Shown here piece by piece: positions 1-64,000 of a stretch of 64,000 bases of DNA. Numbering within the stretch: the stretch's first letter is position 1; every line of letters starts with the position of its first letter. The position numbers and the translations under genes were made by a program. The notes beneath the pieces are model-generated. The model saw only the letters and a program-made list of their open reading frames with translations. It made no database searches and had not been told where the DNA came from. The DNA comes from Streptomyces sp. MMBL 11-1 (GTDB lineage Bacteria; Actinomycetota; Actinomycetes; Streptomycetales; Streptomycetaceae), in assembly GCF_028622875.1 (NCBI RefSeq), contig NZ_CP117709.1:5583001-5647000 (forward strand), given 5' to 3'.

Positions 1-1
1 C

Positions 2-784
2 GCCTCCACGATGACGGAGTGCTCCGAGGAGTTCCTGCGCGGCCTGCGGGAGTTGTGCACCGAGGAGAAGATCGTGCTGATCTTCGACGAGATCTACACC
101 GGCTGGGGCAAGACCGGCAGCCTCTTCCACTTCATGCGCTACCCCGGGCTCGTCCCGGACGTGGTGACCACCTCGAAGTCCTTCGGCGGCGGCAAGTCCT
201 CGATCTCCGCCTTCGTCGCCCGCGAACCCGTCTTCCGCAAGGCCTACGACAGCCTCGGCGACGCCATGCTCCAGTCCACCAGCACCACCTACTACGGCTT
301 CGGCGAGGAGACCGCCACCGCGCTGGAGGCCGTGAACATCGCGGTCGAGGACGACTATCCGGCCCGTGCCCGCGCCATCGAACGCGTCCTCGCCCCGGGC
401 CTGGAGCGGCTGCGCAAGCAGTACCCCGACATCATCGCGGACGTCCGGGGAGCCGGGGCGCTGTACGGGATCTTCCTCGACGGCGGCCCCCGCCTCCTGG
501 ACCTCGCCGCGAAGATCGCCCCCGGCGGACTGGCCCGCGACCCGCTGCTGCGCACCAAGGTCATCACCTGCGCGGTCGTCAACGCGATGTACCACGACCA
601 CGACGTGTACATGTACTACACGCTCAACGGCCGCAGCCCCCTGGTGGCCGCACCCTGTCTGGTCGCCGGAGCCGACGAGGTGGAGATCTTCCTCGACGCC
701 TTCGAGAAGACCCTGGCCAAGGGCATGAACCGGCTCCTCACCGCCTTCCTCAAGGACAAGGCGGTGTCCCGATGGGCGGCCTGA
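2..784 (+). CDS. Class III (GSA-type) PLP aminotransferase, 5' truncated by window edge
   Basis: The frame is open from base 2, so the true start lies upstream; about 260 C-terminal residues are visible. The segment has the class III aminotransferase signature. IFDEIYTGWGKTG supplies the Asp that contacts the PLP ring nitrogen, and TTSKSFGGG supplies the probable Schiff-base lysine. The family uses PLP to transaminate, or shift an amino group on, small carbonyl substrates such as glutamate-1-semialdehyde or keto sugars. The stop overlaps the next gene by 13 nt, so the two are translationally coupled. It probably supplies an amino group in the pathway encoded downstream. The substrate cannot be told from sequence. 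Confidence 0.85.
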   Translation, partial: ASTMTECSEEFLRGLRELCTEEKIVLIFDEIYTGWGKTGSLFHFMRYPGLVPDVVTTSKSFGGGKSSISAFVAREPVFRKAYDSLGDAMLQSTSTTYYGFGEETATALEAVNIAVEDDYPARARAIERVLAPGLERLRKQYPDIIADVRGAGALYGIFLDGGPRLLDLAAKIAPGGLARDPLLRTKVITCAVVNAMYHDHDVYMYYTLNGRSPLVAAPCLVAGADEVEIFLDAFEKTLAKGMNRLLTAFLKDKAVSRWAA

Positions 785-1818
785 CCATCGCCGTGACCGG
801 AGCCGCCGGCATGCTCGGCTCCCACCTCGTGACCCGGCTCGCCGCCGACGGCCACGACGTCGTCGGCGTCGACCTGCGCGACGAACCCCACCCGGCCGCC
901 GGCGCCCGGCACGTCGTCGCCGACATCCGCGACGCGGCGGCGCTCGCCCGCGCCTTCGACGGGGCCCACGCGCTGGTGCACTGCGCCGCCGCCCTGCCCA
1001 GCTACCCCGTCGACCAGATCCGCTCCATCACCGTCGACGGCACCCGCACCGTCCTGACCGCCGCGCACCGCGCCCGGGTCGACCGGGTCGTGCACATCTC
1101 CTCCACCGCCGTCTACGGACTGCCCAAGCGGGTCCCCACCCCGGAGGAGCACCCCCGTGAACCCGTCGACCCGTACAGCAGGGCGAAGGCGGAGGCCGAG
1201 GAGGTCTGCGAGGAGTTCCGGGCGCGCGGGATGTGCCTGCCGGTGCTGCGCCCCAAGACCTTCCTCGGGCCGGGACGCATGGGCCTGTTCTCGATGCTCT
1301 TCGAATGGGCCGAGGAGCGCCGCAACTTCCCGGTCCTCGGCCGGGGCGACGTCCGCATCCAGATGTTCGGCATGGCCGACCTCGTCGACGCCGTGGTGCT
1401 CGCCCTCGAAGCGCCGCCCGAGACCGCCAACGACGTCTACAACCTGGGGGCCGCCGAGTTCGGCACCCTGCGCGAGGACTTCCAGGCCGTGCTGGACGCG
1501 GCCGGACACGGCAAACGCGTGGTCCCGCTGCCGGCAGCACCGGCACTCGCGGTCCTGCGCCTGCTGGAGCGCACCAAGCTCTCCCCGGTCTACGGGCGGC
1601 TGCTCTTCAAGCTCCTCGACGACAGTTACGTGGACATCGGCCGGGCCACCGAACGGCTCGGCTTCCGTCCCGCGCTCTCCAACCAGGACGCCATCCTCGG
1701 CACGTACGCGTGGTGGCGGACCCAGCGGGGGGCCGGCACACCCGCTCCCGGAGCCGGCCGGACCAGCCGGGACCCGTGGCGCCAAGGGGCGCTCGGCCTG
1801 GCCAAGGTCTTCTTCTGA
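772..1818 (+). CDS. NAD-dependent epimerase/dehydratase (extended SDR)
   Basis: 348 aa. The N-terminal Rossmann motif TGAAGMLGSHL binds NAD(P). An STAVYG segment and a YSRAK (YxxxK) motif near residues 135-150 supply the catalytic Ser, Tyr and Lys of extended short-chain dehydrogenases. The family epimerises, dehydrates or reduces nucleotide sugars. The ATG at 772 puts the Rossmann motif at the proper N-terminus and lies inside the aminotransferase end; a much longer open frame upstream is only a shadow. It is likely to modify a sugar that the neighbouring prenyltransferase and glycosyltransferases then use. The exact reaction is unknown. Confidence 0.88.
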   Translation: MGGLTIAVTGAAGMLGSHLVTRLAADGHDVVGVDLRDEPHPAAGARHVVADIRDAAALARAFDGAHALVHCAAALPSYPVDQIRSITVDGTRTVLTAAHRARVDRVVHISSTAVYGLPKRVPTPEEHPREPVDPYSRAKAEAEEVCEEFRARGMCLPVLRPKTFLGPGRMGLFSMLFEWAEERRNFPVLGRGDVRIQMFGMADLVDAVVLALEAPPETANDVYNLGAAEFGTLREDFQAVLDAAGHGKRVVPLPAAPALAVLRLLERTKLSPVYGRLLFKLLDDSYVDIGRATERLGFRPALSNQDAILGTYAWWRTQRGAGTPAPGAGRTSRDPWRQGALGLAKVFF

Positions 1819-1835
1819 TCCCCTGGAGCCCTGCC

Positions 1836-2921
1836 GTGGACATCACCCGGTCCTCACCCGCGCCCGTGCGCGTGGTGGCAGTCCCGCCCGAACCCGAACC
1901 CGCCGACCTCACCGCGCCGCCCGAACCCACCGCCGTAGAGCCGCTTCAGCCTCATCCGACCGCGACTGCCACCGCGTCCGCGAGCGCGAGCGTCGGCGTG
2001 ACCGTGGCCGCGACCGCCACCGACGTACGGGGGCGTCGCCGCCGCAACCGCCCCCGCGACCTCCTCGCCCTCCTGCGCCCCGGCCAGTGGGTGAAGAACC
2101 TGGCCGTCGTCCCGCTGGCCCTGCTCGACACCTCCTGGGGGACCGAGGCCTTCCTGCGCACCGGCTGGGCCGTCCTCGGCTTCACCCTCGCCTCCGCGCT
2201 CGTCTACGTCGTCAACGACCTCGCCGACCGGGAGCGGGACCGGCTGCACCCGGACAAACGCCACCGCCCGATCGCCTCCGGCCGGGTGTCCACCGCCGCC
2301 GCCGGGGCGCTGACCTGCGTCCTCGCCCTGTCGCTGACCGGCTGGGCGGTGGCCGGGCCCGCCTGGCTGTGGTGGCCCACCGCCCTCTACCTGGCGCTGA
2401 GCCTCGCCTACTCCCAGGGGCTCAAACACATACCGCTGGTGGACGCGTTCATCGTGGCGACCGGCTTCGTGCTGCGGCTCGTCCAGGGGTCGCTGCTCAT
2501 CGGCGCCCGGATGTCCGAGTGGCTGGCGCTGTGCGTCTTCTCGTTCTGCCTGATGCTGGCGCTCGGCAAACGCCGGCACGAGATGACGGCGGCGGGCCGC
2601 GCCCACCGCCCCGCCCTGCGCGGCTACACGCTCGCCTTCCTCGACCATCTCGTCGTCCTGGTCGCCGTGCTGACGGCCGTCAGTTACGTGCTCTACCTGC
2701 GCGACGACGCGGCCCTCGCCGCCGGGGCCTCCCTCGTCACCCTGCTCTCCGCCCCCTGCGCCGTCTTCGGCCTCGCCCGCTACCTCCAGCTCCTCCTCGT
2801 CGAGGAGGGCGGCGGCAACCCCGTCCACGTCCTCTTCCGGGACCGCGCCACGCTCGTCAACGCGGCGCTGTGGGCGGTGCTCGTCGCCCTCGCCCTCCTC
2901 CTCCCGCAAGCGTCCGCATGA
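1836..2921 (+). CDS. UbiA-family decaprenyl-phosphate phosphoribosyltransferase-like membrane protein
   Basis: 361 aa, started at GTG 1836 with GGAG seven bases upstream. The first 70 residues are a Pro/Ala/Val/Thr-rich low-complexity leader. Then come LLRPGQWVKN and NDLADRERDRLHPDKRHRP, an NDxxDxxxD metal-diphosphate site followed by the Lys/Arg-rich tail typical of DPPR synthases (UbiA, Rv3806c type). Eight or nine hydrophobic helices follow, with a second Asp-containing loop. Known members move 5-phosphoribose from PRPP to polyprenyl phosphate, the first step to lipid-linked arabinose or ribose. The setting with an epimerase, two glycosyltransferases and phosphatase-like proteins supports lipid-linked sugar synthesis. 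The low-complexity leader is unusual for the family. Confidence 0.82.
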   Translation: MDITRSSPAPVRVVAVPPEPEPADLTAPPEPTAVEPLQPHPTATATASASASVGVTVAATATDVRGRRRRNRPRDLLALLRPGQWVKNLAVVPLALLDTSWGTEAFLRTGWAVLGFTLASALVYVVNDLADRERDRLHPDKRHRPIASGRVSTAAAGALTCVLALSLTGWAVAGPAWLWWPTALYLALSLAYSQGLKHIPLVDAFIVATGFVLRLVQGSLLIGARMSEWLALCVFSFCLMLALGKRRHEMTAAGRAHRPALRGYTLAFLDHLVVLVAVLTAVSYVLYLRDDAALAAGASLVTLLSAPCAVFGLARYLQLLLVEEGGGNPVHVLFRDRATLVNAALWAVLVALALLLPQASA

Positions 2922-2949
2922 CCCACCGACCGCCCGAAGGCGCCGCCCC

Positions 2950-3981
2950 ATGAACCGGAAGCAACCCCTCGTCTCCGTCGTCATCCCCAACTACAACTAC
3001 GGCCGCGCACTGGAGCTCTGCCTGCGCGCCGCGCTCGCCCAGACCTACGAACCGCTGGAGGTGCTGCTGATCGACGACTGCTCCACCGACGACTCGGTCG
3101 CCGTCGCCGAGGCCTGCGGCGTCCGGGTGATCAGCACCGGCGTCAACAGCGGAGTGGCCACCACCCGCAACACCGGCGCGGCCCATGCCCGGGGCGAGAT
3201 CATCGTGTTCGTCGACTCCGACGTGGCGATGGAACCGGACGCCGTCGCAGGCGCCGTCGCCCTGCTCGACTCCGACCCCCGCATCGGCGCGGTCTGCGGC
3301 ACCTACGACGCCGAACCCCTCATCCGGGACAGCCTGATCGAGGAGTACCGCTGCCTCCACCAGTTCTACTGGCTCGCCGAGACCGAGGGCCGCATCGGCA
3401 CCCTGCACACCGCGATCTGCGCCATGCCCGCCCGGGTCTTCGCCGAGATCGGCCCCTTCAACCCCCGGCTGCGGCACACCGAGGACGGCGACTACGCCGC
3501 CCGGATCTGCCGGAGCTACGAGGTCCACAGCTCCACCACCGTGCGCGGCCGGCACGACCACGACGACACCTGGCGCGTGGTGCTGCGCAAGGTCTTCCAC
3601 CGCACCCGGCTGCACATCCCGCTGTACGTCCGCCGCGGCGACCTCCCCGGCGGCATCGCCACCGGGCCGCGCGCCGGGGCCAGCGTCGCGGCCCTGCTCG
3701 CCCTGCTGACCCTGCCGCTCGGCCTGATCGCCCTGCCCTGGCTGCTCGCCCCCGCCGGCCTGCTGGCGTTCACCCTGCTCGCCGACACCGCCCTCCACCG
3801 CTTCGTCCTGCGCCGCCGGGGCCCCCTGTTCGCCGCCTACTTCGCCTTCACGCACACCGTGGTCAACGCGGTCATCGCGGCGGGCGCGGGCGTCGGCGTC
3901 CTCCAGTGGCTGACCTCCCGCCGCTTCCGCCGGCTGTACGAGCCGGGGGAGCACCTCGCGCCGGTGCGGGCCGCCACATGA
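2950..3981 (+). CDS. Family 2 glycosyltransferase with C-terminal membrane helices
   Basis: 343 aa. The N-terminal GT-A domain begins VSVVIPNYNYG, carries the DDCSTDD loop and a DSD (DxD) metal/nucleotide-sugar motif near residue 95, and a TEDGDY acceptor/catalytic motif near residue 178. The last third has two or three hydrophobic segments, so the enzyme sits on the inner face of the membrane. GT2 enzymes transfer sugar from a nucleotide or prenyl-phosphate donor to lipid or protein acceptors. Its stop overlaps the next start (ATGA at 3978). It probably extends the prenyl-linked sugar made by this cluster. Confidence 0.85.
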   Translation: MNRKQPLVSVVIPNYNYGRALELCLRAALAQTYEPLEVLLIDDCSTDDSVAVAEACGVRVISTGVNSGVATTRNTGAAHARGEIIVFVDSDVAMEPDAVAGAVALLDSDPRIGAVCGTYDAEPLIRDSLIEEYRCLHQFYWLAETEGRIGTLHTAICAMPARVFAEIGPFNPRLRHTEDGDYAARICRSYEVHSSTTVRGRHDHDDTWRVVLRKVFHRTRLHIPLYVRRGDLPGGIATGPRAGASVAALLALLTLPLGLIALPWLLAPAGLLAFTLLADTALHRFVLRRRGPLFAAYFAFTHTVVNAVIAAGAGVGVLQWLTSRRFRRLYEPGEHLAPVRAAT

Positions 3982-5126
3982 CCGGGACCCTCGCGGCGGG
4001 CGCCGTGGCGGACCCGGCCACGCCGGCCGAGCGGGAAGGGCCGTCCCGCCGCTGGCCCGGCCGGCTGCTGCTCACCGTCGCCGTCCTGTGGGCCCTGTTC
4101 GTCGCCGCCCGCGCCCTCCTCAGCGGCCGGTGGTGGGCGTGGAACGGCCTCGGCCTCGCCCCGCCCGTCCTCCATCTGCTGTTCCCGCTCGCCCTGCTGA
4201 TCCCGGCCGCCCTGATCCGGCACGGCAGGCGGGCGGCGGTGGGCGTCGTCCTGCTCTCGCTGCTGCTCGGCTCCTGGCAGACCGGGCTGCACCCCGGGGC
4301 CCTCCTGCGCGGGCAGCCCACCGTGCCCGCCGGAGCGCTGAAGGTGGTCAGCTGGAACACCTTCTTCTGGGACCAGGACAGCGACACCGACGCCTTCTAC
4401 GCCTACCTGAAGTCCCGCTCCGCCGACGTCTACCTCCTCCAGGAGTACCAGAACGCCCGGGGCGACGAACCCGCGCCGATCGACGACCTGGCCAGGATCC
4501 GCAAGGAGTTCCCCGGCTTCCACATCGCCACCGAGGGCGAGTTCCTCACGCTGTCCCGCTTCCCGATCACCTCGGCGCGGGCCCTGCGCCCCGACGGGCT
4601 CGCCCCGCCCGACACCTCCTGGGCCGACTACTGGAACGTCCGTGTCCTGCGCACCGACATCGACGTCGACGGCGAGACCCTGTCCCTCTACAACACCCAC
4701 CTGCCCGATCTGCTGAACGTCGACCGCAACCCGCTGACCCCCGCCTACCACCGCTCCGTACGACAACTCTCCGAGCGCCGCGACCGCCACTTCGAGGCGC
4801 TGCGCGAGGACCTCGACGCCAACGGCCACCCGGTGGTCCTCGCCGGGGACCTCAACGTGCTGCCCGGCACCGGGGACCTGCGGTGGTTCGACGGGCTGCG
4901 GGACGCCGCCGACGCGGGGGACGAGGTCTACCCGGCGACCTTCCCGGTGAGCGGCCCGGCGCTCTGGCGGCTCGACTGGGCGTTCGTCTCGCCCCGGATC
5001 GACCTGCACCGGCAGTCCGTCCAGGACCCGCCCGCCGCGCTCTCCACCCACCGGCTGATCGATCTCCGCCTCTCCCTGCCCGCCCCCGGGGCGCCCGCCC
5101 CGGCCACCGAGAAGGACCGGTCATGA
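3978..5126 (+). CDS. Membrane-anchored endonuclease/exonuclease/phosphatase (EEP) family protein, copy 1
   Basis: 382 aa. The start at ATG 3978 overlaps the GT2 stop; a start 24 codons earlier would extend into GT2. Three hydrophobic helices (about residues 30-110) precede an EEP (DNase I-like) domain with the expected motifs in order: VVSWNT, LLQEYQ, NTH, GDLN, LDWAF and a C-terminal STHRL. These make up the metal-binding and catalytic Asp/His network of phosphodiesterases and phosphomonoesterases. The domain should face the outside. In a prenyl-phosphoribose setting it may remove a phosphate from a lipid-linked sugar; this is inference. It is paralogous to the protein at 6277. Confidence 0.83.
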   Translation: MTGTLAAGAVADPATPAEREGPSRRWPGRLLLTVAVLWALFVAARALLSGRWWAWNGLGLAPPVLHLLFPLALLIPAALIRHGRRAAVGVVLLSLLLGSWQTGLHPGALLRGQPTVPAGALKVVSWNTFFWDQDSDTDAFYAYLKSRSADVYLLQEYQNARGDEPAPIDDLARIRKEFPGFHIATEGEFLTLSRFPITSARALRPDGLAPPDTSWADYWNVRVLRTDIDVDGETLSLYNTHLPDLLNVDRNPLTPAYHRSVRQLSERRDRHFEALREDLDANGHPVVLAGDLNVLPGTGDLRWFDGLRDAADAGDEVYPATFPVSGPALWRLDWAFVSPRIDLHRQSVQDPPAALSTHRLIDLRLSLPAPGAPAPATEKDRS

Positions 5127-6280
5127 CCCGGCGCTCCGCGCGCTCGCCCCGCTTCGACGCGACGATCGTGCTCACCTACTACCTCCCGTACACCAGCGGC
5201 CTCACCGAAGTGGCCCGCACGGTCGCCGAGGGGCTGGCCGCGCGGGGCCGCCGCGTGGCCGTCGTCGCCTGCCGGCACGATCCGGACCGTCCCGCACGGG
5301 AGACCGTGAACGGGGTCGAGGTGTTCCGCGCCCCGGTCGCCGCCAGGATCGGACGCGGGGTGCTCAGTCCCGGGTTCGCCCCTCTCGCCGGGCGGATCGC
5401 CCGTGCCTCACGGGCCGTCAACCTCCATCTGCCGATGCTGGAGGCGGGGCTCGTCGCCCGCCTCGCCGGGGACACCCCGGTGGTCGCCACGCACCACGAC
5501 GACGTCTGGCTCGCCGGGGGCGCGCTCGCCCCGCTCCAGGTGAAGGCCGTCGACGCCTCGGTGGCCGGGGCGCTGCGCCGCTCGGCCGCGGTGGTCGTCA
5601 ACAACGTGGACCACGCGGAGCATTCGCGCCACTGGCCCCTGATGCGCGGACGCCGGCTGCTGGCCATCGCCCCGCCCTGCCGTGAACGCGAGCCCGCCCC
5701 GGCCGCCTTCCGCGAGACGGCGGGCCCGCACTTCGGCTTCCTCGGCCGGATCGCCCCCGAGAAGGGGCTGCACCACCTCGTCGACGCGTTCCGGACGATC
5801 CCCGACCCCGAGGCCCGGCTGCTGATCGCCGGCGACTACTCCAAGGTCGCGGGCGGCAGCGTCGTCGGCGCCCTGCGCGCCCGGGCCGGCGACGACACCC
5901 GTATCCGGTTCACCGGCTTCCTCGCCGACGACCGGGTGGCCGCCTTCTACGCCTCGCTGGACGCCTTCGCCCTGCCGTCCGTCGCCGAGGAGTCCTTCGG
6001 CATCTCCCAGGCCGAGGCGATGATGCTCGGCGTCCCCTCCGTCGCGAGCGACGCGCCGGGCATGCGCGTGCCGGTCTCGGAGACCGGTTTCGGCCGTCTC
6101 TTCCCGCCCGGCGACGCCCGCGCCCTGGCCGGGGCCCTCCTGGAGGTGGCCGCCTACGCCCCGGAACGCCGCGCAGAGGGAGGCCGGGAGGCCCGCGCCC
6201 GGTACGGGACGGACAGCTGCCTGGACGCCTACGACGCGCTGTTCCAGGAGGCCGGGGCCGTACAGGGAGCTCCCGCGTGA
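5123..6280 (+). CDS. Family 4 (GT-B) glycosyltransferase
   Basis: 385 aa, with ATG 5123 in a four-base ATGA overlap with the preceding stop. The N-terminal half has the YLPYTSGLTEVARTVAEGL segment typical of GT4 acceptor domains. The C-terminal half has FLGRIAPEKGLHHLVDAF and PSVAEESFGISQAEAMMLG, the E-x7-E donor-binding motif of retaining GT-B enzymes. It should transfer a nucleotide-activated sugar to a lipid or glycan acceptor on the inner membrane face. It sits between two EEP paralogues, which suggests these three act in one step series. Substrate unknown. Confidence 0.87.
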   Translation: MTRRSARSPRFDATIVLTYYLPYTSGLTEVARTVAEGLAARGRRVAVVACRHDPDRPARETVNGVEVFRAPVAARIGRGVLSPGFAPLAGRIARASRAVNLHLPMLEAGLVARLAGDTPVVATHHDDVWLAGGALAPLQVKAVDASVAGALRRSAAVVVNNVDHAEHSRHWPLMRGRRLLAIAPPCREREPAPAAFRETAGPHFGFLGRIAPEKGLHHLVDAFRTIPDPEARLLIAGDYSKVAGGSVVGALRARAGDDTRIRFTGFLADDRVAAFYASLDAFALPSVAEESFGISQAEAMMLGVPSVASDAPGMRVPVSETGFGRLFPPGDARALAGALLEVAAYAPERRAEGGREARARYGTDSCLDAYDALFQEAGAVQGAPA

Positions 6281-7428
6281 GAACGGCCGGAGCCCTGGCG
6301 GCGGACGGCGGGGCCAACGCCGCCTGGCCGGGCGGCGGATGGGTGCTCTGGGCCGCCGGGGCCTGGGCGGTCTTCCTGGCCGCGCACCTCGTCCTCAACG
6401 GCCGCTGGTGGTTCTGGCTGCTGCCCTCGCTGCTCCCGCCGCCCGTGTTCGTCGCCCTGCCCGCCCTGCTCCTGCCGCTCTCCTGGGCGGCGGGGGACCT
6501 CCCGGCCGCCGTCGTGGCGGGCGCGGCCCTGCTGCTCGGGGCCCGGCAGTCCGGCCTCGTGCCCGGCGCGCTCGTACGGCGCGGGCGCCGCCCGCCACCG
6601 CCGCCGGAGGGGGCGGTGCGCGTGGTGTCCTGGAACACCCAGCACTGGTGCCAGTCCACCGAACCGGAGCCCTTCTACGCCTTTCTGCGCGGGCTCGACG
6701 CCGATGTCTACCTCCTCCAGGAGTACCACCACGACGAGTTCGACGGCACGTACCGCCTGATCGACGACGAGCGGCGGCTGCGCGAGACCTTCCCCGGCCA
6801 CCGGGCCGTCATCGCCCGCGGTCTGATCACGCTGTCCCGGCTGCCGGTCGCCGCGACCGTCGAGACGGCCGCCCGCCGGACCCTGCGGGTGGATCTGGAG
6901 ATGCCGGGCGACGGTCGGATTCTCGCCACCTTCAACGTCCACATCCCGGTACAGCTCCGACTGATCAGCCCGTTGCGCGCAGACTTCTACCGCGCGGTCC
7001 GCACCCGGGCCGCCGACCGGGCACGGGAGTACCGGGGCCTGGCCGGGGACGTCGCGGGCTGCCCCCATCCGGCCCTGATCGCCGGGGACTTCAACACCAC
7101 CGCCGCGATCGGGGACGCCCGCCGCATCGCCCGGCTGGGCTCCGACGCGGTCGCCCTCTCCGGACGCCTCTGCCCCACCTCGTGGCAGGTCCGTCCGGGC
7201 CTGCGCTGGTGGCGGCTGGACTGGGTGCTCACCACCCCGGGCGCCCGGGTCCACCGCTACCGCTTCCGCGATCCGCGCGGACTGTCCGACCACAGCGTCC
7301 AGGAGGTGTCCGTGTCGCTCGCCGAACCGGACCACCGGCCGCCGGCCGGCCTCCGCGTCCATCACCACGACGAAGGAACTCACCATGCGTTACCGCTACC
7401 TGGGAAAGACCGGCCTGCGGGTCAGTGA
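6277..7428 (+). CDS. Membrane-anchored EEP family protein, copy 2
   Basis: 383 aa, GTG start at 6277 overlapping the GT4 stop. Same plan as the protein at 3978: hydrophobic helices in the first 110 residues, then EEP motifs [34 protein letters not shown] and LSDHS. The shared SWNT/LQEY spacing and the helical leader show a duplication within the operon. The catalytic Glu, Asp and His positions look intact in both, so both may be active with different substrates. The 3' end overlaps the next gene by 44 nt; an aldo/keto reductase start with a good GAAGGA ribosome-binding site lies inside it. Confidence 0.8.
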
Positions 7429-8395
7429 ACTCTGCCTCGGCGCCATGACGTTCGGCCGCGAGGCCGACGAGACCACCAGCCACGCCCTGCTGGACCGCTT
7501 CACCGAGGCGGGCGGCACCTTCGTGGACACCGCCGACATCTACTCCGCCGGAGCCTCCGAGGAGATCCTCGGCCGCTGGCTGAAGAGACAGCGCCGCGAC
7601 GACGTGGTGATCGCCACCAAGGTGCGGTACGGCACGGGGGAGGGCCCCAACGACCGCGGCCTGGGCCGCAATCACCTGATCGCCGGGGTCGAGTCGAGTC
7701 TGCGCCGGCTGGGCACCGACCACATCGACCTCTACCAGGTGCACGCCTGGGACCCGGGCACCCCGCTGGAGGAGACCCTCGCCACCCTGGACGCGCTGGT
7801 CACCTCCGGGAAGGTGCGCTACATCGGGGCCAGCAACTTCTCCGGCTGGCAGCTCCAGAAGGCGATCGACCTGAGCCGGGGACACGGCTGGGAGCCCTTC
7901 ACGGCCCTCCAGCCGCTCTACAACCTGCTGGACCGGTCCGCCGAGTGGGAGCTGATGGAGGTCAGCCGCAACGAGGGCCTGGGCGTCATCCCGTGGAGCC
8001 CGCTGCGCGGCGGCTGGCTGAGCGGCGCGATCCGGCGCGGTGCGGAGCGGCCGCCGACGGGCACCCGGGTGGAGACCGCCGAGCGGCTCGGCTGGGGCGA
8101 GTCGTGGAGCGCGTACGAGGGGGACGAGCGCACCTGGCGGGTGCTGGACGCCCTGCACGAGACCGCCGGACGCACGGGCCTCGCGGTGCCGGTGCTGGCC
8201 CTCGCCTGGCTGCTCGGCCGGCCCGGGGTCACCGCCCCCATCGTGGGCGCCCGCACCCTGGAGCAGCTGGAGACCAACCTGGGCGCGGCGGACCTGGACC
8301 TCGACCCGGCCGACGCCGCCCTGCTGACCGCGGCGAGCGACCGGACGCTCCCGTACCCGTACAGCGTCATCGAGACCGACCCCGAACTGCGCTGA
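7385..8395 (+). CDS. Aldo/keto reductase
   Basis: 336 aa. It begins [19 protein letters not shown], the usual start of AKR family (beta/alpha)8 barrels. The catalytic tetrad is visible as Asp and Tyr in [11 protein letters not shown], Lys in VIATKVRYG and His in YQVHAWDP. The C-terminus holds the NADPH-binding loop ([17 protein letters not shown]). It reduces aldehydes or ketones with NADPH. The GAAGGA ribosome-binding site at about 7373 and the overlap with the EEP gene suggest it ends the same transcription unit. A strong hairpin follows at 8418. Confidence 0.88.
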
Positions 8396-8417
8396 CGCGC
8401 CCCGCGTGGCCGAAAAC

Positions 8418-8456
8418 GGGCGGTGGCCCGGGGAGTTCGTCCCCGGGCCACCGCCC
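8418..8456. terminator. Bidirectional hairpin terminator between aldo/keto reductase and dasR
   Basis: Perfect 17-bp arms (8418-8434 and 8440-8456) with a GTTCG loop lie between two convergent genes, so it should stop both transcripts. Confidence 0.85.
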
Positions 8457-8486
8457 TGTGCGTACCGCGCCGTGCCGTGGTGGTGA

Positions 8487-9251
8487 TCAGTCCGTCGGCC
8501 GCTTCAGGCGGGCCACGAACTTGTACCGGTCGCCCCGGTACACCGATCGCACCCACTCCACCGGTTCGCCCTGGCCGTCCACCGAATGGCGGGACAGCAT
8601 GAGCATCGGCAGCCCCACGTCGGTGCCCAGCAGCCCCGCCTCGCGCGGGGTGGCGAGCGAGGTCTCGATGGTCTCCTCCGCCTCGGCGAGGCGGACGTCG
8701 TACACCTCGGCGAGCGCGGTGTAGAGCGAGGTGTACTTCACCAGCGAACGGCGCAGCGCCGGGAAGCGTTTGGCCGAAAGGTGTGTGGTCTCGATGGCCA
8801 TCGGCTCCCCGCTGGCGAGCCGCAGCCGCTCGATGCGCAGCACCCGGCCGCCCGTCGAGATCTCCAGCAGACCGGCGAGCGTGTCGTCCGCCGTCACATA
8901 GCCGATGTCCAGCAGCTGGGACGTCGGCTCCAGCCCCTGGGCACGCATGTCCTCGGTGTACGAGGTGAGCTGGAGGGCCTGGGACACCTTCGGCTTGGCC
9001 ACGAAGGTGCCCTTGCCCTGGATGCGTTCCAGCCGGCCCTCGACGACCAGTTCCTGGAGCGCCTGGCGCACGGTGGTGCGCGAGGTGTCGAATTCGGCCG
9101 CCAGGGTGCGTTCGGGCGGCACCGGGGTGCCGGGCGGCAGGGTGTCCGTCATGTCGAGGAGATGCCGCTTGAGCCGGTAGTACTTCGGTACGCGCGCTGT
9201 GCGCGTACCGGCACCCGTCTCGCTCCCCGTACTGCCCCCGTCGGCGCCCAT
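8487..9251 (-). CDS. dasR: DasR, GntR/HutC-family master regulator of aminosugar metabolism
   Basis: 254 aa from ATG 9251, with a GGAAGG ribosome-binding site; this length equals that remembered for S. coelicolor DasR. A longer upstream frame exists but lacks support. The winged-helix DNA-binding domain includes [20 protein letters not shown] and [13 protein letters not shown]. The UTRA effector domain runs from about residue 80 to the end. DasR represses chitin/GlcNAc uptake, pts and antibiotic regulator genes through 16-bp dre sites, and is released by glucosamine-6-phosphate or GlcNAc-6-phosphate. It is divergent from its target dasA, with two dre-like sites between them. Confidence 0.96.
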
Positions 9252-9408
9252 GGCCCGCCTTCCCGACTGCTGCGTTGCTGCCGTCACCGGCTCCTCCGTC
9301 TGTCGCGGCTCACATGGTGGCACGGTCCGGTCACGGGTCGTCGCCCTCCCTTAGGTGTCGGTCCTATAACGGACGCGAGTGCACTTCTTATACACCCTTG
9401 ACACCCCT

Positions 9409-9424
9409 AAAGGTCTAGGCCAAG
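9409..9424. promoter_or_regulatory. DasR operator (dre), distal site upstream of dasA
   Basis: The core AGGTCTAGGCCA (9411-9422) matches the dre core TGGTCTAGACCA at 10 of 12 positions and is centred 115 bp before the dasA start. It pairs with the site at 9433. Confidence 0.75.
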
Positions 9425-9432
9425 CTCCCGGT

Positions 9433-9448
9433 ACTGGTCTAAACCATT
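9433..9448. promoter_or_regulatory. DasR operator (dre), proximal site upstream of dasA
   Basis: ACTGGTCTAAACCATT differs from the consensus ACTGGTCTAGACCACT at two positions. A further half-site (AGACCA, 9451-9456) follows at once. It explains repression of dasABC by DasR. Confidence 0.9.
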
Positions 9449-9530
9449 AAAGACCAGGTCCAGCCCCAGCAGAACTCGTCGAATGTCTTCGCGGTGGGTG
9501 GGGTTGCAGCATCCCTGAGGAGGGTTTGAC

Positions 9531-10829
9531 GTGAAGCGCAAGCTCATCGCGGCTATCGGTGTCGCGGGCATGTTGGTTTCGGTCGCGGCGTGCGGATCGG
9601 ACGACAAGAAGTCGTCGGCGGACCCGAAGGACCGTAAGGAAACCCTGACCGTCTGGCTCATGGGCGAGGCCCAGTCCACCTGGCCGGAGCTGGTCAAGGA
9701 CGTCAACGCCGAGTTCAACAAGAAGTACCCGGGCGTCAAGGTCAAGGTTCAGTACCAGCAGTGGGCCGACAAGGTCAAGAAGCTGGACACCTCCCTCGGT
9801 GGCGACAAATTCCCGGACGTCGTGGAACTCGGCAATACCGAGACCATGCAGTACATCCTCAATGGTGCGCTCGGAGAAATCGACCCCAAGAAGTACGAGA
9901 ACTCGGACACCTGGATCAAGGGTCTGAAGGACACGTGCACCTTCGAGGGCAAGACGTACTGCGTTCCTTACTACGCCAGCGCCCGTCTGGCCGTGTACAA
10001 CAAGGACATGCTGAAGGCCGGCACCGGCAGCGACGTCCTCCCGCAGACCGAGACCGAGTTCCTCGCCGCGATGGACAAGGTCTCCGCCGAGCTGGGCAAG
10101 AAGGACAAGCGCGCCTCCTCCCTCTACTTCCCGGGCCGCTACTGGTACGCCGCGATGTCCTACGTCGCCGCCTACGGTGGCCAGATAGCCACGTACGACG
10201 AGGGCAGCAAGGAGTGGAAGGCCGCTCTGTCCACCCCGGAGGCCCAGAAGGGCATCCAGCACTTCGTCGACCTGGTCAAGAAGTACAACAAGGCCGACGT
10301 GACGAAGGACGAGCAGGACCACGCCAACGTCATGGCCAACGAGAAGGCCGCGGTCATCTACGGCCAGGCCTGGGAGGCCGGCAGCGTCACCACGGGCGAG
10401 AACGGCAACCCGAAGCTCGAGGGCAAGATCGCCACGGCCGGTATGCCCGGCCCCGAGGGCAAGGCCCTCCCGTCCTTCATCGGCGGCTCCGACCTCGCCA
10501 CGATCTCCAAGTCCAAGGTCCAGGACCTCGGTGAGGAGTGGATCTCCCTCTTCACCAACGCGAAGTCCATGGAGGTCCTCGCGTCGAAGAACGTCCTCCC
10601 CAGCAACGAGAAGCAGCTTGAGCCGCTGAAGAGCAAGCCGGAGACCGCCGCTGTCGCCAACGCGGTGCCGGACGCCTGGTTCACGCCGATCGCGCCGGGC
10701 TGGGCCTCCGTGGAGAAGGAGGAGATCCTCCAGAACATGCTCCTGGAGATCGTCAAGGGCGCCTCCGTCGCCGACGCCACCAAGAAGGCCGACGAGAAGA
10801 TCAACGCGCTGATCAACAAGGAATCCTGA
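9531..10829 (+). CDS. dasA: DasA, chitobiose/GlcNAc-oligomer-binding lipoprotein of an ABC importer
   Basis: 432 aa. A lipoprotein signal (MKRKLIAAIGVAGML...VAACGSD, lipobox cysteine near residue 21) is followed by a family 1 extracellular solute-binding fold rich in Lys and Trp. Position next to dasR, two upstream dre sites and the downstream dasBC permeases identify it as DasA, which captures chitobiose from chitin breakdown. The ribosome-binding site GAGGAGG precedes the ATG. Codon use is less G/C-biased at third positions than in its neighbours, as is common for highly expressed binding proteins. Confidence 0.94.
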   Translation: MKRKLIAAIGVAGMLVSVAACGSDDKKSSADPKDRKETLTVWLMGEAQSTWPELVKDVNAEFNKKYPGVKVKVQYQQWADKVKKLDTSLGGDKFPDVVELGNTETMQYILNGALGEIDPKKYENSDTWIKGLKDTCTFEGKTYCVPYYASARLAVYNKDMLKAGTGSDVLPQTETEFLAAMDKVSAELGKKDKRASSLYFPGRYWYAAMSYVAAYGGQIATYDEGSKEWKAALSTPEAQKGIQHFVDLVKKYNKADVTKDEQDHANVMANEKAAVIYGQAWEAGSVTTGENGNPKLEGKIATAGMPGPEGKALPSFIGGSDLATISKSKVQDLGEEWISLFTNAKSMEVLASKNVLPSNEKQLEPLKSKPETAAVANAVPDAWFTPIAPGWASVEKEEILQNMLLEIVKGASVADATKKADEKINALINKES

Positions 10830-10845
10830 CCTTCCGATCGCCAGG

Positions 10846-10875
10846 CGGGGGCCCGGCGCCAGCGCCGGGCCCCCG
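10846..10875 (+). terminator. Attenuating hairpin between dasA and dasB
   Basis: 14-bp perfect arms (10846-10859, 10862-10875) follow the dasA stop, then GTTCCTTTCCC. It probably ends most transcripts, so the binding protein outnumbers the permeases. Confidence 0.75.
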
Positions 10876-10944
10876 TTCCTTTCCCGCAAGTGAACGCCGT
10901 GAATTCCGGGGTCCGCCCCGGACCCGCGATGGAAGGTCAGCCAC

Positions 10945-11952
10945 GTGTCTGCCGCTGATACCAAGGCCGCCGGGCCGCCGGTCCCCGTACCACCCGACCC
11001 GCAGGTGACCGGGAAGTCGTCCTCCCACGACGACGCGCCCCGGGTACAGAAGAGGAAGCGGAAGAAGGGGGAGCTGCTCCCCTACCTCCTGATCCTCCCG
11101 GCGATCGTGGCGATCGCCGCCGTCTACCTCTACCCGCTCGGCAAGACGGTCGTCATGTCCTTCCAGGACATGGGCCGCCGTGAGCTGTGGTCCGGAGAGC
11201 CGGCCCCCTGGGTCGGCTTCGAGCAGTTCACCAACATCCTCGGAGACTCCGAGTTCTGGTGGGTCACCTTCCGTACCGTCGTCTTCATGGTCATCTGCGT
11301 CACGCTGACCATGGGGATCGGGCTGCTGGTCGCCCTCCTGATGCGCAAGCTCTCCACCTGGGTCCGGCTGGTGCTCACCGCCTGCCTCATCGCCGCGTGG
11401 TCGATGCCGCTGATGGTCGCCGCCTCGATCTTCCGGTTCATGGCCGACTCCGACTACGGCCTGATCAACACCCTGATCGCCAAGGTCGTCGGCGAGGACT
11501 GGCTCGGACACAACTGGTACCTCAACCCCATCCAGGGCTTCGGCATCATCACCCTGCTGGTCGTCTGGGGCGCCATCCCGTTCGTCGTCGTCACCCTGTA
11601 CGCCGCCCTCACCCAGGTCCCCAAGGAGCTGGAGGAGGCCGCCGCCCTCGACGGGGCCAGCGCCTACGGCATCTACAAGTTCGTCACCTGGCCGGTCATC
11701 AAGCCGGTCTTCACCATGGTCGCCACTCTCTCGGTGATCTGGGACTTCAACGTCTTCGGCCAGATCTGGCTGCTGCGTGGCAACAAGCCCGAGCCGGAGT
11801 ACGAGACCCTCGGCCTCTACTCCTACTCCAAGGCGTTCGAGTCCACCTCCTTCAGCCAGGGCACCGCGATCGCCCTGATCACGGTGCTGCTGCTGTCCGG
11901 CGTGGCCGTGTACTACCTGCGCCAGCTCATGAAGACGGGAGAGGTCGAATGA
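10945..11952 (+). CDS. dasB: DasB, ABC sugar permease
   Basis: 335 aa, GTG start with GGAAGG upstream. A charged cytoplasmic leader (RKRKKGE) precedes six membrane helices. The EAA loop, ELEEAAALDGASAYGIYKFV, binds the ATPase. It forms the import channel with DasC for chitobiose captured by DasA. No ATPase is encoded nearby; in Streptomyces the shared MsiK protein energises such importers. Its stop overlaps the dasC start (ATGA). Confidence 0.93.
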   Translation: MSAADTKAAGPPVPVPPDPQVTGKSSSHDDAPRVQKRKRKKGELLPYLLILPAIVAIAAVYLYPLGKTVVMSFQDMGRRELWSGEPAPWVGFEQFTNILGDSEFWWVTFRTVVFMVICVTLTMGIGLLVALLMRKLSTWVRLVLTACLIAAWSMPLMVAASIFRFMADSDYGLINTLIAKVVGEDWLGHNWYLNPIQGFGIITLLVVWGAIPFVVVTLYAALTQVPKELEEAAALDGASAYGIYKFVTWPVIKPVFTMVATLSVIWDFNVFGQIWLLRGNKPEPEYETLGLYSYSKAFESTSFSQGTAIALITVLLLSGVAVYYLRQLMKTGEVE

Positions 11953-12812
11953 GCAGCTCGACCCAGATGACACAGGCGCTGCGGCCCGACCGCAAGAAGA
12001 GCCGGCTCCACCTCGACCTCATCGGCCTCGGCATCGCCCTGGTCATGGTCTTCCCGGTCTACTGGCTGGTCATCAGCGCCCTGCGGCCCAACCGGGAGAT
12101 CCGCAGCTACGACCAGACGCTCTGGCCCACGTCGATCACCTTCGACAACTTCGTCCGGGCCACCGAGCAGCCGAACTTCGTCACCGCCATCCAGTCCAGC
12201 CTGATCGTCGCGGTCACCGCGGTGGTCGGCGGCATGATCATCGCGACCCTGGCGGCGCTGGCCATCGGCCGGTTCCGGTTCTTCGGCCGCAAGGCCCTGG
12301 TCCTGATCATGATCCTGGTCCAGATGCTGCCGCCGACGGCGATGCTCATCCCCATCTACGCCCAGCTCAACGCCATGGGCGGGATCGACGAGTACTGGGG
12401 CCTGATCGTCGTCTACCTGGTCTCCACGCTGCCCTTCGCCACCATCATGATCCGCGGCTTCGTCGTGAACATCCCGGTGGAGCTGGAGGAGTCCGCGATG
12501 GTGGACGGCTGCACCCGCTTCCAGGCCTTCCGCCGGGTGATCTTCCCGCTGCTCGCCCCCGGGCTCGCCGCCGCTTCGATCTTCGCCCTGGTGAACGCGT
12601 GGAACGAGTACCTCTTCGCGTACATCCTGATCAACGACAACTCCAAGTACACGCTGAACGTATGGCTGATGACGTTCACGACCGAGCGCGGAACGGACTA
12701 CGGAGCCCTCATGGCGGCGTCGACCATGATCGCCATCCCCGTCGTCGTGTTCTTCATGATCATCCAGAAGAAGATGGCCGCAGGCCTCACTTCCGGCGCT
12801 GTGAAGGGATAG
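11949..12812 (+). CDS. dasC: DasC, ABC sugar permease
   Basis: 287 aa; ATG 11949 overlaps the dasB stop, so the two are coupled. Six helices, with the EAA loop ELEESAMVDGCTRFQAFRRV before helix five. Partner of DasB in the chitobiose importer. The next gene, dasD, starts only 9 nt after the stop, which extends the operon. Confidence 0.93.
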   Translation: MSSSTQMTQALRPDRKKSRLHLDLIGLGIALVMVFPVYWLVISALRPNREIRSYDQTLWPTSITFDNFVRATEQPNFVTAIQSSLIVAVTAVVGGMIIATLAALAIGRFRFFGRKALVLIMILVQMLPPTAMLIPIYAQLNAMGGIDEYWGLIVVYLVSTLPFATIMIRGFVVNIPVELEESAMVDGCTRFQAFRRVIFPLLAPGLAAASIFALVNAWNEYLFAYILINDNSKYTLNVWLMTFTTERGTDYGALMAASTMIAIPVVVFFMIIQKKMAAGLTSGAVKG

Positions 12813-12821
12813 TGCGGGCCC

Positions 12822-14351
12822 ATGACCACCCTCGTTTCCACCACGGACACCGTGACGCGCGACGCGCTCGCCGTGCTCCAGCCCGGGTTCACCGGCACCA
12901 CCGCACCGGACTGGCTGCTGCGCCGAGTCGGTGAGGGCCTGGCCTCCGTCGGGCTGTTCGGCCGCAACATCACCTCGCCCGAACAGCTCACCGCCCTCAC
13001 CGAGCGGCTGCGCTCCGAGCGGGAGGACGTCCTCGTCGCCATCGACGAGGAGGGCGGCGACGTGACCCGCCTGGAGGTCACGCACGGCTCCTCCTTCCCC
13101 GGCAACTTCGCCCTCGGTACGGTGGACGACGTCCACCTCACCCGGGCCGTCGCCCAGGAGCTCGGCCGCCGGCTCGCCGAGTGCGGCGTCAACCTCAACT
13201 GGGCGCCGTCCGCCGACGTCAACTCCAACCCGGGCAACCCGGTCATCGGTGTGCGCTCCTTCGGCGCCGACACCCGCCTGGCCGCCCGGCACACCGCCGC
13301 GTACATCGAGGGGCTCCAGGCCGCCGGCGTCGCCGCCTGCACCAAGCACTTCCCCGGGCACGGCGACACCGCGGTCGACTCCCACCTGGCGATGCCCCGC
13401 ATCGATGTGGACCTCGACACCCTGCACGCCCGTGAGCTGGTGCCCTTCCGGGCGGCCATCGCCGCGGGTTCCAAATCGGTGATGAGCGCGCATATCCTGC
13501 TTCCCGCACTCGACCCGGACCGTCCGGCGACCCTGAGCCCGCAGATCCTCACCGGTCTGCTGCGCCAGGAGCTGGGCTACGACGGCCTGATCGTCACCGA
13601 CGCGGTGGAGATGGACGCCATCGCCGGTACGTACGGCATCGAGCGCGGGTCCGTCCTCGCCCTCGCGGCGGGCGCCGACGCCATCTGTGTGGGCGGCGGC
13701 CTGGCCGACGAGGAGACGGTGCTGCGGCTGCGCGACGCCCTCGTCGCGGCCGTGCGCGCCGGGGAACTGACCGAGGAGCGGCTCGCCGACGCGGCCGCCC
13801 GTGTACGAGCCCTGGCGTCCTGGACGCAGAGGGTCCGGGGGGACATCCGGGAGTCGGGCGCGGCAGTGCAGGAGGGGACCGCGCCCGGCACCGGAGTCAG
13901 CTCCGACATCGGTCTGACCGCCGCCCGCCGCGCGGTCCGCGTGACCGGCTCCGGCGACCGGCTGACCGGGGCGGCGTACGTCGCCTCGTTCAGCGCGGTG
14001 GCGAACATCGCGGTCGGCGACGAGACCCCGTGGGGCATCGCCGCCGAGCTGGACAGGATCCTGCCCGGCACCGGCACGGACACCTACACCGACCAGGCGG
14101 CCGCCCCGGCGGACGCGATCCTGGCGGCGGCGGGGGAGCGGCGCATCGTCGCCGTCGTCCGCGACGAGCACCGGCACGCCTGGATGGGCGCCGCGCTCGA
14201 CGCGCTGCTGGCGGCCCGCCCGGACACGATCGTGGTCGAGATGGGCCTGCCCCAGTCGGACCCGCGGGGCTCGCTGCACATAGCGACCCACGGCGCGGCC
14301 CGCGTCTGCGGCCTGGCGGCGGCGGAAGCGATCACGGGCACGAAGGCCTGA
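12822..14351 (+). CDS. dasD: DasD, GH3 beta-N-acetylglucosaminidase
   Basis: 509 aa. The GH3 barrel is clear: AIDEEGGDVTRLE, KHFPGHGDTAVDSHLAMP (the His/Asp loop typical of bacterial NagZ-like GH3 enzymes) and VTDAVEMDAIAG. There is no signal peptide, so it should act in the cytoplasm, splitting imported chitobiose to GlcNAc. The roughly 150 C-terminal residues form a separate domain of lower conservation. It is the last gene of the dasABCD run and is followed by two hairpins. Confidence 0.92.
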   Translation: MTTLVSTTDTVTRDALAVLQPGFTGTTAPDWLLRRVGEGLASVGLFGRNITSPEQLTALTERLRSEREDVLVAIDEEGGDVTRLEVTHGSSFPGNFALGTVDDVHLTRAVAQELGRRLAECGVNLNWAPSADVNSNPGNPVIGVRSFGADTRLAARHTAAYIEGLQAAGVAACTKHFPGHGDTAVDSHLAMPRIDVDLDTLHARELVPFRAAIAAGSKSVMSAHILLPALDPDRPATLSPQILTGLLRQELGYDGLIVTDAVEMDAIAGTYGIERGSVLALAAGADAICVGGGLADEETVLRLRDALVAAVRAGELTEERLADAAARVRALASWTQRVRGDIRESGAAVQEGTAPGTGVSSDIGLTAARRAVRVTGSGDRLTGAAYVASFSAVANIAVGDETPWGIAAELDRILPGTGTDTYTDQAAAPADAILAAAGERRIVAVVRDEHRHAWMGAALDALLAARPDTIVVEMGLPQSDPRGSLHIATHGAARVCGLAAAEAITGTKA

Positions 14352-14365
14352 CGCACTCCTGCCGA

Positions 14366-14407
14366 GCCCGTCCGGCGATCGAGGACAAGACCTCACGCCG
14401 GACGGGC
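14366..14407 (+). terminator. First hairpin after dasD
   Basis: 12-bp perfect arms at 14366-14377 and 14396-14407, 15 nt after the stop. Confidence 0.6.
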
Positions 14408-14418
14408 GGCAACGAACA

Positions 14419-14470
14419 CGCACGGCGAAGGGCCGGGACACCGCAAGGCGTCCCGGCCCTCAGCCGTGCG
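14419..14470. terminator. Second hairpin between convergent dasD and nagB
   Basis: A long stem with one bulge pairs 14419-14438 with 14451-14470 (outer CGCACGGC, inner GGGCCGGGAC). It should serve both dasD and nagB. Confidence 0.75.
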
Positions 14471-14482
14471 AGGGGGCGGGCC

Positions 14483-15268
14483 CTACAGCCCCTGCCACCC
14501 CGGCTTCGCCGCATATGTGGCCCGGAAGTAGTCCGCCAGCTTCAGCTTCGACGCCGCCGCCTCGTCCACGACCACCGTGGCGTGCGGATGCAGCTGGAGC
14601 GCCGAGGCCGGCACGATCGAGGCGACGGGCCCCTCCACCGTCTGCGCGACGGCCTCCGCCTTGCCCTCACCGGTGGCCAGCAGGATCGGGTGGCGGGAGT
14701 CCAGGATCGTCCCGATGCCCTGCGTGATCACGTGGTGCGGCACCTGCTCGATGTCGTCGTCGAAGAAGCGCGCGTTGTCGATCCGGGTCTGCTGCGTCAG
14801 CGTCTTGATCCGGGTACGGGAGGCGAGCGAGGAGCACGGCTCGTTGAAGCCGATGTGCCCGTCCGTGCCGATGCCCAGGAGCTGGAGGTCGACCCCGCCG
14901 GCCTCGGCCAGCGCCCGGTCGTACGCCTCGCAGGCCGCCTGGACGTCCTCCGCCGACCCGTCGGGGCCCATGAAGGACGCCTCGGAGAGCCCGAGCGGCT
15001 CGATGACCTCGCGCAGCACCACGGAGCGGTACGACTCCGGGTGGCCCGCGGGCAGCCCGACGTACTCGTCGAGCTGGCAGATCCGGGCGCGCGACGCGTC
15101 GACCGCACCGGAGGCGACCTTCGCCGCGAGCGCGCGGTAGATGGGCAGCGGGGTCGAGCCGGTGGCAACGCCGAGCAGGGCGTCGGGCTTGCGGCCGATC
15201 AGCGCGGCGATGGCCTCCGCGATCAGTTCGCCGCCTGCCGTGGCGTCCGGGACGATGACAACTTCCAC
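14483..15268 (-). CDS. nagB: Glucosamine-6-phosphate deaminase NagB
   Basis: 261 aa from GTG 15268 (MEVVIVPDA...), the length usual for the family; the 15 extra in-frame codons upstream would run into the dre site. GVATGSTPLPIY is the phosphate-binding loop and CQLDEYVGL holds the catalytic Asp. GIGTDGHIGFNEP includes the ring-opening His and general base. It converts glucosamine-6-P to fructose-6-P and ammonia, the last step of GlcNAc use. A dre site lies just upstream, so DasR should repress it. Confidence 0.95.
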   Translation of the reverse strand: MEVVIVPDATAGGELIAEAIAALIGRKPDALLGVATGSTPLPIYRALAAKVASGAVDASRARICQLDEYVGLPAGHPESYRSVVLREVIEPLGLSEASFMGPDGSAEDVQAACEAYDRALAEAGGVDLQLLGIGTDGHIGFNEPCSSLASRTRIKTLTQQTRIDNARFFDDDIEQVPHHVITQGIGTILDSRHPILLATGEGKAEAVAQTVEGPVASIVPASALQLHPHATVVVDEAAASKLKLADYFRATYAAKPGWQGL

Positions 15269-15298
15269 GCTGTGCCTGCCGATCTGACTAGGGGAGGG

Positions 15299-15314
15299 TG
15301 TGGTATAGACCAAT
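15299..15314. promoter_or_regulatory. DasR operator (dre) between nagB and the SIS-domain gene
   Basis: The core TGGTATAGACCA (15301-15312) matches the dre core at 11 of 12 positions. It lies 38 bp from the nagB start and 175 bp from the divergent SIS gene, so it may control both. Confidence 0.88.
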
Positions 15315-15489
15315 CAAGTTCCCAATTTAGCAGAATCGAGCAGCCGTACGGTGAACGGTCCGCCCACCGGCGCGCACGCCCCGGCCCGCTGGCGGCGCAC
15401 GGCATTGCCTGGTCGACTGGTCCGCAACGGCGCGGATCGTCGTACCCGCACGCGCCGTCCCGTACGCCGACAGCGCAGGAGGCCCCCAC

Positions 15490-16572
15490 ATGTCCGCCAC
15501 CCCTCCGGCCGACCCGGGCGGTCAGGGCGACGAGCCCGGCCGCATCATGTCCGGCGAGATGGCCGAGCAGCCCGCGATGCTGCGCCGCATCCTCGAACAG
15601 GGCGCGCCCCGCATCCGTGAGGTCGCCGCCGAGATCGCCGCCCGGAAGCCCCGGTTCGTGCTGCTCACCGCCCGGGGTACGTCGGACAACGCGGCGCTGT
15701 ACGCCAAGTACCTGCTGGAGATCCGGCTCGGACTGCCCTGCGGACTGGCCTCGATGTCCACCACGACGGCCTACGGCGCCCGGCCGGACCTGCGGGACGT
15801 CCTGGTGGTCACCGTCAGCCAGTCGGGCGGCTCGCCGGACCTGGTGGCCTCCACGCGGGCCGCCCGGGAGGCCGGGGCCGTCACCCTCGCCGTCACCAAC
15901 AACCCGGACTCCGCGCTGGCGGCGGTCTCCGAGTACCACATCGACATCCTGGCGGGCCCGGAGAAGGCGCTTCCCGCCACCAAGACGTACACCGCCTCCC
16001 TCCTCTCCCTCTACCTCTTCGTGGAGGGGCTGGGCGGCAACGACGGCACGACGGCCGCCGCGGGCCTGCCCGACCTCGCGGGCGCGATCCTCGGCCGCCG
16101 GGCCGAGGTCAAGGCGCTGGCCTCGCGCTACCGCTTCGCCGAGCGCATGGTGATCACGTCCCGCGGCTACGGCTATCCGACGGCCAAGGAAGCGGCCCTG
16201 AAGCTGATGGAGACCAGCTACATCCCCGCCCTCTCCTACTCCGGCGCGGATCTGCTGCACGGGCCGCTGGCGATGGTCGACAACATCTCCCCGGTGATCG
16301 CCGTGGTCACCGACGGCCGGGGCGGCGAGGCCCTCCAGCCGGTGCTGGACCGGCTGCGCGGACGCGGCGCGGACCTCTTCGTGGTCGGCCCCAAAGCCCA
16401 GGTGGAGGCGGCCTCGGCCGGTTTCTCGCTGCCCACGGCGGGCGTCCCGGAGGAGTTGCAGCCGATCCTGGAGATCCTGCCGCTGCAGCTGCTGGCGTAC
16501 GAGGTGACGATCGCCCGGGGTCAGGACCCGGACGCGCCCCGCGCCCTGGCCAAGGTCACCGAGACCCGCTGA
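15490..16572 (+). CDS. Double-SIS-domain aminosugar-phosphate enzyme (GlmS-like, no glutaminase domain)
   Basis: 360 aa. AGGAGG precedes ATG 15490. It contains two SIS (sugar isomerase) domains like the C-terminal half of GlmS: TARGTSDNAALYAKYLLE, VSQSGGSPDLVASTRAA, and KEAALKLMETSYIPA. The N-terminal Cys glutaminase domain is absent, so it cannot take ammonia from glutamine. Likely activities are deamination, isomerisation or dehydration of glucosamine- or GlcNAc-6-phosphate. It shares an intergenic region and one dre site with nagB, which ties it to DasR control and aminosugar flux. Confidence 0.87.
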   Translation: MSATPPADPGGQGDEPGRIMSGEMAEQPAMLRRILEQGAPRIREVAAEIAARKPRFVLLTARGTSDNAALYAKYLLEIRLGLPCGLASMSTTTAYGARPDLRDVLVVTVSQSGGSPDLVASTRAAREAGAVTLAVTNNPDSALAAVSEYHIDILAGPEKALPATKTYTASLLSLYLFVEGLGGNDGTTAAAGLPDLAGAILGRRAEVKALASRYRFAERMVITSRGYGYPTAKEAALKLMETSYIPALSYSGADLLHGPLAMVDNISPVIAVVTDGRGGEALQPVLDRLRGRGADLFVVGPKAQVEAASAGFSLPTAGVPEELQPILEILPLQLLAYEVTIARGQDPDAPRALAKVTETR

Positions 16573-16573
16573 G

Positions 16574-16597
16574 TCCCGGGGCCGGACGGCCCCGGGA
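16574..16597 (+). terminator. Hairpin after SIS-domain gene
   Basis: 10-bp perfect arms (16574-16583, 16588-16597) with GGAC loop, directly after the stop codon. Confidence 0.7.
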
Positions 16598-16941
16598 ACA
16601 CCCGCGGGCCGCGGCGCCGGGATGGGACCCTCAGCCCATCCGGCACCGCAGCCCGGAGCTACCTGGCCGGCGGTGTGCGGTGCCTCCGGCCACTGGAGGC
16701 ACCGGCGCAGTCAGGGCAGAGAGTGCCGGAGCCTCGGTCCGCTCTCCTGTGCGGGGAGAGCGGAGGTCGTGATGAATATTGTGGACTAGACCAATTGCCC
16801 GTGTCCATCCATGTGCACGACATTCTCGGGCGGGTCCGCGTTCTCGGGCGGGGTCCGCGCCCGCCCGTCGTCGTACCCATGGCACGGCCCACCACGCCGA
16901 TCGGTTCGAACGCCTCCGGTAACCCCAGGTACGCTCCACCC
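16598..16941. other. Intergenic region before the PdtaS-like kinase
   Basis: About 340 nt without a supported gene. It holds a small hairpin (16679-16703, 9-bp arms) and a dre-like site (16780-16795). An open frame runs in phase with the kinase from 16675, but it crosses both signals and shows no conserved character. Confidence 0.6.
16780..16795. promoter_or_regulatory. DasR-type operator upstream of the PdtaS-like kinase
   Basis: The core TGGACTAGACCA (16782-16793) matches the dre core TGGTCTAGACCA at 11 of 12 positions, centred about 154 bp before the kinase start. It suggests that DasR also controls this kinase. Confidence 0.75.
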
Positions 16942-18417
16942 GTGCCCTCCATGAACGACCTCGTCCGCCAGCACACCGCTCTGAGCGACACCGACCTCGA
17001 GTGGCTCCATCTGCTGGTCTCGGAGTGGCAACTGCTCTCCGACCTCTCCTTCGCCGACCTCGTGCTGTGGGTCCCCACCCGCGACGGCACGCGGTACGTC
17101 TCCGTCGCCCAGATGCGCCCCAACACCGGGCCCACCTCCTACCAGGACGACATGGTCGGCCACCTGGTGCCGCGTGGCCGCCGCCCGCTGCTGGACGCGG
17201 CCCTGGACGAGGGCCGGATCGTGCGCGAGGGCGATCCGGAGTGGCGCGAGGAGGTGCCCGTACGGGTCGAGTCCATCCCCGTACGCCGTGAGGGCCGGGT
17301 GCTCGGCGTCATCGCGCGCAACACCAACCTGCTCACCGTGCGCACCCCCTCCCGGCTGGAGCTCACCTACCTCCAGTCCGCCTCCGACCTGGCGCAGATG
17401 ATCGCCGCCGGGTCGTTCCCCTTCCCCGGCCAGCAGGTCGACATGGACGCCTCCCCGCGCGTGGGTGACGGCCTGATCCGCCTCGACGCCGACGGAATCG
17501 TCCAGTACGCCAGCCCCAACGGCCTCTCCGCCTACCACCGCCTCGGCCTCGCCTCCGACCTGGTCGGCCACCACCTCGGCACCACCACCGCCGAACTGGC
17601 CCCGTCCCGGGGGCCGGTGGACGAGGCTCTGGTCAAGGTGGCCAGCGGTTACGCGCCCCGCGAGTTCGAGGTCGAGTGCGCGGGCGGGGTGATCCAGCTG
17701 CGGGCCATCCCGCTCAAGCCCAAGGGCGTCCGCATCGGCTCGCTGGTCCTGCTCCGGGACGTCACCGAACTGCGCCGCCGCGAACGCGAGTTGATCACCA
17801 AGGACGCGACCATCCGGGAGATCCACCACCGGGTGAAGAACAACCTCCAGACAGTGGCGGCCCTGTTGCGCCTCCAGGCCCGCCGGATGGACTCCGAGCA
17901 GGGCCGCGAGGCGCTCAACGAGGCGGTACGGCGCGTCGGTTCGATCGCCATCGTCCATGAGACGCTGTCCCAGAATCTGGACGAGCGGGTCGAGTTCGAC
18001 GAGATCGCCGACCGGGTCATCGCGATGGTCTCGGAGATCTCCCCGGGCAAGGTGACCTGTCGGCGCACCGGACGCTTCGGCATCCTCGACGCCGAGGTCG
18101 CCACCCCCCTCTCCATGGTGCTGACCGAGGTTCTGCAGAACGCCCTGGAGCACGCCTTCGCCGTGGCCGACCACGGGACGGTGGAGGTGTCCGCCGTGCG
18201 GGGCGGACCGCCCACCGGGCGGCGGCTGCTGATCACCGTCACCGACGACGGGCGCGGGCTGCCCGAGGGGTTCGACCCGAAGCGGGCCGGCAACCTCGGG
18301 CTCCAGATCGTACGGACGCTGGTCGAGGGCGAGTTGGGCGGGACGTTCGGCATGGTCCCGGCGCCCGAACGCGGCACCCAGGTGGTGCTGGACCTCCCGG
18401 TCAGCGGCGAGAAGTAG
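16942..18417 (+). CDS. PdtaS-like sensor histidine kinase (HisKA_2 type)
   Basis: 491 aa from GTG 16942 (ATG 16951 is an alternative; AGG lies about 12 nt before the GTG). An N-terminal GAF-like H_kinase_N domain comes first (about 10-150), then a PAS-like domain (about 170-280), then the HisKA_2 dimerisation helix IHHRVKNNLQTVAALLRL with the phosphoacceptor His at 295-296. An HATPase_c domain follows, with N-box LTEVLQNALEHAF and G-box TDDGRGLP. There are no membrane helices, so it senses inside the cell. Mycobacterial PdtaS signals to an RNA-binding ANTAR regulator; no response regulator is encoded next to this one. Confidence 0.88.
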   Translation: MPSMNDLVRQHTALSDTDLEWLHLLVSEWQLLSDLSFADLVLWVPTRDGTRYVSVAQMRPNTGPTSYQDDMVGHLVPRGRRPLLDAALDEGRIVREGDPEWREEVPVRVESIPVRREGRVLGVIARNTNLLTVRTPSRLELTYLQSASDLAQMIAAGSFPFPGQQVDMDASPRVGDGLIRLDADGIVQYASPNGLSAYHRLGLASDLVGHHLGTTTAELAPSRGPVDEALVKVASGYAPREFEVECAGGVIQLRAIPLKPKGVRIGSLVLLRDVTELRRRERELITKDATIREIHHRVKNNLQTVAALLRLQARRMDSEQGREALNEAVRRVGSIAIVHETLSQNLDERVEFDEIADRVIAMVSEISPGKVTCRRTGRFGILDAEVATPLSMVLTEVLQNALEHAFAVADHGTVEVSAVRGGPPTGRRLLITVTDDGRGLPEGFDPKRAGNLGLQIVRTLVEGELGGTFGMVPAPERGTQVVLDLPVSGEK

Positions 18418-18437
18418 AACAGCGCGAGCACACAGCA

Positions 18438-18475
18438 GAGCGGGCCCGGACCGTGGTGACGGTCCGGGCCCGCTC
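18438..18475. terminator. Bidirectional terminator between the PdtaS-like kinase and wblE
   Basis: Perfect 15-bp arms (18438-18452, 18461-18475) with an 8-nt loop between two convergent genes. Confidence 0.88.
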
Positions 18476-18587
18476 CGTGGTGCTCACGATGCGATGCGCT
18501 TCGGGGTACTGCGCGCTGCGACTCGAAGGCGGGGCTGTGCGTACGCTCTGTACGCGCCGCCGGGCTGAGGCTTGGTGCGGTTCTCGC

Positions 18588-18845
18588 TCAGGCGCTTGCG
18601 TTGCGCGCCCGGTTGCGAGCGGCACGGCGCTTCATCGCGCGGCGCTCGTCCTCGCTGAGGCCACCCCAGACGCCGGAGTCCTGGCCGGACTCGAGCGCCC
18701 ACTGCAGGCACTGCTCCATGACGGGGCAGCGGCGGCAGACAGCCTTGGCTTCCTCGATCTGCAGCAGCGCAGGACCGGTGTTGCCGATGGGGAAGAACAG
18801 CTCGGGGTCTTCCTCACGACAAACGGCGTTGTGACGCCAGTCCAT
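18588..18845 (-). CDS. wblE: WblE, WhiB-family iron-sulfur transcription factor
   Basis: 85 aa. It carries the four cysteines of the WhiB [4Fe-4S] cluster (VC in MDWRHNAVCRE, then CRRCPVMEQC), the SGVWGG turn and a basic tail KRRAARNRARN that contacts DNA. The sequence is close to WhiB1/WblE proteins, which react with nitric oxide and work with the principal sigma factor. An AGGAGAGG ribosome-binding site precedes the ATG. It is a small essential-type regulator in actinomycetes. An NO module (hmp, nsrR) lies 5 kb away. Confidence 0.95.
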   Translation of the reverse strand: MDWRHNAVCREEDPELFFPIGNTGPALLQIEEAKAVCRRCPVMEQCLQWALESGQDSGVWGGLSEDERRAMKRRAARNRARNASA

Positions 18846-19164
18846 GGCTGCTACCTCTCCTTGGTATTACACGCTGTTGCTTGTGAATGTGAACGCTTTC
18901 ACGAATCCCCCCGCAGATGACGGGCCGACCCCCAGAAGGACTGGGTGTGGTCTGTGATGGTGAGGAGGGGTTCTGGCTCTCAGTGGAGGCCGGTGTTGCG
19001 GGCCGTCTCGATCGCCATGTAGAGATTCGCAAACCTCGGCGGCGGATACAACCCCTTCTGGAAAGTTTTTTTTGATTCCTCGGTGTCGACTAGGTCACAG
19101 GCGCACTTCTTAGGGGTGGGACCCAGTCCAAACGTTCGAGTTAAAGGACTTTAGGCCCTTCCAC
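18846..19164. other. wblE upstream region
   Basis: 319 nt with no credible gene. It holds the wblE ribosome-binding site and a GTGAA-N4-TTCAC inverted repeat (18889-18902), about 45-57 bp before the wblE ATG. A T8 run is at 19066-19073. The long leader suggests complex regulation of wblE. Confidence 0.5.
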
Positions 19165-20133
19165 TCACACAATCACACGCAGTGCACGGCGTACGCCTGT
19201 GAACGTCACGCTCGTACGCAGTCCCAGGTGGTCGCCGTCCATCTGGAAGGGCAGCGGGACCTTTGAATGCAAGGTGAAGTCCGTGAGGTCGTGCTGTGAA
19301 ACGGCGTGCTTGCCGCGCGGCCCCTTCTCGGGGCTCGAAGTGAGCAGCTGGGTGCCGTAGCGGGCCACCGCCGGGGTCGACAGACGCTTCAGTCCGAGGA
19401 CGTCCAGCGCAGTGTCGAAAGAGGCCTTGGGGGAGGCGTAGACCGGACGATTGCCCAGGTAGGTCCAGGGCGCGGTGTTGCAGACTATGGAGAGCGCGAG
19501 GTCGGTCACCGGGTCCTGGCCGGGCACGTCGAGCGTGATCGTCCCGTGTCTGCGGTGGGCCTCGTTCAGGAACTGCCGCACCACCTGGCGCACATACAGG
19601 GCGTGCGTCGAACGCTTCCCGCTCTCGCGCTTCTGTTCGACCCTGCCGACGACTCCGGCGTCGAATCCGAGACCGGCGCAGAAAGTGAACCAGCGTTCGG
19701 GAACGGACTCGTCCTCGGTTCCGGGGGTGCCGGCCGCCAGGCCGAGCCCGACCGTGCGTTCGGTCCGGTTCTCCAGGGCGTCCAGGATCGCGCCGGTCGC
19801 CTCCACCGCGTCGTTCGGCAGCCCCAGGGCGCGCGCGAAGACATTGGTGGACCCGCCGGGGACCACGGCGAGCTTCGGGAGGCCGTCCACGTCCGGGCCC
19901 CGGTGCAGCAGCCCGTTCACCACCTCGTTGACCGTGCCGTCGCCGCCGAGGGCGACCACCAGGTCGATGTCGTCGCTGTCCGCGGCCCGCCGTCCCAGGT
20001 CCCGTGCGTGCCCCCGGTACTCGGTGGTCACCGCCTCCAGCTTCATCTCGCTGGCCAGCGCGTGGATGAGCACGTCACGGGTGCGGGCACTGGTGGTGGT
20101 AGCAGCTGGGTTGACCACGAGGAGTGCGCGCAT
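19165..20133 (-). CDS. Diacylglycerol kinase-family lipid kinase
   Basis: 322 aa from ATG 20133 (MRALLVVNPAATT). The open frame extends 58 codons further, but that part has no conserved features. The DAGK catalytic domain has NPAA near the start, VVALGGDGTVNEVVNGL (nucleotide-binding GGDGT) and VVPGGSTNVFARALGLP. A beta-sandwich C-terminal domain follows. Such enzymes phosphorylate diacylglycerol or related lipids with ATP at the membrane. It reads in the same direction as wblE but is 319 nt away, so it is probably a separate unit. Confidence 0.9.
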   Translation of the reverse strand: MRALLVVNPAATTTSARTRDVLIHALASEMKLEAVTTEYRGHARDLGRRAADSDDIDLVVALGGDGTVNEVVNGLLHRGPDVDGLPKLAVVPGGSTNVFARALGLPNDAVEATGAILDALENRTERTVGLGLAAGTPGTEDESVPERWFTFCAGLGFDAGVVGRVEQKRESGKRSTHALYVRQVVRQFLNEAHRRHGTITLDVPGQDPVTDLALSIVCNTAPWTYLGNRPVYASPKASFDTALDVLGLKRLSTPAVARYGTQLLTSSPEKGPRGKHAVSQHDLTDFTLHSKVPLPFQMDGDHLGLRTSVTFTGVRRALRVIV

Positions 20134-20299
20134 GACGGCCAGCCTACCTACCGGGCGGTTCGGGGCTGTAGTCCCGGTTCGTTGCGCTCCGGACCGGTGA
20201 CGGAACGTGACCGGCCTCCCCGGCCGTGCGCCCGAACGGGGGAGGCCCCTCCGTACCCCGGCTTCACTTCCGGGCCCCGGGGATGCCAACCTGAAAGGC

Positions 20300-20749
20300 G
20301 TGAGCACTCAAGAGACCCCCTCCACACCGTCACCCTCCGCGGCGGAGCGCCCGACCAGGATCACCGTCCTCGCCGGGGTCAACGCCCTCGAAGGCCTGGC
20401 GCTCGCCGTCGGCGGGGTCTACATGGTGGTCATGGGGGTGCTCGGGAGGCTGGAGAGCACGCAGCAGGCGGAGACGGTCGGGATCACGCTGGTCGCGCTC
20501 GGCGCGATCCCGCTGATCGCCGCCCGTGGGCTGCTGCTGCTGCGCAGCTGGAGCCGGGGGCCCGCGCTGATCACCCAGATCATGGCGCTGCCGGTGGCCT
20601 GGACGCTGCTGCGCTCGCAGGGCGCGCTGATCCCCACCGGGATCGTCCTGGCCGTGGTCGCCGTCACCGGCCTCGTGCTCGTCCTCAAGCCGGCGACCAC
20701 CCAGGACCTGGGCATCCGCCGGGGAGCGAGGGCGACCCCCGAGGCCTGA
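20300..20749 (+). CDS. Small integral membrane protein, function unknown
   Basis: 149 aa from GTG 20300, with GAAAGG upstream. After a polar leader of about 25 residues come four hydrophobic segments (GVNALEGLALAVGGVYMVVM onwards), then a short cytoplasmic tail. No catalytic motif is visible. It stands alone between the divergent lipid kinase and the convergent sigH. I do not recognise a named family. Confidence 0.75.
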   Translation: MSTQETPSTPSPSAAERPTRITVLAGVNALEGLALAVGGVYMVVMGVLGRLESTQQAETVGITLVALGAIPLIAARGLLLLRSWSRGPALITQIMALPVAWTLLRSQGALIPTGIVLAVVAVTGLVLVLKPATTQDLGIRRGARATPEA

Positions 20750-20815
20750 GCGCGCCGGGTGACCTCGGCCCGAGGTCACCCGACAGCCTCCGGGCCGGCG
20801 GCCCGTCCTTCCCGT

Positions 20816-21772
20816 CTACTCCTCGACGAGCAGGCGCTCGCGCAGCTGCGCGAGCGTGCGGGCGAGCAGCCGTGAGACGTGCATCTGCGAGATGCCGACC
20901 TCCTGGGCGATCTGCGACTGGGTCATGTTCCCGAAGAAGCGCAGCAGCAGGATGCGCTTCTCGCGCGGCGGGAGGTCCTCCAGGAGCGGCTTGAGCGACT
21001 CCCGGTACTCCACGCCCTCCAGCGCCTCGTCCTCCGAGCCCAGCGTGTCCGCCACCGCCGGTGACTCGTCGTCCGTGTCCGGCACGTCCAGCGAGAGCGT
21101 GCTGTACGCGTTGGCCGACTCCAGGCCCTCCAGCACCTCCTCCTCGGAGATGCCCAGCCGCTCGGCCAGCTCGTGCACCGTCGGCGAGCGGCCGTGCTGC
21201 TGGGAGAGCTCGGCGGTGGCCGTGGTCAGCGACAGCCGCAGCTCCTGGAGGCGGCGCGGCACCCGCACCGCCCAGCCCTTGTCCCGGAAGTGGCGTTTGA
21301 TCTCGCCGACCACGGTGGGGGTGGCGTACGTCGAGAACTCCACGCCCCGGTCCGGGTCGAACCGGTCCACGGACTTGATCAGCCCGATCGTGGCGACCTG
21401 GGTCAGGTCGTCCAGCGGCTCCCCGCGGTTACGGAAGCGGCGGGCCAGGTGCTCCACCAGCGGCAGGTGCATCCGCACCAGCCTGTTGCGCAGCTCGGCC
21501 TTCTCCGCCGAACCGTCGGGCAGCTCCCGCAGCTCGAAGAACAGGGCCCGGGCCCCGCTGCGGTCGTGTGGATCGTGGTGCCCGTGCTCGCTCATCTGGC
21601 CCGCCCGCTCTGCCTGCGACTGCTGCTCCACCGCGACGTCGAGGCTCTCGGCCCCGTCCGCTCCGTCCACCGGATGCGGCCGGGCCGGCTGCTCCGGGAT
21701 GCCTGCTGGGCGCGCCACCCCGGATCGGATCGTCTCGTCCCGCACAGGACCGTCCCCGTTCCCGTCGCTCAC
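20816..21772 (-). CDS. sigH: SigB/SigF-family stress sigma factor (SigH-like)
   Basis: 318 aa from GTG 21772, which overlaps the anti-sigma stop (GTGA), so the two are coupled. An N-terminal extension of about 75 residues has an internal ATG (MSEHGHHDPHD) that could give a shorter form. Region 2 (PLVEHLARRFRNRGEPLDDL, FSTYATPTVVGEIKRHFRD), region 3 and region 4 (MTQSQIAQEVGISQMHVSRL) are all intact. The family drives general or osmotic stress and developmental genes. Its place beside wblE and a lipid kinase, and its anti-sigma partner, match S. coelicolor sigH as remembered. Confidence 0.93.
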   Translation of the reverse strand: MSDGNGDGPVRDETIRSGVARPAGIPEQPARPHPVDGADGAESLDVAVEQQSQAERAGQMSEHGHHDPHDRSGARALFFELRELPDGSAEKAELRNRLVRMHLPLVEHLARRFRNRGEPLDDLTQVATIGLIKSVDRFDPDRGVEFSTYATPTVVGEIKRHFRDKGWAVRVPRRLQELRLSLTTATAELSQQHGRSPTVHELAERLGISEEEVLEGLESANAYSTLSLDVPDTDDESPAVADTLGSEDEALEGVEYRESLKPLLEDLPPREKRILLLRFFGNMTQSQIAQEVGISQMHVSRLLARTLAQLRERLLVEE

Positions 21773-22182
21773 GCCGGCCCGGGGCCCGCGCCGCGCTGTT
21801 TGTAGAGGCTGATGCTGACCGTACGGTCGTCGGCGACCGTGGAGTCGACCTTTCCGGCCAGTGCGGAGAGCACCGTCCAGGCGAAGGTGTCGCGCTCGGG
21901 CGCCCGGCCGTCCGTGGTGGGCGCCGACACCGTCACTTCGAGGGAGTCGTCGACGAGACGGAAGACGCAGCTGAGGACGGAGCCCGGCACGGCCTGCTGG
22001 AGCAGGATCGCGCAGGCCTCGTCGACCGCGATACGGAGATCCTCGATCTCGTCGAGAGTGAAGTCCAAACGCGCTGCGAGACCGGCCGTGGCCGTTCGCA
22101 GCACCGACAGGTAGGCACCCGCAGCGGGCAGTCGGACTTCTACGAAGTCCTGATTCCCGGGCTCGCCTGCGATCTGGGACAC
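21769..22182 (-). CDS. prsH: RsbW-like anti-sigma factor (PrsH/UshX-like)
   Basis: 137 aa from GTG 22182, which has a strong GGAGGTG ribosome-binding site; 20 further in-frame codons upstream include that site. It is a HATPase_c anti-sigma kinase: DLRIAVDEACAILLQQA is the N-box, but the G-boxes are poorly preserved. It should bind the sigma factor encoded next to it and release it when an anti-anti-sigma partner takes over. The stop overlaps the sigH start by four bases, which ties their synthesis at near equal amounts. Confidence 0.92.
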   Translation of the reverse strand: MSQIAGEPGNQDFVEVRLPAAGAYLSVLRTATAGLAARLDFTLDEIEDLRIAVDEACAILLQQAVPGSVLSCVFRLVDDSLEVTVSAPTTDGRAPERDTFAWTVLSALAGKVDSTVADDRTVSISLYKQRGAGPGPA

Positions 22183-22506
22183 CCTCACCTCCAAGGTGGC
22201 ACAAACTCTTTCGAGGTTCCGGGAAGGGTGGCCCGGAGCCATACGGTCCGTCGACGGTTCTTCGGCTCGGCGACGTTATCGGATCCATGATGCCGTGTCG
22301 TACGGACCCCATACCCCCATCGTCACTCATGGTAAGCCTATGCGTACACACAGTGGCTAGGGGTCTGCGGTGTCCAATTGCGAAGAACCGGCGCCGCATT
22401 GACGTACCCAGGCGTCAGGCGATCGAACCGTCCTCGAAGCACCGGCGCCGCCCCCCCCGCCCGCCGGAGGCGCCGCGTCGGGGAGTGACCGGCCGTCGGC
22501 GGGCGC
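22183..22506. other. Intergenic region upstream of prsH-sigH
   Basis: 324 nt between the anti-sigma gene and the PLP enzyme, holding the prsH promoter. A C-rich stretch lies near 22452. I see no gene; the open frames here have no ribosome-binding site or conserved character. Confidence 0.5.
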
Positions 22507-23436
22507 CTACCGGGAGGCGGGTGACTCCTGGAGGGGTCGCGTGTCGGGGGTGCCGGTGATCACGGCGCTCACCCGCGTGCCCGGCGGGAACGCCCCCTCC
22601 CCGGTCAGCGTGGCCAGCGCGAACAGCAGCTTGGCCACGTAGACGCGTTCCACGGGCAGCCCGTGCCGGTCCTCGAAGTCCGCGGCGAAGGCCTCCAGCT
22701 CCGGGGTGGAGCGGGCGTAGCCGCCGAAGGCGAAGCGCTCGTCCAGCGACCAGTTCCCGGACGGGCCGCCGAACGCCTCGCGCTGGAGCCGCTCCACGGA
22801 CGGCCCGAGGAAGCCGCCGCGCAGCACCGGGACGCCCAGGGCCCGCTGTCCGGGGGCCAGGCCGGCGGCGAGTCCGGCGAGGGTGCCGCCGGTGCCGCAG
22901 GCCACGGCCGCCACATCGCACGCCCCGGCCAGCTCGCGCCCCAGCGCCGTACAGCCCTGTGCGGCCAGCGCGTTGCTGCCGCCCTCCGGGATGACCTCCG
23001 CGTCCCCGAACAGGCTCAGCAGCCCCTTCAGGACCTCGCAGGAGGCCTTCGCCCGGTACGTCGTACGGTCCACGAAGTGCAGGCGCATGCCGTCGGCCGC
23101 GCACCGGGCGAGCGACGGGTTGAGCGGCCGGTGCGCCAGCTCGTCGCCGCGGACGACGCCGACGGTGGGAAAGCCGAGCAGCCGCCCTGCCGCCGCGGTG
23201 GCCCGGAGGTGGTTGGAGTACGCGCCGCCGAACGTGAGCACGGTGCGCCCGGCGGCGTTCTCCAGGTTGAGGGCGAGTTTGCGCCACTTGTTGCCCGGCA
23301 GGTCGGGGTGGATCAGGTCGTCCCGCTTGAGGAGCAGTCGCACCCCGTGGCGCGCGAAGCGTTCGTCGTGGACCTCCCGCAGCGGGGAGGGCACCCGGGG
23401 CCGCAGGAGGGCGTCGAGGCGGGGCGGGCTGTTCAC
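22507..23436 (-). CDS. ACC deaminase/D-cysteine desulfhydrase family PLP enzyme
   Basis: 309 aa. This is a fold-type II PLP enzyme. LLKRDDLIHPDLPGNKWRKL holds the Schiff-base lysine (GNKWRKL), TFGGAYSNHLRA is the substrate/PLP loop and CGTGGTLAGLAAGL binds the cofactor phosphate. Members open 1-aminocyclopropane-1-carboxylate or release H2S from D-cysteine. Typical ACC-deaminase-specific residues cannot be checked here, and desulfhydrase is the more common activity in soil actinomycetes. It reads in the same direction as hmp, starting about 60 nt after it. Confidence 0.82.
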   Translation of the reverse strand: MNSPPRLDALLRPRVPSPLREVHDERFARHGVRLLLKRDDLIHPDLPGNKWRKLALNLENAAGRTVLTFGGAYSNHLRATAAAGRLLGFPTVGVVRGDELAHRPLNPSLARCAADGMRLHFVDRTTYRAKASCEVLKGLLSLFGDAEVIPEGGSNALAAQGCTALGRELAGACDVAAVACGTGGTLAGLAAGLAPGQRALGVPVLRGGFLGPSVERLQREAFGGPSGNWSLDERFAFGGYARSTPELEAFAADFEDRHGLPVERVYVAKLLFALATLTGEGAFPPGTRVSAVITGTPDTRPLQESPASR

Positions 23437-23494
23437 CCGCCCATTGTCGCCTCTCCGTCGTTATCCCCGCCGTTTCCCCGTCGTCTCCGTCGCT

Positions 23495-24691
23495 TCAGGA
23501 GGAGGCCAGCCAGAGGTCCGGGCCGAACACCTCGTAGTGGATGTCGGCGGGCCGGACGCCCGCCTCCAGCAGCTGGGCCCTGACGGCCCGCATGAAGGGG
23601 AGCGGGCCGCACAGATAGGCGTGCGTCCCCGGCCGTACGGTGATGCCGTCCAGGTCGACGAGGCCGGTGCGGTTCGCCGGCTGCCCGGCCTCCGGGGTCT
23701 CGTACCAGAAGTGCGCCTCGGCGTCGGCCAGCTTCTCCGTCAGCCGGACGTGGTCGTTCCGCAGGGCGTGGTCGGCCGGTGAGCGGTCGCCGTGCACGAC
23801 GGTGACCGGGCCGCGGTGGCCCTCCTGGGCGAGGTACTCCAGCATCGACAGCATGGGGGTGCAGCCGATGCCCGCCGAGGCCAGCAGCAGGGGCGCGTCC
23901 AGCTGGTCGAGCACCAGGTCCCCGTAGGGGACGGAGACGCGCAGCAGGTCGCCCGCGCGGGTCTGCTCGTGCAGGTGCCGGGAGACCTCGCCGTCGGGTG
24001 AGCCCTCGCCGCGCACGCGCTTCACGGTGATCGACCGCAGCCGGGAGCCGGGGGCGCTGGAGAGGCTGTACTGGCGTATCTGGCGGGCTCCGTCCGGGAG
24101 CCCGACCTGTACGGAGACGTACTGGCCGGGCCGGAAGGAGGGCGGGGGCGTGTCCCCGGCGGGGCGCAGCAGGAAGGTGGCGACGTCCTCGGTCTCCTCG
24201 ACCCGGGCGGCCACCTCCCAGGTGTGCCACACCTCGCCCGCCAGGACGCCCTGCTGCGCGTAGAGGCGCTCCTCGACGGCGATGAGGGAGCCCGCCATCA
24301 GCCAGTAGACCTCATCCCAGGCGGCGGCGACCTCCGGGGTGACGGCGTCGCCCAGGACGTCGGCGATGGCCGCGAACAGATGGGTGTGCACCACCTCGTA
24401 CTGCTCCGGGGTCACCCCGAGCGAGGCGTGCTTGTGGGCGATGCGGTCCAGCATCACGTCGGGCCGGGTGCCGGGGTGCTCGACCAGTGCGGTCGCGAAC
24501 GCGGCGATGGACCCGGCCAGGGCCCTGCGCTGGTCGCCGGAGGCCTGGTTGCCCCGGTTGAACAGGTCCCGCAGCAGCTCGGGGTGGGCGGCGAAGAGCT
24601 TCTCGTAGAAGAGGTCGGCGATGTCCCCGATGGCCGCGCCGACGGCGGGAAGGGTGGCGCGGACGGTGGCGGTGGACCGGTCGGAGAGCAT
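23495..24691 (-). CDS. hmp: Flavohemoglobin (nitric oxide dioxygenase)
   Basis: 398 aa from ATG 24691; a 25-codon upstream extension overlaps the regulatory site. The N-terminal globin domain (1-140) holds the proximal His in IAHKHASLGV, with AYE-like contacts. The FAD domain has RQYSLSS and the NAD domain has ASAGIGCTPMLSML. The C-terminal YEVFGPDLWL is also typical. It oxidises NO to nitrate with O2 and NADH. An NsrR-like site lies 54 bp upstream and the nsrR gene follows, so NO should induce it. Confidence 0.93.
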   Translation of the reverse strand: MLSDRSTATVRATLPAVGAAIGDIADLFYEKLFAAHPELLRDLFNRGNQASGDQRRALAGSIAAFATALVEHPGTRPDVMLDRIAHKHASLGVTPEQYEVVHTHLFAAIADVLGDAVTPEVAAAWDEVYWLMAGSLIAVEERLYAQQGVLAGEVWHTWEVAARVEETEDVATFLLRPAGDTPPPSFRPGQYVSVQVGLPDGARQIRQYSLSSAPGSRLRSITVKRVRGEGSPDGEVSRHLHEQTRAGDLLRVSVPYGDLVLDQLDAPLLLASAGIGCTPMLSMLEYLAQEGHRGPVTVVHGDRSPADHALRNDHVRLTEKLADAEAHFWYETPEAGQPANRTGLVDLDGITVRPGTHAYLCGPLPFMRAVRAQLLEAGVRPADIHYEVFGPDLWLASS

Positions 24692-24744
24692 GAAGGGTGG
24701 CTCCTCTGGGGTGGGACGTGCTGCCGGACGGGCGTCGGGCAGGT

Positions 24745-24767
24745 AATTGGTATGGACGATGCGCATT
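24745..24767 (-). promoter_or_regulatory. Candidate NsrR operator upstream of hmp
   Basis: Read on the minus strand, this 23-bp 11-1-11 imperfect inverted repeat begins AATGCGCATCG and ends CCATACCAATT; 7 of 11 positions pair. Its tail TACCAATT resembles the S. coelicolor hmpA NsrR sites as remembered. Confidence 0.6.
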
Positions 24768-24790
24768 TTCGGGCGGGCAGCGTTCCGTCG

Positions 24791-24825
24791 GTGCGGTGCG
24801 GTGCGGTGCGGTGCGGTGCGGTGCG
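24791..24825. repeat. GTGCG pentamer tandem repeat, seven copies
   Basis: Seven exact head-to-tail copies of GTGCG lie between the hmp operator and the nsrR stop. Such runs change length easily by slippage. Confidence 0.9.
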
Positions 24826-24894
24826 GTGGCGGGCGGCCCGGCGTGGGGCCTGGGCCTGGGCCCGGGCCGGGATCGGGTCAGGGCGGGGCGGGGC

Positions 24895-25341
24895 TCAGTC
24901 GGGCGGCGGGCCGCTGCCGATGCCCAGGAGCAGCGGGCCGGTGGGGGAGGCGACGAGGTCGGTGACGGTGATCGGGTCCAGCGTGGCGTAGAAGGCATCC
25001 TGGGCCGCGCGCAGGGCCCCGCGCAGCCGGCAGGCGGAGCGGAGCGGGCAGGGGGTGTCGCCCTCGCACTCGACCACTTCCTCCGGCCCCTCCAGCTCCC
25101 GCACCAGTGAGCCGATCGACGCGGAGCGGCCGGCCGAGGTCAGGGTGAGTCCGCCGCCGCGGCCTCGACGGGCGTCGAGGAGGCCGAGGTGCTGGAGCCG
25201 GGCGACGACCTTCGCGGTGTGGGTGTACGGGACCCGCATGGTTTCCGCCACCTCGCGGGTGGTCGGCGGCTCCTGGCCCTCGGCGACCGCCAGCCGCATG
25301 AGGACGCGGAGCGCCACGTCGGTGAATCTCGTCAGCCGCAT
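24895..25341 (-). CDS. nsrR: NsrR, Rrf2-family nitric-oxide-sensing repressor
   Basis: 148 aa from ATG 25341 (MRLTRFTDVALRVLM); eight further in-frame codons upstream lie beside the operator. The winged helix has REVAETMRVPYTHTAKVVARL. The cluster ligands C-x5-C-x5-C (CEGDTPCPLRSAC) and Asp8 match the [4Fe-4S] ligands described for S. coelicolor NsrR. NO destroys the cluster and releases DNA. Targets here are hmp and probably nsrR itself, through the palindrome just upstream. Confidence 0.92.
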   Translation of the reverse strand: MRLTRFTDVALRVLMRLAVAEGQEPPTTREVAETMRVPYTHTAKVVARLQHLGLLDARRGRGGGLTLTSAGRSASIGSLVRELEGPEEVVECEGDTPCPLRSACRLRGALRAAQDAFYATLDPITVTDLVASPTGPLLLGIGSGPPPD

Positions 25342-25356
25342 GGGGTCACCGTAGAT

Positions 25357-25379
25357 AAGTTGCATCGGGGATGCAAATT
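25357..25379. promoter_or_regulatory. NsrR-like operator between nsrR and the encapsulin gene
   Basis: Arms AAGTTGCATC and GATGCAAATT (9 of 10 paired, 7 bp perfect at the centre) flank a 3-bp spacer. It is 16 bp from the nsrR start and about 139 bp from the divergent shell gene, so it may serve both. Confidence 0.75.
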
Positions 25380-25517
25380 AAGCGGGGCGCCGGGCGACGA
25401 GGAGCAACGTGCCCCGACCGAAGGCGGATTAGTCGCACTCTTTTGTGTAATGGCGACCCGGCCCTCCTGCTGAAAGGCTTTTGCACGCAGGTCAGCCCAA
25501 GATCGAAAGGACGTCAG

Positions 25518-26924
25518 ATGTCCGTTGGTGAAGAGGTTCGCGACACGCAGGCGCCGCCGCAGCAGAGTCTGGGGACGGCGGCTGCGCGGAACCTCGCGAC
25601 GACCACCAAATCCGCGCCGCAGATGCAGGAGATCACCTCACGGTGGCTGCTGAAGATGCTGCCGTGGGTGCAGGTACAGGGCGGTACGTACCGGGTGAAC
25701 CGTCGGCTCAGCTATGCGGTCGGCGACGGCCGGGTGACCTTCGTCCAGACCGGGGAGCGGGTGGCCGTGATCCCCGCGGAGCTGGGGGAGCTGCCCGCCC
25801 TGCGGGAGTTCGGCGACGAGGAGGTGCTCGCCGAGCTCGCCCGCAGGTGCGAGCAGCGGGACGTGGCCGCGGGGGAGGTGCTCGCCGCCTCGGGGGACGC
25901 GGCGGACCGGGTCTTCCTGCTGGCGCACGGCAAGGTGGCGAAGGTCGGATCGGGCCCCTACGGGGACGAGACGGAGCTCGGGGTCCTCGCGGACGGCTCG
26001 TACTTCGGCGACCAGAGCCTGATCGACGGCGACGCCGTCTGGGAGTACACCGCCCGCGCGCTCACCCCCTGCACGCTCCTCACCCTGAGCCGTGCCGACG
26101 TGTACAACCTCGCGGAGCGCGCGGCATCCCTGCAGGACCATCTCGCGAATCTGCTCTCCATTCCGCAGCAGCGGACCAACCGCTACGGCGAGGCGGCGAT
26201 CGACCTCTCCGCCGGCCATGTGGGGGAGGCGGTCGTCCCGCACACCTTCGTCGACTACGACGCGGCGCCGCGCGAGTACGAACTGAGCGTCGCCCAGACA
26301 GTGCTGAAGGTGCACAGCAGGGTCGCCGATCTCTACAACCAGCCGATGAACCAGACCGAGCAGCAGTTGCGGCTCACGGTCGAGGCGCTGCGTGAGCGCC
26401 AGGAGCACGAGCTGATCAACAACAAGGAGTTCGGACTGCTCAACAACTGCGACTACGGGCAGCGGCTCCAGCCGCACGACGGGGCGCCCAGCCCGGACGA
26501 CATGGACGAACTGCTCTCGCGGCGCCGCGGATCCAAGCTCTTCCTCGCCCACCCGAAGGCCATCGCCGCCTTCGGCCGCGAGTGCAACCGGCGTGGACTC
26601 GTCCCGGAGAGCGTCGACATCGGCGGCCACCACGTGCCCGCCTGGCGCGGGGTGCCGATCTTCCCGTCCAACAAGATCCCCATCTCCGACGCCCGCACCA
26701 CGTCCATCATCTGCATGAGGACGGGCGAGGCCGAGCAGGGCGTCATCGGCCTCCAGCAGACCGGTATCCCCGACGAGATCGAGCCGAGTCTCTCGGTCCG
26801 CTTCATGGGCATCGACGAGCAGGCGATCATCTCCTACCTCGTGACGGCGTACTACTCCGCCGCGATCCTGGTACCGGACGCCCTCGGAGTGCTGGAGAAC
26901 GTCGAGGTCAGCCGCTGGCACTGA
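25518..26924 (+). CDS. eshA: Family 2B encapsulin shell protein (EshA-type, with cNMP-binding-like domain)
   Basis: 468 aa from ATG 25518, with GAAAGGA upstream. A flexible N-terminal arm ([19 protein letters not shown]) leads to the HK97-like shell fold, which is split by an inserted cyclic-nucleotide-binding-like domain (about residues 100-215). The shell fold then resumes ([20 protein letters not shown]) to the C-terminus ([20 protein letters not shown]). This order is diagnostic of Family 2B encapsulins, which assemble into roughly 60-subunit icosahedral nanocompartments. EshA in S. griseus and S. coelicolor affects growth, ppGpp and antibiotic production. The adjacent prenyl synthase is the expected cargo. 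Whether this copy is eshA or its paralogue cannot be settled from sequence alone. Confidence 0.95.
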
Positions 26925-26935
26925 CCTGGTTCACC

Positions 26936-26973
26936 CCGGGGGTCCGGGTGGCGGCCGCCACCCGGACCCCCGG
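26936..26973. terminator. Perfect 38-bp palindrome between shell and cargo genes
   Basis: A perfect inverted repeat without spacer starts 11 nt after the shell stop and ends 30 nt before the cargo start. No T-run follows. It may partly terminate transcription, so that more shell than cargo is made. Confidence 0.75.
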
Positions 26974-27003
26974 CCCCGCACCCCATCGCCCCAGGGAGTC
27001 ACC

Positions 27004-28053
27004 GTGACCATGACCAGTACGGACGCAGCGACGGAAGGGCACGAGGCCGCGGCGCTCCTGGAGCGCACCCGTGCCGTCGTCGACCCGCATCTGCGATCGG
27101 CCGTGGAGTCGCTGCCCGGCGGCATACGCCGCATCGCGATGTACCACTTCGGCTGGCAGAACGCCGACGGAACCCCTGCCACCGGCCAGGCGGGCAAGGC
27201 CATCAGACCGGCCCTCGTGCTGGCCGCCGCCAGCGCGCTGGGCGGCGATCCGGAACGCGCCGTCCGGGCCGCCGTCGCCGTCGAACTCGCCCACAACTTC
27301 ACCCTGCTCCACGACGACGTCATCGACGAGGACACCACCCGCAGGCACCGGCCCACCGCCTGGGCGGTCTTCGGCGTCCCGGACGCCATCATCACCGGCG
27401 ACGCCATGCTCGCCCTCGCCCAGCGGCTGCTGGCCGAGGACGGACACCCGGCCGCCGCCCGCGCCGCCGCCCGCCTCTCCTCCTGCGTCATCGAGCTGTG
27501 CGCGGGCCAGCAGGCGGACTGCGCCTTCGAGGAGCGCGGCCCCGACGAGGTCACGCTCGACGAATGCCTCGCCATGGCCACCGCCAAGACCGGCGCGCTG
27601 CTCGGCTGCGCCTGTGCGCTCGGAGCCCTCTACGCCGGGGCGGAGGACCGGGCGGTCCGAGCGATGGACGGTTTCGGGCGGGAGGCGGGCCTCTCGTTCC
27701 AGCTCATCGACGACCTGATCGGCATCTGGGGCGACCCGGACCGGACCGGCAAGCCCGTCGGGGCCGACCTCTCGGCCCACAAGAAGTCCCTGCCCGTGGT
27801 CGCCGCCCTCACCTCGGGCACCCCGGCCGCCACCGAGCTCGCCACGCTCTACCGGGGGCCCATGACCACCTTGGGCGAGGTGAACCGGGCGGCCGACGCG
27901 GTGGACAGGGCCGGCGGCCGGGACTGGGCCCAGGTCTGCGCGGCCGACCGGATGGCCCGAGCGGTCCACCACCTCTCCCGCGCGGTCCCCGACCCGAGCG
28001 CGGCCGGCGACCTGCTGGCCCTGGCCGAATTCGTCACCCGCAGGACCAGCTGA
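27004..28053 (+). CDS. Polyprenyl diphosphate synthase, probable encapsulin cargo
   Basis: 349 aa from GTG 27004, with AGGGAG six bases upstream. An all-alpha isoprenoid synthase. The first Asp-rich motif is LLHDDVIDED, allylic binding. The second is FQLIDDLIGIWGD, where DDxxG replaces the usual DDxxD. KAIRP and KTGALLG supply the lysines that bind diphosphate. It condenses IPP with allylic diphosphates. Genes of this type directly after a Family 2B shell gene encode known or predicted cargo. The first 30 residues (MTMTSTDAATEGHEAAAL...) are polar and probably disordered, as expected of a cargo-loading tail. Confidence 0.9.
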   Translation: MTMTSTDAATEGHEAAALLERTRAVVDPHLRSAVESLPGGIRRIAMYHFGWQNADGTPATGQAGKAIRPALVLAAASALGGDPERAVRAAVAVELAHNFTLLHDDVIDEDTTRRHRPTAWAVFGVPDAIITGDAMLALAQRLLAEDGHPAAARAAARLSSCVIELCAGQQADCAFEERGPDEVTLDECLAMATAKTGALLGCACALGALYAGAEDRAVRAMDGFGREAGLSFQLIDDLIGIWGDPDRTGKPVGADLSAHKKSLPVVAALTSGTPAATELATLYRGPMTTLGEVNRAADAVDRAGGRDWAQVCAADRMARAVHHLSRAVPDPSAAGDLLALAEFVTRRTS

Positions 28054-28142
28054 TCCCTCTCACGTGACCGGCGCCGCCTCATCAACCCTAGGATCCCGGT
28101 GGTTGGTTGAGCGAAAGCGGCACGGAAGGGCGGCGGCCGGTC

Positions 28143-28739
28143 ATGGGCATACGGATTCAGCGGGCGGAGCAGCACGACCGGGAGCTGGTCGTCTCGGTCA
28201 TGGAGGAAGCGTTCCACCACGACCCGGTCAGCAGCTGGGTGTTCCCCGACGAGAGGCACCGGCGTGCGGTCCACGGCAGGTTCCTCGGCGTCTTCGTCGA
28301 CGTCGCCCTCGCCGAGGGCCGTATCGACATCGCCGAGGACGGCGCCGCGGTGGCGCTCTGGCTCCCGGTGCCCGCCGGGGCGCCCGACGCGGAGGACCCC
28401 ACGCCCGCCCTGATGCGACGGACCGCCGACCCCGACAACGAGCGCTGCGAGCTGGTGGGCAGGCTCACCGGGGCCGTGCACCCGCACGACCGTGCGCACG
28501 CCTATCTGCTGATGATCGGCGTCACCCCCGACCGCCAGGGGGAGGGCATCGGCGCGGAGCTGATCGGAGCGGAGCTGGAGCGCTGCGACCGGGAGGGGCT
28601 GCCGGCCTATCTGGAGGCGAGCAGCGCCCGGAGCCGGACACTGTACGAGCGGCTCGGATTCCGCTTCCTCGGCCGTGCCGTCGACCTGCCGGACGGCCCG
28701 CCGATGTACCCCATGTGGCGGGAACCGCAAGCAGGTTGA
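28143..28739 (+). CDS. GNAT-family N-acetyltransferase
   Basis: 198 aa from ATG 28143; a TTG at 28107 in the same frame is possible and would add 12 codons. The acetyl-CoA loop is IGVTPDRQGEGIGAELIG (Q/RxxGxG/A), followed by the YLEASSARSRTLYERLGFRF motif of the C-terminal half. It transfers acetyl from acetyl-CoA to an amine; the substrate is unknown. It starts 90 nt after the prenyl synthase and may share its transcript, so it could modify the shell, the cargo or the cargo's product. Confidence 0.8.
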   Translation: MGIRIQRAEQHDRELVVSVMEEAFHHDPVSSWVFPDERHRRAVHGRFLGVFVDVALAEGRIDIAEDGAAVALWLPVPAGAPDAEDPTPALMRRTADPDNERCELVGRLTGAVHPHDRAHAYLLMIGVTPDRQGEGIGAELIGAELERCDREGLPAYLEASSARSRTLYERLGFRFLGRAVDLPDGPPMYPMWREPQAG

Positions 28740-28795
28740 CCCTCGGTGGAGGGTGGTAGGGAAGCCGTCCGGGGCAGGGGCTACAGTCCCTGCTC

Positions 28796-29464
28796 ATGAC
28801 AGATGAGTCGTGGGCCGGCTGGTACCGGGACACCAAGGGTTCCGACGCCGTCGTTCTCACCACGGACGGGCGGCAGCTCCGGATCCGCATCAGAGGGGTC
28901 GACTTCGAGGGCGAGAGCTTCGACGACCTGGGGCCGGTCGCCGGTATGCCGCCGGAGAGCGGGATGTTCGCTCTCGCGGACGGCGTCCTCACCGACTGCG
29001 TGCTGGAGTGGGACCTGCCGCTGCCCGTCGTCGTCGCGGGCGCGCTCCGCCACGCCACGCTCAGTTGCCTGCTCTCCCTGCGCCGCGCCGACCCCGACCT
29101 CCACCTCGCGCTCCATCTGGACGGCGCGGTGTACGAATCGGCGCGCGCCGAGCGCGACTTCAACGCCGCCCTGACCGCCGTCCAGCGGACCCTTCCGGAC
29201 GGCGTCCGGATCCAGACCTGTATAGCCTGCGCCTTCTCCGACTACTTCCCGGCCCCCGGCCGGGGCCTCTCCGGCGGTCTCGCCTGCTTCCGGGGGGCCA
29301 AGGACGCCTATCGGGGCTCGGCGGGCGAGGACGACGTGCTGGATCTGTGGGACCAGCGGTCCGGGTTCGTCCAGGAGGTCTGGAGCTGCCGCGAGTTCGA
29401 GGTGCGCCCGGCAGACGGCGCGGGCACCGGCCACCGGGGAGCCTTCCCGCTGGAACTCGCCTGA
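28796..29464 (+). CDS. Conserved actinobacterial protein of unknown function
   Basis: 222 aa. No signal peptide or membrane helix. The N-terminal part is beta-rich (SDAVVLTTDGRQLRIRIRGV), the middle has alternating hydrophobic strands (LHLALHLDGAVYESARAER), and CIACAFSDYFP contains two cysteines. The tail includes LWDQRSGFVQEVWSCREFE. It resembles small uncharacterised Streptomyces cytosolic proteins. No catalytic motif is recognised. It lies about 56 nt after the GNAT gene in the same direction. Confidence 0.7.
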   Translation: MTDESWAGWYRDTKGSDAVVLTTDGRQLRIRIRGVDFEGESFDDLGPVAGMPPESGMFALADGVLTDCVLEWDLPLPVVVAGALRHATLSCLLSLRRADPDLHLALHLDGAVYESARAERDFNAALTAVQRTLPDGVRIQTCIACAFSDYFPAPGRGLSGGLACFRGAKDAYRGSAGEDDVLDLWDQRSGFVQEVWSCREFEVRPADGAGTGHRGAFPLELA

Positions 29465-29692
29465 CCCGACCGGAACCACCCGCCCCCACGGAGACCCCCC
29501 GTCACCACGCGGACCCCCGCCACCACGCGGACCCCGCCGCCACGGGGTCACCCGCCACCGCCGGGGCCGCCCACCTCCGCTGAGCCGCCCGCATCCCCCC
29601 CCGTACCGCATCCATCCCGTAACGCGTCCGCCCCGTACCCATCCGGTACGGGGCGGACGCGCGTCGTCCCGTGCCCTGTTGCCCATGCCTCA

Positions 29693-29715
29693 TTGTTCTA
29701 CTAGCATGCGAACAA
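29693..29715. promoter_or_regulatory. Inverted repeat operator upstream of the DUF1648/YtrA pair
   Basis: TTGTTC-N11-GAACAA, perfect 6-bp arms, 12-35 bp before the start of the membrane protein. It is the likely autorepression site of the YtrA-type regulator encoded second in the operon. Confidence 0.6.
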
Positions 29716-29727
29716 CGGAGGTTTTCC

Positions 29728-30696
29728 ATGACAAGTAAGAACCTTGGCCGCGCAACGCTCGCGGCCCTGCCCTTTGTGCTCGCTCTCCTCGTGGACCTCG
29801 TCCTCCACGTCACCGTCAAGGACCGTCTGCCCGCCCGGCTGGCCGTCCACTTCGACGCCGGCGGCTCCGCCGACGGATACATGGGCATCACCGCCCATCT
29901 CCTCTACACGCTCACCTCGCTGTCCGTGCTCGGCGCGGCGTGGGCCTTCATCGCGGTCAACGGCAAGCTCCACGGACGTGCCCACCGGTGGTTCACCGGC
30001 GGAGGCTTCGCCGTCGCCGCGTTCCTCGGATACCTGCTGATCGCCGTCCTGCTCGTCAACGTGGACGCTCCCGAGAACGGCCCGGCGGACGGCTTCCCGC
30101 TCCGGCACATCGCCGTGGCCCTGGGGGTGGCCGTCCTCGCCGGGGCGCTCGGTCTGCTGGCGTCCCGGCTCGTCCCCGTACCGGACGACCCCCGCGACGG
30201 GGACCCGGCGAGCAGGGAACGGATCGCGCTGGCCGACGGCGAGGTGGCCGGCTGGGCGCGCGGGATCGGCGCGTGGTGGGCGCCGATCGCCGTGCTGGTG
30301 TTCCTGGCGGCCGGTGCCACCGTCGGCCTGGAGCAGAGCTGGTTCATCGGGGCGCCGCTGCTTGCCCTCGCTCTGGTAGCGGCCACCTTCTGCCGCCCTC
30401 ACGTCACCGTGGACCGCCGGGGCCTCACCGTCTCCGGCCTGCTGCCCCGGCCCCGGGTGCGGGTGCCGCTGGAACGGATGGAGGGGGCGGACAGCCGCCG
30501 CGTCAACGCGCTCGCGGAGTACGGCGGGTGGGGCTACCGCATCCGCCCCGAGCGCAGCGGTGTCATCACCCGCTCCGGCGAGGCCATTGTCGTCAGCCTG
30601 ACGAGCGGCCGCGAGTTCGCCGTCACCGTCGACGACTCGGCGACCGGCGCGGCTCTGCTGAACACGCTGCTCGACCGGCGGCGGACGGGGCGCTGA
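29728..30696 (+). CDS. DUF1648 domain membrane protein
   Basis: 322 aa from ATG 29728, with GGAGG seven bases upstream. An N-terminal DUF1648 segment (DRLPARLAVHFDAGGSADGYMG) follows the first helix. Five or six membrane helices come next, then a C-terminal PH-like cytosolic beta domain (FCRPHVTVDRRGLTVSGLLP). Such proteins are often paired with YtrA-type GntR regulators, as here, and are presumed sensors or immunity/stress proteins of the envelope. The next gene starts 2 nt after its stop. Confidence 0.82.
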   Translation: MTSKNLGRATLAALPFVLALLVDLVLHVTVKDRLPARLAVHFDAGGSADGYMGITAHLLYTLTSLSVLGAAWAFIAVNGKLHGRAHRWFTGGGFAVAAFLGYLLIAVLLVNVDAPENGPADGFPLRHIAVALGVAVLAGALGLLASRLVPVPDDPRDGDPASRERIALADGEVAGWARGIGAWWAPIAVLVFLAAGATVGLEQSWFIGAPLLALALVAATFCRPHVTVDRRGLTVSGLLPRPRVRVPLERMEGADSRRVNALAEYGGWGYRIRPERSGVITRSGEAIVVSLTSGREFAVTVDDSATGAALLNTLLDRRRTGR

Positions 30697-30698
30697 CC

Positions 30699-31055
30699 AT
30701 GCTCTTCCGGGTCGATCCGACCTCCACCGTCCCTCTCGGCGACCAGGTCGCCGCCTCGGTCCGGCGCGCGGTCGCCGAGGGCGCGGTGGCCCCGGGCGAG
30801 CGACTGCCCGCCGCCCGGGTGCTCGCCGAATCCCTCGGCGTGAACGTCCACACGGTGCTGCGCGGCTACCAGCGGCTGCGCGAGGAGGGGCTCATCGAGC
30901 TGCGCCGCGGCCGGGGTGCGGCGATCACCGCCGGCGCCTCGCCGCAACGTGCCCGGCTGCTGGAGCGCGTCCGCGAAGCCGTCGCGGACGCCCGGGACCT
31001 CGGCCTGACCGAGGACGAACTGCTGGCCCTCGTCCGCAGCGAACTCGACGCCTGA
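30699..31055 (+). CDS. YtrA-subfamily GntR transcriptional regulator
   Basis: 118 aa. Short GntR protein: winged helix (LPAARVLAESLGVNVHTVLRGYQRLREEGLIELRRGRG), then only a pair of helices for dimerisation and no large effector domain, as in the YtrA subfamily. These usually repress their own operon and respond to envelope stress or antibiotics. It probably binds the inverted repeat at 29693. A terminator follows. Confidence 0.87.
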   Translation: MLFRVDPTSTVPLGDQVAASVRRAVAEGAVAPGERLPAARVLAESLGVNVHTVLRGYQRLREEGLIELRRGRGAAITAGASPQRARLLERVREAVADARDLGLTEDELLALVRSELDA

Positions 31056-31079
31056 CCGGCGCGCACGGGCGAACCCCGT

Positions 31080-31115
31080 GAGGAGGGCCCTTCCGCGAGC
31101 GGAACGGCCCTCCTC
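31080..31115 (+). terminator. Terminator after the YtrA-type gene
   Basis: GAGGAGGGCC (31080-31089) pairs with GGCCCTCCTC (31106-31115), and an inner TTCCGC/GCGGAA stem makes nearly the whole 36 nt paired. Confidence 0.85.
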
Positions 31116-31123
31116 CGTGGGCG

Positions 31124-31162
31124 CTGCCGAACTGCCGAACTGCCGAACTGCCGAACTGCCGG
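31124..31162. repeat. Octamer tandem repeat CTGCCGAA
   Basis: Four exact copies (31124-31155) and a partial fifth, between the terminator and the convergent snpA. Confidence 0.9.
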
Positions 31163-31198
31163 ACCGTCGGCGTCACGTGCGTCCCGTGCGTCCCGGTG

Positions 31199-31861
31199 TC
31201 AGGAGGCGGAGCGGGCGAGCGCGGCCAGGCCGTTCTGCCACAGCTGGTTCACCCGGGCCCGCTCGGTGGCGTTCGGGATGGCGTTGGTGCACGACGGGCC
31301 GGGGCCACCGCCGGACATCAACTCGCTGCACGGGCCCCGGTAGTTGTCCGGAAGGCCGAGCACGTGCCCGGTCTCGTGCGTGGTGACGCGGGTCGAGTTG
31401 TACTGCTGGTTCTGCCGGTAGTCCAGGAAGATGTAGCCGCGACCGTGCCCGTCGGTGCTCGCGTAGGAGCCCCGGGAGTCGTTGCCCTCGTAGTACCGGA
31501 AGTCGGCGTTGGAGCCTTCCTGGAGGCGGACGTTGGAGACCGAGCTGTTCCAGATCTGGGTACTGCGGGCTATCTGGCTGCGGAAGGTCGGAGCGCTGGA
31601 CGCGTTGTAGGTGACCGTGACCGCCAGCGTGCCCGGATTGGCGGCCCGCTTCTCGGCGACCGACTTCATGACCGCGGCGTGGAAGGCCCGGGTGGCCGCG
31701 GCGTTCTCGCCCGATCCGGTGTACGCGGCGATGGTGGCGGGGGTGGAGGCGGAGGGCGCGGCGGGGACCGGCGCGGCGGCGGCGGAGGGCGCGGCGCCCA
31801 GCGCCGCGACGAGGCCGAGCCCGGCGAGGGCGGAGGCGAAGGTGGTCCTGAGGTGTCTCAT
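31199..31861 (-). CDS. snpA: Snapalysin, secreted small neutral metalloprotease
   Basis: 220 aa from ATG 31861, with AGGAG upstream. A signal peptide ([30 protein letters not shown], shown in parts here: basic start, Leu/Ala core, AAAA cut region) and a propeptide come first. The mature M7 protease has the zinc motif [11 protein letters not shown] (HExxHxxGxxD) and a late cysteine pair. It digests milk and other proteins outside the cell. The divergent LysR gene (snpR) activates it in Streptomyces; the palindrome between them is the probable site. Confidence 0.95.
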
Positions 31862-31980
31862 GGGGGGTCTCCTACCTGTCCGATGAACCCACGCCCTGGG
31901 GGTGCCCGAGGCAGGGGCCGGCGTGGGGGGTGGTACGGGGAGAGTGTGAGGGAGCCGGCACCCGCCGGGGATGATGCCAA

Positions 31981-32007
31981 ACGGGGATAGGGCCGCCCTA
32001 TCCCCGT
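31981..32007. promoter_or_regulatory. SnpR operator, 27-bp palindrome between snpA and snpR
   Basis: Perfect 12-bp arms (ACGGGGATAGGG and its complement) flank a CCG spacer. It contains the LysR T-N11-A pattern (T31988, A32000). Confidence 0.85.
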
Positions 32008-32119
32008 CCGCCGGGGTGCACGACACGGGTCCTGCTGGCCAACTCCCGGCGAAATGAAGACGTTTGGCCGGGTTGCGACGTCTGGTGCTGTGGCGGGCGG
32101 CGGTCATAGTCTCCGCTGC

Positions 32120-33073
32120 ATGGAGCTGGAGGTGAGACACCTCAGGGCGCTGTGCGCCATCGCCGAAGCGGGCAGCCTGCATCAGGCGGCCCGGCGCCTC
32201 GGCGTGAGCCAGCCCTCCCTGACCACCCAGCTCCGGCGGATCGAGAACGTGCTCGGCGCCGAACTGTTCAGCCGCGAACGGACCGGCTGCCGGCCGACCT
32301 CCCTGGGGCGGGCCGTCCTGAGCAGGGCCCGGCCCCTCGTGGACGGCATGAGCGACCTGGTCGCCGAGGCGCTGGCGGAGGCCGAGGCCGCCCGGCCGCG
32401 CGGATCCCGCCTGCGCATCGGCTCCACCGCGAGCCGGGTGATCGGCGGCTGGCTGCGCGGGCTGCGGGGCGCCCTGCCCGGCACCGACATCTCGCTGCGG
32501 GTCGACGTCTCCGCCCACGCGCTGCTGCGCTCCGTCGAGGCGGGCCGCCTGGACGTCGCCTTCGTGCACGAGGTGGAGGGCTCCCCGCTCGCCGTCCCGG
32601 AGGGCCTGGAGCAGCGCGTACTCGTGGACCGGGAGCCGCAGTTCATCTCGCTCTCCCGGGACCACCCCGCCGCCCGCCGCCGTGTGGTGGAGCTCGGGGA
32701 CCTGGCGGGCGACCCGTGGATGGTCGATCCGACGGTGGACGGCGAGTGGGACGGGGTGCGCCGGGTGCTCGGCGCCGCCGGCCTGAACCCGCCGGTCCTG
32801 CACGGCGACTACCTCACCGCCGCCTCCCTCGTCGTGCTCGGCGAGGCCGTCGCGCCCTGCCAGCCGACGTCGGGCCCGCGCGACGACATGGTGATCCGCC
32901 CGCTGCTGGGTGACCCGCTCGCGGTGCGGCTGTTCCTGGTCTCCCGGCCGGGGACGGACATCGCGGTGGTGTACGCGCAGTTGGAGGCCGCCTACCGGGA
33001 CGCGGCGCGCCGGGCGAGCGGCTACCACGAGTGGCTGCTGCGCCACCGCTCCCCGCTGGCCCGCACACCCTGA
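32120..33073 (+). CDS. snpR: LysR-family activator of snapalysin
   Basis: 317 aa from ATG 32120. N-terminal helix-turn-helix ([20 protein letters not shown], then [12 protein letters not shown]), followed by a type 2 periplasmic-binding-like effector domain. Divergent from snpA with a palindromic T-N11-A site between; in S. lividans and S. coelicolor SnpR activates snpA. The in-frame extension to 32054 has no ribosome-binding site. Confidence 0.92.
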
Positions 33074-33201
33074 TCCCGGCCGGTCCGCCCGCGCCGGTGA
33101 GCCCGCCCGGCCCGCGCACCGGCCCCGCGACGGTGAGTTCCCCGTTCTGCTGACAGCGTGCTCGTGTCCCTCGCCGTCTTCCGGTGCGGCAGAGTCGTCC
33201 C

Positions 33202-34200
33202 ATGAGGCTTCTGATGCTGGGCGGTACGGAGTTCGTCGGACGGGCCGTCACCGACGCCGCACTGGAGCGGGGCTGGGACGTCACGGTGTTCCACCGGGGC
33301 CGGCACGCGCCCCCGCCCGGCGTGAGCGCGCTGACCGGCGACCGGACCGCGGGCGAGCGCGGACTCGCGGCGCTGGCGGAGGGCGGGCGGGAATGGGACC
33401 TGGTCGTCGACACCTGGAGCGGTGCGCCCGCCGCCGTCCGGGACGCCGCCCGGCTGCTGTCCGGCCGGGCGCGGCACTTCAGTTACGTCTCCAGCCGCTC
33501 GGTCTACGCGTACCCGGCCGCCCCGGGGCTCGACGAGGACGGCCCGCTGGTGGCCGGCGCCTCGCCCGACGACGGCGGGGACGTGCCGTACGACCGGGCC
33601 AAGCGCGGCGGTGAGCTGGCCGCCCTCGACGCCTTCGGGGACCGGGCCCTGCTGGCGAGGGCCGGGCTGATCATCGGTCCCGGGGAGAACATCGGCCGGC
33701 TGCCCTGGTGGCTGTCGCGGATCGCCCGGGGCGGACCGGTGATCGCCCCCGGCGCTCCCGAGACGGAGCTCCAGTACGTTGACGCCCGGGACCTGGCGGA
33801 GTGGATCCTGGACGCGGCGGCGGGCGGGCTGCACGGTGCGTACAACACCGTCAGCCGCCCCGGCCACACGACCATGGGCGAGCTGCTGGAGGCCTGCGTA
33901 CGCGTCACCGGTTCCGACGCCGAGCTGCGCTGGACCGCTCCGGAGGTCCTGCTGGCCGCCGGGGCCGAGCCCTGGAGCGACCTGCCGATCTGGCTGCCGC
34001 CGGGCGAGCTGTACGACACGCTGTACCGGGGCGACGCCACCAGGGCGTACGCCGCGGGGCTGCGCTGCCGCCCGGCCGGGGAGACCGTCGCGGACACCTG
34101 GGCCTGGCTGCGCGCCCTCGGAGGGACGGCGCCCCAGCGCCCCGACCGTCCGGCCGTCGGTCTCGATCCCCGGCTGGAGGCGAAACTGCTGGCTCTCTGA
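33202..34200 (+). CDS. NAD-dependent epimerase/reductase (atypical extended SDR)
   Basis: 332 aa from ATG 33202; a GTG at 33184 would add six codons. Rossmann motif [12 protein letters not shown] (GGTxFVG, as in RNA-binding-like/epimerase subgroup). YVSSRSVY and [10 protein letters not shown] (YxxxK) supply catalytic Ser, Tyr and Lys. It ends with a substrate domain ([14 protein letters not shown]). It stands alone between snpR and the cell-wall gene. The substrate is unknown. Confidence 0.83.
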
Positions 34201-34314
34201 CGTACCGCTTCGTGTGCGTGTCGCGGCGAAGAAACCTCCTATAGGCCTACGTAAAGGGGCAAGCGCGGCGTGTCATACAAAGTGACTAAGTGTTAACCAT
34301 GCATATTGCGCGGC

Positions 34315-35991
34315 ATGGAACAGAAGGCGCGCAGGCGCGGCAACGCAATCCGGGCAGCAGTGACAGTGGCCACGGCCGCGGCGATGGTGGGCGTGCTGGC
34401 CCCGGCCGCGGGTGCCGATCCGCTGCCGGGCGGACTGGGACCCTGCCTCGGCAGCTCCTGCCCGTCCAGCTGGAACGACCCGAACAACGGCCCGGTCACC
34501 AACTTCGACAGCAACATCAACGTCTACGTCGGCGGGGACTTCCTGGTCCGGGAGGCGGCGGCCGAGGCGGAGGGGAAGGTCGTCACCCTCGGACAGTTCG
34601 ACATGGACAAGCGGGACGGGGTCTCGCAGATCTACAACGTCGGGATCGCGGGCGTGGGTTCGCGGGTGCCGCCGCCGGACGGCTCCGACTACCTCACGGC
34701 GGGCGGCGACGTGACCATCGCCGCCGGCGAGCGCCTGCTCGCCGAGGAGGGCACGCACTCCGGCCGCGTCGCGTACGCGGGTGAGCTCACGGGCACGGTG
34801 AACCCCACCACCGCCCCCCGTTTCGACCCGGACGCGGCCGCCCCGTACACGGAGCTGCGCCCGCAGCTCACCGAGGCCAGCCGCTGCTACGCGTATGAGG
34901 GCGACGAGCACCGGGAGGCGACGGGCACCTGGGTGAAGACCGGTGACGTCATGACGTTCACCGGTGACGGCTCGTCCGCGATCCAGATCTTCGACGTGGA
35001 CGCGGACCTGGAGTCGGAGGCCGGCGGCAACACGGGGTTCGTGTTCAACGGTATCCCCGAGGGCGCGACCGTCCTCGTCAACGTCTACGGCTCCACCCGC
35101 AGCGTCGCCACGTTCATGGGCTCGTTCCCCAACGAGGGCCTCCGCGAGAACCTGTTGTGGAACTTCCCGGACGCCACCGACCTCTCCTTGACCGGCCCGG
35201 CCCAGTTCGAGGGCAGCGTGCTGGTGGGCCAGCCGACGAGCACCACCGTGCTCAGCATGAGCGGCACCAACGGCCGTTTCTACACGGCGGGTTCGCTCAC
35301 CCACACCTCGGCGGGGTCGTCGGGCGGCCAGGAGATCCACGCGTACCCCTTCGACGGCGACCTGCCGACCTGCTCGCCCGACCCGACGCCGACGCCGACG
35401 GACCCGACGCCGACTCCCACGGACCCGACGCCGACTCCCACGGACCCGACGCCGACTCCCACGGACCCGACGCCGACTCCCACGGACCCGACGCCGACGC
35501 CGACGGATCCGACGCCGACTCCCACGGACCCGACGCCGACCCCCACCGACCCGACGCCGACTCCCACGGATCCCACGCCGACCCCGACGGACCCGACGCC
35601 GACCCCGACGGACCCGACGCCGACCCCCACGGACCCGACGCCGACGCCGACGGATCCCACGCCGACTCCCACGGACCCCACGCCGACCCCCACCGACCCG
35701 ACGCCGACGCCGACGGACCCGACGCCGACGCCGACGGACCCGACGCCGACGCCGACGGACCCGACGCCGACCCCCACCGACCCCACGCCGACCCCGACAC
35801 ACCCCACTCCCACTCCCACCCCCACCGGCCACACGCCGCATCCCACGCACTCGCCGAGCCATCCGGGTGAGCTGCCCGACACCGGCTCGCGGGGCGGCGA
35901 GTGGATCATCGGGTCCATCGCGGCCGCGCTGGTCGCCGCGGGCGGCACGGTGCTCGTGGCCACGCGCAGGGCTCGTCGCCGCACCTACTAG
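34315..35991 (+). CDS. Sortase-anchored choice-of-anchor A cell-wall protein with DPTPTPT stalk
   Basis: 558 aa from ATG 34315. Signal peptide (basic start, then AAVTVATAAAMVGVLAPAAG, cut after GADPL region). A choice-of-anchor A beta-domain (about 30-350) includes NFDSNINVYVGGDF and NLLWNFPDATDLSLTG. A stalk of twenty DPTPTPT units follows (codons 356-495). It ends with the sorting signal LPDTG, a hydrophobic helix and an Arg-rich tail RRARRRTY. Sortase should link it to peptidoglycan, with the stalk lifting the domain off the wall. LPDTG differs from the LAxTG used by sortase E substrates such as chaplins. Confidence 0.92.
   Translation: MEQKARRRGNAIRAAVTVATAAAMVGVLAPAAGADPLPGGLGPCLGSSCPSSWNDPNNGPVTNFDSNINVYVGGDFLVREAAAEAEGKVVTLGQFDMDKRDGVSQIYNVGIAGVGSRVPPPDGSDYLTAGGDVTIAAGERLLAEEGTHSGRVAYAGELTGTVNPTTAPRFDPDAAAPYTELRPQLTEASRCYAYEGDEHREATGTWVKTGDVMTFTGDGSSAIQIFDVDADLESEAGGNTGFVFNGIPEGATVLVNVYGSTRSVATFMGSFPNEGLRENLLWNFPDATDLSLTGPAQFEGSVLVGQPTSTTVLSMSGTNGRFYTAGSLTHTSAGSSGGQEIHAYPFDGDLPTCSPDPTPTPTDPTPTPTDPTPTPTDPTPTPTDPTPTPTDPTPTPTDPTPTPTDPTPTPTDPTPTPTDPTPTPTDPTPTPTDPTPTPTDPTPTPTDPTPTPTDPTPTPTDPTPTPTDPTPTPTDPTPTPTDPTPTPTDPTPTPTHPTPTPTPTGHTPHPTHSPSHPGELPDTGSRGGEWIIGSIAAALVAAGGTVLVATRRARRRTY
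35380..35799 (+). repeat. Twenty tandem 21-bp units encoding DPTPTPT
   Basis: 420 bp of in-frame 21-nt repeats. Units differ only at third codon positions, which points to recent expansion and makes copy number likely to vary between strains. Confidence 0.95.
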
Positions 35992-36060
35992 CAGGCACGG
36001 AACACCGCCCGTCGGCGTGGTTCGACGACCGGACCGTTGACGCGCCCGGGGCGTGTCCGG

Positions 36061-36096
36061 GGCGACGGCCGGGACCTCGTGGTCCCGGCCGTCGCC
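36061..36096. terminator. First of two adjoining perfect hairpins after the cell-wall gene
   Basis: 16-bp perfect arms (36061-36076, 36081-36096) with TCGT loop. Confidence 0.85.
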
Positions 36097-36145
36097 CCGC
36101 CGGGCTTCTTCGCCCCGTACGGTACGGGGCGAAGAAGCCCGGCGG
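36097..36145. terminator. Second adjoining hairpin, 24-bp arms
   Basis: 24-bp perfect arms (36097-36120, 36122-36145) around a single base, starting exactly where the first hairpin ends. Confidence 0.8.
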
Positions 36146-36207
36146 CAGGGCCGGGCCCGGAGAACATCCGGCACGGTGAACGACGAGACGAGAGGAAGAC
36201 GAATCCA

Positions 36208-37089
36208 GTGATCGGCCCCCTCATCGCGGTGACCGGAGCGACCGGAGCGGTCGGCGGCCGGGTCGCCCGGCGGCTGGCCCGGACCGGTGCGCCCGTACGG
36301 CTCCTCGGCCGCGACCCCGCCCGGCTCCCCGACCTGCCCGGCGCCGACCACGCGCCCGCCGCCCGCTACGGCGACGCGGAGGCCATGCGCCGGGCCCTCG
36401 ACGGGGCCCACACGCTGTTCCTGGTCTCCGCCCACGAAAGCCTCCACCGGGTGCGCGAGCACACCACGGCGATCGACGCCGCCGTGGCGGTGGGCGTCGA
36501 GCGGATCGTGTACGTGTCCTTCCAGGGGGCCGCGCCCGACGCCACGTTCACCTTCGCCCGCGACCACTGGGACACCGAGGCCCACATCCGTACGGCGGAG
36601 ATCCGCCACACCTTCCTGCGGGACAACTGGTATCTGGCGGGGCTGCCCGCGATGACCGGGACCGACGGGGTGCTGCGAGGGCCCGGCGGCGACGGACGGG
36701 TGGCGGCCGTCGCCCACGAGGACATCGCCGACGCGGCGGCTGCCGTGCTGCTGGACGAAAGCACGGACCACGACGACCGGGTCTACGACCTCACCGGCCC
36801 CGAGGCGTTCACCCTCGCCGAGGCGGCCGACGAACTGACCCGGGTCACCGGGCGCCCCGTCGTCTACGTCCCCGAGACCCGCGAGGAGGCCTACGCCTCC
36901 CGGGCCGGCTACGGGGCCGAGGACTGGGAGGTGGCCGGCTGGGTCACCTCGTACGAGGCCATCGCCGCCGGAGAGCTGGCCGCCGTCTCCGACGCGGTGC
37001 CCACGCTCACCGGGCACCCGGCCAAGAGCTTCGCGCGGTTCCTGGTGGAGAACCCGGACAGCTACCGTCACCTGCTGCCCGGCGGCTGA
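36208..37089 (+). CDS. NmrA-like/atypical SDR NAD(P)-binding protein
   Basis: 293 aa from GTG 36208, with AGAGGAAG upstream. Rossmann motif VTGATGAVGGRVARRL. No classical YxxxK pair is clear, as in NmrA/HSCARG and QOR2-type proteins that bind NADPH or reduce quinones. Segments ERIVYVSFQGAAPDATF and RHTFLRDNWY match this subgroup. It is preceded by two terminators, so it has its own promoter. Role unknown; redox sensing or reduction is plausible. Confidence 0.83.
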   Translation: MIGPLIAVTGATGAVGGRVARRLARTGAPVRLLGRDPARLPDLPGADHAPAARYGDAEAMRRALDGAHTLFLVSAHESLHRVREHTTAIDAAVAVGVERIVYVSFQGAAPDATFTFARDHWDTEAHIRTAEIRHTFLRDNWYLAGLPAMTGTDGVLRGPGGDGRVAAVAHEDIADAAAAVLLDESTDHDDRVYDLTGPEAFTLAEAADELTRVTGRPVVYVPETREEAYASRAGYGAEDWEVAGWVTSYEAIAAGELAAVSDAVPTLTGHPAKSFARFLVENPDSYRHLLPGG

Positions 37090-37104
37090 CCGGGAGGCCC
37101 CGGT

Positions 37105-38021
37105 TCAGCGCCACGGGATGTGCCGCCACGGGCTGCCCCCGCTCTCCGCCAGCAGCCGGTGGGCGAGGACGTTCTTCTCGTAGAACGGCCCGTACTGCTC
37201 CTCGTCGAACCGCAGCACCCGCCCCAGCGAGTAGCCCGCCGAGAACTCCTCCCAGGAGCGGTGGGCCGACTTGCTCAGCGCCCCGGCGTAGACGATCGCC
37301 TGCTCCGCGTCGGCGGGGGCGCAGTAGCGTGCCGACAGCCCCCAGCGCGCCAGGTTCACCGCCCGCCCGTAGTCGTAGGCGACCGTCGTGCGGACCCGGC
37401 CGTCCGGCGGCAGCAGCCCGTCCGCGCGGAACCGGGCCTCGTAGCGCATGATCCGGCGCACCAGCTCCTCGATGCCCTTGACCGCGCCGGAGTCCGCCCC
37501 TGCGCCCCGCAGGCCAGCCCGTACGCCAGCGGCCCGTGCAGCGCGCCGTGGCGCAGCGCGAGCAGCCGGTTCTCCGGGAGACGGTCGTTCTCCGCGTACG
37601 CGCGCTGCCACAGCGCCAGATCCGTCGGGCCCGTCGGCAGCAGCAGCTGTCCGGGCGTCCCCACGTTCACCCCGAGGAACACGCGCGGGTCGGACCAGCC
37701 GAACTCGGCGGCCCACCGCAGCGAGACACCGTGGAAGACCCAGTCCGGATGCCAGGCGGGCAGCATGCCCCGGGTGAGCACCGGCCGGCAGACGAAGCCG
37801 GCCGGGTCGTGGTGTGCGCGCCAGGTGATGGTGTCCGGCTTCGCGTCCGCCTCGGCGCGCGGGGCCGGGATGTACAGCTGGGCCCCGGCGAGTGCCGCCA
37901 GTTGGGCCCGGGCGTCGCCGCGCAGCGCCGCCTCGTGGAGGAGCTGCTCGGTCTCGGACGGCGGGGTCCAGGGGGCGGGCGGCCAGGGGGCCGGGGGCGA
38001 GGTGGGGGGATGCGGGTTCAT
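37105..38021 (-). pseudogene. DUF1266 family gene, frameshifted and internally shortened
   Basis: The N-terminal part (MNPHPPTSP..., from ATG 38021) and the C-terminal part (VKGIEELVRRIMRYEARFR... to SPWRHIPWR) lie in different frames, with the switch between about 37490 and 37512. One added base would restore a reading of about 305 aa. Compared with the neighbour at 38018, roughly 90 middle residues are also missing, right at the frame change (after PLAYGLACGA). The start overlaps the stop of the neighbour (ATGA), so it was a coupled pair. Either a decayed copy or a sequencing error on top of a natural short form. Confidence 0.6.
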
Positions 38022-39289
38022 GACCAGGGGATGTTCCGGTAAGGGCTGGTGGGGTCCTCGGTCAGCATGCGGTGCTCGGCGAGTGACTGCAGGTACGTGG
38101 GCTCCGCGGCCTCCGGGCCGTCGTCCTCCGCCCCGTGGACCACCCGGGCCATGAGGTAGCCGAGGGAGAAGTCCGCCCACGAGGAGTAGGCGGCCCGGGC
38201 GAGTTCGCCGAGCCGCAGGACGTCCTGCCCGGCCTCGTGCGGATCGCCGTACCGGGCGCCGAGCGCGAGCCGTACGACGTTGACCGCCCGGCCGAGGTCG
38301 AAGGCGGCCAGGGTGTCGACACGGCCGTCCGGGGCGAGTACGCCGTCGGCCCGGAACTTCTCCTCGTACAGGGTGACGTGACGCAACGCCCGGTCCGCCG
38401 CCGCCCGGTCCTCCGCGTCGCGCGCGGCGAACGCCCGGGCCACCGCGTCGGACCACTCCTCGCGCGTCGGCGTGCGCCCCAACCGGTGCGCCAGGGTGTG
38501 CCGGGTGCGCAGGACGGCTTCCTGGGCGCGCCCGACCAGCTGGTTCTTCATCAGCGACGCGAGGCGGTCGCGGTACTCGGCGCGGTGCGGGATGCCCCAC
38601 GGGCTGCGCAGCCGGGCCCGGTCGGCCGCGTAGTTCTCGTAGGCGGCGCCGAGCCGGTTCCAGATCAGGCCGTTGGCGACGGCCAGATGGGCGCCGAGCG
38701 CGAGTCCGTGGGCGAGCGGCCCCCGCAGCGGCCCGCCGCCGTCGGTGAGCAGGACGCCCCGCTGCGCCCCGCCGGAGTGCTCGTCGGCCCTCACCCAGGC
38801 CTTCAGGCGCCTGGGCCGGGCGTCGACCATCGCCGCGTACGGGGTGCCGTGGTTCACCGCGAGGCGGCGCACGTCGTACGGCCAGATCCGGGCCAGCTCG
38901 CCGATGCTCACCTCGCGGAAGACCCACTCCGGGTGCCAGGGCGGCAGCATCCCCTGGGTCAGGACCGGGACGCAGGTCCGCCCGGAGGCCTCGTCCCGGA
39001 TCGCGGGCAGGGGGGCCGTCCAGCCGGGGATGTCCGCGTGCAGCCGGGCGACCAGCACGTACAGCCGGGTCCGCGCGAGCAGCTCCACGACCGCGTCGGC
39101 GCTGCCGCCCGCCACGGCCGCGGACAGCGCGCGCTCGATCTCCGTGGGCGGCGCGGACGGCGGAGGCGGCGGGTGGCCCGGTGGGTGCGGCGCTGGTCGC
39201 CCGTACGGCGACGGCTCCGGCCCGTACCCTCCGCGCGCGGCGGCCACTGCTCGGCCGCTCTCTGTTTCTGCCCCGTTCCCCGTTGTCAC
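38018..39289 (-). CDS. DUF1266 domain protein
   Basis: 423 aa from GTG 39289. A Pro/Gly-rich leader of about 45 residues is followed by a mostly alpha-helical DUF1266 domain, with TQGMLPPWHPEWVFREVS and GRAVNVVRLALGARYGDP as recognisable blocks. It ends SPYRNIPWS. No enzyme motif. DUF1266 genes are often found in pairs in actinomycetes. Its 3' end overlaps the start of the shorter paralogue. Function unknown. Confidence 0.8.
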   Translation of the reverse strand: MTTGNGAETESGRAVAAARGGYGPEPSPYGRPAPHPPGHPPPPPSAPPTEIERALSAAVAGGSADAVVELLARTRLYVLVARLHADIPGWTAPLPAIRDEASGRTCVPVLTQGMLPPWHPEWVFREVSIGELARIWPYDVRRLAVNHGTPYAAMVDARPRRLKAWVRADEHSGGAQRGVLLTDGGGPLRGPLAHGLALGAHLAVANGLIWNRLGAAYENYAADRARLRSPWGIPHRAEYRDRLASLMKNQLVGRAQEAVLRTRHTLAHRLGRTPTREEWSDAVARAFAARDAEDRAAADRALRHVTLYEEKFRADGVLAPDGRVDTLAAFDLGRAVNVVRLALGARYGDPHEAGQDVLRLGELARAAYSSWADFSLGYLMARVVHGAEDDGPEAAEPTYLQSLAEHRMLTEDPTSPYRNIPWS

Positions 39290-39378
39290 GGTGAGATCCT
39301 ACGGAACGGGCCCGGCGGTGTGCCGGGGGAGGCCCCGGGGCCCGGGGACGGGCCTCGCGGACGGGGTTTCGTCGCGGG

Positions 39379-40053
39379 TCAGAGCCCGGCCGGGCGCACC
39401 AGCCCCGACTCGTACGCGAAGACCGCCGCCTGGGTCCGGTCGCGGACGCCCAACTTGACCAGGATCCGGCCCACATGGGTCTTCACCGTCTGCTCCGCCA
39501 CGATGAGCTGCCGGGCGATCTCCGCGTTCGACAGGCCGCCCGCGATCAGCGTCAGCACCTCCGTCTCACGCTCCGTCAGATCCCCGACCCGCGCCTTGAG
39601 CGGCGGACGCGGGGCCCCGGCCGTCCGCGAGAACTCCACGATGAGCCGCTTGGTGATGTTCGGGGAGAGCAGGGCGTCACCCGCCGCCACCACCCTTACC
39701 GCGTGCGCGAGTTCGTCGGCCGAGGCGTCCTTCAGCAGGAAGCCCGAAGCGCCCGCGCGCAGCGCCTCGTAGACGTACTCGTCGAGATCGAAGGTGGTCA
39801 GCACGAGCACCTTCACCGCCGAGCCCTCCGCGGAGGTGATCCGCCGGGTGGCCTCGATACCGCCCAGCTCCGGCATCCGGATATCCATCAGGACGACGTC
39901 CGGGGCGAGTTCGGCGACCATGCCGACGGCGTCGAGCCCGTTGACGGCCTGACCGACGACCTCGATGTCCGGCTCGGCGTTCAGCAGGACCGTGAAGCCC
40001 TGGCGGACCATCATCTGGTCGTCGGCGATCACGGCGCGGATGGGCGGAGTCAT
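39379..40053 (-). CDS. NarL/LuxR-family response regulator
   Basis: 224 aa. Receiver domain with the acidic pair (ADDQ), phospho-acceptor Asp in VVLMDIRMPE and Lys in FLLKD. The C-terminal LuxR-type helix-turn-helix is LTERETEVLTLIAGGLSNAE. Its start overlaps the stop of the kinase gene by four bases, so it is the direct partner. Targets are probably the genes of this operon or envelope genes. Confidence 0.93.
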   Translation of the reverse strand: MTPPIRAVIADDQMMVRQGFTVLLNAEPDIEVVGQAVNGLDAVGMVAELAPDVVLMDIRMPELGGIEATRRITSAEGSAVKVLVLTTFDLDEYVYEALRAGASGFLLKDASADELAHAVRVVAAGDALLSPNITKRLIVEFSRTAGAPRPPLKARVGDLTERETEVLTLIAGGLSNAEIARQLIVAEQTVKTHVGRILVKLGVRDRTQAAVFAYESGLVRPAGL

Positions 40054-41417
40054 GGGGCGTCCTCGGTCGTCTCGGTGCGGGTGGGCAGGATCGCGGTGAC
40101 TTCCCAGCCGCCGTCGGGCGTGGGGCCGGTGGCCAGCTCACCGCCGAGCATCGCCGCGCGTTCGCGCATCCCGAGCAGGCCGTGGCGTACGCCCGGGGAG
40201 GGTGCCGCCGGGTGGTCCGGCGGCGAGTTGACGACCCGGACGGTCAGCCCGGCGGGCCGGTGGCCGATCACCACCTCGGCGCTCGCGCTGGGCGCGTGGC
40301 GCATCACGTTGCTCAGCGCCTCCTGCACGATGCGGTACGCGGACAGCTCGACGCCCGGCGGGAGGGGGCGGGGGTCGCCGGTCGTGGACCGGGTGACGGC
40401 GAGACCGGCCGAGCGCACCGTGGCGAGCAGGCCGTCGAGGCCGTCGAGGCCCGGCTGCGGGGCGTGCCGCGCACTCTGCGACGGGGCCTCCTCCGAGCGC
40501 AGGACGCCCAGCACCCTGCGCAGCTCGGTGAGGGCTTCCAGGGCGTTCTCCCGGATGCCGGTCAGATTCTCCCGCAGCTCCTCGGTGGGGTGCTCCACCA
40601 GGTGCGGGGCGACCTGCGCCTGGATGGAGATCACGGACATGTGGTGGGCGACCACGTCGTGCAGCTCGCGGGCGATCCGGTTGCGCTCCTCCAGCAGAGT
40701 GCGCCGGGCCCGCTCCTCGGCGGTCAGCTCCGCCTGCACGACGAGGTCCTTGCGGGCCAGGCGCAGGCTGCGCAGCGCGGTGCCGAGGGCCAGGGCGGTG
40801 ACGAGCACGAGTACGGCCACCGCCGGGCTCACATGCGGCAGCGGCGGCGTGCGCAGGGCGACGAACAGCGCCAGAGCCAGCGAGATCGCCAGCGCGGCCG
40901 ACGCGCGGCGGGGCCGGACCCGCAGCGCCAGCAGGAACAACGCACCGCCCTGGAGCGCCGCCCCCGCGAACGGGGCGGGGTACGCGGCCACGGGGCCCGG
41001 GTACACGGGGTGGTACGAGGGGAAGGAGGCCACGGTGACGAGCACGGCCACGAACGCCAGCGCGGTCGCCGCCCACCAGGCGCCCACCGGACGGATCATC
41101 CCGGCCACCAGCGCCGCGGACTGGGCAACGGCCACCAGTACCGCCAGGCCGCTCACCGAGGCGCCGTACGGGGTGAGTTCGACGGTACGGATCACCGCGA
41201 CGCCGACCGCGGTGATCACCAGCAGTACCAGGAACACCGGGCGCCACACCGGCGCGCTCGGCTCTCCCATGCGGGGCACCCGGTCGACCGGCGCGGCCCA
41301 CAGCTCCTCGTACAGGGCGCGCGGCAGACGGCGCACCGCCGCCCGCAGCCGTACCGCCCTCGATGACGTCACCGCCCCCACCGCCCCCTCGGCTCCACTC
41401 CTGCTCAGACTAGGCAC
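40050..41417 (-). CDS. Sensor histidine kinase (HisKA_3, NarX/DesK type)
   Basis: 455 aa from GTG 41417, with GGAAGGGA upstream. About five or six membrane helices (65-215) are followed by a HisKA_3 domain with the phosphoacceptor in RIARELHDVVAHHMSVISIQ and an HATPase domain (RIVQEALSNVMRHAP; LLGMRERAAMLGG). There is little extracellular sequence, so it may sense the membrane itself. It overlaps the acyltransferase by 8 nt and the response regulator by 4 nt. Confidence 0.92.
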   Translation of the reverse strand: MPSLSRSGAEGAVGAVTSSRAVRLRAAVRRLPRALYEELWAAPVDRVPRMGEPSAPVWRPVFLVLLVITAVGVAVIRTVELTPYGASVSGLAVLVAVAQSAALVAGMIRPVGAWWAATALAFVAVLVTVASFPSYHPVYPGPVAAYPAPFAGAALQGGALFLLALRVRPRRASAALAISLALALFVALRTPPLPHVSPAVAVLVLVTALALGTALRSLRLARKDLVVQAELTAEERARRTLLEERNRIARELHDVVAHHMSVISIQAQVAPHLVEHPTEELRENLTGIRENALEALTELRRVLGVLRSEEAPSQSARHAPQPGLDGLDGLLATVRSAGLAVTRSTTGDPRPLPPGVELSAYRIVQEALSNVMRHAPSASAEVVIGHRPAGLTVRVVNSPPDHPAAPSPGVRHGLLGMRERAAMLGGELATGPTPDGGWEVTAILPTRTETTEDAP

Positions 41418-42594
41418 GACGTGCGTGTCCCTTCCGCTCGGGGGAGGTCTCCCGCAGGGACTCCCGTACGACGAGGGAGCCCCCGCCGGGGGGCCGCCCG
41501 TTCTGCTCGTAACCCCGGAACGCGGCCCAGCACACCAGCAGGGCCAGCGCGAACACCGGCAGCCACAGCAACCGGGCGAGCACCCACCCGGCGCCGTCGG
41601 GCACGGTGTGCAGCCCCGCCAGCGGGGCGTCCGCGATCAGCGACGCACCCGTCGTCACGATGATCATCGCGGTCTGGTGCCACAGGAAGACGGTCATCGC
41701 CGACAGGTTCACCACCGCCACCACCGCCCAGACCGCGGGCCTCCGCAGCGCCCGGCGCAGGGGCCCGAGCAGCAGCAGCGCCGCCCCGCACTGCGCCAGG
41801 CCGAACGCCACGGCGGCCAGGCTCGGCGGATCCAGATTGGACATCCGGCCTCCCGGAACGCCGACCATGGCAGCCGGATACCCGGCCCACCGCACGAGCG
41901 CGACGGCCGCCCCCGCGCCGGCGAGCAGCAGCGCCCAGCGGCCCGCCCGGCCGCGCATCCCGCCCCGGGCCACCAGCGCCCCCAGGCAGTAGGGCACCAG
42001 CCAGCCCGCGACCACGTTGATCCACTCCAGCTCACGGGGACCGCCGAGACCCAGACGTACGAGGTCGACGTGGAGCACCACCACGAGCGGCCACAGCGGG
42101 TGGAGCCGCGCCACCAGGGGAGTCAGCGCGGTCAGCGCGGCGAAGACCAGCAGGAACCACAGCGGGGACCAGACCAGCTTGACCAGCGCGCGGACCGTCG
42201 CGTCACCCACCCCGGCCACCAGCATCGAGGCCGCCGCGAGCGCCCACACCACGAGGACCGCCGCCACCGGCCGGAACAGGCGCCCCAGCCGGCCGCGCAC
42301 CCACCGCCCGTACGGCACGCCGCGCTGCCGGGCCGAGGCCCAACTCCCCGCCGCCACCTGCCCGCCCACCAGGAAGAACACCGCGAGGGTCTGGAACACC
42401 CAGGAGACCGGGTGGAGTTCGGGCAGATACGTCAGCGGGCTCGCCCCGCGCACCGTGCCGCTGTCGGTGACCAGCGCGGTCACCAGCCAGTGCCCGCCCA
42501 CCACGCCGAGGATCGCCAGGGCCCGCAGGGCGTCGACGGCGCGGTCGCGGCCGGGCGGGGTGGCGGCCTCGATCCGTGCGACCAGACCGGTCAT
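41410..42594 (-). CDS. Acyltransferase family 3 membrane protein
   Basis: 394 aa from ATG 42594. Ten hydrophobic helices. The N-terminal AVDALRALAILGVVGGHW is the conserved RxLAxxxVxxxH motif of acyltransferase 3 proteins, with the catalytic His, and TVFLWHQTA is the second His block. These add acetyl or other acyl groups to cell-surface sugars, lipids or antibiotics. Overlaps both neighbours (ATGA with the hydrolase, 8 nt with the kinase), so it is locked in a four-gene unit. Confidence 0.88.
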   Translation of the reverse strand: MTGLVARIEAATPPGRDRAVDALRALAILGVVGGHWLVTALVTDSGTVRGASPLTYLPELHPVSWVFQTLAVFFLVGGQVAAGSWASARQRGVPYGRWVRGRLGRLFRPVAAVLVVWALAAASMLVAGVGDATVRALVKLVWSPLWFLLVFAALTALTPLVARLHPLWPLVVVLHVDLVRLGLGGPRELEWINVVAGWLVPYCLGALVARGGMRGRAGRWALLLAGAGAAVALVRWAGYPAAMVGVPGGRMSNLDPPSLAAVAFGLAQCGAALLLLGPLRRALRRPAVWAVVAVVNLSAMTVFLWHQTAMIIVTTGASLIADAPLAGLHTVPDGAGWVLARLLWLPVFALALLVCWAAFRGYEQNGRPPGGGSLVVRESLRETSPERKGHARRA

Positions 42595-43556
42595 CGGGAG
42601 GCTCCCAGCGGTTCGGCGCCCGCCGCGATCCGGGCCAGGTTGGTCAAGGAGCGCGAACCGGGCAGCAGATAGTCGCTGTGGCCGCCGTCGCCCGCGTCGA
42701 ACACCTCGGCCCCGAAGCGGTCCGCCACCGGATCGGTCCCGAAGCCGACCGTCGCGACGAACGGCACCCGCACCCGGACATGGGGCACCCGGGCGATCCA
42801 GTCCCCGCCGCCCCGGCCCGCCCACACCCGCGCCCCGGTGCGCAGCGCGGCGGCGTCCCGGGCTCCGACCCCGGGGCTGCCGTAGAGGACGAGGGCGTCG
42901 GCCGCCGTCCCCGGCGCGGACCGGGCGCAGATCACCGAACCGTACGAGTGGCACAGCAGGCTGATCCGGGCGGCGGGCCGCACCGCGCGCAGCCCGTCCA
43001 CCAGTGTGCGCAGCCCCGGCGCGGCCCCGTCGGCCCGCCCGGTGGTCAGCGCGGCCGGGCTCACGGCCGCGGGCGTACGGTAGCCGAGCCAGGCGACGAC
43101 GGCCGCGCCCTCGCCCAACTCCCGGTGCAGAGCCCTGGCATCGCGCCGCAGCCGCCAGTACGCGTCCAGCCCGACGCCCGCACCGGGCACCAGCACCGCG
43201 ATCCGCCGGGCCGCGGACAACTCCCCGACGACCTCCGTGGTCCGGCCGCCGTCCCGCCCGTCGAACGCGAGGAACTGCCTCCCCGGCGCGGCCATCTCCC
43301 GCAGCGAGGCCGCCCGGCCGAGATCCCCGTGCCCCCGGGCCTCCCGCTCGGCCGCCCGGATGTCCTGCCGGCTCACCGCGTACCGCCGGGCGAGCGCCGC
43401 CTGCCCCGCGTCCCGCAGCGGCCCGTGAGCGGTCGGCGCGGGGGCGGGCACGGCGGCGGGCCGGGCCGCTCCGGACACCGGCACGGCCACCGCGAAGGTG
43501 ACGAGGGCGGCGAGCAGGGCGCGGAGCCGACGAGGTCTGCGCGGGCGGTCGGGCAT
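42591..43556 (-). CDS. Secreted alpha/beta hydrolase (DUF1023/PF06259 type)
   Basis: 321 aa. A signal peptide (Arg-rich start, LLAALVTFAVAVPVSGA core) precedes an alpha/beta hydrolase domain. Nucleophile Ser in LLCHSYGSVI; a late FDAGDGGHSDYLLPG holds the catalytic His. This family is common in actinomycetes and has no fixed substrate. It is the first gene of the coupled operon, with an acyltransferase next, suggesting that one protein adds and the other removes an acyl group. This pairing is inference. Confidence 0.85.
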   Translation of the reverse strand: MPDRPRRPRRLRALLAALVTFAVAVPVSGAARPAAVPAPAPTAHGPLRDAGQAALARRYAVSRQDIRAAEREARGHGDLGRAASLREMAAPGRQFLAFDGRDGGRTTEVVGELSAARRIAVLVPGAGVGLDAYWRLRRDARALHRELGEGAAVVAWLGYRTPAAVSPAALTTGRADGAAPGLRTLVDGLRAVRPAARISLLCHSYGSVICARSAPGTAADALVLYGSPGVGARDAAALRTGARVWAGRGGGDWIARVPHVRVRVPFVATVGFGTDPVADRFGAEVFDAGDGGHSDYLLPGSRSLTNLARIAAGAEPLGASR

Positions 43557-43700
43557 GGGGCGGGGTCCTTCCGTACCAGGGGCGACGTGTGCTTCCGGTA
43601 CAGAAGTTATGGACGGGGGACGGTAGTCGGCGTCCCGCCGGAGAGGGCACCTGCGGGGTGGCTCTCAGGTATGACGTGGGGGACGCGGCAGGTGGCCGCC

Positions 43701-43760
43701 TCCGGCCGGCGAGGTGCGGCGAACGGCTTCGGTTCCGGCCGGCGAGTGCGGCGAGGTGCG
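43701..43760. repeat. Short direct repeats TCCGGCCGGCGAG(G)TGCGGCGA
   Basis: Two copies (43701-43722 and 43734-43754) and a partial third in the 258-nt gap between two hydrolase genes. I see no other feature in this gap. Confidence 0.8.
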
Positions 43761-43814
43761 GTGTCGGCCCTCGCCCCGTGAGGTGGGTCTCGGCCGGTGC
43801 GACGCGGTGTGGCG

Positions 43815-44687
43815 TCAGGCGCGGCCGGTGTGCTCCAGGACGGCGGCGGCGAGCGGGGCGAGAACCTCGCGGGGGAGCGCGTGGCCCATGCCCGGGATCT
43901 CGACGAGCCGCGCGCCGCGGATCGCCTGGACGAGGTGTTCGGCGTGCGGGGGCGGGAAGACGGGTTCGGCGAGGGCCGAGACGACCAGGGCGGGCACGCG
44001 GGTCCGGGCGAGCTGCTCGGTGCGGTCCATCCCGGAGTAGTCGGCGCGGGCGTGCGCGGAGCCGGCACGGTGATGCCCGGTGTGCTCGATGATCCGGCGC
44101 TCCAGGGCCCGGGCGTGGTCGGCGTCGAAGGGGATCAGGCCGCCCCCGAGCGCCCGCCAGTGCTCCACGCGCCGCTCCAACTCGGCCTCAGGACCCAGCT
44201 CCTCGACCGGCCGGGACCACAGCTCCAGCAGTGCGGGCGCGACGCCGGGGAGCTGCTCGGGCGGAACGCGGACGCCGTCCGGGGCGGTGTACGGGACGGA
44301 GCTGAGCGCTCTCGTCCCGAACACCGTCGCGCTCAGGAGCCGTTCGGGGTGGTCGGCGATCAGGAGCTGGGTGAGCATGCCGCCCAGAGACATCCCCACG
44401 ACATGCGCCCGCTCCACGCCGAACGCGTCGAGCACGGCGACGGCGTCCTCGGCCAGCGTGGTGAGCGGGTAGGGCCGCTCGTCGAAGGCCCAGGTGGACC
44501 GGCCGGTGTCCCGGTGGTCGTAACGGATCACACGGTGCCGGGCGGCGAGCAGCTCCACCAGCTCGTCGGGCCAGCCGAGCCCGGACGCCTGCGCGCCCAT
44601 GACCAGCAGCAGGGCGGGGGCGTCGGGAGCACCGTGTTCCTCCGCCCAGAGGCGTACGCCGGGGGCGACTTCGACGAAGCGTTCCAT
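43815..44687 (-). CDS. Alpha/beta hydrolase
   Basis: 290 aa from ATG 44687. Oxyanion region LLLVMGAQASG, DHRDTGRS, nucleophile elbow VVGMSLGGML and catalytic His in IPGMGHALP. No signal peptide. The fold matches epoxide hydrolase/haloperoxidase-like esterases acting on small molecules. A repeat operator (44721-44757) upstream suggests repression by a TetR-type protein not encoded here. Confidence 0.88.
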   Translation of the reverse strand: MERFVEVAPGVRLWAEEHGAPDAPALLLVMGAQASGLGWPDELVELLAARHRVIRYDHRDTGRSTWAFDERPYPLTTLAEDAVAVLDAFGVERAHVVGMSLGGMLTQLLIADHPERLLSATVFGTRALSSVPYTAPDGVRVPPEQLPGVAPALLELWSRPVEELGPEAELERRVEHWRALGGGLIPFDADHARALERRIIEHTGHHRAGSAHARADYSGMDRTEQLARTRVPALVVSALAEPVFPPPHAEHLVQAIRGARLVEIPGMGHALPREVLAPLAAAVLEHTGRA

Positions 44688-44720
44688 GGTGGACCTCGCT
44701 GTCCTGGTGAGCCGACAGAT

Positions 44721-44757
44721 GAGACGAAACGGATAGTGAGACGGAACGGTTCGTCTC
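44721..44757. promoter_or_regulatory. Repeated GAGACG operator upstream of the hydrolase gene
   Basis: GAGACGAAAC (44721-44730) is repeated as GAGACGGAAC (44738-44747). The second copy forms an inverted repeat, GAGACG-N8-CGTCTC (44738-44757). This is typical of a TetR-type site. Confidence 0.6.
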
Positions 44758-44805
44758 GCTTGGAGCGTAACGCATCGCCGGGCATGGGGCCAGCGGGTAC
44801 GAGAA

Positions 44806-44846
44806 CGGCCCCGGCCCGCGCGCGATGGACGCGCGGGCCGGGGCCG
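44806..44846. terminator. Hairpin terminator of sodN
   Basis: 16-bp perfect G/C arms (44806-44821, 44831-44846), 20 nt after the sodN stop. Confidence 0.88.
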
Positions 44847-44866
44847 CCGAAGCGTTGATCCTGAGA

Positions 44867-45262
44867 TCAAGCCTTCTTGGTCTCCCAGAAGATCCGGTCG
44901 ACCTCGGCGATGAGGTCCAGGGCCTTCTGGCCCGTCTTCGGGTCGTTCGAGCCCTTGGCCGCGGAGAGCGCCTTCAGGGTGTCGTTGACCAGCTGGTGCA
45001 GCTCCGGGTACTTCTCGAAGTGCGGGGGCTTGAAGTAGTCGCTCCAGAGCACCGAGATGTGGTGCTTCGCGAGCTCGGCGCGCTGTTCCTTGATCAGGAC
45101 CGCGCGGGTGCGGAAGTCCGCGTCCTCGTTGGCCTGGTACTTCTCCTGGACGGCCTTGACCGACTCGGCCTCGATGCGGGCCTGGGCCGGGTCGTACACG
45201 CCGCAGGGCAGGTCGCAGTGGGCGCTGACCTTCACCTTGGGGGCAAACAGGCGGGAAAGCAT
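44867..45262 (-). CDS. sodN: Nickel superoxide dismutase
   Basis: 131 aa. A 14-residue leader (MLSRLFAPKVKVSA) precedes the nickel hook HCDLPCGVYDP. After the leader is removed, His1, Cys2 and Cys6 hold the nickel. The rest is the four-helix bundle of Ni-SOD. It converts superoxide to O2 and H2O2 in the cytoplasm. The maturation protease gene sodX is divergent, 188 nt away. Confidence 0.97.
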   Translation of the reverse strand: MLSRLFAPKVKVSAHCDLPCGVYDPAQARIEAESVKAVQEKYQANEDADFRTRAVLIKEQRAELAKHHISVLWSDYFKPPHFEKYPELHQLVNDTLKALSAAKGSNDPKTGQKALDLIAEVDRIFWETKKA

Positions 45263-45450
45263 GGAGCTGTCCTCCTCGTGATCGTCTTCTCAGGTGGGAC
45301 ATTACTCCGTGGAGCGCCGGTTTCCGTGGCTGCCCCAGGGGCTTAGGTCAAAAGTCCGGTGTGAGAATCGGGCCGTCGGCCGAATGTACGGAGCCGTGCG
45401 GGGGCGATGTGCTGACGATGTGCTGGAGGAGGAACCGGGAGGTGCCGGAG

Positions 45451-45879
45451 ATGCCGGAGAGGCGACAGGTGTCCGGAGGCGGGCGGGTGACGCGGCGTCC
45501 GCTGCGGGTGGTGGAGGTGACGGGTCCCTCGATGGTGCCCACGCTCTACCACGGCGACCTGCTGCTCGTGCAGTACGGGGCGCCCGTGAGCCCCGGTGAC
45601 GTGGTGATCCTGCGGCACCCCTTCCAGCAGGACCTGCTGGTGGTCAAGCGGGCCACCGAGCGGCGGCCCGGCGGCTGGTGGGTGCGGGGCGACAACACCT
45701 TCGCGGGCGGGGACAGCACCGACTACGGGACCGTGCCGGAGGAGCTGGTGCTGGCCCGGGTACGGGCCCGCTACCGGCCCCTGGCGAAGGGTCAGCGGTC
45801 GGTGACGGCGGTGCTGGGCTGGGCGGTCTCCGCGCTGCGGCCGGTGCGCTCGGCCTCCTCGCGCTTGCGGGCCCGGTAG
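45451..45879 (+). CDS. sodX: Nickel-SOD maturation protease SodX (S24/S26 signal peptidase-like)
   Basis: 142 aa from ATG 45451, with GGGAGG upstream; the frame is open 30 codons earlier without support. EVTGPSMVPTL holds the catalytic Ser, and LLVVKRA the Lys of the dyad; WVRGDN and STDYGTV complete the S26 box. It cuts the SodN leader to expose His1. The last 88 nt overlap the convergent CGNR gene, and the C-terminal extension after YRPLAKG is therefore unusual. Confidence 0.93.
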   Translation: MPERRQVSGGGRVTRRPLRVVEVTGPSMVPTLYHGDLLLVQYGAPVSPGDVVILRHPFQQDLLVVKRATERRPGGWWVRGDNTFAGGDSTDYGTVPEELVLARVRARYRPLAKGQRSVTAVLGWAVSALRPVRSASSRLRAR

Positions 45880-46412
45880 GCGGCCACGTTGGCGCGGGTC
45901 GCGCAGCGGTCCGAGCAGTAGCGCCTGGAGCGGTTGGTGGAGGTGTCCAGGTAGGCGTTGCGGCACGGCGCCGCCTCGCACAGGCCGAGGCGGTCCACGC
46001 CGTGCTCGGTGAGGTGGAAGGCCAGGCCCATCGCCGCGATGGCCGCGTAGCCGGCGGTCGCGTTCGACGGGTGGTCGGCCAGGTGCATGTGCCAGTCCGG
46101 CCTGCCGTCCTGGTCGCGTACGTCGTGCCCGGAGATCTGCGGGCTCACCGGGAACTCCAGCAGCAGCGAGTTCAGCAGGTCGACCGCGAGCGTCTCGTCG
46201 CCGCCGTCCGCCGCGTCGAAGACCGCCCGCAGCCGCGCCCGTACGGAACGGAACCGGGTCACGTCCGCGTCCGTCGTCCGCCGCGCCGCCTGCTGATTCG
46301 CTCCGAACAGCTCCCGGACCGCCTCGACGGAGGTGAGGGCGTCCTTGTTGCGGGCCGGCTCCTCGGTGTTGACCAGGCGCACGGCGTAGTCCGAGTAATA
46401 GGCCAGTTCCAC
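45792..46412 (-). CDS. CGNR zinc-finger (ABATE) transcriptional regulator
   Basis: 206 aa. An ABATE-type N-terminal domain (MELAYYSDYAVRLVNTEEP) and a C-terminal zinc finger: CEAAPCRNAYLDTSTNRSRR then YCSDRC, with the four cysteines present (CRNAYLD in place of CGNLFLD). Such proteins are putative stress regulators. It overlaps the sodX end on the opposite strand by 88 nt. A divergent methyltransferase gene lies 98 nt away. Confidence 0.88.
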   Translation of the reverse strand: MELAYYSDYAVRLVNTEEPARNKDALTSVEAVRELFGANQQAARRTTDADVTRFRSVRARLRAVFDAADGGDETLAVDLLNSLLLEFPVSPQISGHDVRDQDGRPDWHMHLADHPSNATAGYAAIAAMGLAFHLTEHGVDRLGLCEAAPCRNAYLDTSTNRSRRYCSDRCATRANVAAYRARKREEAERTGRSAETAQPSTAVTDR

Positions 46413-46510
46413 TTGTAGTCCTTACGGTGTCGGTCTAAAGTCGGGGCATCGGCCAGTGTAATAGTCGATCTGGGTGAACAGGCATTACGAGGTAGAACGT
46501 GGAGGCTGAC

Positions 46511-47272
46511 GTGACGGAGACGGCTACGGGCACCGACTGGCAGTCCTGGCAGGAGAGCTGGGACCGCCAACAGGAGTGGTACATGCCCGACCGCGAGGAG
46601 CGGTTCCGGGTGATGCTGGACATGGTCGAGGCGGTCGTCGGACCGGAACCGCGGGTGCTCGACCTCGCGTGCGGTACGGGAAGTATTACGGACCGGCTCC
46701 TCAAGCGGTTCCCGAACGCCACGAGCACCGGAGTCGATCTCGATCCCGCGCTCCTGGCGATCGCCCGCGGCACCTTCGACGGCGACGACCGGGTCTCCTT
46801 CGTCACCGCCGATCTCAAGGACCCCGACTGGACGGCGCGCCTGCCCCACACCTCGTACGACGCCGTCCTCACCGCCACCGCCCTGCACTGGCTGCACACC
46901 GGTCCGCTCGCCACGCTGTACGGGCAGATCGGCGGCCTTGTCCGGGACGGCGGGGTGTTCATGAACGCCGACCACATGATCGACCCGGCCACGCCCCGCA
47001 TCAACGCCGCCGAACGCGCCCACCGGCACGCCGCGATGGACCGGGCCAAGGCCGCCGGGGCGCTGGACTGGGCCGACTGGTGGGCCGTCGCCGCGAAGGA
47101 CCCCGTCCTGGCCGCGCCCACCGCCGAGCGGTTCGCGATCTACGGCGAGCACGCGGACGGCGACATGCCCTCCGCCGACTGGCACGCCCGCACCCTGCTG
47201 GCCTCCGGCTTCGGTGAGGCCCGCGCGGTCTGGGCGTCCCCCTCGGACACCCTGGTCCTCGCCGTGAAGTAG
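46511..47272 (+). CDS. SAM-dependent class I methyltransferase
   Basis: 253 aa from GTG 46511, chosen because GGAGG lies 6 nt upstream; GTG 46499 would include that site. Motif I VLDLACGTGSITDRLL, an acidic VDLD after strand 2, and ATALHWL after strand 4 identify a small-molecule methyltransferase of the UbiE/trans-aconitate type. No substrate is implied by the neighbours. Confidence 0.87.
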   Translation: MTETATGTDWQSWQESWDRQQEWYMPDREERFRVMLDMVEAVVGPEPRVLDLACGTGSITDRLLKRFPNATSTGVDLDPALLAIARGTFDGDDRVSFVTADLKDPDWTARLPHTSYDAVLTATALHWLHTGPLATLYGQIGGLVRDGGVFMNADHMIDPATPRINAAERAHRHAAMDRAKAAGALDWADWWAVAAKDPVLAAPTAERFAIYGEHADGDMPSADWHARTLLASGFGEARAVWASPSDTLVLAVK

Positions 47273-47311
47273 GCGCCCGCGAACGGCGGCAGCCGTACAG
47301 GGGCGAGACGA

Positions 47312-47344
47312 GGGGCGGTACGGGCGTCGGGCCCGTACCGCCCC
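47312..47344 (+). terminator. Intrinsic terminator after the methyltransferase gene
   Basis: 14-bp perfect arms (47312-47325, 47331-47344) and a T-run (47346-47350). This is one of the few classical terminators with a U-tract in the window. Confidence 0.93.
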
Positions 47345-47472
47345 CTTTTTCTTGTCGCCGCCCGCAACCTCCGCACGCCCCCGGCGCACTGGAAGGGTGA
47401 GACGGTCCGCCTCCGCGGGCCGGGAGCGGGAAGAGAAGGGGGCGGGAATGCGGATTCCGGAGAGGGGCCCGG

Positions 47473-47961
47473 ATGCGGGCCGATGACGACGCCGCACTGC
47501 ACGACTTCGTGGAGGGCAGACGTACCGCGCTGTTCCGCAGCGCCTACCTGCTCTGTGGCGACCGGCACGAGGCCGAGGACCTCGTCCAGAGCACCCTGGT
47601 CAAGGTCGTCCTCGGCGGCCGGCGGCACGGACGGCTCGACAACATCGAGGCGTACGCCCGTAAGACGCTGGTCAACACGTTCATCGCGAGCCGGCGGCGG
47701 TTCTGGCGGCGGGAGCGGGCGTACGGCGAACTGCCCGACCGCCCGGGGAGCGCGGCCGACACGGACACCGGCCTGGTCGTCAGAGAGGCGCTCGCCCGGC
47801 TCACGGTCAGGCAGCGGGCGGTGCTGGTGCTCCGCTACTGGGAGGACCTGAGCGTGGAGGCCACGGCCGAGGCGCTCGGGATGCGGACGAACACGGTCAA
47901 GAGCCACACGGCTCGGGGCCTGGCGGCGCTGCGCGCCGGGATGGCGGAGGAATTGGTATGA
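47473..47961 (+). CDS. SigE-family ECF sigma factor
   Basis: 162 aa. Region 2 (FRSAYLLCGDRHEAEDLVQ, TLVNTFIASRRRFWRRE) and region 4 (LTVRQRAVLVLRYWEDLS, LGMRTNTVKSHTARGL) are complete. It belongs to the actinobacterial SigE (SACE/SigE70 Streptomyces-type, ECF41-like in size) group that is usually coupled to a membrane protein. Its stop overlaps the start of the next gene (ATGA). Confidence 0.9.
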   Translation: MRADDDAALHDFVEGRRTALFRSAYLLCGDRHEAEDLVQSTLVKVVLGGRRHGRLDNIEAYARKTLVNTFIASRRRFWRRERAYGELPDRPGSAADTDTGLVVREALARLTVRQRAVLVLRYWEDLSVEATAEALGMRTNTVKSHTARGLAALRAGMAEELV

Positions 47962-48764
47962 ACGACGTCCGTGAACTGCTCGACCGGGCCGCCGAGGGAG
48001 CGGGGAAGCCCGCGTTCTCCGCCGGGGCCGTGTACGCGAAGGCCGCCCGGATCCGCAGGCGCCGCCGCGCCGCCGCCTCCGCCGCCGTCCTCGCGGTGGT
48101 CGCCGCCGGGGCGTTCGCCCTGCCCCGGACGGGCGGCGACGAGGACCCCGCGCGCACCTCGGTGGCGTCGGCCGGGCCGTCCGCCTCCCCGACGTCGTCG
48201 GCCTCGGCTTCGTCTTCCGCGTCGGCCAGGGCCGAACGGCTGGCCGCGCTCCTGCCCGCGGACGTGGGGGAGATCGAAGCGGTCTCGCTCGCCGTGCTCA
48301 TCAAGAAGGCGACGCCCGAACAGGCGCGGACCACCTACCTCGGTCCGCTGGACGGGCACTACGCGTTCCGCCGGGACGGCGGTGTGGGCTACCTGGTGCT
48401 CACCCTGGAGGACCGGGAGGCGGTGGAGAAGAAGATGGGCCGCCCGGCCGATCCGGACGAGGACCTCTGCGTCCTGGTGGACCGGGAGCCGTCCCGCTCG
48501 GACTGTGAGCGGGAGGTGCTTCCCGACGGCCGGACCCTGACGACGTGGCACGACACGATGGACGTCGAGGGTGAGGACAGCGTCGGCTGGGGGCCCGAGC
48601 TGGTCGGCCGGCTCAACCAGCGGGACGGCTCGCAGCTCCTCGTACGCTCCAGCACCGGCTTCGAGGGTTCCGGCACCCAGGGACCGCTGCTGCCGGAGCC
48701 TCCGCTCTCCCGCCAGCAGGTGAAGGAGCTGCTCACCGGCACCGAGGTGCTGCCGAAGGGCTGA
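47958..48764 (+). CDS. Single-pass membrane protein coupled to the ECF sigma factor
   Basis: 268 aa. A short cytoplasmic part ([20 protein letters not shown]), basic RRRRR stretch, one membrane helix ([18 protein letters not shown]), then a Ser/Ala linker and an extracellular domain with two cysteines ([15 protein letters not shown]). There is no zinc-binding HxxxCxxC anti-sigma motif. The overlap with the sigma gene suggests it regulates the sigma factor or senses its signal. No known family is claimed. Confidence 0.78.
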
Positions 48765-48801
48765 GGGCGCGGGGGAGCACACCGGGCGCGGCCCGGAAGC
48801 G

Positions 48802-48844
48802 CGGGAGGGCGGTGCGGACCGTGGTCGTCCGTACCGCCCTCCCG
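48802..48844. terminator. Bidirectional terminator before the ABC transporter genes
   Basis: 12-bp perfect arms (48802-48813, 48833-48844) with an inner GCGGAC/GTCCGT stem, between convergent genes. Confidence 0.85.
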
Positions 48845-48863
48845 TGTGCGACGGGGCCCCGCC

Positions 48864-49628
48864 CTACAGCACCTTGGACAGGAACGACTTCGTCCGGTCG
48901 TGCTGCGGGTCGGTCAGCACGTCGCGCGGGTGGCCCGACTCGACCACCACGCCGTCGTCCATGAAGACCAGCGCGTCGCCCACCTCGCGGGCGAAGCCCA
49001 TCTCGTGGGTGACGACGATCATTGTCATGCCGTCCTCGGCCAGGCCGCGCATGACGTCGAGGACGTCGCCGACCAGCTCCGGGTCGAGCGCGGACGTCGG
49101 CTCGTCGAAGAGCATCAGCTTCGGCTCCATCGCCAGCGCACGGGCGATGGCCACCCGCTGCTGCTGCCCGCCGGAGAGCTGGGTGGGATAGTTCCCCGCC
49201 TTGTCGGAGAGGCCCACCCGGTCCAGCAGCTTCTCGGCGCGGGCCCGGGCCACGGCCTTGGCCTCGCCCTTGACCTGGACCGGTGCCTCCATGACGTTCT
49301 CGATGGCCGTCATGTGCGGGAAGAGGTTGAAGCGCTGGAACACCATGCCGATGTCCCGGCGCTGGAGGGCGACCTCGCTGTCCCGCAGCTCGTAGAGCTT
49401 GTCGCCCTTCTGCCGGTAGCCGACCAGTTCGCCGTCGACCGAGAGCCGGCCGGCGTTGATCTTCTCCAGGTGGTTGATGCACCGCAGGAAGGTCGACTTG
49501 CCGGAGCCGGACGGGCCGATGAGGCAGAACACCTCACGCGGGGCGACCTCCAGGTCGATGCCCTTGAGGATGTGGGCGGCGCCGAAGGACTTGTGGACGC
49601 CCTCGGCCTTCACCATGGGGGTGGTCAT
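48864..49628 (-). CDS. Polar amino-acid ABC transporter ATP-binding protein
   Basis: 254 aa from ATG 49628. Walker [11 protein letters not shown]-loop, signature [15 protein letters not shown], Walker B LMLFDEP and H-loop [11 protein letters not shown] are all present; the whole matches GlnQ-type subunits. Its start overlaps the permease stop by four bases. It powers import of a polar amino acid, probably glutamate or glutamine. Confidence 0.94.
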
Positions 49629-50593
49629 GCGGAGACACCTCCGGAGGGCCGGTTGCTGAACGCGGCGAGGTTGACCTTGACGCGCTGCAACGGCGTGAGC
49701 GGCAGCGAGCGCAGCGAACCGCGGGCGAAGCGGCGCTCCAGGTAGTACTGGCCGACGCTGAACACGCTGGTCATGACGATGTACCAGATGGACGCGACGA
49801 ACAGCATCTCCATCACCGCGTACGACGTGGAGCCGATCTGCGAGGTGGAGCGGAGCAGTTCGTTGTACGTGACGGCGTAGACGAGCGACGAGGTCTTCAG
49901 CATGTTGATGAACTCGTTGCCGGTCGGCGGGATGATCACGCGCAGCGCCTGCGGGAGGACCACGCGGCGCATGGTCTTGCCCTGGGTCATGCCCAGCGCG
50001 TGCGAGGCCTCGGTCTGGCCCTCGTCGACCGACTGGATGCCGGCCCGGCAGATCTCCGCCATGTAGGCGGCCTCGTTCAGCGCGAGCCCCAGCAGGGCGC
50101 ACATGAACGGGGTCATGACGTCCGTCATCTCGTCCTTGTAGATGAACGGGATGTTCAGGACCGGGAAGATCAGCGCCAGGTTGAACCAGAGCAGCAGCTG
50201 TACGTAGACCGGGGTGCCGCGGAAGAACCAGATGTACAGCCAGGCCACCCAGCTGGTGACCGGGTTCTTCGACAACCGCATCACGGCCAGTACGACGCCG
50301 AGGATCACGCCGAGCACCATCGCGAGGACGCTGATCAGCAGAGTGCGACCCGCACCGGCGACGACCGTGCTGTCGAACAGCTTGTCGCCCACGGCGTGCC
50401 ACTGGATGTTGCCCTGCGAGAAGGCGTACCCGAGGGCGACGAGGAGGCCGATGACCACGACGCCGCTGATCCAGCGGCCGGCGTGGCGGACCGGGATGGC
50501 CTTGATGTTCTCCGGGGCCGGGGTGGCGCCCTTGGAGACGGACACCGGGCCGGCCGGTGAACCGGCGGGTGTCTTGTCGAACTTGTCAGTCAT
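49625..50593 (-). CDS. Polar amino-acid ABC transporter permease
   Basis: 322 aa. A long polar N-terminus (about 45 residues) precedes five or six helices. [17 protein letters not shown] and [20 protein letters not shown] (the His/Glu/Gln permease EAA region) identify the HisM/GlnP family. Only one permease is encoded, so it probably works as a homodimer. 28 nt downstream of the binding-protein gene. Confidence 0.93.
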
Positions 50594-50621
50594 GGTGACT
50601 GCCCTTCAGTGGAGCGTCCGG

Positions 50622-51584
50622 TCACTTGCCGCCGTTGATGGCGGCCTTGTCGATCGCTCCGGTGCCGGCGCCCCACTTGTCGAGCACCTTCTGGTACGAA
50701 CCGTCGGCGATGATCGCGTCGACGGCCTCCTTCAGGGCGTCGCGCAGCCCGGTGTTGTCCTTCTTGACGGCGATGCCGAACGGGCCGGCGTCGATCTGCT
50801 CGCCCACGACCTCGAACGCCTTGCCGCCGTCGGCCTTGCGGGCCAGGTCGACCGCGACCGGGTAGTCGTTGACGCCGGCGACCGCACCGCCGGACTTGAC
50901 CCGGGTCTGCGCCTCGGTGTCGTTCTCGAACGACTCGATCTTGATGGCCTTCTCGCCGGCCTCCGTACAGGCCTTCGACTGCGTCTTGAGGGCCTTCTCG
51001 TACGTGGTGCCGCGCTGCACGGCCGCGGCCTTCCCGCAGAGGTCCTCGATGGACTTGATGTTCTGCGGGTTGCCCTTCTTCGTGTACACGGCGGTGCCGG
51101 CGAGGAAGTAGTCGACGAAGTCGACGCCCTCGCCCAGCTTCTTGCCCGACTCGTCCAGGCCCTCCTGGCGCTGCTTGTTGTCCGTGATCGACGACATCGC
51201 GATGTCGTGACGCCCACTGTTCAGGGCGGTGATCAGGCCGTCGAAGGAACCGGAGGTGAACTCGAACTTCACCCCGAGCTGCTTGCCGAGGGCTGCGGCC
51301 AGATCGGGGTCGACCCCCACGATCTTTCCGTTCTCGACGGACTCCATCGGGGCGTATTCGGCATTCGTGCCAACCTTGATCACACCGGACTTCTGGTACT
51401 TCTCCGGCAGCTTCGAGAAGAGCGGCGCGCCGCTCTTGGTCTCCTTGCCGCTGCCCCCCTCCTGGGAGGAGCTGTCGGTCTGGTCGCCACAGGCGGTGAG
51501 CAGCAGGGAGCCGGCGACCGCGATGGCGCCGATCGCCGCAATCCGGGACTTGGCGGTCGTACGACGCGTGGTGCTTGCGGTCAT
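50622..51584 (-). CDS. Amino-acid-binding lipoprotein (family 3 solute-binding protein)
   Basis: 320 aa from ATG 51584. Lipoprotein signal with LLLTACGDQ (lipobox). Family 3 fold: GVIKVGTNAEYAPMES near the start, GVDPDLAAALGKQLGVKFEF next and DAGPFGIAVKKDN in lobe 2. It captures a polar amino acid outside the cell for the permease encoded next. First gene of the transporter operon. Confidence 0.94.
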   Translation of the reverse strand: MTASTTRRTTAKSRIAAIGAIAVAGSLLLTACGDQTDSSSQEGGSGKETKSGAPLFSKLPEKYQKSGVIKVGTNAEYAPMESVENGKIVGVDPDLAAALGKQLGVKFEFTSGSFDGLITALNSGRHDIAMSSITDNKQRQEGLDESGKKLGEGVDFVDYFLAGTAVYTKKGNPQNIKSIEDLCGKAAAVQRGTTYEKALKTQSKACTEAGEKAIKIESFENDTEAQTRVKSGGAVAGVNDYPVAVDLARKADGGKAFEVVGEQIDAGPFGIAVKKDNTGLRDALKEAVDAIIADGSYQKVLDKWGAGTGAIDKAAINGGK

Positions 51585-52111
51585 GTCGGGATCCTCCGGC
51601 AGGTGAGGGTGAGGTGCTGGTGGGCGGCTTGGCACGCACCTTCGAGTGTCGCCACCTTGTGTGATGACGGCATCCTGCCATTTGGACTGGCCCATTCAGG
51701 GGTCCCGCCATGTCAAAATCGGATAACGGGCGACCCCCGAACATCAACGGCCGGTCCGCGAGGACCGGACCATCTGTGGGCATTCATTCCCTCTGCCGGA
51801 GAATCTTCGGCATGTCTCGGCCAGTGGACGGCATTTATGCCGGTTTGCCGACTTGTCCAGATATTCGACTATGAGTCACGTCACCGCGTTGTTATGGACT
51901 CGTCCGTAACACCGTTCGTCCGGTAAGAAAGACGTTTACACCCCTCATCCGGGGCTCAGGGCGCGTGTGCGGCGCGCCCGCGCGTACGTACCACCCATCC
52001 CCGCCGGGACGGGCCGACCGCCCGGTGCGGGGCGCGTACGCGGTGCCCGCCCACCTCTCCTCAACCAGGAGTGGCCACCCTCAAACGATGAAGACTTAAG
52101 GGGTCAACACC
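51585..52111. other. Intergenic region between the divergent ABC operon and malic enzyme gene
   Basis: 527 nt with lower G+C from 51650 to 51930, as expected for two divergent promoters. An AACCAGGAG block (52058-52066) and a TAAGGGG ribosome-binding site (52097-52103) lead into the malic enzyme. I found no gene, hairpin or known operator here. Confidence 0.5.
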
Positions 52112-53353
52112 ATGGCAGCGGAGATCGTCAATCCTCGCAGCGACAGCACCACCGACAGCGGCATCCAGCGCACGAGCGCAGCGGACACCGGGGCCGACGA
52201 GCCCTTCGACGCGGCCTTCGCCCTCCATCGGGGCGGGAAGATGGCCGTGCAGTCCACCGTCCCGATCCGGGACAAGGACGACCTTTCCCTGGCGTACACG
52301 CCCGGCGTGGCGAAGGTGTGCAGCGCCATCGCCGACAACCCCGAACTCGTCCACGACTACACCTGGAAGTCGCAGGTCGTGGCCGTCGTGACGGACGGCA
52401 CCGCCGTGCTCGGCCTCGGCGACATCGGGCCCGAGGCGTCCCTCCCCGTCATGGAGGGCAAGGCCATTCTCTTCAAGCAGTTCGGCGGCGTCGACGCGGT
52501 GCCGATCGCGCTCGCGACCACCGACGCCGACGAGATCGTCGACACCGTCGTCCGGCTCGCCCCCTCGTTCGGCGGGGTGAACCTGGAGGACATCTCGGCG
52601 CCCCGGTGCTTCGAGATCGAGCGCAAGCTCCAGGAGCGCCTGGACATCCCGGTCTTCCACGACGACCAGCACGGCACCGCGGTCGTCACCCTCGCCGCCC
52701 TGCGCAACGCCGCGAAGCTCTCCGGGCGGACGCTCGGCGATCTGCGCGGCGTCATCTCCGGCGCCGGCGCGGCGGGCGTGGCCATCGCCAAGTTCCTGCT
52801 GGAGGCCGGGATCGGCGACATCGCCGTGGCCGACCGCAAGGGCATCGTCAGCCGCGACCGCGACGACCTCACCGAGGTCAAGCGCGAGCTGGCGGAGCTG
52901 ACCAACCGGGCCGGCCTGACCGGTTCGCTGGAGCAGGCGCTCGCCGGCGCGGACGTCTTCATCGGCGTCTCCGGCGGTACGGTCCCGGAGGCGGCGGTGG
53001 CCTCGATGGCCCCCGGCGCGTACGTCTTCGCGATGGCCAACCCGAACCCGGAGGTCCACCCGGAGGTCGCGCACAAGTACGCGGCGGTCGTGGCGACCGG
53101 GCGGTCCGACTTCCCGAACCAGATCAACAACGTGCTGGCGTTCCCGGGCATCTTCGCGGGCGCGCTCCAGGTCCGGGCCTCCCGGATCACCGAGGGCATG
53201 AAGATCGCCGCGGCGACCGCGTTGGCCGACGTGGTCGGCGACGAGCTGGCGGCGGACTACGTGATCCCGTCGCCGTTCGACGAGCGGGTCGCCCCGGCGG
53301 TCACCGCGGCGGTGGCGGCGGCGGCCCGTGCGGAGGGTGTGGCCCGGCGCTGA
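52112..53353 (+). CDS. Malic enzyme (malate oxidoreductase, decarboxylating)
   Basis: 413 aa. [12 protein letters not shown], the catalytic Tyr region, is followed by [26 protein letters not shown], which carries the metal-binding and NAD-type residues. [11 protein letters not shown] binds the divalent metal, and [19 protein letters not shown] is the NAD(P) fold. It turns malate into pyruvate and CO2. Streptomyces has NAD- and NADP-dependent forms; the length and motifs fit the short bacterial type, but coenzyme choice cannot be fixed here. Confidence 0.94.
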
Positions 53354-53374
53354 TGTCGCGTTGAGCGGTTGTGG

Positions 53375-53410
53375 GTGGGCGGGGCCTGCAGGTGTACGGG
53401 CCCCGCCCAC
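53375..53410 (+). terminator. Hairpin after the malic enzyme gene
   Basis: 12-bp perfect arms (53375-53386, 53399-53410). Confidence 0.85.
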
Positions 53411-53440
53411 CTTTGCCCCGGGGGCTCCGCCCCCAGACCC

Positions 53441-53518
53441 CCGCTGCTCAATCGCCGCAGGGGCTTGATCGGTGCGGCCTCCCGCTGCTCAATCGCCGCA
53501 GAGGCTTGATTGGTGCGG
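53441..53518. repeat. Two copies of a 37-bp direct repeat
   Basis: Copies at 53441-53477 and 53482-53518 agree at 35 of 37 positions (core GCTCAATCGCCGCAG, then GGCTTGAT). TCAA and TTGA flank the core as in small intergenic palindromic repeats common in Streptomyces. Confidence 0.85.
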
Positions 53519-53631
53519 GCCCCGCCGGGCAAGCGCGAGAGGGGCTCGATGGCGCGCGGGTCCACCCCGGTTGGTGCGCGTCACACACGCAGGCGGTTAC
53601 GCGGTCGCCCCGCCCCGCCTATCGTCGAGCC

Positions 53632-54600
53632 ATGTTCGCCGCCTACGCAGCCCGCATCGATCCCGATCATCCCCTCGACGGTCTGGAGCTGGGTGACCGC
53701 CCGGCCCCCGAGGCGCGTCCCGGGTGGACCACCGTCACCGTCCGGGCCGCCTCCCTCAACCACCACGACCTCTGGTCCCTGCGGGGCGTGGGCCTGCCGC
53801 AGGACCGGCTGCCGATGATCCTGGGCTGCGACGCGGCCGGCGTCGACCAGGACGGCAACGAGGTCGTCCTGCACTCCGTCATCGGGCAGTCGGGGCACGG
53901 CGTCGGGCCGAAGGAGCCGCGCTCCATCCTCACCGAGCGCTACCAGGGCACCTTCGCCGAGCAGGTCACCGTACCCACCTGGAACGTCCTGCCCAAGCCG
54001 AAGGAGCTCAGCTTCGAGGAGGCCGCCTGCCTGCCGACCGCCTGGCTCACCGCGTACCGGATGCTGTTCACCAACGCCGGGGTCCGGCCCGGCGACTCCG
54101 TGCTCGTCCAGGGCGCCGGCGGCGGGGTCGCCACCGCCGCGATCGTGCTCGGGAAGGCCGCCGGGCTGCGGGTCTTCGCCACCAGCCGGGACAAGGCCAA
54201 GCGTGAGCGGGCGGTCGAACTCGGCGCGTCGGAGGCGTACGAGCCCGGCGCCCGGCTGCCCCAGCGGGTGGACGCGGTCATCGAGACCGTGGGAGCCGCC
54301 ACCTGGTCCCACTCCGTGAAGTCGCTGCGGCCCGGAGGCACCCTCGTCATCTCCGGGGCCACCAGCGGCGACCGGCCCGCCCACGCCGAGCTGACCCGGA
54401 TCTTCTTCCTGGAACTGAAGGTCGTCGGCTCCACCATGGGGTCCAAGGACGAGCTGGAGGACCTGCTCGCGTTCTGCGCGACCACCGGGGTGCGGCCGGT
54501 CATCGACGAGGTGCTGCCGCTGGACCGGGCCCGGGAAGGGTTCCGGCGACTGGAGTCGGGCGACCTCTTCGGGAAGATCGTGCTGAACCCCACCACCTGA
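53632..54600 (+). CDS. Quinone-oxidoreductase-like medium-chain dehydrogenase (MDR)
   Basis: 322 aa from ATG 53632. GroES-like N-terminal domain (SLNHHDLWSLRGVGLP, GCDAAGVD) and NAD(P)-binding VLVQGAGGGVATAAIVLGKA. The zinc-ligand cysteines of alcohol dehydrogenases are absent, so it is a QOR-type reductase using NADPH rather than a zinc alcohol dehydrogenase. Single gene with its own promoter. Confidence 0.88.
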   Translation: MFAAYAARIDPDHPLDGLELGDRPAPEARPGWTTVTVRAASLNHHDLWSLRGVGLPQDRLPMILGCDAAGVDQDGNEVVLHSVIGQSGHGVGPKEPRSILTERYQGTFAEQVTVPTWNVLPKPKELSFEEAACLPTAWLTAYRMLFTNAGVRPGDSVLVQGAGGGVATAAIVLGKAAGLRVFATSRDKAKRERAVELGASEAYEPGARLPQRVDAVIETVGAATWSHSVKSLRPGGTLVISGATSGDRPAHAELTRIFFLELKVVGSTMGSKDELEDLLAFCATTGVRPVIDEVLPLDRAREGFRRLESGDLFGKIVLNPTT

Positions 54601-54656
54601 GAGCGTCCGGCACCGCACCCTTGATGGATCGTCAGCTCTCCTGATGTGCTCGGCCC

Positions 54657-56087
54657 ATGCGATTGGGCAGAGCACTCATGGCAGTCGTCGTCGCGTCCGT
54701 GCTCGCGGCGGGGGCACTCGCCCCCGCCGCCACGGCACGCCCCGCACCCGTACAAGCCTCCGGGCACGGCATCCCGCCCCTGACCGACGGTCAGGGGCGC
54801 GCCATCACCCTGCGCGGCTGGAACGTCGAGGACAAGGCGAACCGCGGCGAGGCCGCCCTCACCGCCATCACCGAACGGCACTTCCGCGACCTGCGCGGAC
54901 ACGGCTTCAACTTCGCCCGGCTGCTGGTCTTCTGGGACGATCTGGAGCCCCGGCGCGGCCAGTACAGCGAGCGCTACCTCCGGCGCATCGAACGCGTTCT
55001 GGACTGGGCGCGCGAGCATCGCGTCCACGTCCTCATCGACGCCCACCAGGACGTCTTCGGGCCCGCGTTCGGGCACCGGGGCATCCCCGCCTGGGCCACC
55101 AGGACCGACGGGCTGCCGTTCACCCCGAACCCCGACGACTGGTTCTCCGAGTATTTCCAGCCCGCCGTCCAGCGGGCCTTCACCCACCTCTACGAGGACC
55201 CCGACCTCCAGCGCGCCCAGGCCGCCATGTGGCAGGTCCTCGCGGCCCGGTTCCGCGACCACCCGGCCGTGATCGGCTACGACCTGATCAACGAACCGAT
55301 GGGGGAGCTGCGCGAGGGCGAGGACCTGCCGACCGCCGCCCGCCGGATCGAGGCCCAGCACCTCACCCCGATGTACAACCGGCTCGCCCGCGCCGTCCGG
55401 GCGAAGGACCGCGACACCTGGCTCTTCGTCGAGCCGACGCCCATCGTCGGCGAGGGCGTCCCCACCGGGCTCGGCCGGATCGATGACCGCCGGACCGTGT
55501 ACGCCCCGCACTTCTACAACACCGCCATGGAGGCGGGCGCGGACTACGATCCCTCGGCCGGCTGGATCGAGGCGTACGAGGCCGCCGTCACCGCGTACCC
55601 GGCCCGCCACCGGATGCCCGTGGTCGTCGGCGAATGGGGGCCCCTGAACAACGCCCTTCCCCACATGGGCCGCTTCTACCGCGAGGCCGTCGACTCCCTG
55701 AACCGCTACAGCTCCGGCTGGGCGGGGTACGTCTGGTGCTACGGCGGCGGCTACTGCGCGGTCGACGAGCACGGCCGCTTCCGTACGAACAAGGAGCGGA
55801 CCGCCACCCCGTACGCCCCGGCCGTCGCGGGAACCGTCCGCTCGCAGACGTACGACGCGGACACCCGCTCCTACCGCCTCGCCTACCGTGCCGCCGCCCG
55901 CCCGGGGGTGACGGAGCTGTCCCTCCCGCCCTCGCCCCGGGGCTGGCGCGTCTCCGTCACCGGCCCGGCCCGCCTCCTCGGGAAGTTGCCGCGCGGAGGG
56001 TGGCCGGTGGTACGGGCGTGGCCCGGGAGCGAGGTGGTGGTGACCGTGCGGGAAGGTGGCCCGTATGGACGAACTGACCACCCCTGA
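54657..56087 (+). CDS. Secreted GH5 endoglycoceramidase-like glycoside hydrolase
   Basis: 476 aa. Signal peptide (MRLGRALMAVVVASVLAAG, cut near ATARPAP). GH5 barrel: LRGWNVEDKANRG, LINEPMGE (acid/base Glu after Asn) and VVVGEWGPLNN (nucleophile Glu). A C-terminal beta domain (from about 385) follows. The first barrel segments match endoglycoceramidases, which cut the link between oligosaccharide and ceramide; Streptomyces enzymes of this group act on glycolipids. The 3' end overlaps the next gene start by 23 nt. Confidence 0.88.
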   Translation: MRLGRALMAVVVASVLAAGALAPAATARPAPVQASGHGIPPLTDGQGRAITLRGWNVEDKANRGEAALTAITERHFRDLRGHGFNFARLLVFWDDLEPRRGQYSERYLRRIERVLDWAREHRVHVLIDAHQDVFGPAFGHRGIPAWATRTDGLPFTPNPDDWFSEYFQPAVQRAFTHLYEDPDLQRAQAAMWQVLAARFRDHPAVIGYDLINEPMGELREGEDLPTAARRIEAQHLTPMYNRLARAVRAKDRDTWLFVEPTPIVGEGVPTGLGRIDDRRTVYAPHFYNTAMEAGADYDPSAGWIEAYEAAVTAYPARHRMPVVVGEWGPLNNALPHMGRFYREAVDSLNRYSSGWAGYVWCYGGGYCAVDEHGRFRTNKERTATPYAPAVAGTVRSQTYDADTRSYRLAYRAAARPGVTELSLPPSPRGWRVSVTGPARLLGKLPRGGWPVVRAWPGSEVVVTVREGGPYGRTDHP

Positions 56088-56604
56088 AGGGTTTCTGCTG
56101 CGCCCCTGGAAGCCCGCCGACGCCTCGGCGGTGCTCCGGGCCTTCGCCCCGGCCGAGATGGGACGCCAGACGGACCGGCCGGTGTTCGACCGGTCCGGGG
56201 CGCTGGCCTGGATCGCGGACCGCACGCGCGAACGGGGAGCGCGTACCGGCTACTCCTGGGCCGTCGTGGGGGAGGCGGGCGAGGCCCTCGGCTGTGTTGC
56301 CGTCGGCGCCGTCAACCCGGCCCATGACACCGGCTGGGTCTCCTACTGGACCACCGAGGAGGCGCGCGGCCGGGGTGTCGCCCCGGCCGGGGTGCGGGCC
56401 CTGGCGCGCTGGGCGTTCGACGAACTCGGGCTGTATCGGCTGGAGCTGGGGCACCGCACCGACAACCCGGCCTCCTGCCGGGTCGCGACCCGGTCGGGCT
56501 TCGCCCCCGAGGGCATCGAGCGGGCCAAGCTGCGCTACGGCGATGTCCGGTACGACGTCGAGCGGCACGCGCGCCTGGCCGACGATGATGTCAACTTTGA
56601 TTGA
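56065..56604 (+). CDS. GNAT-family acetyltransferase (RimJ-like)
   Basis: 179 aa from ATG 56065, with GGAAGG upstream; GTG 56056 is in frame. LLRPWKPADASAVLRAF at the start and YWTTEEARGRGVAPAGVRAL as the acetyl-CoA loop place it in the RimJ/RimL group. ELGHRTDNPASCRVATRSGF is the late motif. It acetylates an N-terminus or small amine. It starts inside the GH5 gene end. Confidence 0.87.
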   Translation: MDELTTPEGFLLRPWKPADASAVLRAFAPAEMGRQTDRPVFDRSGALAWIADRTRERGARTGYSWAVVGEAGEALGCVAVGAVNPAHDTGWVSYWTTEEARGRGVAPAGVRALARWAFDELGLYRLELGHRTDNPASCRVATRSGFAPEGIERAKLRYGDVRYDVERHARLADDDVNFD

Positions 56605-56633
56605 CGGTGAGGTGATGTCAATGTAGGTTGACG
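56589..56633. promoter_or_regulatory. Duplicated GTCAA-N6-TTGAC operator before the HTH/Clp-N pair
   Basis: Two inverted repeats, 56590-56605 and 56617-56632, with centres 27 bp apart. TTGACG (56601-56606) and TAGGTT (56624-56629), 17 bp apart, fit a promoter whose start would fall at the ATG 56636. Confidence 0.7.
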
Positions 56634-56635
56634 CC

Positions 56636-56845
56636 ATGACCGAAGCAACGGATCTGGCCGCACGCGCCGGTGACCGCGACCCGCGCGTCGGGTTGCGGGC
56701 GGTGGCCGCGCTGCGGCGGCTGCTGGAGCAGCTCGAAGCCGTACAAGTCAGAAGCGCCCGTGTCCAGGGCTGGTCGTGGCAGGAGATCGCCGCCGAGCTG
56801 GGCGTCAGCCGGCAGGCCGTGCACAAGAAGTACGGGAGGCGTTGA
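56636..56845 (+). CDS. Small helix-turn-helix protein
   Basis: 69 aa. A helical leader (VGLRAVAALRRLLEQLEAVQ) is followed by a single helix-turn-helix, WSWQEIAAELGVSRQAVHKK. It has no ribosome-binding site and the promoter-like elements suggest a leaderless message. It probably binds the duplicated operator just upstream and controls itself and the Clp-N protein, whose start overlaps its stop by one base. Confidence 0.85.
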   Translation: MTEATDLAARAGDRDPRVGLRAVAALRRLLEQLEAVQVRSARVQGWSWQEIAAELGVSRQAVHKKYGRR

Positions 56846-57429
56846 TGTTCGAGCGATTCACCCGAGGGGCCCGCGCGACCGTGAAGGGCGCCGTGGCCCA
56901 GGCCGAGCGCGTCGGGGCCGACTCGGTCACCGAGGAACATCTGCTGCTCGCGCTGCTGGAGCAGGAGGGCGGCCGGGCCTCGTTCGCGGTCACCGCACTC
57001 GGTCTCCACGACCGCCGCGGCTCCCTGGACGCCGCCTTCGCCGAGGCCCGCCGTCGTGGCGGCCTGACCAAGGCCGACACCGACGCCCTCGCCGGCATCG
57101 GGATCGACATCGGCGCGATCGTCTCCCGGGTCGAAGGGGCCCATGGCGAGGGGGCCCTGGCCGCCGGCCGCGGCAGCCGCCGGTGGTGGTGGTCCGGGCA
57201 CCGCCCCTTCACCCCAGGCGCGAAGACCGTCCTGGAGAACTCGCTGCGGGTCGCCCTGGGGCGCGGCGACCGCTTCATCGGCGAGGAGCATCTGCTCCTG
57301 GCCCTCACGGCGAAGCCCGGAGTCGTCGCCGACGTCCTCGCCGAGCACGGCGCGACCTACGCGAACGTGCGGCGCGCGCTGTACGGCCCCGAGGCCGACG
57401 AGGGCCAGGGACACGCCAAGGCCGGGTGA
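56845..57429 (+). CDS. Clp N-terminal (double Clp-N) domain protein
   Basis: 194 aa from ATG 56845, with GGGAGG upstream. Two Clp-N repeats: first FERFTRGARATVKGAVAQAE to LLALLEQEGGRA, second AKTVLENSLRVALGRGDRFI to LLLALTAKPGVV. ClpC/ClpB use this domain to bind adaptors and substrates, but no AAA+ ATPase domain is present here. It may act as an adaptor or regulator for the Clp protease. Coupled to the HTH gene. Confidence 0.9.
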   Translation: MFERFTRGARATVKGAVAQAERVGADSVTEEHLLLALLEQEGGRASFAVTALGLHDRRGSLDAAFAEARRRGGLTKADTDALAGIGIDIGAIVSRVEGAHGEGALAAGRGSRRWWWSGHRPFTPGAKTVLENSLRVALGRGDRFIGEEHLLLALTAKPGVVADVLAEHGATYANVRRALYGPEADEGQGHAKAG

Positions 57430-57430
57430 G

Positions 57431-57496
57431 GCGGGCGTACGGGGCGGGGTGTACGGAACGGGGGCGGGCGTACGGGGCGGGGTGTACGGAACGGGG
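57431..57496. repeat. Two exact 33-bp direct repeats
   Basis: 57431-57463 and 57464-57496 are identical, directly after the Clp-N stop. The final bases merge into the terminator. Confidence 0.95.
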
Positions 57497-57528
57497 GCGG
57501 GCGCCCGTCACTCCGGGCGCCCGCCCCC
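57493..57528. terminator. Bidirectional terminator between Clp-N and PadR genes
   Basis: 15-bp perfect arms (57493-57507, 57514-57528), loop TCACTC, then TTTCC. Confidence 0.9.
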
Positions 57529-57550
57529 TTTCCTCCTGGGCCGCGTCGGC

Positions 57551-58600
57551 TCAGGCCTTCCCCTCGGCGTCCCTCGTCAGCAGCGCCTCGATCCGCGCCG
57601 TCGCCGCGCCCAGGTGGCGGCGGGCCTCCGCGAGCTGGGTCTCCGTCACTCCGTGATCGCGGGCCGCGTCCCGGATGCCGTCACGGAAATGGTCCAGCAG
57701 GCGGTCCAGGTCACGCACCGGGTCGCCCGTGGCCGGCGCGTCCTCGCCCCAGCCGAAGCCGTCGTCGGGAACCGGGGCGGCCGGGGCGGCGTCGGCGTCC
57801 GGCTCGGGCTTGCCGAACGGGGGCCAGGCGCCGGAGCGTGCGAACCCGCCGAGCTGGCCGGTGATCTCCGCGAGGCCTTCCCGTACGCCGGAGGGCCAGT
57901 CGCCCCGCGCGAAGTGCTCCTGGACCTGGCGGGCGGCGGTCTGCATCTGCTCGCGCGCCTTCTCCTGGGCCTCCTTGGCCTGACGGCGGGCCTGCTGGGC
58001 GTCCTCGCGGGCGCGCCGGGACTCGTCCTTCGCCCGGCGTGCCTGCTCCTTCCACTCCTGACCGGCCCGGCGCAGCTCCTCCTTGGCCGTGCGCCATGCC
58101 TCGCTGTCGCCGAGGTCGCCCAGGCCGCCGAAGTCGCGGAAGTCACCGAAGGGGGAGGAAGGTTCACCCTTCCCCCTGTCCTTGCCGTTTCCGGCCCCCG
58201 CCTTCGCGCCGTGCCGCGACTCCGACGCCGCCGCCCGCATGTCGCTGCGGAGCCGGCCCGCCGCGCCCCTCACGTCGTCGCGTATCTCGGCGGCCAGTTC
58301 GGAGACCGAATCGCGGATCTCCAGCTCCAGGTCGGCCAGTTCGCCGCCGCGGCCCGCCAGCTCCTCGCGCCCCGCCGCGGTGATCGAGTAGACCTTGCGG
58401 CCACCCTCGGTCGCGTGGGTGACGAGGCCCTCGGCCTCCAGCTTGGCCAGCCGCGGGTAGACCGTGCCGGCGGACGGGGCGTACAGACCCTGGAAGCGCT
58501 CCTCCAGCAGGCGGATGACCTCGTAGCCGTGGCGGGGAGCCTCGTCCAGGAGCTTGAGGAGGTACAGCCGCAGACGGCCGTGGGCGAATACGGGAGGCAT
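57551..58600 (-). CDS. PadR-family regulator with long coiled C-terminus
   Basis: 349 aa, about twice the usual PadR size. Winged helix at the N-terminus (LYLLKLLDEAPRHGYEVIRL, SAGTVYPRLAKLEAEGLV). A long charged helical stretch (about 160-235, Lys/Arg/Glu/Ala-rich) suggests a coiled coil, and a C-terminal helical domain ends it. It lies directly after the DUF4097 gene (one base apart), a common pairing. It probably represses that operon. Confidence 0.9.
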   Translation of the reverse strand: MPPVFAHGRLRLYLLKLLDEAPRHGYEVIRLLEERFQGLYAPSAGTVYPRLAKLEAEGLVTHATEGGRKVYSITAAGREELAGRGGELADLELEIRDSVSELAAEIRDDVRGAAGRLRSDMRAAASESRHGAKAGAGNGKDRGKGEPSSPFGDFRDFGGLGDLGDSEAWRTAKEELRRAGQEWKEQARRAKDESRRAREDAQQARRQAKEAQEKAREQMQTAARQVQEHFARGDWPSGVREGLAEITGQLGGFARSGAWPPFGKPEPDADAAPAAPVPDDGFGWGEDAPATGDPVRDLDRLLDHFRDGIRDAARDHGVTETQLAEARRHLGAATARIEALLTRDAEGKA

Positions 58601-58601
58601 G

Positions 58602-59459
58602 TCAGAGAACCTTTCCGGTCGGCTCGGTGGCGTACGCGTCGTCCTCGGCGGGCGGCCTGCGCAACAGGGCGATCGAACCGGACACGGTCGTCGCCCGCAG
58701 GGTCCCCGTCCCGGCGCCCAGCGTGCCGGTGATCTTCTTCGCCCCCCACTGCCCGCCGACCCGCAGGTCCTCGAAGGCGTTGGAGACGGCCCCGCTCGCG
58801 GTGTTCGCCTCGACCCTGGCGTCGGACGGGTGGGGCAGCCGGATCGCGATCTCGCCGGACACCGTGGTCAGCCGGATGTCCGTGGGCTTCCCGGACGGGT
58901 CGACGTCCAGCACCATGGCGCCGCTGACCGACTCGGCCCGGACCGAGGTCCCGGCCCCGTCGACCACCGTCAGGTCGCCGGACACGGAGTGGAAGCGCAG
59001 GTCCCCCGTGACGCTCTGGGCCTCCAGGCTGCCCGACACGGACTCCCCGCGCACCGCGCCGGTCAGCCCGACGAGCGTGGAGTCCCCGGTGATGCCGCGG
59101 ACCTCGGTGCGGCCGCTGATGCCGGAGACGACGGCCCCGGCGCCGATCACGCCGACCTCGACCGAGGAAGCGGCCGGCACGACGAGCGTGACCACGGCGC
59201 TGCGGCGGCGGCCCTTGGGGTCGAACCAGCGCAGCAAGTCCTGCCAGGGCAGGTCCTCGTAGGCCACGGTGAGCCGGCCGTCCTCCTGGGTCACGATCAG
59301 CGGCGGGCCCTCGATCGCGGAGATCTCCAGCCGGGCGTCCGGCCCGTCGGTCCCGACCACGTTGACCGTGCCGTCGACGATGCGCACGTGCAGCGCCGCC
59401 ACCGGATCCTCGAAGGCGAGCTTCCGCGGCTCGGCGATGGTCCATGTCGACACAGGCAT
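58602..59459 (-). CDS. DUF4097 beta-helix protein
   Basis: 285 aa from ATG 59459. Repeated beta turns such as GDSTLVGLTGAVRGESVSGS and GDLRFHSVSGDLTVVDGAG give the DUF4097 (adhesin-like, putative) right-handed beta-helix. No signal peptide. It is often encoded with PadR regulators; function unknown. The PadR gene follows with no gap. Confidence 0.87.
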   Translation of the reverse strand: MPVSTWTIAEPRKLAFEDPVAALHVRIVDGTVNVVGTDGPDARLEISAIEGPPLIVTQEDGRLTVAYEDLPWQDLLRWFDPKGRRRSAVVTLVVPAASSVEVGVIGAGAVVSGISGRTEVRGITGDSTLVGLTGAVRGESVSGSLEAQSVTGDLRFHSVSGDLTVVDGAGTSVRAESVSGAMVLDVDPSGKPTDIRLTTVSGEIAIRLPHPSDARVEANTASGAVSNAFEDLRVGGQWGAKKITGTLGAGTGTLRATTVSGSIALLRRPPAEDDAYATEPTGKVL

Positions 59460-59494
59460 GGATGTGACCTCCCGGAAAGCGTGGCAACGCAACA

Positions 59495-59527
59495 TATCGC
59501 GTCTCGTCCAGAACACGATATATCGCG
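59495..59527. promoter_or_regulatory. PadR-type operator before the DUF4097/padR operon
   Basis: TATCGCG occurs at 59495-59501 and 59521-59527, and the second is part of the perfect palindrome CGATATATCG (59516-59525). It lies about 40-65 bp upstream of the DUF4097 start. Confidence 0.65.
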
Positions 59528-59566
59528 GATAGGGGAAGTCAAGGGGAGTCGGAGAAGGGTGGCGGG

Positions 59567-59732
59567 CTAGGGCCTTTCGTTGGGATCAGGTCGGGTCAGG
59601 GAGCGTGGTCCGGTGCGTGCAGCTGCAAGGCGGAGGACTGAGGCAACGCGGAGCGTTGGTGATGGACGACAACGCCGCAGATGTGCGTGCCGGACCACGC
59701 GAGCCCGGCATGATCCGAACGAAAGGCCCTAG
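59567..59732. mobile_element. MITE-like element, 166 bp including flanking CTAG
   Basis: Ends are GGGCCTTTCGTT and AACGAAAGGCCC, exact for 12 bp, and the match continues imperfectly for about 50-60 bp (e.g. GTGGTCCGG and CCGGACCAC). CTAG stands on both sides as a likely target duplication. It carries no transposase, so it would be mobilised in trans. Confidence 0.75.
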
Positions 59733-59817
59733 GTGGGGAGACGGTGGGTGATGCCGACGGGGGGTGAACCGCGCGCAGCAACGTCAAACCGGGGCATATT
59801 GCCCTAGCGTGTGAGCC

Positions 59818-60660
59818 ATGAACGCGACATCCACCGGGGCCCTCCTGCTGTGCCGGGCCGACCCGGAGACCGTACGGCCGCTCGCCCACCTGCTGCGCGA
59901 GCAGATGCTGCTGGCCCGGGCGGGCGAGGAATGGAGCGTGCTCGTCCCGGAGGGGAAGCCCTGGCGGAGCGGGGGCGAGGGGAGGGGCACGGAGCAGGAG
60001 GCGGAGCCGGTGGAACGGGTCGTCGGCGGCTGGGCCACCGCGCTCGCCGTCGGCTCCGCCTGGCCGGCGCTCGCCCTGTGGTGGGACGCCGACCGGGCCG
60101 GATTCACGCTCGCCGCCGGATTCCGCCGCCCCGTGGGCTACATCTGGCTGACCGACGGCACCCCGGTGGGCGAGGACGAGGCCATGCGCACCTTCGCGGT
60201 CCGGCTCGGCCTCGACCCGGTGCTGGACGTACAGGCGCTGGAGGAGCTGACCCGCCCCGATCCGGACGCCGACGCGGACGCCCGGCTGCGCGGACTGCTC
60301 GCCGTTCTCACCCGCACCGGACTGACCCTGCCCGCCGGGCTCTCACCGGGCGAGAGCGCGGACCGGCTGCGGAGCGTCGCGGCGGTGCAGCGCGGGGTGG
60401 AACGCGTGGAGTGGGCCGGCTGGCGCGATGCCGTACGCGTGGAACTGGACGCGGTCGAGAGCAGCCGGATCGGCCCGTGGGTACGCGGCCCCCGCGCCCG
60501 TGCCGTCGCCGCCGCCCAGATCGCGGCCGGGCTTCCGCTCCTGCTGTGGGGCGCCCGCCGCCGCAGCGGTGGCTGGGTGGCCGCCGGAGCCGTGCTCCTG
60601 GCCCAGGGCGCTCTGGGACTGGCGTACGAACGGGCCAGGGCGTCCGCGGACGCCCTCTAG
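59818..60660 (+). CDS. Conserved membrane protein of unknown function
   Basis: 280 aa. No signal peptide. A globular N-terminal part (to about residue 215) includes GFRRPVGYIWLTDGTPVGED; two hydrophobic segments lie at the C-terminus (VAAAQIAAGLPLLLWGA, GWVAAGAVLLAQGALGLAY). So the bulk probably faces the cytoplasm. No motif is recognised. The only gene between the MITE-like element and the DUF6104 gene. Confidence 0.7.
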   Translation: MNATSTGALLLCRADPETVRPLAHLLREQMLLARAGEEWSVLVPEGKPWRSGGEGRGTEQEAEPVERVVGGWATALAVGSAWPALALWWDADRAGFTLAAGFRRPVGYIWLTDGTPVGEDEAMRTFAVRLGLDPVLDVQALEELTRPDPDADADARLRGLLAVLTRTGLTLPAGLSPGESADRLRSVAAVQRGVERVEWAGWRDAVRVELDAVESSRIGPWVRGPRARAVAAAQIAAGLPLLLWGARRRSGGWVAAGAVLLAQGALGLAYERARASADAL

Positions 60661-60668
60661 GGCACGCT

Positions 60669-60854
60669 TCAGGCGTCCTCGTCGTCCTCGTCGTCCAGCC
60701 GTGCCAGCCAGGTCGCGAGGCGCTCCACCGGCACCTCGAAGTCGGGGTTGAGGTCGACGAACGTCCGCAGCTGCTCGGCGAGCCACTCGAAGGTGACCTC
60801 CTCCTCGCCGCGCCGCTTCTCCAGTTCCTCGATGCCACGGTCCGTGAAGTACAT
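60669..60854 (-). CDS. DUF6104 family small protein
   Basis: 61 aa from ATG 60854: MYFTDRGIEELEKRRGEEE, then EWLAEQLRTFVDLNPDFEVP, ending DDEDDEDA. A highly acidic small actinobacterial protein found near the oxoglutarate dehydrogenase gene in many Streptomyces. Function unknown. Confidence 0.8.
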   Translation of the reverse strand: MYFTDRGIEELEKRRGEEEVTFEWLAEQLRTFVDLNPDFEVPVERLATWLARLDDEDDEDA

Positions 60855-60929
60855 GCGCTCAGGATATCGAGGCCCGGACGCCCGCCTGAACACCGGATAC
60901 GCCGGAGACACCGCGTACACCGGACACGC

Positions 60930-60970
60930 CGGGGGCCCGGCTTCGCGACAAGCGCGGAACCGGGCCCCGG
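60930..60970 (-). terminator. Hairpin after kgd
   Basis: Near-perfect arms (about 60932-60947 and 60953-60968, two mismatches), 36 nt after the kgd stop. Confidence 0.7.
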
Positions 60971-61006
60971 TGGCGTACGGACAGCTCGTACGGCTGCAGC
61001 GTGGTT

Positions 61007-64000
61007 CTAGGCCTCGAAGACCTCGTCGACCAGCTGCGCCTGCTCCGCCTGGTGACGCTTGGCCGAGCCGACCGCCGGGGACGAGCCGTGCGGCCGCGAG
61101 ATGCGGCGCAGGCGCTCGCCGTGCGGCACGTCCGAACCGACCGCGAGGTCCAGGTGGTCGATCAGGTTGAGCGCGATGAACGGCCACGCGCCCTGGTTCG
61201 CCGGCTCCTCCTGCGCCCACAGGTACTTCTCGGCGTTCGGGTACTTCGCGATCTCGGCCTGGATCTCCGCACCCGGCAGCGGGTACAGGCGCTCCAGCCG
61301 GATGATCGCCGTCTCCGTGTCGCCGCGCTTCTCCCGCTCGGCGTCCAGGTCGTAGTACAGCTTGCCCGCGCAGAAGACGACCTTGCGGACGTCCTCGGGC
61401 TTGACCGACGCGTCGCCGATCACCGGGCGGAAGCCGCCGGTGGTGAACTCCTCGATGGACGAGGCCGCGGCCTTCAGACGCAGCATCGACTTCGGGGTGA
61501 AGACGATCAGCGGCTTGTGGTGCGGGTTGTGCACCTGCCAGCGCAGCAGGTGGAAGTAGTTCGACGGCAGGGTCGGCATCGCGACCGTCATGTTGTCCTG
61601 CGCGCACATCTGGAGGAAGCGCTCGGGGCGGGCGGAGCTGTGGTCCGGGCCCTGGCCCTCGTAGCCGTGCGGCAGCAGCAGCGTGACGCCGGAGGTCTGG
61701 CCCCACTTCTGCTCGGCCGAGGAGATGAACTCGTCCACGACGGTCTGCGCGCCGTTGACGAAGTCACCGAACTGGGCCTCCCAGATGACCAGCGACTCCG
61801 GACGGGCCAGCGAGTAGCCGTACTCGAAGCCCATCGCCGCGTACTCCGAGAGCAGCGAGTCGTAGACGTTGTACCGGGCCTGGTCGTCGGCCAGGTACAG
61901 CAGCGGGGTGTAGTCCTCGCCGGTGACCTGGTCGACCAGGACCGCGTGGCGCTGGCCGAACGTGCCGCGGCGGGTGTCCTGGCCGGCGAGCCGGACCGGG
62001 GTGCCCTCCATCAGCAGCGAACCGATGGCCAGCGTCTCGCCCATGCCCCAGTCGATCGTGGCGTTGTCCACCGAGGCCGCGCGGCGCTGCATCTGCGGCA
62101 TCAGGCGGGGGTGGACGGTGATCGAGTCGGGGATGTTGACCTGCGATTCGGCGATCCGCTTGACGACCTCGGCGGAGACGGCCGTCTCCACGGCCACCGG
62201 GAACGCGGCCTGCGGCTCGGGGACGTGCGGGGCGGCCGGCTGCGAGGTGGCCTCGCGGACCTCGGCGAACACCTTCTCCAGCTGACCCTGGAAGTCCTGG
62301 AGCGCCTGCTCCGCCTCTTCCAGCGTGATGTCGCCACGACCGATGAGGGACTCGGTGTAGAGCTTGCGCACCGAGCGCTTCTTGTCGATCAGGGTGTACA
62401 TCTGCGGGTTGGTGAACTCCGGGTTGTCGCCCTCGTTGTGACCGCGGCGGCGGTAGCAGATGAGGTCGATCACGACGTCCTTGTTGAACGCCTGCCGGAA
62501 CTCGAAGGCGAGCCGCGCGACGCGGACCACGGCCTCCGGGTCGTCGCCGTTGACGTGGATGATCGGCGCCTCGATCATGCGTGCCACGTCGGTGGCGTAC
62601 ATCGAGGAGCGCGAGGACTCCGGGGCGGCGGTGAAACCGACCTGGTTGTTGATCACCACGTGCACGGTGCCGCCGGTGCGGTAGCCGCGCAGCTGCGACA
62701 TGTTGAGCGTCTCGGCGACGACGCCCTGGCCCGCGAAGGCCGCGTCGCCGTGGAGCGCGACGGGCAGGACCGTGAAGTCCGTGCCGCCCTTGTTGATGAT
62801 GTCCTGCTTGGCGCGGGCGATGCCTTCCAGGACCGGGTCGACCGCCTCCAGGTGCGAGGGGTTGGCGGCCAGCGAGACCTTGATCTGCTCGCCGTCCAGA
62901 CCGGTGAAGGTGCCCTCGGCGCCCAGGTGGTACTTGACGTCGCCGGAGCCGTGCATCGAGCGCGGGTCGAGGTTGCCCTCGAACTCGCGGAAGATCTGCG
63001 CGTACGACTTGCCGACGATGTTCGCCAGGACGTTCAGCCGGCCGCGGTGGGCCATGCCGATGACGACCTCGTCGAGGCGGGCCTCGGCGGCGGAGTCGAG
63101 AACGGCGTCGAGCAGCGGGATGACGGACTCGCCGCCCTCCAGCGAGAACCGCTTCTGGCCGACGTACTTCGTCTGCAGGAACGTCTCGAACGCCTCCGCG
63201 GCGTTCAGCCGGCGCAGGATGCGCAGCTGCTCCTCGCGCTCGGGCTTCGGGCGCGGGCGCTCCACCCGGTCCTGGAGCCACTTGCGCTGCTTCGGGTCCT
63301 GGATGTGCATGAACTCGATGCCGGTGGTGCGGCAGTACGACTCACGGAGCACGCCGAGGATGTCGCGGAGTTTCATCATCGTCTTGCCGGCGAACCCGCC
63401 GACCGCGAACTCCCGCTCCAGGTCCCACAGGGTGAGGCCGTGCTCGGTGATGTCGAGGTCGGGGTGCTTGCGCTGGTGGTACTCCAGCGGGTCGGTGTCG
63501 GCCATGACGTGGCCGCGGACCCGGTAGGAGTGGATCAGCTCGAAGACCCGTGCGGCCTTGGTGACGTCGTCGTCGTGCGAGGCGTCGATGTCCTTGAGCC
63601 AGCGGACCGGCTCGTAGGGGATCCGGAGCGCCTTGAAGATCTCGTCGTAGAACTCGTTCTCGCCGAGCAGCAGCTGGGACAGGACCCGCAGGAACTCGCC
63701 GGAGGCGGCGCCCTGGATGACCCGGTGGTCGTACGTCGAGGTCAGCGTCATGACCTTCGAGATGCCGAGCTTGTTCAGGGTGTCCTGCGAGGTGCCCTGG
63801 AACTCCGCCGGGTAGTCCATCGCGCCGACGCCCATGATGAGGCCCTGACCGGGCATCAGGCGGGGCACCGAGTGGACGGTGCCGATGCCGCCGGGGTTGG
63901 TCAGCGAGGCCGTGACGCCGGTGAAGTCGTCCATGCCGAGCTTGCCGATGCGGGCGCGCCGGACGATGTCCTCGTACGCCTGCCAGAACTCGAAGAAGTT
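61007..64000 (-). CDS. kgd: Multifunctional 2-oxoglutarate decarboxylase/dehydrogenase (Kgd/SucA), 5' end beyond window
   Basis: About 997 C-terminal residues are visible; the frame is open to the right edge. The right end codes for the end of a lipoyl-free E2 acyltransferase domain ([12 protein letters not shown], catalytic His). The E1 domain follows: [40 protein letters not shown] (TPP/Mg) and RRRGHNEGD, plus a transketolase-like C-terminal part. This fused E2-E1 protein is the actinobacterial form of the oxoglutarate dehydrogenase complex, turning 2-oxoglutarate to succinyl-CoA or succinic semialdehyde. It is controlled by the FHA protein GarA/OdhI in relatives. Confidence 0.96.

Follow-up and report, generated by a model that had tools for sequence, protein, structure and literature searches.

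A single-shell family 2B encapsulin operon of the prenyl transferase type in Streptomyces sp. MMBL 11-1

The closest described relatives of the locus presented here are the polyprenyl transferase family 2B encapsulins, of which Andreas & Giessen 2021 count 900 operons (PMC8346489). In the sections of that paper available here, a shell with an inserted cyclic-nucleotide-binding-like (CBD-like) domain is encoded in Actinobacteria with a synthase gene directly downstream, and the prenyl transferase cargo is described with a disordered N-terminal domain of 50-100 residues. Polyprenyl diphosphate synthase is also given as the most frequent neighbour of family 2b shells in the available part of a second study (eLife 2021, PMC8049743). 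Terpene cyclase family 2B encapsulins, of the 2-MIB and geosmin types, share the shell N-arm and domains with the present locus but differ in having a cyclase cargo with the motif GPTGLGT(SAAR), and the putative targeting motif of geosmin-synthase-like cyclases is reported as GPTGLGTSAAR (PMC8346489). The two-component family 2B shell of S. lydicus belongs to the same shell family, with two shells (PMC12407261, in the portion available) where there is one here.

Streptomyces also contain the CBD-bearing multimeric proteins EshA, of S. griseus, and EshB (SCO5249), of S. coelicolor. According to the accessible extracts of the respective papers, the 2-MIB gene region of S. coelicolor includes eshA (SCO7699), eshB of the same species is up-regulated in development (PMC3878966, PMC5839063), S. 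venezuelae eshA is in an operon with 2-MIB genes (PMC6428758), SCO5249 is a possible AtrA target (PMC13170358) and SCO5250 is listed together with isoprenoid genes (PMC7494193). Among the papers listed in a literature survey, none was seen that studies the product of a prenyl-transferase-type cargo.

Shell and synthase of the locus

The DNA analysed is a 64,000-nucleotide stretch (the window) of the 8.5 Mb genome of Streptomyces sp. MMBL 11-1. Judged by its sequence and gene order, the locus belongs to a known kind, the family 2B encapsulin operons of the prenyl transferase type, here with a single shell, and the shell-synthase pair is common in Streptomyces. The overall reading that we favour, with fair but not full confidence, adds to this that the cage has its own promoter-like region and a hairpin that favours the shell, and that a geranylgeranyl diphosphate (GGPP) synthase associates with it without a long loading domain. 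The genes and protein regions concerned are:

25518..26924, + strand: family 2B encapsulin shell protein, 468 aa (NF041163, PF19307, PF00027, PDB 9bhu)
25560..25625, + strand: shell N-arm, with residues of LGT[AS]AAR invariant in an alignment of 33 shells
25857..26120, + strand: inserted CBD-like domain, shell residues 114-201 (PF00027, E 1.7e-17)
27004..28053, + strand: polyprenyl diphosphate synthase, 349 aa from GTG, with an ATG at 27010 (PF00348, NF041169)
28107..28739, + strand: GNAT-family acetyltransferase, from TTG 28107 or ATG 28143, a doubtful operon member (PF00583)

The shell protein scores 771 bits against NF041163, the NCBI family 2B shell model (cut-off 400), its SrpI-like HK97-type domain (PF19307) spans residues 216-465 with 457 bits, and PDB 9bhu, which we take to be a terpene cyclase-type family 2B encapsulin, aligns to residues 10-467 (E 8e-202). 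PDB 9bix and 9bje are presumably the two-component shell of S. lydicus. The first-pass annotation had described an HK97-like shell of family 2B with an inserted cyclic-nucleotide-binding-like domain, which these matches bear out, and its coordinates agree with the genes found. It had also proposed structure prediction of the shell; the AlphaFold2 model, made from a shallow alignment of 33 sequences, is poor (mean pLDDT 50.7) and unsuited to a fold search, and the fold of the shell therefore rests on homology. It is scarcely credible that the protein has been misread and is actually a Crp/Fnr regulator or a phage capsid: two PDB relatives do bear the title Crp/Fnr family transcriptional regulator, but the family 2B model score and the PDB shell matches contradict both identities, and a phage capsid model reaches only 30 bits against a cut-off of 75. 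Identity as a defence system was also rejected, as the matches consisted of weak ones of the CBD-like domain and nothing else. By analogy with its relatives, the shell protein would most likely form an icosahedral cage by self-assembly, the CBD-like domains lying on the outside.

Fourteen residues precede the invariant N-arm, which begins at Q15, and the low-confidence AlphaFold2 model has a helix at residues 18-28, to be set beside the family 2B feature of approximately 18 disordered residues followed by a short N-helix. All of 27 shells inspected contain LxTxAAR. A match to Sernc350 (Rfam), a Saccharopolyspora antisense RNA, covers 25551-26056 on the minus strand, opposite the 5' portion of the shell gene; it scores 93 bits against a cut-off of 50 and may reflect coding conservation only.

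This is the one family 2B shell over cut-off in the genome. The closest named loci are from Streptomyces, including S. griseus, whose locus encodes a shell 94% identical to that of the window (L012). We infer that the shell-synthase pair is an eshB-type locus. This assignment bears on the suggestion that the shell serves mainly in developmental signalling, the role put forward for EshA in ppGpp accumulation and differentiation, and that the synthase is a minor client. A review reports that EshA is necessary for adequate ppGpp synthesis and antibiotic production (PMC6627660, part available) and the developmental increase of S. coelicolor eshB (PMC3878966) fits such a role, but the window's shell is an eshB orthologue by presumption, it is closely paired with an isoprenoid enzyme, and in a relative, according to the available portion of PMC12407261, the CBD-like domain does not bind cyclic nucleotides; a signalling role is considered improbable.

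The synthase begins 79 nt after the shell stop and scores 499 bits against NF041169, the family 2 encapsulin polyprenyl transferase cargo model (cut-off 450), in agreement with the polyprenyl diphosphate synthase gene previously annotated at this position. The name 'family 2 encapsulin nanocompartment cargo protein polyprenyl transferase' is already carried by many among the 120 relatives listed. The genome encodes five other PF00348 enzymes, and three of these stay below the cargo model's cut-off of 450, at 408, 380 and 214. In a fold comparison, S. coelicolor 3nf2 (44% identity) ranks first and archaeal GGPP synthases come next. The catalytic motifs are complete: HDDxxDxD and FQLIDDxIGIWG are invariant across 35 aligned synthases, and HNFTLLHDDVIDED in the window's enzyme contains DDxxD without an insertion and with F at -5. 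An aromatic residue five positions before DDxxD, with no insertion, is typical of type I GGPP synthases, and the product is most likely geranylgeranyl diphosphate.

Possible packaging of the adjacent synthase

The pairing of shell and synthase was followed in two surveys, one of 101 genomes of the genus and one of 80 named loci. A family 2B shell was found in 99/101 genomes and a synthase over cut-off in 76/101; 75 of these 76 synthases directly follow a shell on the same strand (median distance between the model matches, 192 nt), and in the sole exception (G076) shell and synthase are on different contigs. This recurrence and the scores over cut-off of both NF041163 and NF041169 give good support to family 2B membership of the shell and to an operon of the prenyl transferase type. 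Scores of this size against curated cut-offs are not chance matches. Among the named loci, 76/80 have a synthase match, two of which are cut by a contig end (L007 and L081). The other four comprise two in which the sequence ends less than 200 nt from the shell (L009 and L069), one with no synthase match in the 7 kb downstream of the shell (L036) and one with none in the 1.6 kb downstream (L042). A further locus, L141 (G082:C1:4313500-4320300), has an intact shell and a synthase match split over two frames, possibly from a sequencing error.

The close pairing of the two genes makes it plausible that the synthase is luminal cargo. The first-pass annotation had suggested that the compartment may confine isoprenoid intermediates. 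However, the disordered N-terminal domain of 50-100 residues by which such cargo has been described is not found in the window's synthase, which is therefore classed by homology and not as proven cargo. The N-terminus had been annotated as disordered-looking; this does not hold, as the AlphaFold2 model has a mean pLDDT of 91.9 and falls below 50 in residues 1-10 only. There are 13 residues ahead of the conserved EAAALL stretch, and no start codon exists in frame upstream of the GTG at 27004. Counting the residues before EAAxLL from the most upstream possible start, in the 64 loci where this anchor motif could be placed (12 of the 76 synthase-bearing loci were omitted as the anchor was not recognised), gave a maximum of about 18 or fewer in 26/64, approximately 19-50 in 27/64 and more than 50 in 11/64. 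No more than a minority of these loci could thus have a disordered domain of 50-100 residues.

It is possible, if somewhat doubtful, that the synthase is unpackaged in this clade and is co-expressed but stays outside or on the surface of the shell, the lumen being otherwise filled or empty. The absence of an N-terminal loading domain is consistent with this, as are the sequence match to the 44%-identical 3nf2, which begins at residue 15 in the window's enzyme and residue 5 in 3nf2, the shell without a synthase match in L036 and the two-frame synthase beside the shell in G082. On the other side stands the position of 75/76 synthases over cut-off directly behind a shell. Under the favoured reading of an associated synthase, association with the cage would probably occur via a folded surface or a peptide of approximately 10 residues, since the long N-terminal domain is absent here. 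Packaging of the synthase would make a cage that produces prenyl diphosphates common equipment of Streptomyces (76/101 genomes), with a loading route other than that described; without packaging, the cargo name on many database entries would be wrong for this clade.

The first-pass annotation had put forward the acetyltransferase as a possible third component. The gene is present after the synthase as annotated (28107 or 28143 to 28739, plus strand), and the proposed search for the same three-gene order in other genomes had a divided outcome: the shell-synthase pair recurs, but among the 72 loci with more than 3 kb of downstream sequence only 33 have a GNAT match, and a core role for GNAT was rejected on that count. 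A true third component, acting on the product or the synthase, is therefore weakly indicated and we consider it unlikely. In 32 of the 72 loci the match lies on the same strand no more than 600 nt past the synthase, in close and distant loci alike (57-96% identity), and acetyltransferases are among the genes enriched near such operons in the available sections of PMC8346489, but 39/72 loci lack a match and gene order is generally conserved in this region. The upstream PALP gene, for instance, is matched in 76/80 loci, the remaining four having less than 600 nt of upstream sequence, so that neighbourhood alone is weak evidence of function at this locus.

A geosmin-synthase-like protein as candidate second cargo

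An unlinked geosmin-synthase-like protein is encoded approximately 5.5 Mb away in the same genome. It scores 1188 bits against the NCBI terpene cyclase cargo model, just below the cut-off of 1200, and ends SGPTGLGTSAAQVTRLMAQLAGSPA, with GPTGLGTSAA at the C-terminus. The LGTSAAR of the cyclase motif is identical to the N-arm of shells in which S replaces the first A, for example that of L063. No mention of this likeness between N-arm and targeting motif was found in the available portions of PMC8346489 and PMC12407261, although it may be in print elsewhere. Because the tag resembles the N-arm LGT[AS]AAR and the genome has one shell, the geosmin-synthase-like enzyme may be a second cargo. The lone shell would then form a two-cargo cage, holding the adjacent GGPP synthase without a classical tag and the distant cyclase in trans, with GPTGLGTSAA mimicking the N-arm and docking at the site of a neighbouring arm. 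This sequence-based proposal is speculative and its being correct is rather unlikely. The resemblance offers a concrete and cheap test of family 2B cargo recognition and of recruitment from distant genes.

A class-wide survey of 196 genomes, counted by hand with cyclase E values up to 1e-100 and shell E values up to 1e-60, found a shell match in 44/44 cyclase-bearing genomes against 12/152 others, a co-occurrence that is confounded by linkage and kinship; among the 44, one shell is below cut-off (G179) and another passes it only together with neighbouring pieces (G116). Outside Streptomyces, a shell is found no more than 2.5 kb from 24/25 cyclases, the remaining one being on another contig (G198). 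Within the genus 0/19 lie within 10 kb, several being on different contigs of draft assemblies.

The C-terminal tag was surveyed in 30 cyclase loci, 11 from outside Streptomyces and 19 from within it. GLGT[SA][AS]A is C-terminal in 8/11 of the former, with changed forms in two (G199 and G217) and no tag seen within the last 45 residues in one (G170). Among the Streptomyces cyclases a C-terminal PTG[LI]GTSAA is present in 6/19, degenerate in one and absent in 12, nine of which carry a GTSAA stretch between domains. Streptomyces has thus lost the tag in part, an observation that weakens the two-cargo proposal, although the window's genome retains it.

Putative expression signals and neighbouring genes

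Upstream of the shell and between the two genes lie the following elements and neighbours:

25436..25453, + strand: promoter-like element CACTCTTTTGTGTAATGG, whose 12-mer TTTGTGTAATGG begins 76 nt before the shell start
26936..26973, + strand: hairpin with a 17-bp stem and 4-nt loop, no T-run (fold z -3.79)
25360..25376, no strand assigned: palindrome TTGCATCGGGGATGCAA, its pattern present in 18/24 sequences (23 loci and the window) with nsrR no more than 300 nt from the shell
24895..25341, - strand: divergent Rrf2-family regulator, NsrR-like, a neighbour only (PF02082; above the TIGR00738 cut-off; 88 bits on the NsrR model against 182)
23495..24691, - strand: flavohaemoprotein-like gene (Hmp), a neighbour only (globin, FAD and NAD domains; NF009805 348 bits, below the cut-off of 432)

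The 12-mer is matched at 9-12 of 12 bases in all 81 sequences (80 loci and the window), and at 12 of 12 in 51. For comparison, 20 stretches were taken from among the shell matches listed, 16 without a synthase over cut-off and four with one; G082, picked among the 16, turned out to hold the two-frame synthase. In this set 5/5 synthase-type shells score 9-12 and 22/22 non-synthase shells score 6-8, the narrowest gap (9 against 8) being one base of 12. The element thus appears to go with the synthase-type operon and is absent from the 22 non-synthase shells. No other site in the genome has fewer than three mismatches to the 18-base form, and a wider regulon was rejected, with two further sites at three mismatches against two for the reversed control pattern. 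No sigma-70-type promoter was found in a scan of 24600-29600, and for this reason the element is called no more than promoter-like. The cage gene would be expressed from this conserved region, whose function is deduced from its sequence.

The hairpin follows the shell stop. In 55% of the 80 loci, and not in the other 45%, the first 60 nt past the shell stop contain perfect arms of 8 bp or more, and the arm sequences vary among lineages. The corresponding figures for three controls are 12% for 800 shuffled sequences, 5% for 74 stretches following the synthase stop and 3% for 800 stretches of coding sequence. A scan of 24600-29600 found no T-run terminator; as the hairpin has no T-run, it may act by partial termination or by protecting the mRNA, and its effect would probably be that shell mRNA exceeds synthase mRNA. 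Rfam at gathering thresholds gave no family for the leader and hairpin, a permissive scan giving four matches far below gathering scores, and no mention of the promoter-like element and hairpin was found in the available sections of PMC8346489.

The nsrR-like gene is matched in 27/80 loci, 23 of which have it no more than 300 nt from the shell; in L019, L021, L023 and L024 it lies 1.6-3 kb from the shell compared with the usual ~180 nt, with extra DNA between. The palindrome goes with nsrR, since almost all matches fall where nsrR is no more than 300 nt from the shell; elsewhere the pattern was seen only in L037, and a dissimilar match in L073. It is probably the operator of the divergent nsrR-like gene and not a general encapsulin element. 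Control of the cage by NsrR and nitric oxide was rejected on the same distribution (17/23 loci with near nsrR).

Beyond these genes, a CGGTG 5-bp perfect repeat of eight copies (24789-24828) lies approximately 100 nt upstream of the hmp-like gene, and a DUF6304 gene downstream (28796-29464) is matched in 60/80 loci, often partially. Elsewhere in the window, a 21-bp tandem repeat of 19.8 copies (35380-35795) codes for a linker of the PTPTD type within an ORF (34306-35991), and the Streptomyces sRNA scr5239 (Rfam) is matched at 16614-16766 on the minus strand with 141 bits (cut-off 64).
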